NCBI GenBank assembly: GCA_030141605.1
Contig: JAQGDQ010000184.1
Coordinates: 62,001 to 126,000 of the forward strand
Length of the DNA stretch: 64,000 bases
Reading direction: 5' to 3'
DNA from: Tubiluchus corallicola
Taxonomy: Eukaryota; Priapulida; Priapulimorpha; Priapulimorphida; Tubiluchidae
The notes under the pieces are model-generated. The model was given only the letters and a program-made list of their open reading frames with translations. It was not told where the DNA came from and did not search any database. The number at the start of each line of letters is the position of its first letter. The stretch's first letter is position 1. Shown in pieces: positions 1 to 64,000 of this stretch. Position numbers and translations under genes: made by a program.

Positions 1-282
1 TATGACGATATTTTGGATGCTGAAGTGGCAAAAAGAGCTGGGGTATCCCTACTGGTAGACAGGGCAGGTAGTCCTGTAATGAAGCGGTATTTTGTGAGCA
101 ATGGTATCTGCGATTATATTACCGGAAATCCCGGGGGGAGGTTTGCTGTTCGTGAAGTGTGTGAGATGTTGGTTAGTACAAATGGGGATTTGTATAGTGC
201 GATAGAGACGCGGATTGAGTTTACGGGCGCTTATCAGGAGTATTTAAAAGCTCGCAACAAAATAGAGGTTGCGATTTTTTAG
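1..282 (+). CDS. C-terminal fragment of a KdsC/YrbI-like HAD phosphatase (bacterial, cut by window start)
   Basis: The reading frame is open from base 1 and ends at a TAG at 280-282, so the N-terminus lies outside the window. The visible 93 residues start with a DD-type HAD motif IV remnant (YDDILD) and continue with GVSLLVDRAG and then CDYITGNPGGRFAVREVCEM. That order (acidic pair, GxS, Ala/Asp stretch, xYVT..GGxGAVREVCE) is what the C-terminal part of KdsC/YrbI-type phosphatases looks like; these dephosphorylate KDO-8-phosphate or related sugar acids for lipopolysaccharide. It has about 25 more residues after the usual family end. The fused or neighbouring activity cannot be seen. The family call is from recognition of this motif block only; the exact substrate is unknown. 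Confidence 0.6.
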   Translation, partial: YDDILDAEVAKRAGVSLLVDRAGSPVMKRYFVSNGICDYITGNPGGRFAVREVCEMLVSTNGDLYSAIETRIEFTGAYQEYLKARNKIEVAIF

Positions 283-523
283 GCTGTGATCCTTTGTAAA
301 GTACCACAGGGTATTATTTTTTTAAAATACTCTTCGAAACCTTCCTTTACGCGAATAGACTAAATTTTTTAATAATTTTTTTGGGGAAGGTTTTAGTTCC
401 GCTAATGTTCAGAAGCAGTTTTTTTCTTTTTGTGCCTTTTAGTAGTATGTTTTATTATTACGAGGTAAAGAGAGGGTTCTGTTGCACAGGGTAAGTGGTG
501 TTTCCATATATTCTCCAGGGGTT

Positions 524-1612
524 TTAAGTGTTTTTATGCTGTGTTAGAATCTCTTTTTTCAGCAGTCCGGTAAAGTCATGTACATCCTTCTCTGTTGTGT
601 CGAAAGAGGCCATCCACCTTACCAAGCTACGATTTTCATCCCATATGTAGAAGAAGTGTTGTTTTTGTAGCGGAGCAATAGAGTGTTTGGGGATAGTTGC
701 AAATACTCCGTTTGCCTCGATTTTCTGAGTGATGGAGACCCCTTCAATTTTAGAAGTTTCCTCCCCTAGTATCCTGGCCATTTTGTTTGCGTTGCTGGCA
801 CACCTTTTCCAGAGGTTATTTTCCAGGTATGCTATAAACTGTGCACTTATAAAGCGCATTTTGGAGTATAGCTGTGCTGCCTGTTTTCGGTAGTATCTGG
901 TATGTTTCGAAAGCTTGGGGTTGAAGAATATAATGGCTTCTCCCATCATCATCCCATTTTTTGTTCCACCAAACGATAATAGATCAACGCCTGCATCTCT
1001 TGTAAATTCCCTGAAGTCCATGTTAAGAGAGACTGCTGCGTTAGCAATCCTTGCTCCGTCCATGTGTAGAGGCATCCCGTGTTTATGTGCCAGCGATGCA
1101 AGTTCTTTAATTTCGTCAGCCCTGTAGACTGTTCCCATTTCAGTTGGTTGCGTTATGCTTATAACTCCGGGTTGGGAGTGGTGCTCAAATCCGAATCCGT
1201 GGAGGTGCTTTTCAACCATTTCGGGAGTTAGTTTCCCATTTTTGGTGACAACCGGAAGAAGTTTACATCCCGTAAAGCTTTCAGGTGCTCCGCATTCATC
1301 TGTGTAAATATGTGCTGTTTCGGCGCATATCACGGAGTGAAATGAGTTGGTTATTGATTTTAATCCCAATATGTTGGCACCTGTTCCGGTAAGCGTCAGA
1401 TATGTTTCAGCTCCTTTTCCAAATTGCTTTTCTAGCAATTCTATAGCGCGTGTCGTCCACTTGTCATTACCATAGCCGCCGGAGTGTCCGCTGTTGGCTT
1501 CTGCAATGGCTTTCATAATGTCGGGGTGGACACCCGAGCTATTGTCTCCGGCAAAGCTTTTATTATGCATAGTGTCTGATAAGTTATGAGTTGAGAGTTT
1601 TGTAAAGTTCAT
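524..1612 (-). CDS. ltaE: Low-specificity L-threonine aldolase (PLP enzyme), bacterial
   Basis: A complete 362-aa ORF, the usual length of threonine aldolases, which cleave L-threonine or L-allo-threonine to glycine and acetaldehyde using pyridoxal phosphate. Visible family features in order: SFAGDNSSGVHP (19-30), the phosphate-binding GTGAN (76-80), the cofactor-stacking His in AETAHIYTDECGAPE (98-112), HMDGARIANA with the PLP-nitrogen Asp (183-192), and SFGGTKNGMM with the Schiff-base Lys218. The ATG at 1610-1612 gives a normal N-terminus. It is transcribed away from the permease gene across a 225-bp spacer and towards the HAD phosphatase gene. There are no introns, stops or frameshifts, so it looks like a working bacterial gene rather than an old transferred copy. 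The long MNFTKLSTHN leader is slightly unusual. Confidence 0.93.
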   Translation of the reverse strand: MNFTKLSTHNLSDTMHNKSFAGDNSSGVHPDIMKAIAEANSGHSGGYGNDKWTTRAIELLEKQFGKGAETYLTLTGTGANILGLKSITNSFHSVICAETAHIYTDECGAPESFTGCKLLPVVTKNGKLTPEMVEKHLHGFGFEHHSQPGVISITQPTEMGTVYRADEIKELASLAHKHGMPLHMDGARIANAAVSLNMDFREFTRDAGVDLLSFGGTKNGMMMGEAIIFFNPKLSKHTRYYRKQAAQLYSKMRFISAQFIAYLENNLWKRCASNANKMARILGEETSKIEGVSITQKIEANGVFATIPKHSIAPLQKQHFFYIWDENRSLVRWMASFDTTEKDVHDFTGLLKKEILTQHKNT

Positions 1613-1837
1613 CTTTTTATTAAATATTTTGTGGTAATCTTCTTCAAATATTTGATCTGCACTATTAAGCTATGGTTTTTCACCGGATCGTTTTTTTTAG
1701 TATGAGCCGGTATATTTCATGTTTCAAGTGCCTCAGGGCTTAACATCAGCAAAGTAGTTATTTTTTTCTTTTTTTTATATCTTGTCGCACAGATGCAGTA
1801 TATTTTTTAGGTTGAGCATAAAAGTTATTGATATTTG
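1613..1837. promoter_or_regulatory. Divergent intergenic spacer, bacterial
   Basis: This 225-bp AT-rich spacer separates the divergently transcribed aldolase and permease genes and must hold both promoters if the block is functional. I could not pick out a convincing -10/-35 pair or a Bacteroidetes-type promoter motif by eye. Confidence 0.4.
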
Positions 1838-2545
1838 ATGAAGAGAGGTCTGATTTCGTTGGTAGCACGGATGGTTAGGTATAATCTAAAGATTATTTTT
1901 GCAGGACGGTTTATATGGTTTGTTATAGCTGCTTTTGCCTTTTACCTTCTTCTTGCCATAAATCTTGTTTTTAATGTTCCGGGGTTCGATTCATCGAATG
2001 TGTATGGAATACTTATTTTCCCGGGTATATTGCTGGTTTTCTACCCGACGGTATTTGGGATACAGAATGATGCAGATGCGCGTATTCTGGAGATATTGTT
2101 TGGGGTTCCTGATTATAAGTATAAAGTGTGGCTTGCCAGGCTTGTTATTATTTTCAGTTTAACGTGGGTGCTTATAGTGCTGTTTTGTCTGTTTGGCAAT
2201 TTTGGGCTGTTACAAATTCCGGTTATGGGGATGTCGTTTCATTTAATGTTTCCGGTAGCCTTTACCGGATGTATGTCGTTTTTGTTATCTACAATAGTAA
2301 GGAGTGGTAATGGCACTGCGGTGGTAATGGTTCTTACAGGCGTTGTGCTGTTTATTTTTTCCGATGCCTTTAGCAGAACGCAGTGGAATATTTTTTTGAA
2401 TCCATACTCTATTCCTGATAGCATGAACGAGGTTGTTTGGGCACGCATTACAGACAAGAATCGCCTGTTTTTATTGATAGGGAGTATTGTTTTTCTTTTG
2501 GCAGGTCTTGCCAATCTCAGAAGGAGGGAGAGGCTACTGAGGTGA
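1838..2545 (+). CDS. ABC-2-type transporter permease-like membrane protein (bacterial)
   Basis: A 235-aa hydrophobic ORF. I chose the ATG at 1838; a TTG one codon upstream is in frame. About six membrane segments are visible, roughly residues 24-44, 52-70, 103-125, 128-148, 158-178 and 210-227, with a positively charged tail (LRRRERLLR). The pattern of a charged N-terminus, a short loop containing an ND/DADAR stretch after helix 2, and a C-terminal basic end fits permease subunits of ABC-2-type exporters that work with a separate ATPase. No ATPase gene is in view; it could lie further along the original bacterial chromosome, which is cut off by the join to animal DNA a few hundred bases downstream. 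Substrate unknown. The family assignment rests on topology and general similarity, not on a diagnostic catalytic motif. Confidence 0.6.
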   Translation: MKRGLISLVARMVRYNLKIIFAGRFIWFVIAAFAFYLLLAINLVFNVPGFDSSNVYGILIFPGILLVFYPTVFGIQNDADARILEILFGVPDYKYKVWLARLVIIFSLTWVLIVLFCLFGNFGLLQIPVMGMSFHLMFPVAFTGCMSFLLSTIVRSGNGTAVVMVLTGVVLFIFSDAFSRTQWNIFLNPYSIPDSMNEVVWARITDKNRLFLLIGSIVFLLAGLANLRRRERLLR

Positions 2546-2869
2546 TAAGAGAAGGTTAAAATTGTTTTATCAGTTGAGATTTTTGCAAAATTTATCTTTT
2601 TAATTAATACTCTAATTTTAGGTTAATAAGCGGAGGTTTTTCATTTGAACTTTTCTTTGGTCTGATCAGATTTTTGTTTTGCAATAGGTTCATTTTTAAC
2701 GAGTGCGGAAGGTGTTTGTGTTCTGCTTAAATATATAATATTTTATTATATTTGCTACGGTTGCGTTGAGGCGAAGGTGTTTTATAAAGTCCGGAGAGAG
2801 GTTATCAGTCCGTGTTGCTACAGAGAAAGAAGCCTGTAAAGGGTGTATTTTTGCAGTTATAATAAATTT
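2546..2869. other. Junction zone between bacterial-style and animal-style DNA
   Basis: No gene is seen here. The bacterial permease ends at 2545, and by 2870 the sequence is already coding remnant of an animal LINE on the minus strand. The switch point cannot be fixed to the base; the stretch is AT-rich with no obvious target duplication, transposon end or vector sequence. Confidence 0.6.
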
Positions 2870-3350
2870 TTGTTTCCCAACCGAGGGTCTATATATTTTT
2901 CAGCATTGTTTTTCCAATATCTATCGAGACGAGGCTTAAACTGGGCAGGATTGGATGCTTGAACTACATGGTCAGGCAGCGTGTTCCACTCATTAATTAC
3001 TCGCCTTTCGAACGTGAATCTTCTTCTACTCCATTTCAAAAGCACTTTTAAGAGTAACATACTGTGGCGACCAAACAACGCATGCATATTCAAGTATTGG
3101 TCTAGCTACAGCTTTTTAAAGAGATATAATAACTTTTGCACTACGTGGTGAAATACAAGTTTTATCATCCCGATGCATCTATTGGCCTGAGAAATAATAT
3201 GCTCAGTATGTTATGTGAGTTCACTTCAGGTTGTTTGAGATTAATACTCCCAAATCACGTGCAACTGATTATTCTTCAATAACACCATCTCTCAGATAAT
3301 AGGGCATTGCAGAAGTAGAACAAATACAAAAAGCACTGCATTTACTATGT
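2857..3350 (-). mobile_element. Decayed non-LTR retrotransposon (LINE) reverse transcriptase C-terminus
   Basis: Read on the minus strand, a broken frame from about 3350 gives the typical LINE stretch ARDLGVLISNNLK, then SPRSAKVII and ARPILEYACVVWSPQYV, and after an internal loss RRRFTFERRVINEWNTLPD and a final stop at 2857. These are the region after the catalytic domain and the C-terminal end of CR1/L2/Rex-like reverse transcriptases. Several in-frame stops and a deletion between SPQYV and the RRRFTF block show that it is dead. It is the first clearly animal sequence after the bacterial block. Confidence 0.8.
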
Positions 3351-3917
3351 TTGTGGGACATTAATCAGCTGTCACGCCACATCTCGGTTTTGGACAGGTA
3401 AGCCTGTAAGATGACGCATTGTAAGGTCACATTGTAGTAATCATAATTATACTGATTATATTACATTGTAAATGTAAACTCATGAATGCATGTGCTCTTT
3501 GTTCTTAGTGTTTCTTCTGCAATCACTTTGCGTAATTTAAAAAACTTTGCAAAAATGAAAGAAGATTATAAATACAAAATTGTATACTGTGTGAGCTACT
3601 AAACACATTTGACCAAAAACTCTTAATCTTATAGTTCTTTGCAGAACATGCAAAAGCCTGTATGTGCTGAAGGCCAAATGGAGATATGAACAATATTAAA
3701 TATAGGAGCTCACCAATATCTCTCTTCCAAAAAATGTTAATTTAATGTAGAGGTGAATTTTTACTCAGATTTCTAATTTTACTTGCAATTTGACTGAATA
3801 CCATAGTGAACACATTCTTATGTTTTATGGAAGGAAACGTTTTCTGGTTTATTTTCAAATTTGCAGTGACACATGCTCTTCTTCTTGAAATATGTTTTTT
3901 CATACATCTGGCTAAAG
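3351..3917. other. Upstream region of CCDC112, no feature found
   Basis: AT-rich sequence between the LINE remnant and the first CCDC112 coding exon. A possible splice acceptor (ttgcag) ends at 3866, which would fit a non-coding first exon further upstream; no clear core promoter is visible. Confidence 0.4.
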
Positions 3918-6900
3918 ATGGCAAAAACTGTTGAGAATTTAGCACGAGTTGCCAAAGAGTTAAACGCTCTCAAATATCAGTAAGTTGATTCTTTTTAAAG
4001 TGCCATTATCGTGATCCTATTTTAACATTGTGCTACTTTTAACAAAGTGCATACTATCAAGTTGTAGTATCCGCTATATATAGTTGCCTTGAAAATTTAG
4101 AGGATTGTTGTAGCTAAAATAATAAAGTCTATGTAAAGTTTAAAATCAGACAGAATGTAAAAAATCATTGAAAATTATTTAAAATACACTAAATAACCAA
4201 AAAAGTCCACATGCATGTCTCAACCTCTGCTGCTATCATCGACACCCGAAGCCATCAGCAGGCGTTGAAACATTCGTATGGTATTTTTTAGTGTGTAATG
4301 TATATTAAATAAATTTTTTATTTTTATGTTTTGTCTGGTTTTAAAGTTTATTTTAAGTTCAAAATATCCATGAAAAAGGTCAAGTCAAGTTCTATATGGT
4401 TTTGACTAGTTTAATTTCCTAGTGATATTCTTTTTTATTACCAGATTCAAGCATAAGTTTTTCATAAATAGTTATATGGTGCTCTCACGCTGTAAATGTA
4501 GTTTAATATTTAAATGCTGAATTCTTAACTATAAAATTGACTGAGGTAGTGTAATAAAATGTTTGCCTGTATTCATTTGTCTGTTTGTTCTTTATATAAT
4601 AAATTTTTCATATATTTTGAAAACCAATAGACTTATATACTGTATTGCACCTGATGAATCAGGGGCTACGTAATAGTCTAAAAATGGAAAACTTAGTTTA
4701 CCGAACTATTACTGTCTTATTATAATTATAACATATTATATTTTCTCATTAAATTATAATGTAAGAGCTTTTATCTTGTGTTGATGTAACACGCTGAGAC
4801 TGTTATGTATGATTAAACCATAGTTTGCCTATATATATATATATATATATATATAAAACCATATATACATATATGTTTGTGTGTGTATGTATATATCCAT
4901 GTTTATATAGTATGTATAATTACAGAGTCACTATTGCTGAAAAGGATGTGACAAACTGCCTGCAAAGACAGTACATAATTTCAGAAATAGCACAGTTAGT
5001 ACACCACCAGAAGGAGTTAAACAATACCATCCTTGATGAAAGTGAGTTCATATAATATGGCAGATTTCAAGAGATCAAAATAAGGGATATCTTAGAAGTT
5101 ACTGTACACTTTACATTTTCTATATGTTAAATGTTTGAAAATGTTAATCTACACTTTCACATTAAACTATGTTTTAACTACATTTTAAATGTTTGAAAAT
5201 AGGTACCGATGGATTGAAACATTTTTCATTCTTTGGCTAAAGCTTACAATTTCCCACACTTGAGATTAGTTCATGAAGCAGATTAGGGTTAGGGTTTGGG
5301 TTAAGGCTAGAGTTAGGGTTATGACATTTAAATTGTGTGTGGAATTGTAAACGCTTTCTCATTCTTTTACTCAAATTAGACGAAAATGTGAAAAGAACTA
5401 GTGCACTGTTTCACTGTTTCCACTACCTTCTTCAAATGTATTTCTGCTAATGATTAACATTTCTAACATCAGCAAGCTTTTCTAGTCGGTTAGGTGTTAT
5501 GTCGAGTTCGTGAAGGTGTCTCAGTCTGTTGTCTGAGAATAATGTGGCCCATGTGGTATTCTGAATTAGTGCTGAACTTCAGTTGGTGATCGAATGACCT
5601 TTTGTCAAGCCTTAGATTTTCCACCTCATTTCTAACGTTAGTGTTATGACTGTTATCACTATAGCAGCAGGGTTTCAGTCATAAAGATAATAAAAAAAAA
5701 TTACCACATGCTCATTACATTCATGTAACAGATTGGAGAGGGTAGAGAAAATTTTAAAAAGTAAATTGGAAATCAGACATGTATGGTGAGTGACCTTTGA
5801 GACGTTCTATATTGTAGGACCTTTGCAGATTTCAAGAGAGATTTTTGGCAGTGCATATATTATAATTACGCTTTTTTGAACCAGAATTGAGACTCTTTTT
5901 CAGTAGGCACTTTGTTCTGCTACTAACATTATTTACAGTTCTTATGATTACGGGGCTGCTATTCTGTAGAAGGTATTTATTGTTTTTAAATTAGTCAGCA
6001 AAGCTTTTGTTAAAATCTTTTCTTGCAGGACAAATGATGAATAAAAATTTAGAAACGGTCAAAAGAAAACTGAAGATATTTCAGACCGATCTCAACGACA
6101 TGCGATCAACTCCAGACTGTATGTATAGAGTTGCTGTTTGAAAATAGGGTTACCATCCTAAAGTACAGATATAACTAAGATAGAAACTTTCTCAATAATA
6201 AGTCTGCTAGTCAAAAGTGAATAGTTCCAATCATGGAATAATGATTTAAATAACACATAACTGCTCGTTTAGTTAAATGCCCAGTTCTGTGTTATTTAAA
6301 ACATTGTATCAATGGGGCACAATGAAAAAAGATCTCCAATCATGGTGTGTAGTATCTGGTTGATGTGTTTTTCCATTTCAATAGACACTCGACTAGTTTG
6401 AAACAATACAACATTATTTTTTCACAAAAGTTTTAGCTTGTAATGCTTCATCTTTCTTATCAGTAAATGTCAGCATGCAGTGCATAATATACTAGTAGGC
6501 TACTGTTTGCATATTGGTGTTGACATCTTGTAAAATTTCTATTAAACTAACATAATTTGATGCACCTTTAATGTCTGTTATTTAATCTGTGTCATTTACC
6601 TGCTAAACAATCTCTAATTGTAGTTGTTGCAAAACTGAAAAGAACGTTAGAAGAGTGTGAAACATCAATTAATGCAACAAAGCAGCAGCACAGAGAAATG
6701 TAAGTTTAACTTCATTTACATCAAGCAAGTGTAAATGAACTATAGTTCTAATGAATAACATATAAACATAATGAATAACATATCAATAACATTTGAAACT
6801 ATCTTTCAAAAAGGTCCATAAATTGCTCTCCTATTTGGCAGAGAAGCCACTTGCCTCAGCTGCTGATCTAAATTCCAGCTCCAGATCTAACCGCTTCAGA

Positions 6901-9900
6901 TGCGGTTCCAAAATGAACAGATCTTAATTTTATGAAATGCTTGTGGAGCGAAAGTTTGCAGACCCTAGTGGATCTAGGATATGTATTTTGTTAAATGCTT
7001 GCAGATGTAGATGTAGATGTGGATGCGGATCTGGAGTTTTTGCGGACCTAAGAAATTGGATCCGCTCATCTTTGCTTACAACACTAAGGTGGCGCATGAT
7101 AAAAAATGGCACAGTAAATGTGGCACTGGAAAACAGAACACAAACAGAAAAATAAAAAGGATGACATACTTAAATAGATGCAAGCTTATTCTGAGCTTCT
7201 GGTTTTTGGACAGTTCCAATCTTCTTCTAGATAAAGAGAATTGTATTAGAGTTCGGTGCTGTTTTCATATTGTTTCCTGTGCGTATTTATCATACCATTA
7301 TCAAGCTAAATAGAAGACTGTACAAAAGAAAAATATCCACATGTTCTGTACTTTGCAAATTTTTTACATATAAAGTCACCGTGCCTTTGCAGTTATTGCT
7401 ACACAATTGTGGAATGATTTACCGCTATCTTTGTGTCAATTGCCATCATTACAAAATTTGAAAAAAGCTCTTAAAAGCACACCTTTTTAGCCAGCATTAT
7501 AGATTATAGCATTGTCTGTATATTTATAGTAATATATTATAGAGTACATTTGTAACAATTTTTCGATGGTTTTTAAAATTGATCTTATAATCTTATAGCG
7601 CTATTTACAATTATTAGAATTTTGTGATTTTAGAATGATTAATTTTATAATGACTGTATGTAATTGTAAGTTATAATAGACTGTTTAATTGTAAAGCACA
7701 TTGAGATCACGTGATATGATGCACTATATAAGTAATAAATTATTATTGTTATTATCATCGTCGTCGTCGTCATCATCATCATCATTGCTGCTTCTTATAG
7801 GTTTTGTAATTGCAGGTCTAATCAGTTTCATTCAATTCTAATTTTTTAAATATGTTTTAAACTTACGCCGAAATAAACCGATTCTTGTAATGACATTCTG
7901 GGAACTGATTTTGTAGCCATTTATTGTAGATATTTTTAAATGTATGTTCTTAGGTCATTTTTCTTTCTAGCTCTGAAACGTTAAAAAGAGAAGAAAGTGT
8001 TTTGGGTTTGGAATTAAGTGGAATGGATAGACGAATAGAAACTTGGATGCAGAATAAACATACTGGCATGGCAGTTTCTAAAAAACAATACATGCCTACT
8101 TCTAATGCAGTCAAAGAAACTGATAATTCTGTGCCTAAAGAAATAGCAGACTTTAATGTAAGTTGAACTCATATATTATTCTTATTTTCTCACTTTTCTT
8201 TATTATCTCAGTGGTATCCAAAATTCCTTTTTTCCAAATTTCGCAAACACACAACGATAACATGTATGTACGAGCACTACTGCAATGTAAATACAAGCAT
8301 AAATTCAAAGTGTTGCTTGTAATTTTCATATATGAGTTTGTATAACCCTAGTAATGCATAATGTAAAAAGGCAATTGATGCATGAGCTTGTGTGCCATAG
8401 GGATGTTAATGATAACAATTCATATCGATACGAAAATTCGTTTTTCCATTATATCATAACAATATTATTCTAGGAATATCATTATTGTATCGAATTTGGC
8501 ATGTATCACTGCTTGTCACTTACCTTTATAAAATCGCTTGACTTTTCTTTTCTATTTTTTTACACTATTGATGCAAAGAACTGGATAAAAAGAATTACTT
8601 AGAATTATAAGCTTGTCAAATGGGAATCATATTCTTGTACTTTTGCCTGGCAATAACGGATATTTTCATTCTGAATCATACTGACAAAGTATGGAGATCC
8701 CTTTATAACGTATTTTAATGTCACTTTCCCGATCATGTGCAGCTCGCATAGATAAATATTTTTATCACAGTAATATGTTTATCTGTTGCAGCTTATTTAT
8801 AATTCGTTATGACAAACAAACTTGTGTTCCATAACTAGCAGCCATTTAACACACTGAAACAATTAATAATTCTAATTATTAATGATACTTTTACATTGTT
8901 GCAGAAATTTTCTAACTTCAGTATCATTTTTATCGTTCGAAATAATTTATCGTATCTCATCAGTCTAAAAATAGTTTATCACTATCGCATAATATCCCCA
9001 AATTTGTATCATTTAACATCCCTAGTGTGCCATATTCTAGGCATTTGCCGATTAAAATCACGCTTGAACAACATTAGGTATTTAGCTTTCATCTGCATTC
9101 ATTGATATCGAAATGAATTATTGTAAATGTGATACTTTTTTACTTGTTGTATCTTGTCCTAGTCTGTCTTATGTGGTCCTCGTCTGCCTTGTTTTGTTAA
9201 TATGTTTTGTTAAACTTGATAAATACTCGAATATAAAGGACACCTCCGGACCTGAAAAAATCGTCCCTTATATCCGATGTCCCTTATAGCCGAAGTTGAG
9301 TCAGACCGAGGGTGTATCTAGACCTGCGAGCTCTATATACCTCTTCTGGTAGCCTAATACCCAATAAACCGTTTGTTGCAATTTATGTAATATACCGATT
9401 TAATGCAAATACATCCAATCGTCTTGAATTGAGCACAAAAACATTGTTTATTCAAACTCATCCCAGTTACAAGCCATTACAGCCACAAGACCTGACCGTA
9501 CTCCAAGGGAATACAGTCGAGCCCGTGCGGGGTCTCGGCATAGGCTTTTTAGTACGTAAAAAATATTTGATCATAGGTCCCTTATATGCGAGGTAATTCA
9601 CCTGGGTTTCTATTACGCGGGGCCTGATGATATCGTCCCTTATAACCGAAAGTCCCTTATATCCGAATACCTTATATACGAAGATTTTTATAAGGAAAAA
9701 CATTACGAAAAATCGGGGCCAGTGTTGATGGTCCCTTATAAGCGAGTACCTTATACCTGAGGTTGACTGTAATTTGAAAGTGATCAATGTAGGTTTACTT
9801 GTGCAAGTTGTTTTTTTTGTCGGCAAGATAACTAAATTGTTTTGTGGTGTATATTAATTGCTTTTCAACAACAATTTTGTTAATTTTCTGTAGGTTTATG

Positions 9901-12900
9901 TTTCTCAGCATGGAGGCCACACTGGCATGTGGGAGGAATCTGATCATCAAGTGTTTGTTCGATTGTACAAAAAGCATAAGGTACGTAGCAGTTAAAGTTA
10001 TCAGTTGGCCATTTTAGCCTTTTTTTACGTAGTCGTGTTCAACACGTATCACAGTCAATGGTTACTGTCAGGTATATGTCTTTGACTAGCTATGCCATAT
10101 TCTGATTTGAAACTCTATGCAGGAGGTCTTTCATTACTTTCCAACACAGCAAACAGTAGTAGAACTGTTGTAATGATAGAAGCCAAATTACTGCAAGTCT
10201 TGAGTCAAGTATTTGCAAAAATTTTTCAAGTCAAATTACAAGTCAAGGTGTTGGTGCAATTTAGTAGCAACAGTGAGTCAGAAAATTGATTGACTACAGT
10301 CATCAGCAGCTCTGGTCTTTGCAGGGCACTTGCCTACAACATACCTCTCACGCATGCCAATTCTCATGCATAAGGCATGTGTCACACGTGTTTTAAGTCT
10401 TTCATAAGGGCACGTGCACCAAATTTTCGTTCTTATACATTCTGCAACTTCACAGTCAAATCACCTGGCTTCTTTTGCCATCAGTACCAAACTGCAATAA
10501 CAATATAAGGAAGCTCAACATTATCCAAAAATTACATTAATTTTTTTATATTTGCTGTTCTTACTTTTTTTGCATAAACTACTGCGGCATCATTTGACAC
10601 CTGCCCCGACCCCTGCCAGGGGTGAGGTGATCCCAGGCCTTCTACGTTTCACACTCGTTTTTACATCAAATGATTGACAGGTCTGCTATAATTACCACTT
10701 GTTCATTCGTGTCAGTACTAAAGTTTACGCTTGATTTTTAGACATTGGATAAACTACTAATAGAAGCTGATAGTGTATTTCCTGGCTACACTGAAGTTCA
10801 GATAAAGAAGCACTACTGGTGGTACAAAAAGTACTTAGAATTAGTGGAGTCTAAGAAAACAGCTATTGAGAAGTGGAAAGAGGAAAAACAAGTAAGCTAA
10901 TATTTTGAATAGGTGTGGGTTGAGCTAGGTGAGAAAGCTTTTAGTTTCATTTAGTGTGATATATAGTAACCTGCACTAGCTGCGTGACCATAGATACAAC
11001 TGAATATACTAAAACTTGGTCAGATCATAATTCAGTCACAGTATTATAGTAAACAAGCCTATGACAATGGTTACATCACAGTATTAATGCGATTAAAACA
11101 CTGGCATGGTGCAAAATTACTAATTGCTTTATCACAATTCAACTACAAATAAATCACCCTTTTAATACTCTCTTACTGTTACTTTACTATGATTGTGAGA
11201 CAAATCAAATCAGTTTATTCCACTCCAGCAACACATATACAATGCATCAAGATACAATATGATTAGTATAGGTAAAGAAAATTGATGAAGTCAAATTAGT
11301 CAAATAGAAGAGTTGCTCTATGACATTTTGAAAGCTTGGCTTGTTAAGGTGGCACAAATGAGTGAATGAAGGAACGGTTAGGGTTAGTAGACATGATGGA
11401 ATGGAAAAAATAGTAAAAATAGATTTAGGAAGAAGGAAGGGAGGGGAGGAAATGACCGCAGTGCATGTTTAATTTACATAGAACTATATTAAAATAGTAT
11501 ATTATAAATAATGGGACGCCATTCATTGCGACTGAGTCATAACTAATCATAGTTTCATTATGATTTAACAACGGTCAAATTTCTAGCAGGGGTGAACTAC
11601 ATGTTGATAGTTCAAATGATAAACAAGCACAATTTTTCTGTTTAACTGCAGCTGATGTTTGTAAATACAGCTACTAATATTGGAATATTACTGTACAGTA
11701 CTTTTTGCTGCAGTGACTTTCTGTTCACAAAAGTAGAGCTTGAATTTTTTTATTCATATATGCATTTTAACTAGGAAAAGAAAAAAGAAGAGATGCAGTC
11801 AGTCATTGAAAAAGTTGTTCAAGCCACACCAAAACTTTCATCAGCACAATTGAAGAAATTTGAAGATGAACGAAGAGAAAGGCAAAAGAAAGTGTTTGTG
11901 TGGAAAGTAAGATTGTATATCTTCATTAAGAAAAATTTTACTTGCATTTGTTGTTGAGACCTTACAGTGCATTTTTTATTTGAAGGAATTGAAGAGAAAG
12001 CAAGAAGAAAAAGAACTGCAGGAAGCAAAAGAAAAAGAGTTGAAAGAGAAGAAGCTTAAAAGTCAAGCTGAGCAATTGAGACAGGTATTACAAGTCTGAT
12101 AACAATACGGAGCTAACTTGTCAGCAAATTCATGTTTGCTTTTTTGGATGAAAAATAGTATGCCCACTTTAGATCAAAACACTGTCTGTTATTCCCTGGG
12201 TGGAATTACTATTTCGTCTAATTTGGCATTAGGAGTGCCATCGTGTTGGGCCCACCATTAGTTAGTTTTTTTAGTGCATGCAGTGGGTTTAGTACATGTA
12301 ATGGGCTTACTGCATGCAATGGCCTTACTGCATGCGAGTTTAGTATGTATAATGGGCTTACTGCATGCATTGGGCTGACCACATGAGATGAGTTTACCAC
12401 ATGCATTGGGTTTACTGCATGCAAAGACTTTAGTGCATGTAGTGGGTTTGGTGCATGCCGTAGGCTTAGTGCATACAGTGGGCTTAATGCATGCAGTGGG
12501 CTTAGTGCATCCAATGGGCTTAGTGCATGCAATGGATTTTGCTCTGTATAAATATGGAGCCTTCCCTAGAAATATGCAATAGCAATAGTTGTGTCAGTTT
12601 AATGTAAACAACCTGCAGATTCAGGGTTTCTTCTTATAGTTTTAGAGTATATTATCCTTCATAGTGAGATAGTGTCTTGTCTTACACTGAGCATCCCCTG
12701 CCACTGAGTGCTGGGTGATAGCATTCAAAGTGCTGAATTGTATTTTTTATACACTTTGATACACTACAAGCCATAATCAGAGGCAGGGCGATATGTTTGT
12801 GATTTGACTGGAGCATGTCTTATTCTCAAGGATATCCTAAGTCTAAGGTGAGCCACTGAACCAGCAGAGCTGTCTCACGCATGATCAGGCTCTTTCTACA

Positions 12901-14937
12901 AGATGAATAGCCAGAATCAGTATGGCTAATTAAATTTTCAAGAGCGAGTCTTAAATAGCGCGGGTGATCAATATGTAGTACCCCGCCAAAGAAAAAGCTT
13001 GCCCTGAATATCGTGGGCTTGCATAATTACACTGACATAGGTTGAAAACAGAAGTAGCACTTATTTCTGTGTTTACTGTTTATCAAGGGTGGGCATACTG
13101 TTATTCTTCCCAAAACATTAGCTAATCATATTTAATTGTAATGACCTGATTGTAAATGTACAATTGTATTTTTGGATTAAATAAATCTAAATCAACCAGA
13201 GGATCATCTTCATCATAAAACCTTTGATATTTTGATCGTGAACAAAAGATACTTTATTTTGCAGGCACAAATCAAAGCACAAGTTGAGGAGTATCATTTG
13301 CAAAAACAGGAAGAAATTAAAATTTTGGAACGAGAGCTGAAGTTGAAAAATGAAAAGCTAATGGAAGAAAAGAAGCAAGAAATTGCTGCTGAGCTTTCTA
13401 GATTTAGGAGAAGGGTAAGATGTAAGCTTTCAATAGTAATTACTACACTGTCGATTGATTGAACCCTTAATTATTTTTGTGTCAACTAGTCATTTGTTGT
13501 TAAATGAAGTATGACTTATTTTGTTTATTCATTGGCATTGTTAATCGAAGAAGTCTAGCTGCATCTCAGTTACTGATTTCCTGTTCTATCTGCATTACTG
13601 TATTTGAGTAATATTGTCATCAAGTTTGCCTTCTGGTACATAACTGTGAATTCATTCTTTATTAAAACACTGAATTGGAAATCATAGAAGTTCTGTGTGA
13701 TCTATATGTAACTATTAGGATTTAATGTAGCTATAAAAGGAAATGCTTGTGAGAAGCTTTTATATTAGAAATTTTTGCTTTTCGTTAATTGGTTTTGAAG
13801 ATTTATGTGTAAAAGTTTTTATAATTATTTGATACAGCTTAAATTAACTCCATTATTTAGTCAGAAACTATGATTACTTACTAACAGTTTTTTCTCTTGT
13901 TTAAATATTGTTGTAAAACAAAGGATCGAAAGGCCTTAAAAGAGAAACTAGAGCTTGAGCAAGTGAAAGCACATGAAGCTGAAGAAAAAGAAAAACAATT
14001 GGATTTGTTACGGCAAAAGGTAACTTATTTTAACATAATTATTAATAACTTAAGTAAAAAATAGTCAAAATATTGCCTTTTAAGTCTCAGACTCACTTTA
14101 ATGTATAGCCTTCAATCTTTTGAACTTAATTAGGTACAATTGTGTCTAATAGGTGCGTTAATAGCTACAGTGCATTAATATATGTAGTTTCTACAATCTA
14201 CAGGAATTATCTGAAAAAAATATTTTTCAAGTCTTTTTCGGACATTCATTGGCAGTTGGTCGTAAATGACAGCATTCAGTTTCTTTAAAGAAATACTGGC
14301 TTTTTTGTTTTTTTTGTGTTAATTATGTGAATTTCTTACAATTTGCTAAATAATTATACTTTTAAGTTTTTATAATGTTTTTAAAATCAGTTATGCACTT
14401 ATGCACTTTGCTGTTGTCAACAGTTGTGTGATTCATAAGCTGTCTGAGTATTTTATACTTCATATTGTGTGTGATGGTGACAGAGGCCTTTATTTTTAAA
14501 TAAACAAATTAAATTATATTAAATTTATGTTTTTGTAATGATGTAAATTGTTTTTGTAAGGTTAAATCAAAATTAACCACAGAACGAGATCCAACCAGGC
14601 TGCTACAGCCAACTAAACTGTGGGAAGAAAGGCAAAAACAAAAAGAAGAAAATCCAACTGAAGAAGTACCCCAAAATTTTGTTATTCCTCATAGGTATAA
14701 AGTTGTGTTAACTTGTTTTTTATATTATCTTTTTCATGAGCAGTAATTGACAGTGCCCGATAGTATTTCTGCAGTGCTCTGTAAGCCAGTTTATGTCTCT
14801 TGATGTAAAATTATTTAGTAGAAAACTGATGAGATTAACATTAATTTAATTAGAGGTTGACAGTAATGTTAAAGCTGTAGTAAGTTAAATTTGACATTTT
14901 TTATAGGGCAGTGCCTGTTTGGAGAGACGGTCTATAG
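3918..14937 (+). CDS. CCDC112: CCDC112-like coiled-coil protein (13 exons)
   Basis: Exons by eye, all GT-AG with consistent phases: 3918-3979, 4926-5041, 6029-6118, 6624-6699, 7971-8157, 9894-9980, 10742-10891, 11775-11906, 11986-12084, 13265-13414, 13924-14019, 14561-14694, 14907-14937; 469 aa. The identity comes from blocks shared with vertebrate CCDC112: TPDFVAKLKRTLEECE near residue 89, HGGHTGMWEESDHQVF (183-198) followed by LYKKHK, a long Lys/Glu-rich coiled coil (about 240-425), then RDPTRLLQPTKLWEER and the terminal IPHRAVPVWRDGL (457-469). The vertebrate protein is a centriolar-satellite component linked to ciliogenesis; that role is inferred here. Exon 9 could start 18 bases earlier (11968) without changing frame. 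An in-frame upstream ATG at 3873 would add 15 hydrophobic residues. Introns carry several transposons listed separately. Confidence 0.9.
4829..4855. repeat. (TA)n microsatellite
   Basis: About twelve TA units followed by a looser TA/CA-rich stretch to about 4910, in CCDC112 intron 1. Confidence 0.9.
5235..5354 (+). mobile_element. Short foldback/MITE element with telomere-like core, copy 1
   Basis: In CCDC112 intron 2. The left end AGCTTACAATTTCCCACAC and the right end TTGTGTGTGGAATTGTAAAC are inverted copies of each other. Between them lie several TTAGGG-like units (5283-5323). The same element occurs in the opposite orientation at 44974-45069, aligning over the whole length including the flank GGCTAAAG and an inner TTAGTTC-TGAAG stretch. 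No gene is encoded. Confidence 0.75.
7377..7787 (+). mobile_element. L2/CR1-like LINE 3' end with ATT/CGT/CAT microsatellite tail
   Basis: The frame at 7377-7490 reads HRAFAVIATQLWNDLPLSLC ... LKKALKSTPF and a stop, the standard LINE reverse-transcriptase C-terminus. It is followed by a 3' UTR ending in the family-typical block 'gtaaagcacattgagatc' and 'gcactatataagtaataaat', then a trinucleotide tail (TTATTATTG, CGT, CAT) to about 7787. It lies in CCDC112 intron 4 and is 5'-truncated; earlier LINE sequence may begin near 7250. Confidence 0.8.
8398..9024. mobile_element. Non-autonomous hAT-type element with 8-bp target duplication
   Basis: 627 bp in CCDC112 intron 5. It starts TAGGGATGTTAATGATA and ends with the inverted form (TATCATTTAACATCCCTA), and it is flanked on both sides by the identical 8-mer GTGTGCCA (8390-8397 and 9025-9032). 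An 8-bp target duplication with short T/CAGGG-type ends is the hallmark of hAT transposons. The inside is AT-rich, contains TATCGATACG, and has no transposase ORF, so it would need a transposase from elsewhere. Confidence 0.88.
9222..9769. mobile_element. Pogo/Tigger-like non-autonomous repeat cluster
   Basis: The region is full of copies of TCCCTTATANCCGA (for example near 9265, 9282, 9630, 9650, 9730), typical of subterminal repeats in pogo/Tigger elements. The best-defined unit is 9514-9769: it starts CAGTCGAGCC after a TA (9512-9513) and ends with the inverted GGTTGACTG before a TA (9770-9771). The part from 9222 to 9512 looks like a second, partial copy, so the insertion is probably nested. 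There is no transposase ORF. Confidence 0.65.
11200..11240 (-). repeat. Probable LINE 3' tail, minus strand
   Basis: The minus strand of 'caaatcaaatcagtttattcc' reads as an AATAAACTGATTTGATTTG tail like those ending other LINEs in the window. No coding remnant is found upstream of it on that strand. Confidence 0.35.
12271..12538. repeat. Minisatellite, about 18-bp units
   Basis: Fourteen or so imperfect units of the type TGGGCTTAGTGCATGCAA in CCDC112 intron 9. The frames through it give repeated L-HA-S-P or GLVHAV peptides on the two strands; these are by-products of the repeat and not genes. Confidence 0.9.
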
Positions 14938-17487
14938 TCCCAGCTGAACAAGAATGGCAGAATGGCATCACTACCCTCAAAATTGTGTCATTAAGAAATA
15001 AGAATTAGACAGTGAGGCGTATATTTGCTGTATCTAATTTCTGCAATGTTAGACAGTCTAATGAATCAGGTTTTTGTACATTTTGTAAAATCTTTATGTA
15101 CTAGCAAATGTCCATTTGTATTGTTCATAAGCTGTAAAAGACAACATGCAGTGGAATTTTGATAGCTGTCTTTCGGAATAATTTGTGTCCTTAAGAGAAA
15201 AAGTTTCACAAATGTTAGTGATAATGTTAATAATTTAGGATCTGTGATCATGTGACCCTTTCATATGGTATTAATCAACACTTTGAAGTCGGTATCAAGA
15301 AGCATTCTTGCAAATTTGAAATTTTCATTTTTGTACCATGTGCAGCCGAAGAACAATTACTAAAATGCTGTCGTCATCCTTATTACGTTTTCTGTATCCA
15401 GTTGCTTGCATTTTTTGCAACACGTACGTCAAAATACGTGTATCCACATGTAGGCTTAATTGACTAATTTGCAAGCAAAATGTCACATCTTTGTTAATTT
15501 TGATTACTGTAATTATGAACCAAAAAGGTGAAAAACCTGAATAAAAGTTAATGTAAAAAATGCAAACTTAGTATTCAATTAAGTTGCTTGCTTGTATTTT
15601 CTGATTATAAATTTGTTTCTATAATCACAATTTTTATTGTTGATTTTTGTGAAAGACTGTATTATAGTCGTCTTTTTATTTATATCATAAAAGTAATGAG
15701 ATGGAATTAATAGCATTTGTATTTCTGAATGTAAGTACAGTCATTCATTTTAGGTTTTGACAGTATCAGTTACAATTATCACTTAAATGGTGTTACTTCT
15801 GAGGTTTCATCTTAAATGAGATTTCGGGTGTAAAATTCTAAAGTTTAGTTGCAACTGATTGTAACTATATAGTTGTTAAGAACGGACTTGCAATGTTGGT
15901 TATCACTTTTCGGACAAAATTACTCCACATCAAATTAAGGCTACTGACTTGTGTCATTAATTTTGTCATTTTGGAGCCTTTACTCTCAAGGACAATGATA
16001 TGGGTTATAGTATGTATAAAACAGGTTTTCACACAGGTGCAGAGATGGCTCAGCTTTAATGTCCCAAATGAAAACTTTATGAAGGTAGTACCAATATGAA
16101 ACTATTTGTGTGGCCTTTATCTTCGTAGTTATTATTGTTTTACTCTGTCCTGAAGACATGAATTGACATTGTTGCGCAAAAGTTATTGTCCCCTACAGCA
16201 CATAATTATTTTATACTTTTCTGCCTGCATATTATGTACGTTGTCTTTATGAAGATGGGTGTATGCATCAAGATAGAGTAACGAATCCTTAATGTCATCA
16301 CAAGGAAACAAGTAATTCACATGTCGATTTCTGAAAAGTGCACTTCTCTTCCAGGAAAAACAAAATGCACATGTTTTGACTTTCATTTATACAAATAAAC
16401 ATAAATATAAATGAATTTAAAAAAGGGCTATGAGGGTTTGATTTTGGCAAGCACATACTAATGTTGAGGGTAAGTGACTATGATCTTGAAACAGGATGAG
16501 GAAGGTACTCAAAATACCTTTTCAAGAAAGACAATGCCGTTCCTATAAAAACTCCAAAAATGATACTAAAATAGAAGATGAACTACATTTTACTTTAATT
16601 GCTCTGTGACTCTTACAACTGATAACAGAAGAATCTACTAAAACAGAAAGCACAACCTGTCGCTCTGCAGTAATATAACAATATTTCACTTTCATGCAAT
16701 ATATTATAACACTGATTTGGTGATTCCTCTTTGATGAATTCATTTTGAAAAAATTTAAATTTAGAAAACATTTTCATTAAAATGCCAAAATAATATTGGT
16801 TGCTACATACACATCAGTGAAATGTAAATGAGCATTTATTGTACTTTCATAAGTTGTCATGTCATGATGTTACCTTTTTTGTTAGCAGTTATAAGCATTA
16901 TTACCATCTGTAATTTAAGATGATACCAGTTTTTGCATTATAGCAATGTAGCCTAGGTTTATGTAAATACTGTGTCATCCCACTATAATATTTTGTATTT
17001 TGTCAAATTTATATTTTTGAATAATAATTGTACTTTCTAAGTGTATTGCCAATATGCTAGAAGGGTATTTGTGTAAATAAACTGAATTGAATAACACTTT
17101 TAAAATAATATTTGGTCAATATTTATTAATAAGGAAGCTCACGATTCATGAACTCTATGAAAGAATGTGAGTCCATAGGATTATTTATATGGAAAGTATT
17201 AGAGCAGTGCGACGGAAGTATAAATAAAGCCCAATGAAATAAACATTTTAGGCCTACTCGAATCTTCGGCCATCACTAGAGTAGCTAATGACGTCATACC
17301 ATTTGAGTTATGGCGCTTATTTTTTTTAAAACTGGGTATACTAGTTAATTTGTTTAGATTTCAGTGATTGTTAGTTATATAATATCATCTTTTGTTGTTA
17401 GTCCTCGTGAGAATATTTCGTACACCCAACGTAATGATGTTTGTATTGCTCTTGACGACATAGAAGTTTTATTATTATTAATACTTT
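14938..17487. other. CCDC112 3' UTR and AT-rich intergenic DNA
   Basis: No exon with flanking splice sites or conserved coding was found. The stretch near 17080 (AATAAACTGAATTGAATA) resembles the tail of a LINE 3' UTR. Short ORFs on both strands have no recognisable content. Confidence 0.5.
15540..15545 (+). promoter_or_regulatory. Candidate CCDC112 poly(A) signal
   Basis: First canonical AATAAA after the CCDC112 stop codon, 603 bases downstream. Other AATAAA motifs further on make the true cleavage site uncertain. Confidence 0.4.
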
Positions 17488-20400
17488 TTGTGTCTCAGAT
17501 ATCTTTGTTCTCAGCGAAATCAAATTGCTATTGAATTATGCTGTCATAGTGACACTATTGTCTCTGGTGATTTCAATCTTCCAAACCTGATACGGCCTGA
17601 TCCTGTTCCATATATCCCTTTAGACGTGTTGTTCTTAGAAACTGTACACGATAATCTTCTTACGCAAATGTTGATTTTCCTACTAGAAACAAATTATCTT
17701 GAATACTTATTGTCAAACTGTCCAGATCGTTTAAATTTATTGTGCGCCAAGCCTGGTTTTTCTTCTAGTGACCATGACACTAGTATTTTCTTGTGTGTAG
17801 AATGCATCTATTCATATCAGGTAAATCGCCTTTGTAGAGATTATAATAAAACCTCTCTTCCCCAAATTGAGATTATTTTGCTAGTACTAGTAGTATTGTT
17901 TGGTACAATGAGTTAATTGCTTGTGATATAAATAGCTGTTGGAACTTCTATGATAAATATAATTATGCAGTAAATACTTTCGTACCTCTAAAGGGAACCT
18001 CTTCCAATGATCGTAAATATGCTTGTGCCCCTTGGGAAAAGGATTCTGTTGTTATTAAAGCTAAAGCTAATAAAAGTCGCCTTTGGAACTTGTGGCATGT
18101 GACTTCTTTAAATACAGTAGGCGCCGCTTAATAGACTCACTTTGGGACGGAAGTGTTTTGACCCTACTAACCGATGGGTGCTGTATTACTATGCTTATTA
18201 CCAGCTTACTATGCACTGTAAAGGGTTTAATGAATTTTAGAAATGAAGTAATGCTTAAATTCCTTTGTGTAGTTAAAAATTAGTCCGACGTGTTTTGACC
18301 CAATTAATCGGCTGAACCTATTAACTGATTGGTGTATTATTACTGGTATAAAAGCATGAATCATCAGCTTATTATGGACTGCAAAGGTTTTTAATGATTT
18401 TTAGAAATGAAGTGCTGTGTAAATTCTTTTGTGCAGTTAAAATTTAAAAAAATATATTTCAAAATATTAATTTATAGAAATGAATTAGCAATAAATTAAA
18501 AAGTATACTTTTCTAGATCACACAAGTCTAATTATTTGCTTAAATTACAAAAATTCTTTCAAAATTGCCTGCTTCATTTTATCGCAAAGAAGTTGGCTCA
18601 CAAAGTTCTGATAATAATAAAAACATTGAAAACCTGTTGTTGTATGGTGCACAAATTCTCGTAAAATACGTAGTGCTTGGCGTGCTTAAACTGTTGGTGG
18701 TGCCCGTGTTTCCCTGCAGCTTAGTTTGTAGTTTCATCTAAGATCCTGCTTGCTATTGTGATGTGCTGTACTGTACCTGTAGATGTGTCCCTAGCATAAC
18801 AGCAGCAACTAACTGATTAAACTTTCTGTCAAAGACAGCCAGACCTTCAAAAGCAAACATATAAGCAAGTGATTAAATGTTTAGCTTCCAAGAGTTCTTG
18901 GGTAACAAGCTTAATTGCAGTGGACGGGCGGGTCAAAGCAAACCATTAGGCTAGCATATTAGCGTATAATAAACATTCTTGCGTACAAACAAAACGGTTC
19001 TTAACATGATTGTTTCTATTTATATTATAGGACGAAAGCGAACTAAGATAATATAAAAGCCATAAAAGCTTATTTGTCACACAAAAGTGTCTGAAGCATG
19101 TGAAGCAAAAATATTGAGTCAATTATGCGAAGTTATTTGAGTCAATTACCGACAGTTTTTATGTACATTTGAATAAAAGCAGCCCATACCAGGTGTTTTT
19201 GAGTCAATTAAGCGATTGAGTCTATTAAGCGGCTCCCACTGTAGTGTGAAAGCTGAATATACGCGAGCTTCTCAACATTTGAGACAATCTATCTTTGATG
19301 TTTGAAAGCAGTATGAAGAAAAACTAGCTAGTAACATCAGAAAGAATGGCAAAGATTTTTTCATTATTTCAAACCCGTGAATCATATAAGCAGTATTGTA
19401 AAACAAGTGATTGTCACCGTTCCTGCCACTATTGCTTCTACCATAAATGATACTTTTTGCCTCTTTTTTTTACCTAAGAACCTGAGGACATTGAATTACC
19501 CGTCCCATCTGATGGTTGCAATTGCAGTAGTATTTATTTAATTAATGTTGTCTTTTCGATAAATGAAGTGTATCTGAAACTCATTATTAAGTTGTAGCCT
19601 TTTAAAGCCACAGGCCCAGACAATGTTCATGGTTTTATTCTCAGGACCTGTGCCCTCAAACTTTACCACTGTTTTTGATTTTTAAGAAAAGTCTTGACTC
19701 TTCCGAAGTTCCTTTGAACTGGCTTGACTCAAATGTCACTCCTATTCCGAAGAAATCTTAAAGACCCATTTCTTTAACATCAGTTGTTACCAAATGCCTT
19801 GAGTCCATTATATGGGATGAGGTACTTCTATTTCTTGTCAGTTCTGAGCGTATTTGCAAAAGTCAGCATGGCTCTTTGCCAAATCGCTCTGTTGTAACTA
19901 ATTTACTCTCTTGCTTAAATAAATGGACTGTAAATTTTTTGGTACTATTCTTACCTGGTATTGATATTTTATACTTAGACTTTACAAAAGCTTTTGACTT
20001 CGTGTCTCTAAGATGGCTACTGCTCAAGATGGAGTTCTCAGGAATCTGTGGTTATTTATTAAAGTGGTTTGATTTTTTCTCAACTCATCGTTATGAATGG
20101 TATGACTACAAGTTGGCAACCAGTGGCTAGTGGAATCCCTTAGTAGGTACCCTTAGTGGCCCTTACTGTTTTCTTATTTTTATAAATGACATTACTAATT
20201 GTGTGACTCTTGATGAGCATCCCTTTATTTGTAGATCTATGATCTTCAGCTCTATCGCCCAAATTATGAAAGGACTCAGTTTTACAAGAACAAGATTTCT
20301 TCTCAAGACCATGCAGAGAACTACAAGGCCATGATTCCAAACTCTTCTTCAAATATAGCCGAACCAGCATCCCTTCTCAGCGTTTTGCTTCTCGTGTGGC

Positions 20401-20515
20401 CCATCCATGGTACTCACTCTCAGCTGATACTGTCAATGCACCATCTATCGATAAATTTAAAATGAATATGAGAAGGGAGCCGTATACGAGTTATATACTG
20501 TATATGTCATTGTAA
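17488..20515 (+). mobile_element. Decayed LINE (endonuclease and reverse transcriptase remnants), interrupted
   Basis: Recognisable pieces in order: the endonuclease SGDFNLPNL and then SSSDHD (17488-17800); a linker WEKDSVVIKAKANKSRLW; after the pogo insertion, YEEKLASNIRKNGKDFF; the reverse transcriptase start SLTSVVTKCLES and QHGSLPNRSVVTNLLS (about 19790-19920); ILYLDFTKAFDFVS (about 19965); FINDIT and a damaged catalytic-motif region DLQLYRP (about 20180-20260); then, after a loss of roughly 200 residues, the C-terminal FASRVAHPWYSL ... APSIDKFKMNM and a stop at 20515. Many stops and frameshifts show it is inactive. Confidence 0.85.
18115..19241. mobile_element. Pogo/Tigger-like DNA element with TA target duplication, nested in LINE
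   Basis: 1,127 bp. The left end CAGTAGGCGCCGCTTAATAG and the right end, read inverted, CAGTGGGAGCCGCTTAATAG match at 17 of 20 bases, and TA flanks both sides (18113-18114, 19242-19243), as for Tc1/mariner-pogo insertions. LINE coding resumes directly after it. Inside, about 18149-18283 and 18289-18450 are two diverged tandem copies. No intact transposase ORF is present, so it is non-autonomous or decayed. Confidence 0.85.
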
Positions 20516-20692
20516 AGAAGTTTGTAAAGAAGATTATTTTTAATTTTATTGAAATTAATCGTGACAAAGACAAAAATATCGTGCTTGGATATATAGATCA
20601 ACCAATGGGTAACACTCTTCTAAGATTCACCAATAAATTGTCCTGTATTTTGACTGATATTAATAACAGTGATAACAGTGATGACTTAAACT

Positions 20693-20780
20693 ACTTGTAA
20701 TAATGATGCTAATATACATGTGTGTGTGTGTGTGTGTGTGTGCGCACGTGCGTGTGTATATTAGCATCATTATTACAAGT
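20693..20780. repeat. Perfect 26-bp inverted repeat around a GT microsatellite
   Basis: Arms 20693-20718 (begins ACTTGTAATAATGATGCTAA) and 20755-20780 (ends TTAGCATCATTATTACAAGT) are exact reverse complements. The 36-bp loop is mainly (GT)n with a GCGCACGTGC centre. A TATG/TGTA-rich tract follows to about 20850. It could form a strong hairpin or cruciform. Confidence 0.92.
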
Positions 20781-21262
20781 AATTTAACATATCTTATTTA
20801 ACACGTATACATATATATGTATGTATGTGTATGTATGTATGTATGTATTTATTGATATGTTTCACTCAATATACTGCAGTATTTACTCACAATATGTTAA
20901 AAAACAAAAAATTGTCAATTATTAGACTCAAAAAACCTTGGATTATTTTTAGAAAATCAATCAAACTCAAAAATTGCTCATATAAATTAGTTATGTACTA
21001 CAGTAAATACAGTAGACACTACTAGCTACAGAAAATTTCATAACAAATTACACAACTTACTAAAACATAAAAATAAATGCTATAGGAACTCATTTATCGG
21101 ATACTAACTTTATTGATCAGTCACTAGTAAAATTTCAATTTTACTTTGTGATGCTCATAGAATTCACTGTAGCATTAGCTTATTATTTCTATGATTACTT
21201 ATGATTAACTAAGCTATATTTTATAATATAGTTAGTCGGCCAAAAATAACTTTGAATGAACA
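20781..21262. other. AT-rich upstream region of the next gene
   Basis: A (TATG)n tract runs to about 20850; beyond that I see no exon, repeat or clear promoter motif before the ATG at 21263. Confidence 0.4.
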
Positions 21263-24200
21263 ATGGCCAAGATAAGTCGTGGAAGGAAGAGAAAATCAAA
21301 CGTGGCAGGTGAACTTCGACAGTATGGGAGTCTGTCACCAAATGTGAAAAATATGACAAGGCAGGAGAGCCCTGTAAAAGCTGGCCGGGTGGCAAAGCAC
21401 AGAAGTAGAGTCAAATCCTCTGACAACTCTCAGTCTAAAGTACGTTTTTGGACATTATTTCTGTGTATGTAAGATTTATTTAATTAATGTAAGACATTCC
21501 ACAGCAATGACTAGATATTGGTAGCTTCCATTACCCATTTAGTGACCAACTACCTTATGCATCAACAACAAGCTACCACAGTTGCTAAAATTTTCAACAG
21601 TTTCAGCCAAATTTGACTATCAAGTAACTAATACATGCCAGGGTTTAATTTTTTAAGTGAAAGGTTATTAATATTAATGTGTCTTAGTTAATGCAAAAAT
21701 GTTATTTAAATGATCATGTTTGTGCAGTTTTTGTATAGAGCAAATACAGCACTTTGAAACAAGATTAATTATAGAAGTAAATATGAAAAAGTTACTTTTA
21801 CTTTTTTGTCTGCCATTTTCATGAGTTCAGTGAGATGTGTCTTCATACTGTTGCGGCATATGCGCTTTAAGTACTGATTAAAAAACAACGTTGATTTGTG
21901 ACTTCTCTGCAGTTTCCAAATAAACAAATTACAGAGTGACTATTCTCTAGCTATTTGTTACCAGAAAGCTTTCAGCTAAGAAGTCAGTTTTTCAATTTTT
22001 TATGCATAGAACAATGACATAAACTGGCAACCAGCTGCTACAGTACTGCAACATCTAAAAAGCCCATTCTCTCCAGGGCCAGCTGCGAGGACTCGAAGTT
22101 CGATGTATGCAAAAAGACGTGCAACGATGCAGCCTAACAGTCCTGCATTGACAAAGTTGAGAGAAAAACTTGTTGTAAGTTAATTTTAAATTAGAAATTG
22201 AATTTTAAATAGAAAGGTGTGAACAGGGTAAGCTAGTGCATTTGAACACAGAAAACACAAGTTCTTTAATACGATATACAATTTGCAAGGCTCTTTAACT
22301 GTTCCTTATTAATTATTGTAAAATTTTGTGCTTACTTACAGTAAATGTTTTTCAGGCTAGTACATAATCTATATTGGACAGTGCTGTGTATTGCTGATTA
22401 ATTTAAAGTCTCTTCTTTACTGGCCCCATACGACCCCAAAAGAAAACTGAACAGAACTGCAGAAAAAACTGGAGCAGCACTTTTCTATGGCCCGTATTCT
22501 TCAGTTTGTTATTTAGTCCAAAGCAGGCAATGGTACACCCTCCAACAATCACAGTTGTTGATGCCCCACAGTCATTTAACTATTCATCGTGATTGAATTG
22601 GGGTTTTGTTGTGTAACATGGTTTTACAAGTTTTACTGAGTGCTTAGAAATTTAGTGCTGTGATTTTTCTTAAAGCTCAGCCTCTTTTTTACAGCCAACT
22701 GATGTTATCATTTCTCCTAAGAAGTCTCTCAGGCGACACAGTGTTGCAGTCGGACGTAAGCTTAGAACATCAAGCATGGCGGCGCCACAGCAGATTCCCA
22801 CTATAGATGAGTTTGCTGTTCCATTAGCTTTATCTCAGAAAACCACCAGGTTGTCCAGGAGGAGCTCCAATCGGAGAAGTGTGGTGCCTACGAGCACTTC
22901 AATGTTAAATGATGGTGATGTATTGCAGGAAAGCGAAGTAGTTACTGACGCAGTTGATAAATTGGATGCTAACTCATCTTGCATGATAACACTGACTCAA
23001 AGAACTTCCCTGTCACCTAATAGACTCGGTAGAAATGACATTAAAGCTGTTGTTAGCCCAAAAGTGTCCAAGCATCGTCTAGTTGATGCTAGTGTCTCTT
23101 CTACTGTCAGAACTGTGCAAAGTGTTAGTGTTACCAGTCTTAGAGAAAGGCGACAGGGTTTGAGATATTCTCTGCATCAGGACTTACCGAAACCTAAACG
23201 GTCCAGTGATCTGAAGCTGACTGCAGCAAGAAAGTCACGTAAGAAAGACAAGCAGAGACGATATACGCAAGTAAAAGTAAAAGCAGCAGCATCTGTAAGG
23301 AAATCAGAATCACGTGATTTAACTCCACAAAAGAAAAAGGATATTTCTGTAGTAAAGAAATCCAAAGGTCGAAAGTCTGTTGTCAAAGTAAACAGCCAGC
23401 CCAGGAGGACTCCAACATCAACTGCACTGCATCATCTCGGCCAGAAGTTAGCTAATGCAGGACACGTGAAAACTTCAAACAAAAATGATTTATCATTGCA
23501 GCCGAAAATGCCAAAGGAAGTTTATCAGAGCGAATCACCTAGAAAGGCAGCCACTCCCCACTCTTGTCTATCTCCTCGATCTCAACAGCGACTGAAAGAA
23601 ATGCGGTCACCCAGTTTGCCAGTTCGTTCTGCGTCTGCTTCATTGAATTCGCCAAACAAGCCTGCTGAAAGATCATCGACAAATCTTGGTAAAAGGATTC
23701 ACACACCTCATTGTCACAAGAAGCAGGCCAGTGAAAAATCGATACCCATAAGCATGTCTTCTGACAATTTGTCCACAAAAACTGGGAGGAAATTTGATCC
23801 TCCTAGATCTTACAAAAAGTGTGCAGATAAACAGCTGAACCCCAGATCATCTAGTTACGCTTCATCTGCCTTACTAAATTCAAACAGCAAATCCCTAGAA
23901 ACTAATAATTTGTCGAGAAAAACTGCCACACATCGGCGTCATGAAAAACAGTCCAGCGAAATGTCAAAATTGTACTCGCCTACGAAAACCGGCAAAACTT
24001 TACAGTTGAAAGAAAAAGAGGGTCGGAAAGTAAACCAGTTAACTGTACCTTTTAACAAGCATCTTAGGCCAATGCATAAGAGAGGTCGCAGGAGTAATGA
24101 AACGTCACATTCTCTTCCCTCAACACCAAGGGCAGGTCTTAGAAATAAAAAAACACCAAAGTCTTCAACATCGTTTACTAGTGCTGTGTCTAAACCAGGA

Positions 24201-25268
24201 GGTGCTACTACTGGCTCTAAAGCACGAAAAGATGATAAATTGTTTGTGGGAAGGTTGAGAGCAAAAGAGGCTGCTTGCTCTCCTACCGACAGCAACAGCA
24301 GAATTAGTGCCCGTAGTTCAAAGCCTCTTCATGATATGCTTGCTTTGAATGTTACTCCTGTTGTTGTCTTGGAAAGCAGATTATCATTAGAAAGATACTC
24401 TAAGGCCCTAGGTTCTCAAAGCATGAAACCCAAACAAGCTTCTACAAGTGATAAAAATGACACCGCTGCGACTGCAATTCAGATGCATAAAAGAATGAAA
24501 GGGTCAGTGTCTGCATCTGACGTCTTTGCAAATAAATTAGCACGTCCTCCAGTAAGAGCAACTTGTAGTGCAAGCGATTTAAGGAAGAATGAAGTTTCTT
24601 TACCGCTATTTCGTAGCGACCAACAAGGTGAGCCTGGTCCTTCGACTGAAAAATACAGCCGGAAACCACATTATGGAAGGGTGGCCATGATTCGGCCACA
24701 AGTGTTGCACACGGGTAAAAATGAATATACGGATGAGCAACCATACACGTCAACTCCAAAACTGAGCAAGAAGATTTTAGAAGAAATGCGGAGTTTTCAC
24801 TCCCCTCTGCCTAACCCTTTTGGACACGCCAGTCGCGGGTGCCAACTTGTTGCTGATACATGTATAAGCAGCGAGGCAATAGTAAGCAGTTATGGGCAAA
24901 CGGAAAGAGAGGAAGATTTTGAAACAGATTCAAATAGCGCTTTGAAACGAAAATTGAAAATAGACAGTGAAACGCCCAATGCCAGCCTCATAAAGCGCAC
25001 CAAACGTGACTTAGAGTCGCATTCTTCAAGCCTTAATCCAGAGAAACTGCTAGTGGACCGAAAGTTCGATGACGATGGGCAAAATATCAGTCTAGCGTTG
25101 TCTGAGAGAGACCTGCGCATCCCTGGTTCTCCGTTTATTTGCCGCACGGGCGAAACAAGTTCACAGTCTGCATCTACTGGAGACAGTGCACTGGAATATC
25201 AATCAGTTCTGGATGCTACTAGGGACTACCAGCTTGATGCACCTGTGAGTCGCTGTGTCATATTGTAG
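21263..25268 (+). CDS. Large basic Ser-rich disordered protein, function unknown (3 exons)
   Basis: Exons 21263-21439, 22010-22174 and 22695-25268, all phase 0 with good GT-AG sites, give 971 aa ending in VSRCVIL. It is rich in Ser, Lys and Arg, with many SP/TP sites, nuclear-localisation-like basic runs (GRKRKS near the start, RKSRKKDKQRR in exon 3) and no predicted fold or membrane segment. It looks like a nuclear or chromatin/cytoskeleton-associated protein with many kinase sites. Residues 75-114 (LKSPFSP, then YAKRRATMQ, then NSPALTKLREKL) faintly recall the N-terminal block of the mitotic PP1 scaffold Repo-Man/CDCA2, but I see no RVxF motif, so I do not name it. A good donor (CT|gtgagt at 25245) before the stop leaves open an alternative 3' exon, for example the open frame 26481-26702, which is in phase. 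Confidence 0.8.
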
Positions 25269-27046
25269 GTTAATTTTTTTACGTTGTTTGCCTGTAGTGA
25301 TATTGTTAAATTGTCAAACTTTCTTGAAGCTTTCAGCCCGGTAATTTGTCTGTTACTGTCTTAAATATATAATGCTTTGATGTGTAAATAGCGATCATTT
25401 CTAATATTTTAAGTAGAAAGATAGTTTTAACTGCACTACATACATTATGGTACAGCTTTTTATTGTTTTACGTTCTTATGACACAGGTAATGCTCTAGAT
25501 TGTTGAGGTTTGTTTATATAAAACGTTCACGAGCAGATTTTATTTACGGCAGTGTGCAATACTAAAAACTTGTATATAGAACTATAGAACTGGGCTAGAC
25601 AGGGATTAGTTTTAAATCATAGCTGGTTTATTTTATGGAGAAATTTGCATGCATGAATTTTTACCTTGTTAAGTTGTAATAAATCATAACGGAGCAGAGT
25701 TTTAATTGAAACTTCTATGAACTGCAATCAAACTACATTACTGTCTATTTAGTTGGTGTTAAGCGAGTTTGGCATTATAACAAGGTGCGTTAATGCATGC
25801 ATGTCTATACAAATATAGACATTTGTTTTGCCAGAAAGTATGGGAGTTAAGAGTGGTAGGCATTATCAAGGGGGGCTTTATAACCAGGTTTGACTGCATA
25901 CTTGTAACTAACTGGATTTCATTCATTAATTTACAATGTATTTTAAAACTGCACATAGTATTGTTTATACACGGTCAGCTTTATTTCTGCATGCTTATGG
26001 ATAAATAAATAGAAGATTAAAATGGTAAATCTCCGTGTTTATGTGATCGTATATGTTGCTTTCAATAGCAATTGCATGGTGTCCACGCTTATTCTCTAAA
26101 TATCGAGATACTGCTACGTGTAATATGGAATTACCCACTATATAATAAATAGTAAGAATAAATTTTGCTTTATTGGTTATCATAGTAAGAGGAACATTTT
26201 TGTTTGAATATGATACTAAACATACTGACAGTGGCCATTTTTATCATTGCTGGGTGTTGACCTGTGTGTGTGTGTGTGGAAACACAAGAATGTTTGTCTT
26301 TGGAACTGTGGAGTAAGTTTCGTTTCATGTAGTAGAGTTTAAACCGGGTAGAACTGACGTAGAACGTGCTTGTCAGCAGTGAAAAATTGGGTTATCTTGC
26401 TGAAAAGAGTAGCAAAAAGTATGTGTGAGCATTTAATTTCAAAATGCTCAGCGATTAGTATGTTAGGTCTGTTTAGTTAGTTGGCTGTCTCTTACATAGA
26501 ACGTTTACATGTAAACGTAAAAGTTGTTGCATCTCAAAGTTGCTCGAGTACAATGAAGGTAATCAACTTTCCTTTTTTACTTTTTAATGTGAAAAGTAAT
26601 GACACCAGTACTGTAAACAGTGCTAAAAAGTGTAAAATTCCCAATGGGGTGACATCTGTTAACAAAGAAGATGAAATAATAACAGCTGGTAGCTCTTTAT
26701 AACGCACTAATATGAAGAAACTTCAGAATTGTTTCAAAGCAAGTTTTCAACAAATACTAAAATTTGCCGAAAAGTACGCAAAGTCAATAAGTAAATTATC
26801 GCATTTTGATTAACCCTTACGATTACCTCACAGTTGAACAAAAATGAGCGAAACTAATCGCAAATTTTTTTTAATTTTTCAATATTAGCAGATCGAAGAA
26901 GTTGTGCATTTGAAAGCAATAAAATTACTTGAAGCGCAACAAGTTTTGGTCTGCTTTTTATATTTAAATACATTAACAACATCAGCAAACCATTCCAGAA
27001 TAACAGATTTACCTTTTTTCCAAATCCTATCGTTAATTCCAGAACA
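25269..27046. other. 3' UTR and intergenic DNA
   Basis: AT-rich. The only frame that reads like protein is 26481-26702, discussed as a possible alternative terminal exon. A short (TG)n run lies near 26262. LINE-like sequence probably begins before 27047 but is too decayed to define. Confidence 0.4.
25678..25683 (+). promoter_or_regulatory. Candidate poly(A) signal of the Ser-rich gene
   Basis: AATAAA 410 bases after the stop at 25268, in an AT-rich 3' UTR-like stretch. A second cluster is at about 26003. Confidence 0.4.
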
Positions 27047-27274
27047 AGCAATCTAAAACAAATTAGGACAAATACCCACTATGGAACGAACTCTGTAATC
27101 AAACAAGCAATTTTACTTTGGAATTCTCTACCATTACAGGTTAAACAAATCAAGTCCCTATCAGCATTTAAAACAAAATTAAAATCACTAATATTAACCA
27201 GATATGAAATACCATCACACCAGTACGACAACATACACACTAATTCAGAATTCATATACCCACGGCCATATTAA
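27047..27274 (+). mobile_element. LINE reverse transcriptase C-terminal remnant
   Basis: An open frame of 75 residues reads RTNTHYGTNSVIKQAILLWN, SLPLQVKQIKSLSAFKTKLK and ends TRYEI ... YPRPY and a stop, the standard end of CR1/RTE-like reverse transcriptases. It is strongly 5'-truncated. Confidence 0.8.
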
Positions 27275-28768
27275 TTAAATCATAGTTTGTTTTTTTATTT
27301 TTTTGTGTATGGTTGTAAATATGTTTGATTTTATTCGTCATTACTGCACAGTAGTTTAGATTGCACTGACGCATTTGCCTTCAGCAGTGTAAGTTTTTAT
27401 TAACTAACACTGATTGATTATCTCTGTAAAGTTTTTATCAGTGATTATCAATGTTTTTAATGGCAAATAAAGATTATTATATATATATATATAGGTCGGT
27501 CGTAAAGGCAAGACGCTCCAAACGTTATATTGCTCCTCAACCAAGTGAAAACAGAGTCGGCGCTCGCCTATTTTGTGTCCTAGGCAGAACCATTTACTTA
27601 TTACGCCTCCCAAAAATGCGAATGATAATCATAAGACTTGAAACTGTTACTGCAAGTTTTGCCAACACCAATAGTAAAAGTGCAATATTTATGATGGATC
27701 CATTAATGATACCCATTATGTGTGTTACGACAGTGGCTCTAAAAGCCCCTGTTATCTTACACATAGTTTACACTTGAACTAGCTGTACAGGTAAGTTTTC
27801 ACGAGTTAACAAGAACTCCCTCGGTTAACAAACTTCTAAATACCACACCATTTTCTATTAATTTCACAATAATTTTAGGAAATAGCGACATCTGTACTGT
27901 GAACAATGTTGGGATTGTTTATTATGTTGACATGAGTCAACAAGAAAACTAACTAAAGCATGGTAAACTGGTACCTTTATAGTTACTGTGTAATTTAGTT
28001 TTGTTTAATTTGCACCTGTCCCTCAAGATAGGAGAAGCCAGCTTATTCGCTCATCAGTGGTTAAAGGAATATCCTGACTTTTTGGTTAATTTTTAGTTAC
28101 CTTCCTGAACGTATAGATAAATGACGTAAGTTAGTGTTTACCTATAAGTAATCGAAAAATGATGTTATTGCAAAAAAGAAAAAGATAATAGCATTAGTTT
28201 TTTCTTTCTGTATGTACGTGTACGAAATACGACGTTGACTATAAAGCGTTTTTTTGCAAACGTAGTGAGTAGGACTAATACCCGAAAGCGCAACAAGCTT
28301 TTTGCGTAACGTATATCATTATATTTATAATTTACAATATCACTACACCTCTCAATGTGACCTACTTTTACTTATACTTGGGCGATTATAGAACCTCAGT
28401 TTGCCCAAAAAAGTGAAACTTTCAAACATAAATAATTATAAGTGTGGTTCAAACATAAATAATTATAAATGTGGATGGATGCATATTACTAGAAACTTAT
28501 TTGGCAAACAGGTTTTTTATTACTTTTGTGAAAGCTTCCCTATAAAGCAGAAGACTAATTGAATATAATAGTGGTGCTATATTGTATGTAAATATTAAGT
28601 AACCCCACACTGTGTGCCAAAGTCCTTCAAGTTTTATGCTCTCAATTTATTGTACATTCTAGATGCGTTTATAAACGGGTTCCAGGTCTTACTGAGTAAT
28701 ATTCTATGCCTTGGCTTTGAGCGTTTTATATTGTACAGGACTAAGCAGAAGTGGACGGAGAAGTTGCC
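27275..28768. other. Intergenic region upstream of the SLC22 gene
   Basis: A (TA)n run lies at 27476-27493. A direct repeat of about 24 bases (TCAAACATAAATAATTATAA) occurs twice at 28423-28472. No exon or promoter motif could be supported. Confidence 0.4.
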
Positions 28769-34264
<5,496 letters not shown>

Positions 34265-34449
34265 TGAGAGATAGTAATCTTTGACTTCAACTTAAAAGCA
34301 CATTACGACATTCGTCTGCATTTGTGTTTGCTGATGACAATCAGTAATTATTTTAAAAAAATAACATTCACTTTTAGTTTGGTCAAATTTATATTCATAC
34401 TGTTGTTGTGCATCATAGTGACTTGTACAAATTCGTGTCAGTGTTTAGT

Positions 34450-34455
34450 AATAAA
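34450..34455 (+). promoter_or_regulatory. Candidate SLC22 poly(A) signal
   Basis: AATAAA 186 bases after the stop at 34264, a normal distance for a 3' UTR. Confidence 0.5.
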
Positions 34456-34804
34456 CTGAAAATGAATGAGTAACGAGAAGTCTGTAAAACTTCGTGAATT
34501 TTCTTTCGTTATTAGAGCTTAATTTCTGGTTCCAGTTTATGTCTTTATTAAGCATTCATTTTCATTTTGTCGTTACTGTTAAATATCTTATGAATATAAA
34601 AAAGTCACTCATGTCAGTGATTGTTCGTTCACTTGTTTAATTGTGCTCTTGTTTGAGCCAATTATCTTGTTTGCTTGGCGGTTAGCAGGCATACCTCTGG
34701 TCTAACGGAAAGGCATTTTTAGGGCAACAAAGACTTGTGGAAGCAATAGTAGTTTTTAAAAACAATAATAATAATAATAACTAGCCAAGCTCCTCAAAAG
34801 AATT

Positions 34805-35148
34805 TTGGGCACAAACCAATGACAACCCACACCAGACCACCCACATCACACCATCCATGCCATCCTACACAACCACACCACATCCACCGCACCACCCACA
34901 CTATGCCACTAACACCATGCCACAACAACCACACCATGCCACAACCACACCATGCTACCCACTCACACACCCCCCAAACTAAAATACCCATACCACACCA
35001 TCCACCTCATTCCCACCATAGCGCCCATACCATGCCACACCCACCGCACCCCATGCCAAGCCAATCACACCACATGAACCCACGTCATACGCAGCACACT
35101 TACCCCACCCACTATACCATACCACACCAAACCCACCACATCATTTGG
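34805..35148. repeat. CCACACC/CCATGCC-rich satellite-like tract
   Basis: An almost G-free strand made of imperfect CCACACC, CATGCCA and CCCACC units of about 5-12 bp. It is open in frames on both strands (His/Thr/Pro-rich one way, Trp/Gly/Val-rich the other) because of its composition, not because it codes. Confidence 0.85.
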
Positions 35149-35269
35149 TGATTATGATGATAACAATGACTATGATGACGACACCTTCAGCACCAGCACC
35201 CAACAGTACAGCAGCATAATGAAGTCCTGAAAAACGTTTTGCGCAAGTTTGAAATTGTGTGCTATTACA

Positions 35270-36540
35270 AATGCTAGTAGACGTCCACCAATGACCAATA
35301 ATGCACGAACATTCGACGCAGTTTTGCTTACTGCTTCTCGGATGATAATAGGCTAACAGAACTAACATGTACAATCTATAAGTTATTGATTGTATTATAA
35401 GTAAGTTTTGATAGACTGTAACATAGTATAATGGCGGGTGACAACAATGCCTGGAACAGTCGCGAAATTTCTCAAACTCAAAGACAATGGGTGTTCCAAA
35501 CAGCATGCAGCACGAGGGGTTGAATTAGAATGTCAAAATACATCCTTCCTGTTTCGTCTAGCGGATTTCTCATGCCTTGCAAACCGTTGCTTCCTCTTTC
35601 TGGAAGTGTTTTTCCCAACATGCCCAAACAGTTGCATAAATTGAGTTTTTCTGGAGGCTGTTTGTGCAGTTTTCTGCAAAATTTGGGTGTACGTGTTCGG
35701 GAAAACGCCCGTTACAGGAAACCATTTCACTCCCGAATATTCTAAATATACCTATAATACCCACCGTCGAATGGGCAGTTCAACCACTGCTGGCACCGCC
35801 CCCGGCACGTTCCCGCTCTCTAGAAATAAGAGGCATAAATTTTGCAATTTTTTGCGAAAAACGGTCAAAAAGGGCGGTTGACCCAATTCAGAAAATAAAC
35901 CATCAATAAGAAGACACTAGATCGAGACTTTTCGTTTGATGTACAAATTGCTGAAAATGGTGCTGCCGTTGGAGCTATAGCTTCGAATCATATACACATT
36001 CATATACCACTGAAATTGTACTACACTACTAGCAAAGGCTCCACAGAAAATTTTGCATATTTATAAATCCACTTCTAATCAATAATGCGCGAACATCTTA
36101 CATAGTGTTGATTTATTTACCTAAGCAGAGCCAGCAGCAGCTTTTACTGAATTAAATTATAAAGTTATAGACAGAGTACAATGGAATGACGGCAGAATAA
36201 TAGAAACGTCACTGTAGCTTCTAAGCGAGAATCGCCCAAATTCTAATCAACTCGACATTGCTCCTTCTGGTGAAAGCGACTCCTAAAGAGACCCACATTA
36301 CATTGTAGCCCTGCTCCTCCTTTTTCTAAAAAGTTACATATCTCCTTCCGAAAGTGCCACCAACGCTGCTAGAACGTTTTTCTACAGACAGTTTGGTCAA
36401 AATTTCGAAAAATTCGAGAGCCTTTGTCTTCTCGCGAATTCCAAATATGTCTACTACCCCACCGTCAACCCGTCCATCCGACCATTATCGGCACCATGCT
36501 GGTCCATATACACCACCAACATTAATATATAAAGGTAGAA
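35270..36540. repeat. Possible diverged tandem duplication
   Basis: Several blocks of 35.28-35.85 kb recur in order at 36.07-36.52 kb, such as 'AATAATGCACGAACATT' against 'AATAATGCGCGAACATC', and 'CCCACCGTCGAATGGGC' against 'CCCACCGTCAACCCGTC' followed by GGCACC. The offset drifts from about 780 to 700 bp, so indels are many. No gene is seen in either copy. Confidence 0.4.
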
Positions 36541-36753
36541 TATTAATTTATAGAACTTTAGCAGTGTTTTGAGCAATAATTAATTAAAGCATACTAGAGA
36601 AGTCGTAGTGGCTGATAAGATTTATTTGCTTTTGTAGGCGCTGCTGGTGCGCACAGATTACAAATATTGGAACATGAACAGAAAGCATGGAGGACACACG
36701 AATAGTGTTTTCGAATTACTAAAATATTCTTCACTTCTTGAGTGAATTTCACT

Positions 36754-36969
36754 TTATATCGCTAAGTTTTGTGCGCAAACTGGCTTATTCTTTCGAGGGT
36801 CGTTATTTGAATGCTTCTGACAGCGAGTTTGTTCAGTACACCACTTCTGATATTGGGTCTTGGTTGCAACACACGAATGTAAATAGGTGAGGATTATCAG
36901 TATTAGACCTGCTAGTAACAGAATTTCTAGTGATAATTTAATTATTATGGTATGAATTTTATAACTCAC
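36754..36969 (-). other. Small ORF with hydrophobic start and Cys-rich end, unproven
   Basis: A 71-residue minus-strand frame with a hydrophobic helix (LSLEILLLAGLILIILTYL) and then four cysteines in a basic tail (HSC, KWC, TRCQK, KPVCAQ). It could be an exon for a signal anchor or secreted peptide, but there are no supporting splice sites or neighbours, and it may be chance. Confidence 0.2.
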
Positions 36970-37141
36970 CTTCGTGGTAGGTAAACCCTGATTTCCATCT
37001 CTTGCACCAATCTCTCGTCCACTGAGTAGCTAGCCGAAAAACACCCTTGTCCAGTTATTCATTGTTGGTTTACTCTTCTCCTAGTATACCAAACTGGTAT
37101 CAAAATAGGAGGTTTCTCCCGCAGAGTTCTGAGTCAAGTTT

Positions 37142-37393
37142 ATGTTTGAAACTATTTACATTATTTTGCACTCACTCAGAATTGTAGAGATACATCACTA
37201 TTCAACACGTGCTACTGCTAGAGGAAATTTTTATCAGGAAAGATACCTCACTTCTTTTGGGCTAAGCACCTTAAAATATAACGGCACAGTGCTGTGGAAT
37301 GAACTTCCAAGAGAATTCATTAGCAATTCCTTCTTTAGATCAGCTACTCGAAAATTTCGCTTACACTTACTTTCGCATTACTGTTCTTCATAA
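37142..37393 (+). mobile_element. LINE reverse transcriptase C-terminal remnant (plus strand)
   Basis: An 83-residue open frame ends with GLSTLKYNGTVLWNELPREF, ISNSFFRSATRKFRLHLLS and a stop, the usual LINE C-terminus. It is 5'-truncated. Its 3' UTR probably runs on towards 37.9 kb, where a second LINE on the other strand ends. Confidence 0.75.
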
Positions 37394-37914
37394 ACTTACA
37401 GATATTTTTCTATTTTGATAATTTCCAGCATACACAAATATGTGATAATAGTGCTTTATGATAGGAAAAATCTGTCACAAGTTTATTATCTAGGAAAATA
37501 TCTTATTCGTGTATTTATTAGGATACGGCTGCATGAATTACAATCACAAATTGAACGATATGACAGCTTGAATTTTGATCATTTTTATATTCATTTGTAC
37601 CACATTATTTGGCTTTTACTTACCATTGCTTTTTCTTCATCATTTCCCTGTATGTTTAGATACCTTTGATTGCATTTTCACCCTTCAGTTATTTAAAGTT
37701 GTTTAGTGAATTTTAAACAGATCAAGTTGCTAAGTAAAATAGTAATAATGTAATTTCACTACTATCATGAGTGAAATGTCTGCAGTGTCATCCTAATAAT
37801 CACATACATCCATTGAAGGTCCTTCTTGGTCTTTTGCCATCCTATTTCCATTGTGATAATTAAATACATTTACTTGCCTCAGTTATATCATGAATATGGA
37901 AATAAATGCACGTT

Positions 37915-38560
37915 TTGAAGTGAATTGAATGGAATAATGATTCCGGTAATGAGTTCCATAGTATCACTTTGGCTTGTGAAAAACTATGTGGATACTATTC
38001 AGTATTAACCCTATGCTTGAACAATTTAACACTATGCCCACGTGTAATGCTTCTATTGAGTGTAAAAAACTGGTTTGCATTGATGTCAGTAAATCCTTTA
38101 AGAATCTTGAACATTTCAATAAGTCCACCCTACTTCTTCTTGCAAATTTTATTTATCGATTAGACTCGATACAGGTCTAATTTTTGCAGTTTTTGCAAGT
38201 ATGAGAGTCCTTCGAGACCTACGAGCTTGTGCTTGTACCTGCTCGAGAGCACGGATGTCCTTGAGATAGTAAGGGTCCCATACCTGACTGACGCATTCGA
38301 GATGAGGACGAACAAGAGATTTGTATAGGGAGAATTATCTCAGCTCTTCTGGAAGTTATGGTTCTACTAACTAATCCAAGGATTATGTTACTCTTAATAA
38401 TTTTGTTAGAGATATGACTGCGAAAATTTAGTTTGCTGTCTAATAACAGTCCAAGATCCATCTCCTCAGTCACTTCAGGCAAATCGACATCACCAAAGCT
38501 GTATGTGGGTGGTTTGGTCTGATTACCAGATGTAATAAAACAGTAAAATAATCACAATAG
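37915..38560 (-). mobile_element. LINE reverse transcriptase remnant (minus strand)
   Basis: Read on the minus strand from about 38560: PPTYSFGDVDLPEVTEEMDL, GLLLDSKLNFRSHISNKI, then after a frameshift RPHLECVSQVWDPYYLKDIR and ALEQVQAQARR, and, with more frame changes, FKGFTDINANQFF, SRNITRGHS-like sequence and KVILWNSLPESLFHSIH ending near 37915. This is the post-catalytic thumb and C-terminal end of a CR1/L2-like LINE. It lies tail to tail with the plus-strand LINE at 37142. Confidence 0.8.
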
Positions 38561-41500
38561 GGCATATCAATGTGCGTCTAAACCCATAATTTTTCAGTGT
38601 GTTTTCAGTGCAGAATCCTCTCAGAAATTCCAGTGAATCTTTGGCCAGTAAGCTAATAATGTGAAACTTTGTATTTTTTCCGAGTCCCAGCGAATGAATT
38701 GGCGATGCCCGACTTGTACAAAATTAGTACTATTTACATTATAGCTTAAATTAACCTGGTTGCCTAAGAAGCATGTAAATGCTGAATCATAAAGTTTTTC
38801 CTCCAATGTTACTACAAGGATGCTGTAGTGTTAGTGACATTCTCGCTGGAACTTGCTAGATTTGAACCACTTTGCTTACTTGTGCATCGAATGAACTTTA
38901 AAAAGGCTAAAATACAAATTGAATACAAATATATTTAACTGAAATATAAATTTAAGATTTCAGTAGTTTTTACGCAGAATTTAACAAGGAGATTGATTTT
39001 TGCATGTTAAAAGCTCTTTTATGTAACTCTTAAGGTGCCATTGGATACAATTCTGTATCTGCCACGCATCATGCGTGTACTGACCGCATCACAGCCGAAG
39101 AATAAAGGGAGCATCATTTGGGAGTATTTATGAAAGTGACTTGAATGAGGAATTTACTGTTAAGTACAGATTAGGCTGACAAGCCACTGGTATAGCGGAG
39201 TCTAGTTTTTTGCTAGATTAACTGCTGTGTTTACCTGTCTTAAGGGCAAATTTCTTTTATTTTAGAGTTCTCCCCGCCCAATGTCTACAATAAACGTAAT
39301 GAGCATATGGTAATGATGATGTGGCTTACAAGCTTATAATTTTAAATAATCCTTTTTATCCACTGATTTACTTATTTCTTGTAAGTAAATTGAAAAGCAA
39401 AGCGAAATAATTTTTTTAAAGGTGAAAGATAAGCAATGATACAAGCCAAAATCGACACGATAACTATATAGCTGGAATAATATCGATACGATAGTTACCG
39501 ATAGGCATCATTATGGTTAGCATCCCTAATACATGCCTCAAAAAACCTGGTTGCCTTTTGTTGCTTGCAGAGCATTCTTTGTATATTATTTTAAATTTGT
39601 TGGTATCTACCTCAATACCAGAGTTTAGGCAATGATATTACAAATGTGCAATGCGGCCTTGCGAAATTGAGAACTTATAAATAAAACAACATTGTAAGCT
39701 ATTAGTGATACTAAGCAGTAACATGTTTTAAACAAAAAATAGATGTCTCAAAGTGCAGATTCTGGCAAAATTGGTCTGAAACGTTATGCGTCTTTGAAAT
39801 TTGTCACAAATGTACAATATTATTGACACGAGAAAAATTTTATTTCTGTTTTCTTTGAACAAGCAGGTTTATTGGGCTTTGAAGTTTTAACTGTATTTTC
39901 TGGTTATATGTCTGTTGGTTTGTTTATGATATGAAAATTTGCTAATAAAGAACAAATCGAACTGTGTTACTTGAGTCAAGACAAGAGATTATTTTTAAAA
40001 CTAATCTGTCTGAGGTGTTGTACACATTACGCGACTAAGCTTACATAGGATATCAGTGCTTGATTTTACATCATATTTTGTTTTAGTAGTGACCATTATT
40101 TTTTACCACACATTGTTGATGATATATTAGTTCACCGTGATATGATATTGTGACGATACACTATTTTTGTCAGCCTGCCTGGGTAATGTTTGGCTAAGTT
40201 TAAAAAGTTTTTGATTAATGCTGAATTGCTGATGGATGTATTTAGAATTTTACATGCTTACCCAATATTTTCGTAGGCAGATGAAGATTTAAAAACATTT
40301 TTGGCACTTTCAGACTTATAAATACATATGATGGGGTACCTTATAAATGTTTTGATTATTGTTATGAAAACTATTTGTGGTGGCTCGATTAGATGAAGGG
40401 GACAAATTGCTGTAAATTAGAGATAGTTGATTATCCTGTGGTTTAAGCTGGATTTAGTACCAGTACTAATTTGACTGCATCGCTATACTAAGACGAATAG
40501 TGTTAATGTTTGTTTGGACAGCTATTAACAAGCAGCATATAGTAAACATAGGACTATAAAAACAAAATCAGTTAATATTGCAGAAACAAACCAGTTTTTT
40601 GGAATGTGTTCGAGGCTTTATCAACCCATATAAATTTATTTAAAAATGCAAGAATCTGCACCAGTCTGCTTTACCTGTACCATATGATTCAGGAGAGCGT
40701 TACCTGAAATTTCATAAAAAATGGTCTGATGATAATTGAAAAGATGTGGAATGAAGCCACATGAAAGGATGCAACCCCCTGCCCACTAGAAGCCATCTAC
40801 AATTGAGTGAACTGAAACCATTTGCTGATCATTGAAGTTATGGCAACCTTGTGTAGCCATTTAAACTGCAAAGACACTGACATTTCATGGTGATGCTTAC
40901 TGCAGCTGAATAAACCTGTGCAAAGTCATCTAAAGGTATTAAAATTGTGTGAACTGATGTCGTCGTCTGATGAGTGAAGCCATGTAATGATGGTTAAAGG
41001 TAAATGTAACTGCTTGTGTTTCTCAATGGGCAAAAAATAGTTCAAAGATGTTTGAAACTGTGTTTAACGTGGGCATGTACAAAGTTAAATTAGCATGAAA
41101 TATGTGTACCCGTAAAGAAGTAAATCCTGTTTGTGTAGTGCTTGATTTTTAAAGGAGCACAAACTGCCATTATAAATTAGAATGCAAAAACACTCATTCC
41201 TTACTGAATAATTGACAAAGCTTACAATTTCACACAAGCATTTTAGCACTTTGGACTTCTTACCAAAAACTAATGGTATCCAGCCTTTTAATTGCCCAGT
41301 TGCGTTTCGTATGGTTCTGAAGCTGAGATTGAGATGTTTGAGAGCTGTAGGAGGCATCTGGGCAGCACATGTGCTGGGTGAAAGCTGTGTGCTATGCTGC
41401 TGCTAGCATGAAGCCTGACACAGCGCTCTTAAAGCATGCTCATAATCAAACCAGAGAATGCAGGCTATGCAAGTCTTTGTGTCAGTTACCCCCACTCAAC

Positions 41501-43668
41501 TGTTTAGTGGCTAGGATGACAGTCTGTGTTGTGTGTATCTGTACTTGCAGTTCTAGTATTGGTATGTAGTTTAAGGTAAAAAAAGGTGTGTTGCATGTAC
41601 TAGAGAGCATAACCGTATAATGCTGTTATCAACTCACATATGTCTATTTTGTTAACTTTGTTTAATTGTAGCCTGTTAAAAATACTGTAAAAACTAGATT
41701 TCCTTCTAATCCTTCTAAAGAATTCTGGTGAGCTTCAACGAATGGTTTAGATAGCACCATTTATTGAAGTCCAGTAGAATTCTTAGATGTAATTGTATCT
41801 ACTTTTCACTGTCGGGCGTACATTGTTTTTTGTGCTGTCTGCAAAGATGAAGCAATTTTTGTTTTAATTTTTTTCTGCAAAATCGCTTTTGAATACTTAT
41901 TCGTTTAATGCATTCCATGCAATGTAGGCTACTGATTCATTGTATTGCGTGGTTACCTATGGAATTCTGTCGCTTCATTTTTACAGTGTTATCTTTTTTA
42001 TTGTACACTGTCCGACTGTGATAGGTTTCTCTGATTAAATATCCATCTACTCCAACAATGGAAGAACTGATATTTGAATGTAATTATTTTTATGTGTAGT
42101 GCATGTTTAATTGTTGTCATGATTCTGAAGACAGACTATGGACAGCACACATTGGAATGATTAGATGAATGGTAAACATTTATTAATATTAATGTGCATG
42201 ATGTATTCTGTATGGTGCATTGTTTTTCAACATCAGCGTGTCTCAACTTGGTGAAGCTGTGTAAAGCCATCTAAAGACATGTGTCTTTGATTTGGAAATA
42301 TGTGGAGACATGAAAAAACACTTCATGCCAGTAAATTGTTGTGACACCTGACACCAGTGAAGCGTTATCACCAACTTTGGAAAAATGCCCTTTGTCTTTT
42401 TTGCATTATTTCTGGCACACACTTGATCTGAACAAGAGTTTAAACACTGAAGTTTTTCAATCTTTGGAAGTGTGAAAGGAACCTCAAGAATGTGTTTAAT
42501 TTGAACATGTGCTGCTGCAGCTAGCTTCAATCTGTGCAGTAAACTGACTGTCTTGCCCTCCCAGAAGCTTTATGGGATATTTTTGTCGGAAATGAGCAGT
42601 TAATCCTGTCATCGGCACACTCTGTCGACGGTAAACTTTACTGGACTAGTAATTGAACAAAGATTGCATCAGAGTTGAGTTTGTGTGTTTATTGTGGACT
42701 GGAGTTACTGGATCATTTGGGTGGCACTCTGGAAATTTGTCTCAGCTGAACTAACGTTAAACAGGATGAATGGGATGTTTTTTTAATATAAGCTAGCAGA
42801 TTTTACCTTGAAGGCTTGAAGACATTAACATTTATGTATAACATTAACATGTATCTTAGTCATGTACTGCAAGCTGGTATCTGACACTTAATGTAGTATC
42901 TATATTGATGTTTGTGGTAGGAGCAGAATCTAGCCTATTATCTGAATGAGACACTGACTGTCTTTCAACAGAGAGGCGTCTTTCCTAAATGACAGAAATA
43001 GCAGGAGGCAGATGAAACACATTGCATTAAACAAGCCTAGCCTAGTATAATTTTTATGCTTAGCATATATCGTTTGTGATCACTCATCTTTGTTTCCTCA
43101 GGAAATTATTGGCAGTGATGCATCTTACTTTTCCTATTTGCTTAGTTCGTTTGCTACTTAGTTAATGAGTGGGTATAAAATATTGATTATTATAATAAGA
43201 AAGTAGTGAGAATGACTCTGCTTCTGTATTATGAACTTGCTGACATAACGTAATTTACTATTTTCTAAGGTCTGACAGAAAGAAATTATTGAAAGAAAAG
43301 ATATGCGACTTCTAAATTTTGTAATGAAATCTGATTCTAAGTGTGATAAATGGCTGGAATTTGGCAAGTTTGCTACCTAAACGTTATCGTGTTTTAATTT
43401 ATCTACGACAACATGCAACCAAAACTAATAACCCAATTTGTCAATACTTGCAGTCATATTTTATTGCATTCTGGCATGGCTGGCAAATACAGAAGGTGAA
43501 GCCAGGTTTGGATGGCATAATTATTATATAAATTAAAGCTTTCATTTTTTTATTTTTCTTCTGTTATTTAAATCCAGCTTCAATAGTGAGGAACAACGAC
43601 AAATTTGTATTACGTCTGTTCAGTATTTTATGTGATTGTAGACTTCATTGATGCTGCCCACCTGTAAA
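38561..43668. other. Five kilobases without a supported gene
   Basis: Both strands were read for exons with flanking splice sites and none was convincing. Noticed within it: a hAT-like right end at about 39460-39528, and a 20-base stretch at 41216 close to the left arm of the telomere-like-core element. The rest is unremarkable AT-rich DNA that could be intergenic or intron of an unseen transcript. Confidence 0.4.
39460..39528. mobile_element. Solo right end of a hAT-like element
   Basis: The stretch ends GGTTAGCATCCCTA and contains TATCGATACGATAG, matching in inverted form the terminus and inner TATCGATACG of the hAT-type element at 8398. No matching left end or target duplication was found, so it is truncated or decayed. 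Confidence 0.5.
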
Positions 43669-44037
43669 CAGGGTCAAATTATCCTATCTTCTAGTATAAT
43701 CTACACCTCAAGCTTGGGGCCCTCAAATTTGAGTAATATTGGATAAAAATACGTTTTTTCAGAACCGCTGTGTTGAAATATATGCTAATTTGCTTTGCAG
43801 TAAATAGTAAAATAGCAGTATTTCTTAAAGAATATTTTTATTGATAAACAAAAGATGGCTAGTCTAGTTTATTTACAGAATTCGCAATACATTTACTTCA
43901 AGCTATGTAAATGTCGATAAAATGTATCACGAATAAAAAATATTCAAGACGGGTTCGGGGCGAGTAGGAGAGGCTCCGTCTGGGGGGGGGGGGCATAATT
44001 TCATTAGCCTTGGACCCCAAGTTATAATCCGGCCCTG
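43669..44037. mobile_element. hAT-like non-autonomous element, 369 bp
   Basis: It starts CAGGGTCAAATTATCC and, read inverted, ends CAGGGCCGGATTATAAC; flanking 8-mers are CCTGTAAA (43661-43668) and CCTGTAAT (44038-44045), seven of eight identical. Ends of CAGGG with 8-bp duplications fit hAT. A run of 12 G lies at 43982-43993. No transposase is present. Confidence 0.7.
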
Positions 44038-44138
44038 CCTGTAATTTTTTTCAGTCTTCTCACCTATCCTCTACGCTAATTTGGAGTAGTGGTTTCCTCA
44101 ATTTTTAATTCGTTATACGTAGCTGAAATTACAAGATA

Positions 44139-44236
44139 GTCTGGTATTAGAAGGATGTGACTGGCACTAACTGTTAAGATAGTGCGAGTCTGGTATTAGA
44201 AGGATGTGACTGGCACTAACTGTTAAGATAGTGCGA
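44139..44236. repeat. Perfect tandem duplication of 49 bp
   Basis: Unit 44139-44187 (begins GTCTGGTATTAGAAGGATGT) is repeated exactly at 44188-44236. Exact identity suggests a very recent event or an assembly artefact. Confidence 0.97.
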
Positions 44237-44973
44237 TTAAATCTCAGAAGTCTGTAATTGTGTTCAGATGGAATCTTCCAAATGCCTTGCTTAATAACTG
44301 CGCCAGGCTACCATGTAGCGAGTGAGTCACGCGTCATTTTGCGGATTCCATGATTCATCAACTCATTCGACTGTTTGCTACCAATGTCTGCAGACCTGCA
44401 AGAGCAAATTTCGATTTTACGAGTCATTAAACGTCCGTGTGTATATTGTTTTGTCAAAAAATAAACACATTCCGCCAAAGAAAGTTTATTTTTCGTCTGA
44501 GGCTATATTTTTTTAAAATGTTTATGAACTGTACGTAATGTTAAACTTAAAAACATTTTTGACCTTAGGCAAAATGTTGGCGATTCAAGAAAGTCAAAAG
44601 ATATTGTTGACTTGTCTTGATTTTTTATTTTTCTTGATCATTATAGTAAACCTAAGTATAGTAGTGGATGTGCTTGTTCTCTGAAAATGGAAAACGTAGT
44701 CATCTCTGTATGAGCCAGAGATACACTGAAAGGTGTACTTTATGTAGTATATTTCCACTAAAATGCTAGGTGGTTTGTTTGGGACAACTAATTGCAGAAA
44801 AGATTTCGTGTTGGTAAATTCCATTGCACTTACCTTCAAATAAATGATTAAGCAGTTTCTTGTAATTAAATTTTATACTAAATTTACAGCTTGCACGCTA
44901 AGCGCTAATTTTTTAACTTCGTTGGTTGGCTGCTACCTAATTACTGTGCTTCTGGTAATTCTGTTTGGAAGGA

Positions 44974-45069
44974 GTTTACAATTCTCCACACAATTTAATT
45001 GCCATAACCCTAATCCTAATTCACTTCACGAACTAATTTCTTGTGTGTGGGGAATTGTAAACTTTAGCC
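44974..45069 (-). mobile_element. Short foldback/MITE element with telomere-like core, copy 2
   Basis: Left end GTTTACAATTCTCCACACAA and right end TTGTGTGTGGGGAATTGTAA are inverted copies. The middle holds CATAACCCTAATCCTAATTC, the reverse of a TTAGGG-type core, with fewer units than in copy 1 at 5235-5354. Orientation is opposite to copy 1, and the flank TTTAGCC matches copy 1's GGCTAAA in inverted form, so the element extends into it. Confidence 0.75.
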
Positions 45070-47000
45070 CATAGTTTTTTTTTGTTTCACGGAGTAAACT
45101 CCAGACAGACTGGAGGTTTTTGCTTGAATTGATCTAATGTTGTATAAATATTTAACCGCAGTCTTGAGAGCACTGTTGGCTCTTCTTTCACCCGCGTGTA
45201 ATGGAAGCTTGAAAACGTAATCCATAGTATACTACGCGTCTCAAGTCTTATTTATTATCACAAAGGTAACCTTATCATTGATCTGGCAACAGCTGGCTGA
45301 AGGAATGCATTAAAAAGAAAAGAAGCCTATTTTTTACATCGTCTCTTTTTACTTTATTTTTTTTAGCTTATGTCTGGTGGAGTTCTTATTATCAGTCGTG
45401 TTTTACCCCTGTTTTAACAAAATTAACAATTTTCAGCAATAATGTCAACAGTCAGGCTTATTATAAGTTAAGTGGCTTTAATTTTTAAAATTACACACGT
45501 TTTACTGTTAATTTTGTATTCATTGATCACACTCCAATACCGTAATTACTTAGTGTTGTGTAAGGTAGGCCGTGGTTACAATTTTATTGACATTCACCGC
45601 GCTGTTTAATAAATAAACACTTGTATCATGTTTGAAAAGCAACTGTCTACGCGCACAAGTATAATGTTTGAAGGAGAATTGATTGCCCGTTTAAGCATTT
45701 AGGTTAGCCTATCATTGCTCTACAAATCCATTCGAGCAAACTCGAATGTAAACGCTATTTACTAGTATCATTAGAATTGTTGGCATGTATATGGCTCGTT
45801 CCTGCCAGACTGTGTTAAAAACTATATACAGCCAGCGGTCATACCATGACCATTTACTCATGTTGTGATTTTTAGCTTTTTAAGTGAGATTTAATGTGTT
45901 GTTGCTTTAAGTTAAAGTGGCAGGCTGTATTACAATGTAGTCCCATTGAACTTATTCATTACAATGTTGTAAGAAAAGTAGTGCAACTGCACTGATCTTA
46001 TAACGTACTTATTAACTAGGTGCGTTTTTTATTAGCAACAAGGTAAAACTGGTAGTATTGCCAATAAAGCGTAGTTTGAACATTTTAGCTTGTTAATGGT
46101 ATTGTTGCAATTGTCCACCTTGGTAAAAAAGTCTGTATATAATTATTGTCCATACCATAAAAGTTTTCTATATCGCATTTTTAGCACAATATGATATAAA
46201 TTCTTGTCAAAAGAGAAATTTCCAACAGTGGTTTCTCGAAATATTAAATATTTCAATTTTTATTGTATTATATTATATAATATAATTATGATATTGTTAT
46301 ATATTGTTATAATTATATATACTTATTATATTATTAAATATTGTTAATTGTAATAAATCTTGTTGTGATTAACTGCATCTTCATTTTTAACTGTTACTAC
46401 TTTAGGACACTCACTATACTTTTGAAAGAAGTGCATTTGAATATAAATAAGATTAGAATATGTGCACTGGATAATTTTCTGGTGTAACTTCTCACCTAGT
46501 TTCTCAGATAATTGGCGTGCTATTGAATTTTATTGAAAAGAAGTTATTTTCTTGCAAAAATTAATTATTTCATTGTTGAAATTCGGTCAAGAATCTTTTT
46601 TATTGATTGGAATGTCTTTTCAACTGTCTTTCTTATAAATGCTGTGTAATGTTGTCATTTGCGTGGTTTCAGGTCTTGTTAGTGAATAATAGTTTATCTT
46701 TTTTTATCAGTTAACCTACTACCAAACATTTTCTAATTCTGTTTTAAGTTTGATTTTAACTTTTTTCCAGAGTGCTAGTGTTTCCAGCTGTTTCCAGCTT
46801 TCATCGTTTGCTTATCCACAAGATTGTGGAGACATTTAGTCAGCTATCAAGCTTCTCTATAGGCTTAGGAGATCAACGCAGAACTGTCGTTTGCCTAGAG
46901 GAAACCATTCTAACTTGGGCTTTGTCTGGAGGGTTTGTTTCTTAATGTTGTAGTTGAATTGACTTTCAATTTTTTATTCTTTTTTCTAACAAGTTATTCA
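45070..47000. other. AT-rich region upstream of R3HCC1L
   Basis: A small perfect-stem hairpin (AAACTCCAG, 5-base loop, CTGGAGGTTT) lies near 45094-45119, and a palindromic TATAAT-rich tract at 46255-46345. A possible non-coding 5' exon of R3HCC1L is 46771-46932, bounded by ttttttccag and GG|gtttgt; support is weak. Confidence 0.35.
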
Positions 47001-47003
47001 GGC

Positions 47004-47285
47004 TTCTCTGACAGCAAACTCGTAAGTGTAGTGTAAACTGCTTCGTAAGTTACTGTCGATAAGAAATTGTCAACTCTTCAACAGTTGCTGCGAGTTGATT
47101 TACTGTATAGTGTGAACACCTCGGTGAGTTACTCTTGACACCTCTCCCAGCAAATAGAAGTGAGTGTCAGCTCACTCTTAACTGTTGGAGAGTAAGTTAC
47201 GGCAAGTTTTGCTTTCTAGTCTGAAGACACTTGCGAGTTACTTGACAGGAAACTCGCTTTGTCTGAATGCACTGTAAAACTTACC
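47004..47285. repeat. Imperfect foldback repeat
   Basis: The left side (AACTCGTAAGTGTAG, then CGTAAGTTACT) recurs inverted on the right (AGTAAGTTACGGCAAG, then ACACTTGCGAGTT). The arms differ by several changes and the ends are not sharp, so this is a candidate MITE only. Confidence 0.4.
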
Positions 47286-47693
47286 GCTGTTACTGGTAGT
47301 CATGAAAAAATAAGGTAAAGGTGCAGCTATGCTCACAGTGACTGATGGAGTCTAATTGCATTTGCAATATTCAGTGCTCAGCAACTTTCAGTGCACTCTA
47401 CACCCATTACCTAACAATTGATTGCAATTGTTTAAAATTATCGGTTAAAATTTTAAAAGAGCTTTGTTTTCTAGAAATTTGAACAGTTTCTTCTCTTAAA
47501 ATTTGAAAGAGTGAAGTTATAATGAATTTTTAAATTGATTTCTTTAAATTTTTCTTCACAAGTGAATGTGCTGCGTAAATTTAATATCGCCAGAGAAGTC
47601 GTATCCGCAAGCAGTTAGGCATAGCATCATATAATTAAGTTTCATTTTCTTGTTTGTAGATTTGATTGTTCAGCATTTATTGATAAAATTGGA

Positions 47694-56625
<8,932 letters not shown>

Positions 56626-57032
56626 AAAGTTGTTATTTAAGCAACATTCAAGCAGTGTGGACTTTTTCTTAGTTGTATAATATTAAACTGGTTTTTTACT
56701 TAATGTGTTTATTTGAAACTCAATCATGAAATTTTATATCATTGTTTGTATCATAGAAACTACTGTAAACAGATTTGTATACTATTTATTAAATAGCTTT
56801 GTGCAAAAATTGTGTGCAGATTATAAATTTTTTATACGGTCTATAAACTTTTTGTTTTTACATGGTCTTTAGTGCAGTGCACTTAAGATAATATATATGT
56901 ATAAATGATGCGCTTAAGTCTATTGATTCTTGTAATTAATTTTATAAATCCTTGAATGTACTTTAACTACACTCTTTTAGCGTTGTGACCACAATAACCA
57001 CCTGTTGGTACTCAGTCGCTGAGTCCTGTCCT

Positions 57033-57038
57033 AATAAA
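57033..57038 (+). promoter_or_regulatory. Candidate R3HCC1L poly(A) signal
   Basis: AATAAA 408 bases after the stop at 56625. A weaker ATTAAA lies near 56787. Confidence 0.4.
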
Positions 57039-57197
57039 AGCGAGAAGCTTTCCAGTTATAGTTTCCCAGATTGTAGACGTAGTTCATGTGTACTTAGTTA
57101 TAATGGGAAAAATTTGTAAATCACTTATGCAGAACATAAAATTGATGTAGAATAGTATTGATAAGTGGTTTTTTTTTAAAAACTGTAAATTATGCTT

Positions 57198-57203
57198 TTT
57201 ATT
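57198..57203 (-). promoter_or_regulatory. Candidate poly(A) signal of the securin-like gene
   Basis: TTTATT on the plus strand is AATAAA on the minus strand, about 540 bases after the stop at 57746. It lies only 160 bp from the R3HCC1L signal, so the two convergent transcripts may end close together or overlap. Confidence 0.3.
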
Positions 57204-57745
57204 TAAACATCAACATTATAAAAATACAATCTTGCTTAACACACGCATGCACAAACTAAGTTTTAAAAGCGGATAAGAAAATAAAGCAAACTGAAAAAAT
57301 ATTAGTCACAGCAATACAAGTGAATGAGACGTAAATGAGAATTATAAATTAAAATAGACAAAGTAAACTGTACTTAGCACAAAATATATTCTAGCAAAAT
57401 CAGTGGTGAAGAAATTATTGAGTAATGAGCAATAACTGATTATTGATTTGTATCTATTGAGATGTTTTTCGGAAAATCTTTAAATCATCAACCAAAGCCT
57501 GTATATGGCAGGGAAACAAATTTGTTCGTGAGTAACGGGCCTCACATGCAATTTTCACAAAAAGTAAAATTCGAATTTTACAAACAGAAAGTCTTGCGAA
57601 GCGCACTAGCTTCAACCCACAACGTCAATATAATGTGCATTGTTTTATCTTTAGAGTAGCAAAACAAATCTTTCCTAGTGTCTACATATAGATATAATAT
57701 TTACAGTCATTTTTACAATGCAAAGTAATGATGTTTCTGCACCCC

Positions 57746-60700
57746 TCAGGGGCTAAAATACTCTGGAGATGATTCATCCGGAGAAAAGGCACCACTTTCA
57801 TCAGAGATCTGAAACGGAAATCCACCATCAGCCAAATCTCCTAAGCTAAAAGAGTCATTTTCATTTCCCGATTTCACAGGAGTGCAGTCCACTAAAACAA
57901 GGAATGAATCTGTAGCAATGACTAATTTTAAACTTCTGTGTAATAACTGATTACAGGTTCAAGCTGATTACAAACCGCACCATAAGTTAAGTTTAAATAT
58001 ATACTGTAGTAGGTACATGTAGCTAAATGAAAACTTAATTCTACATTATGCTTTCACTGCACTTGGGTCATCCTTATTTGTTTACTTTGTTGTTGCCACT
58101 TGTTCAGCATTATCTTTAGGCCCATGTTACACAGCTGTACATAATCTATAAGGCGTTAGCAGTGAGGAGAAAAAGTCGCCTCATGAAAAATAAATGTATG
58201 CTAACCAATGGTTCCTGCCACAAAGCTAATCCATTTGCCATCTTCCGTTTACCGTAAGCAGTCAGCCATAATCCGCTGTAGGCTCCTCACAAGCTGTTTT
58301 GAGTGGTTCATAAGGCACCTTATGCGAAATGAATTTGGCTATAAATTTCATTTGCTGCAAGGCATTTTGGGTCATCACTAACACCGTAACTAGAATGTTT
58401 TGTGGTTTTTGCGGTGCACAATTCACTTAAGTTATATCATGAGAATTCATAACAGAATGGTCTTCATAACAATTTTTAAGCACGACGTTTCACTAATACT
58501 GTAATGAGATACGTGCACTGCTGAAGCTGATTGCGGCAAAATGCCTTACTATTTGCACAAAGTGTATAGCATACAGGGAATTATGATATAAACCTTTCTC
58601 TGTGTGACACAGGCTTGTTAACACTTATTCAAATGATGGGCAATCGAGTTTTTGCAGTTTGGTATATCTCAGCAGGCCTTTTCTTTGAGAGCACACAAAC
58701 TGATAAATGAAACTGAAAACCCTACTAACATCTAAGTACTCATCAAAACCATGATTCCATAAAATCCTGATCAACAAATTCTGCAGAGGAGTATCTCACA
58801 GTTACTTCAAAGTTATGCTGCAATGTTTTTGGCAGTGACAATGCTGACAAATGTTAAACTATTTCCTAGTTATTTTTTCTACACAGAAAATAAAATGTTT
58901 TTCAGCGGCGTCTCATGTATGGGCACAGTGGAACTGCAGCACCCCCTATTTTTACTCAGTATTATCGATAATATTCAATATAACGAGTCTTTTTTCTTTA
59001 ATTCTTTCTTTATACTTGTACAGAACCAGAGCACGTTACGGAACAGTGCACTTCACAGGTGCAGCACCGTGCTTTCACAACTCTAATAATGTGGTGTTTG
59101 TGCGCATGCAGCCATGTGCACATGTCTGAGATAAGATGCTGCACTCTAGGGAGAAAGAGAGCACTGTCACTCATGCAGTTTGTGTTGTCAGTTGTCACGT
59201 GCTTAAAAACCGTCAATGGCATATTCTTGAATGTGATAAAGTTTAGAACTAAATTTAGGCTATTAGAATTAGAATTAAAACTGCGACAATTTAGGCTACG
59301 GATGAGCAAAAAATATATTTTTATTTAGGAATTTGTCAAGTTAATGTATAGGTTTTCGTATGTTAGTTTGTCTAAAAATACAATTACAAATTACAGCATT
59401 AAAATTTCATATGTTTGTTTCGTTTCACGCAGTACTAAAACATTGGCTAAAAATTTTCTGGAGCAGCACCCTCACTAATTTTAGCTACGAGCTGTCACTG
59501 ATGTTTTTATTAACTTACCTCCACAGGCATTACCACCTGATGCAAAAAATTGCATGCTACAGTGTTTTAATTTAAATGATCCACAGAGTGGCTGGTTTCA
59601 GTATAAAAGATAATTTTGAATGTAATTATAATTCTGGTTGTAGTCTGTTTTGTAATACCAGCAAGTAGTTGTTGAAAAATTAACTGAACCAAAACCCAAA
59701 ACAAAAACCATTTCTAACAGAGTATAAAAATAGAGGGGGGACAGCCCTTGACTGGCAATTGATGTTCTCGTATTAATTGATAGCTGAAGGTAACATGCTA
59801 AGGTGTTTATGGAAGACATCTTAATGCAAAGCGTCGTTGATGTTATTTGAAAGTACATTTACGTAACAAAATGATGTCACCTGGTGGATCAGTTGGCGAA
59901 TACGGTTTCATCATTGCGTCAGATCCAGTTGAATTGAAAGGAGAGTTTTCATCACTTTCGCTCTCCTCTGATGCATCTTCATCATCTTCGATGTCGTCTT
60001 CTTCAGCTGCCTCTAAACTGATATCAGACATATCTGCAAATGTCTTTCTTGTTACATTAAGTGCTTTATGACAGTCAGGTAATACACACATCTCGGTTTG
60101 CATGACAAAAGCAAGGAGACTTCGGTCCGAATTTGCCGACTGTCCATATTTACCGATACTAAGCTAATACAGAAGGTGCCATGTATTAGACTAATAGTAA
60201 TGTAGAATCAATTGCAAATTAGCTCAAAAACGTCTAGTACAGGCCCATCCTATGCAAAAGTATATAAAAACTGTCGGCAATTGACTGAAATAATTTCGTC
60301 ATAATTAACTCTATATTTTTTCTGCACATGCTTAAATAAGGTACTTTTGTGTGACCAATGAGCTTTTACTATTTTTATGTAGTCTTACTTCACTTCTGTG
60401 CACTATAATATACGTAAGCAAGGTATGACGTAGACAAGAGACGGCCCGCCAACTAGCAGTCAGCTCGCGAAACAATCTACTGAGTGCTTAGTATGCGGGA
60501 CTTTTTAAGAGTCCAGATTTCGTCTGATTCTTCCGATATCTATAAAACTGAGGTCCGGCAAACCGAGATGAGTGTATTTTCATGCAAACTCTATATAATA
60601 AGCTGATAAAAGATTTCTTTTATCAGCTGGAATCAGTACAAATATTGATGTTACAAAAATTAGTAAGAAGGCTTCATTGAATAGCGACATGTAAACTTTT

Positions 60701-63700
60701 TCGCAGAGCGTGTGCCTCCAGAAAACCAGAATACTATCACACCCTACACATAATACCCTTTCTAATGACATAAATCTGTTCCTCTTGGATGTCCCAAATC
60801 GAAATATAAACCGATGATAGGACATCGAGATGGTTCGTTTGACGTGCCATTTGTCGCAAACGATTCAACATTTGCCAAGAACACTGCATCTTATATAAAT
60901 CCGTTCACAAATAAATAAATATGAATTGTATATAGCTACCATCATCAATTTGGTAACTCATGCAGGGCACTGGTTCAAACTCTAGCAGCTTCTGTTCCTC
61001 GTTATCCTCATCTTCGTCGTCTTCAGCATGGCCACAAAAGTTGGGATAAGACGGTCTCCAAGAGCACAATGCATTAAGATAGCTGCTCAATCTTGAAGTC
61101 TTGGGAAAAATGTCTTCGTAATCATCTGAAAAAATTGACACAACTGAATTAAACTAGAAAAGTGTCAATCATGTCACAGTGATGACTTGAAACAAACATA
61201 TGACTATTATATGACTAATGCCTGAAAGTGCACATTGTGGTACAAATTATTCGAATACATAAAAGTCAAAAACCGAACACTATTTCTTCCATAACTGCAG
61301 ATTTTCTAAAAAGTTAAATCTTTTAACTACTAAGCAACTGTCAACATCACGGTGAATTCATTTAAGACAGGTAATAATGAGGCTTCTGACATGTGATAAG
61401 TGACGGTGACATCTCAGTTTTCTTGAAACTTCCCGAAGCTGTGACACGATGATGACGTATTTCAGAGGAAAAAGCTTGTAGAGAATCCATTTTGCATAAA
61501 AGAGGTAAAAACTAACGACCTCGCTAAGGCGGCATGTGGCAACCCACATTAGCTGCAATATGGCAGCACAACCTTCACAGAGTCAAGTACCAATTCAGTG
61601 ACACCTGAATTACAGACTTTTCTTACAATTACAGTGTTAAATAATTCTATAGTGTATCAGATGTAAAGTAACAAATGTGAAGCAGGTTATGTGGATTCTT
61701 GCACTCCAAAGAATTTACGTATTTACCTGGTTCTTCTTGTGTCACAACCATCTTTTCTATTTCGGGAAGGTCATCCACAGTTGCTGTAGCATTCGAAGTT
61801 ACTTCAACTGAAGGCTGCTCCATTTCCGAGAGTTTTACTTGCTAAGAAAACGGAAAAAAGCTAAGCACTCATTTCTGTAAAAATTGGTTTGTAAGGCAAT
61901 AGTAATCACAATTAATTTCTACCCATTTTCTCACCTATCTAGTAAAATATTCTAGTGAATAAAATAAATAAAAATAAGTTACAGTGATTCAAAAACTATT
62001 CATTTGACAGAGAACAGTGTGTTGAAATTCAAAATGTTTGTTCTGAGCCTATGAAAATTACTTGTGGTGTACCGCAAGGGTCAATTTTGGGGCCCTTGCT
62101 TTTTTTGGTCTACACCAATGATCTGCCTAACATATCCAAACTACTCAGTTTTAGATTATTTGCAGACGATACGAAAATAGTTTTTTCGAATACCTCTTTA
62201 AATGAAATTCAAAATGTCATAAATGCAGAGCTACCTACGTTAAGTATGTGGTTTTACACCAATAAATTATTGTTAAACCTAAAAAAACTAGCTATGTTAT
62301 TTTCAGAGGTAGATCAAATATAAATACTGAAAATTTTAAAGTTTGTCTTAATGGATGTAATGTAGAAGAAAAGGAGTATGATAAATACTTAGGTGTAATT
62401 TTAGACAACAAAATGACTTGAAAACATCATATAAATTATATAAAGTTAAAACTTGCTCAGTCTTCTGGTGTATTATATAAATTAGGCTTGTATACTCATG
62501 TAGAAACTCTTGCAAAAGTTTACTTTGCTATTGTTTACCCTTATCTTTGCTAAGGATAATTAAGTTATGGATCTGCTTTAGATACGAATCTCAAACCTCT
62601 GCAAACTTTACAAAACAAATGTATTAGAACCATTTATAAACTTCCTCAATTAACAATTGTGATCACATGTATTATAGCCATAGATATCTTAGAATTAATG
62701 AATTGCATCATCGCGAATGTCTATTGTTTCTGTACAAGTATTATAATGGCTCCTTCCTCCTGCATTTGTCAATTATTTAACACCTGTTCAACAAATCCAT
62801 AACTATTTTACTCCTAGAGCTGTTGATAACTTCTATCCTCCTTCCATCCACACTAGTTACGGTTATTGAAATCCTTTATATACTGCTATCCAACAATGGG
62901 CTCAAATTCCTCCTTGGGCAAAAGAACTTCAATTACAACGTTTTAAAAAGCATATATTTGATTTGTTACTAACACGTTATTTAACCTACTAACTGGCGTT
63001 TTTAAATACCTCTAATCTCACTTGTCTGTATTATTATCATTAATTGTTTTTATAGCTGTATATTGCTTTAACTTTAAGCTATTTTGTATGTACTACACAT
63101 GTTTGCGCAGTCTCGGGGTGAGTCTCGAAAGCTCTCGCTCCTACTCTCCTAGAGGCTGATTTGTACAATTTCCAAACCGTTTATGTTTTTATTATTGCAT
63201 TCTTATTTTCATTATGTAAATAGTTTAATGTTTTGTGTTCAAATCAGCCAAATAAAAAATTATTGGATTGAATTGAATTGAAAGTTTCTTGAACTTAATG
63301 TCGAACTTACATGAAATGAGCACACATTCTCAGTACATAGTTAAAAAAGTACATACAAATGCCAACCATGTATATACCTACTTGAAACTGTGCACTAGTG
63401 CCAGTGTGCAAATTACAGAAGCGAATTTCTCGTCATAGTTTTTCTATTGAACACCTATTTAAATTTACTGCATTTTTTTAAATTATGAAAGCGAACAAAT
63501 CTAATGTTTACGAAAATCAAGTTAGGACTGAGAATGATCTTGGTCTGAGCCACTTTTGCGATAGTGTGGAAAACTAGTGCAAGCCATTCTTGAATAATGG
63601 CCCTGGCCAGGATTAGATTTGCTGAGTCTTGAAATCTACAATTTTTTACATTTATAGTCAAAATTGCCAATTTAAGGTGGAATCTAGAGATTTCAAACTA

Positions 63701-64000
63701 AGATGAGGATTAATCAAACCCAAATTTAGATCAATATAACAATCACTTTCTTGTAAACAGTACACATCTATTAAAGTGTGACAGTACAAATTTTTGCAGG
63801 CAAAGAAAGGAGTTTATCCAGGCTGTAGGTTAATTAAATTGCAAATTTCTGAATATTACTGTATCTTACCACTTTTTTCGCTTCTTCATGTTCAAACTTG
63901 TGCACAGTTTTTTTGCCAGGCAGCTGGGAAGCAGTTCCAATAGTAACATTGCTGACATCACCTAAGACTCGACGAGGAGTGTCTTGCAATAATTTTTTTC
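57746..64000 (-). CDS. Securin-like separase inhibitor (last five exons, 5' end outside window)
   Basis: Minus-strand exons in order: 64000(or beyond)-63870, 61841-61727, 61125-60940, 60063-59881, 57891-57746; phases 0,1,1,1 agree and give 252 visible residues. Marks of securin: a canonical destruction box RRVLGDVSN (visible residues 9-17) for APC/C-driven degradation, followed by a basic stretch, then DDLPEIEKM, matching the pseudosubstrate EIEK of animal securins that blocks the separase active site, and DDYEDIFP. The remainder is acidic (DDIEDDEDASEESESDE) with SP sites and ends DESSPEYFSP, longer than the vertebrate protein. Securin sequences diverge fast, so the call rests on the D-box plus PEIEK order. 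A KEN box, expected near the N-terminus, is out of view. A LINE sits in the first visible intron. Confidence 0.65.
61985..63283 (+). mobile_element. 5'-truncated LINE with reverse transcriptase remnants and (TTGAA)n tail
   Basis: Starts in the reverse transcriptase: ITCGVPQGSILGPLLFLVYT, NDLPN, RLFADDTKIVF with the catalytic FADD, WFYTNKLLLNLKK, then a frameshift to YDKYLGVILDNKMT, SSGVLYKLGLYT, YGSALDTNLKPLQTLQNKCI, and a C-terminus near YNPLYTAIQQWAQIPPW with a stop at about 62990. The 3' UTR ends in AATAAAAAATTATTGGATTG followed by TTGAATTGAA repeats. It is on the strand opposite to the host gene. The catalytic part is less broken than in other LINEs here, so it is probably the youngest. 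Confidence 0.88.

Follow-up and report, generated by a model that had tools for sequence, protein, structure and literature searches.

Features of the window

The window analysed here, a stretch of 64,000 bases from the assembly of the priapulid Tubiluchus corallicola, corresponds to C1247:62001-126000, where C1247 is a contig of 426,209 bases in an assembly of 343.5 Mb and 2344 contigs (positions given without a contig name are those of the window). It opens with three unspliced genes of bacterial type, followed by a non-coding stretch and then by animal sequence (Table 1). The preliminary description had reported three intact, intron-free bacterial genes running to 2545, which holds for the lack of introns and for the completeness of the aldolase and permease-like genes, while only the C-terminal part of the KdsC-like gene falls within the window. 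The KdsC-like fragment matched the NCBIfam KdsC models at E-values of 6e-6 and 1e-5, far below their curated cut-offs, and the gene matched a Pfam HAD hydrolase model at 8e-4, likewise below the cut-off of that model. The third gene had been called an ABC-2-type permease; a permease-like ORF is indeed present, but neither Pfam nor NCBIfam gives a match for it at E 0.01, and the ABC-2 assignment is unproven. In the 80 aldolase loci retained for comparison, neither a KdsC nor a permease gene was found beside the aldolase at E 1e-3, and gene order at those loci is therefore of no help. Six animal ORFs of the window compared with Pfam returned a single weak match, to MFS_1 (E 0.0076), which is below the cut-off.

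Table 1. Features of the window and of the contigs aligned with it
Feature	Position	Strand	Remarks
KdsC-like phosphatase gene, C-terminal 93 codons	1-282	+	Whole gene C1247:61608-62279
Threonine-aldolase-type PLP enzyme, 362 aa, complete	524-1612	-	Pfam PF01212 Beta_elim_lyase, E=4.8e-54
Permease-like membrane protein, 235 aa, complete ORF	1838-2545	+	ORF listing has a TTG start at 1835
Non-coding stretch, probably bacterial intergenic DNA	2546-2877		Without match elsewhere in its own assembly (best 40 places scored)
Bacterial/animal join (very probably a false junction)	2877/2878		Identity with C1389 begins exactly here (C1389:105694)
Animal stretch shared with C1389	2878-4774 = C1389:105694-107590		1 mismatch in 1,897 bases (99.95%)
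LINE 3'-end piece of 311 bp, right half only, nested in a repeat	2878-3033	-	Whole piece C1389:105539-105849
Interspersed animal repeat, half B (half A absent here)	3034-3412		C1389 has both halves
Animal sequence with host repeats	4775-64000		Repeat matches, low ORF coverage

Extent of the bacterial block

The edge of the window cuts across the bacterial block, which was at first taken to be about 2.9 kb long and in fact occupies C1247:1-64,877, or about 64.9 kb. ORFs of at least 100 aa cover 88.8% of this part of the contig versus 20.5% of window 2878-64000, and the block has the character of an ordinary, dense, unspliced bacterial chromosome. It holds 42 main ORFs, of which 38 (one of them trimmed) were scanned with NCBIfam, the four that cross the borders of 10-kb stretches being omitted, and the matches include SusC/RagA, SusD, MnmG, UvrC, pyruvate phosphate dikinase, TamL, NagB, KdsA, and KdsB. 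The KdsC-like gene is the last in a run of KdsA, a transaldolase-CBS protein, a DegT aminotransferase, an iron alcohol dehydrogenase (Fe-ADH), KdsB, and the KdsC-like phosphatase, a run that resembles a Kdo or 8-amino-Kdo cluster. The ORFs of the block are mostly whole, with the exception of a SusC homologue (C1247:33914-36962) that is split over two frames. The split could be the result of a sequencing error or of decay as in an old insertion, and because a sequencing error explains it equally well, the odds of the readings weighed below are left unchanged.

Base 1 of C1247 falls within the ORF of a bacterial PEGA-domain protein, so there is no host junction to the left of the block, and in place of the host DNA on both sides that a gene transfer would call for, the bacterial part runs to the first base of the contig. 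A comparison of C1247:1-64,877 with 155 kb of host sequence gave no match at E 1e-4, while window 2878-3500, used as a control for this search, matched all 20 of 20 subjects. It can be noted that a very recent insertion would likewise be without introns, host mobile elements, and decay.

Source of the bacterial DNA

The sequences of several genes, which are closest to those of Prolixibacteraceae, place the bacterium of the block as a relative of Prolixibacter. The search for the closest genus of the aldolase at the protein level, as proposed in the preliminary description, led to Prolixibacter at 67% identity (80 loci kept of 248 relatives, with the Prolixibacteraceae nearest), and in a tree of 82 rows the aldolase groups with two Prolixibacter rows (support 98/92). 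For the permease-like protein, each of the four Prolixibacteraceae genomes searched yielded one homologue (53-64% identity, with 64% in two Prolixibacter), and MnmG shares 71% and 70% identity with its counterparts in two Prolixibacter genomes, in a search of four genomes that all belong to the Prolixibacteraceae. Additionally, the gene order mnmG-apt-uvrC is common to the block and two Prolixibacter genomes. The aldolase and the MnmG of this bacterium were each found once in the assembly, on C1247, where two copies of each would be expected if an inserted copy existed beside a living bacterium.

Other bacterial DNA in the assembly

Other contigs of the same assembly are also bacterial. MnmG was recovered in a single open frame, with identities given relative to the C1247 protein, from C1247 (100%), C2076 (59%), C1597 (56%), C1324 (51%), C402 (48%, partial), and C1364 (43%), with weak matches on C1155 and C827 and, on C1730, four short MnmG pieces resembling a spliced host copy. 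SusC/RagA occurs on at least 20 contigs besides C1247 among the best 20 of 120 candidates scored. Based on a reading of their ORFs, 15.7 kb of C1324 resembles Fusobacterium and 10 kb of C1761 a relative of Chlamydia. The best five of 1499 candidates scored included no full-length bacterial 16S gene, and the bacteria could consequently not be named from rRNA; the absence is odd given so much bacterial DNA.

The bacterial contig C1 (75,058 bases) matches C1247:4-984 and then departs from it at a short shared word, such that one of the two contigs is rearranged and odd ends occur elsewhere in the assembly as well. In a search of the assembly (best 40 of 197 candidates), no other bacterial contig carried the bacterial sequence on beyond 2877, which leaves the bacterial side of the join without an intact counterpart.

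Position and structure of the join

The animal sequence had been described as starting from about 2860. Animal DNA does follow the bacterial genes, but identity to animal DNA elsewhere in the assembly starts at 2878. The non-coding stretch to the left of this point contains two TAnnTTTG motifs, a promoter element of the Bacteroidota, against 0.59 expected by shuffling, a weak excess. A 5-mer model leans bacterial over 2546-2877 but likewise over the first animal bases, and thus does not place the join. A change-point break from the 5-mer analysis at window 3247 was set aside as too coarse, the LINE stretch also scoring as bacterial, and the alignment with C1389 was used.

Apart from the window itself, a search of the assembly with window 2300-3400 (best 40 of 197 candidates) returned a single near-identical place, the other 38 places being repeat copies at 79-87%. 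Eighteen of these 38 copies were cut out, and half A of the repeat is present, whole or in part, in all 18; in 17 it directly adjoins half B, the exception being L099, with about 445 bases between the halves. As half A is missing in C1247 and present, whole or in part, in the 18 copies read and in C1389, the animal part is cut in the middle of a nested element. The breakpoint, placed at first near the 3' end of a LINE, in fact cuts through the LINE piece and lies at the end of neither the LINE nor the repeat. Further, the ORF at 2857-3093 has its last six residues (GNKNLL) across the join, where the LINE in C1389 reads YIDPRLPQWQ followed by a stop.

A second contig with the same animal flank

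To the left of the overlap (Table 1), C1389 is animal DNA and consists of the remainder of the 311-bp LINE piece followed by half A of the repeat, so that a second copy of the animal flank of the join has animal DNA where C1247 has bacterial DNA. The best reading of these sequences is that the animal part of C1247 would properly adjoin C1389 on its left. C1247 and C1389 part again at window 4774, after which C1389 continues for 2,057 bases. A search with window 4600-6100 (best 40 of 817 candidates) returned the window itself, the C1389 overlap as far as 4774, and repeat copies at 70-89%. Past position 107,590, C1389 has 13 bases, then C608:24205-23343 reversed, and then C608:24797-26000 forward, both pieces at 100%; the pieces share 22 bases at their join and skip 591. 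By a reading of its letters, the stretch of C1389 past the overlap includes an exon for ribosomal protein S23. The end of C1389 in inverted C608 pieces looks like a second false join, and by analogy with published rearrangements the inverted join looks like a chimera of amplification (MDA). C1389 and C1247 could represent two haplotypes or the two copies of a 1.9-kb duplication.

Origin of the junction

Taken together, the sequences make it very probable that the junction of bacterial and animal DNA is an artefact of assembly and neither a gene transfer nor a feature of the animal genome. The DNA of a Prolixibacter-like bacterium would have been sequenced along with the animal, and about 64.9 kb of its chromosome would then have been fused to animal sequence at 2877/2878, likely by way of a chimeric DNA molecule or read; we infer both this step and its chemistry. 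C1389 and C1247 would share a true overlap of 1,897 bases, with a chimeric end on each, made up of the C608 pieces in one and of bacterial DNA in the other, and a false end on each contig would keep the assembler from merging the two. The preliminary description had left the choice between an assembly fusion and a recent multi-gene insertion; the fusion is favoured by a block that extends to the contig end, by the animal flank on C1389, and by the many bacterial contigs, and the insertion has gained no support. Several points nevertheless weigh against the artefact: C1389 and C1247 may be two haplotypes or two copies of a duplication, the bacterial side of the join lacks an intact counterpart among the places scored, a full-length 16S gene did not turn up among the candidates scored, the split SusC homologue may reflect decay, and either C1 or C1247 is rearranged as well.

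A junction that is an artefact may still have been made by the assembler itself, through a shared repeat or a short match, and not by a chimeric molecule. This route takes up part of the probability given to an artefact, and we regard it as possible though rather unlikely. In its favour, the animal side of the join sits in a nested repeat, and C1 parts from C1247 at a short word common to both. Against it, no second copy of 2300-2877 turned up among the places scored, so that no repeat common to both sides was found.

Far less probable is a genuine, recent duplication of the 1.9-kb stretch within the animal genome, with one copy at C1247 and the other at C1389. The flanks on both sides do differ between the two contigs, as a duplication would have it, but both of its limits coincide exactly with joins that look false on other grounds (the bacterial one and that with the inverted C608 pieces), and the identity of the two copies is 99.95%.

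The least probable reading, to which we give almost no weight, is a real, recent, and polymorphic germ-line insertion of a chromosome segment of at least 65 kb from a Prolixibacter-like member of the Bacteroidota, with its Kdo-type cluster and threonine aldolase, for which C1389 would be the uninserted haplotype: the mostly intact bacterial genes fit a fresh insert, the split SusC homologue might represent early decay, and C1389 resembles an empty allele at 2878, but there is a single junction with a contig end in place of the other, C1389 turns into inverted C608 pieces after 4774, unlike a plain empty allele, no free copy of the MnmG or aldolase of the block bacterium was found, the 155 kb of host DNA compared gave no match to the block, the bacterial order mnmG-apt-uvrC is kept, and the assembly has many bacterial contigs.

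Comparison with known cases

The Wolbachia insertions in Drosophila ananassae, which reportedly derive from an intracellular germ-line symbiont and have junctions confirmed by other means, are alike in having a large bacterial segment beside host DNA and differ in that the junction on C1247 is known from the assembly alone. Putative chimeric reads have been reported to make up 0.02-3.17% of long-read libraries, and that report cautions about the effect of such reads on the validation of DNA integration into eukaryotes (PMC8495745). Chimeric long reads join molecules of different origin, as appears to be the case here, where the join is known from a contig (PMC8495745).

According to Lasken and Stockwell (2007, PMC1855051), inverted sequences with intervening deletions accounted for >85% of the rearrangements in MDA-amplified DNA, and 2-21 complementary bases were present at >70% of the junctions. 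The join of C1389 with C608 is similar to these chimeras (PMC1855051) in its inverted pieces, its intervening deletion, and its short shared sequence; unlike the MDA inversions, the bacterial/animal join links two organisms. Cases of bacterial contamination in animal genomes taken for gene transfer (PMC10831095) likewise concern bacterial sequence in a eukaryote assembly, with the difference that a single contig here holds both organisms, chimeric contigs being deemed likely rare by that source.

Significance

For users of the assembly, C1247 would best be divided at 64,877/64,878 and treated as two separate sequences, and the bacterial contigs be handled as genomes of symbionts or contaminants. 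The two questions that can be put to similar claims, whether the host flank occurs elsewhere with host DNA and whether the foreign part runs to the contig end, amount to a test that needs no reads. With regard to the animal, reading the junction as an artefact would remove a tempting case of gene gain.

Bacterial genes and related contigs in the assembly

In the Prolixibacter-like part of the probably chimeric contig C1247, the halves of a SusC/RagA homologue (C1247:33914-36962) lie in different frames, and the gene beside it (C1247:28236-31280) is whole. The gene cluster running from KdsA to the KdsC-like gene (Table) resembles an 8-amino-Kdo pathway. Elsewhere in the assembly, SusC matches are equal in score and frame length within two groups of contigs (C1441, C1837 and C1970; C1658, C1700, C1721 and C1830), each of which is perhaps one bacterial region assembled repeatedly.

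A search of the assembly matched C1247:4-984 at 100% to the bacterial contig C1 (locus C1:41401-42480), with a direct repeat of 300 bases, spaced by 648 bases, in C1247 at the match. Past this match C1 switches to a different reading, in which a GLUG-like motif appears to be present, as judged by eye.

Parts of two further contigs look bacterial from their sequence: a 10 kb mid-contig stretch of the 874-kb C1761 (C1761:435000-444999) reads as Chlamydia-like, with an aldolase relative divided between two frames, and the 27-kb C1324 has putative Fusobacterium-like genes, from ORFs assessed by inspection, in the stretch read (C1324:11446-27176; G+C 28%).

Contig end of C1389, rRNA-like stretches and a minisatellite

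Comparison within the assembly showed that the end of C1389 (C1389:107591-109647), a contig overlapping the animal part of C1247, is composed of two pieces of contig C608 in inverted order, with 22 bases common to both at the join and 591 bases skipped, likely an amplification or read chimera. Contig C555 holds two small-subunit-rRNA-like stretches of ~1,010 bases in opposite orientation (C555:42213-43223 and C555:66523-67534), scoring 157 and 140 bits with the bacterial small-subunit rRNA model, that may be mitochondrial. The window itself contains a minisatellite (Table).

Table. Coordinates of the gene cluster and the minisatellite
Feature	Position	Remarks
KdsA, transaldolase-CBS, DegT, Fe-ADH, KdsB, KdsC-like cluster	C1247:56498-62279	Prolixibacter-like bacterium
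Minisatellite, units mostly 18 bases	window 12253-12553	52-nt reference matched 14 times, overlapping
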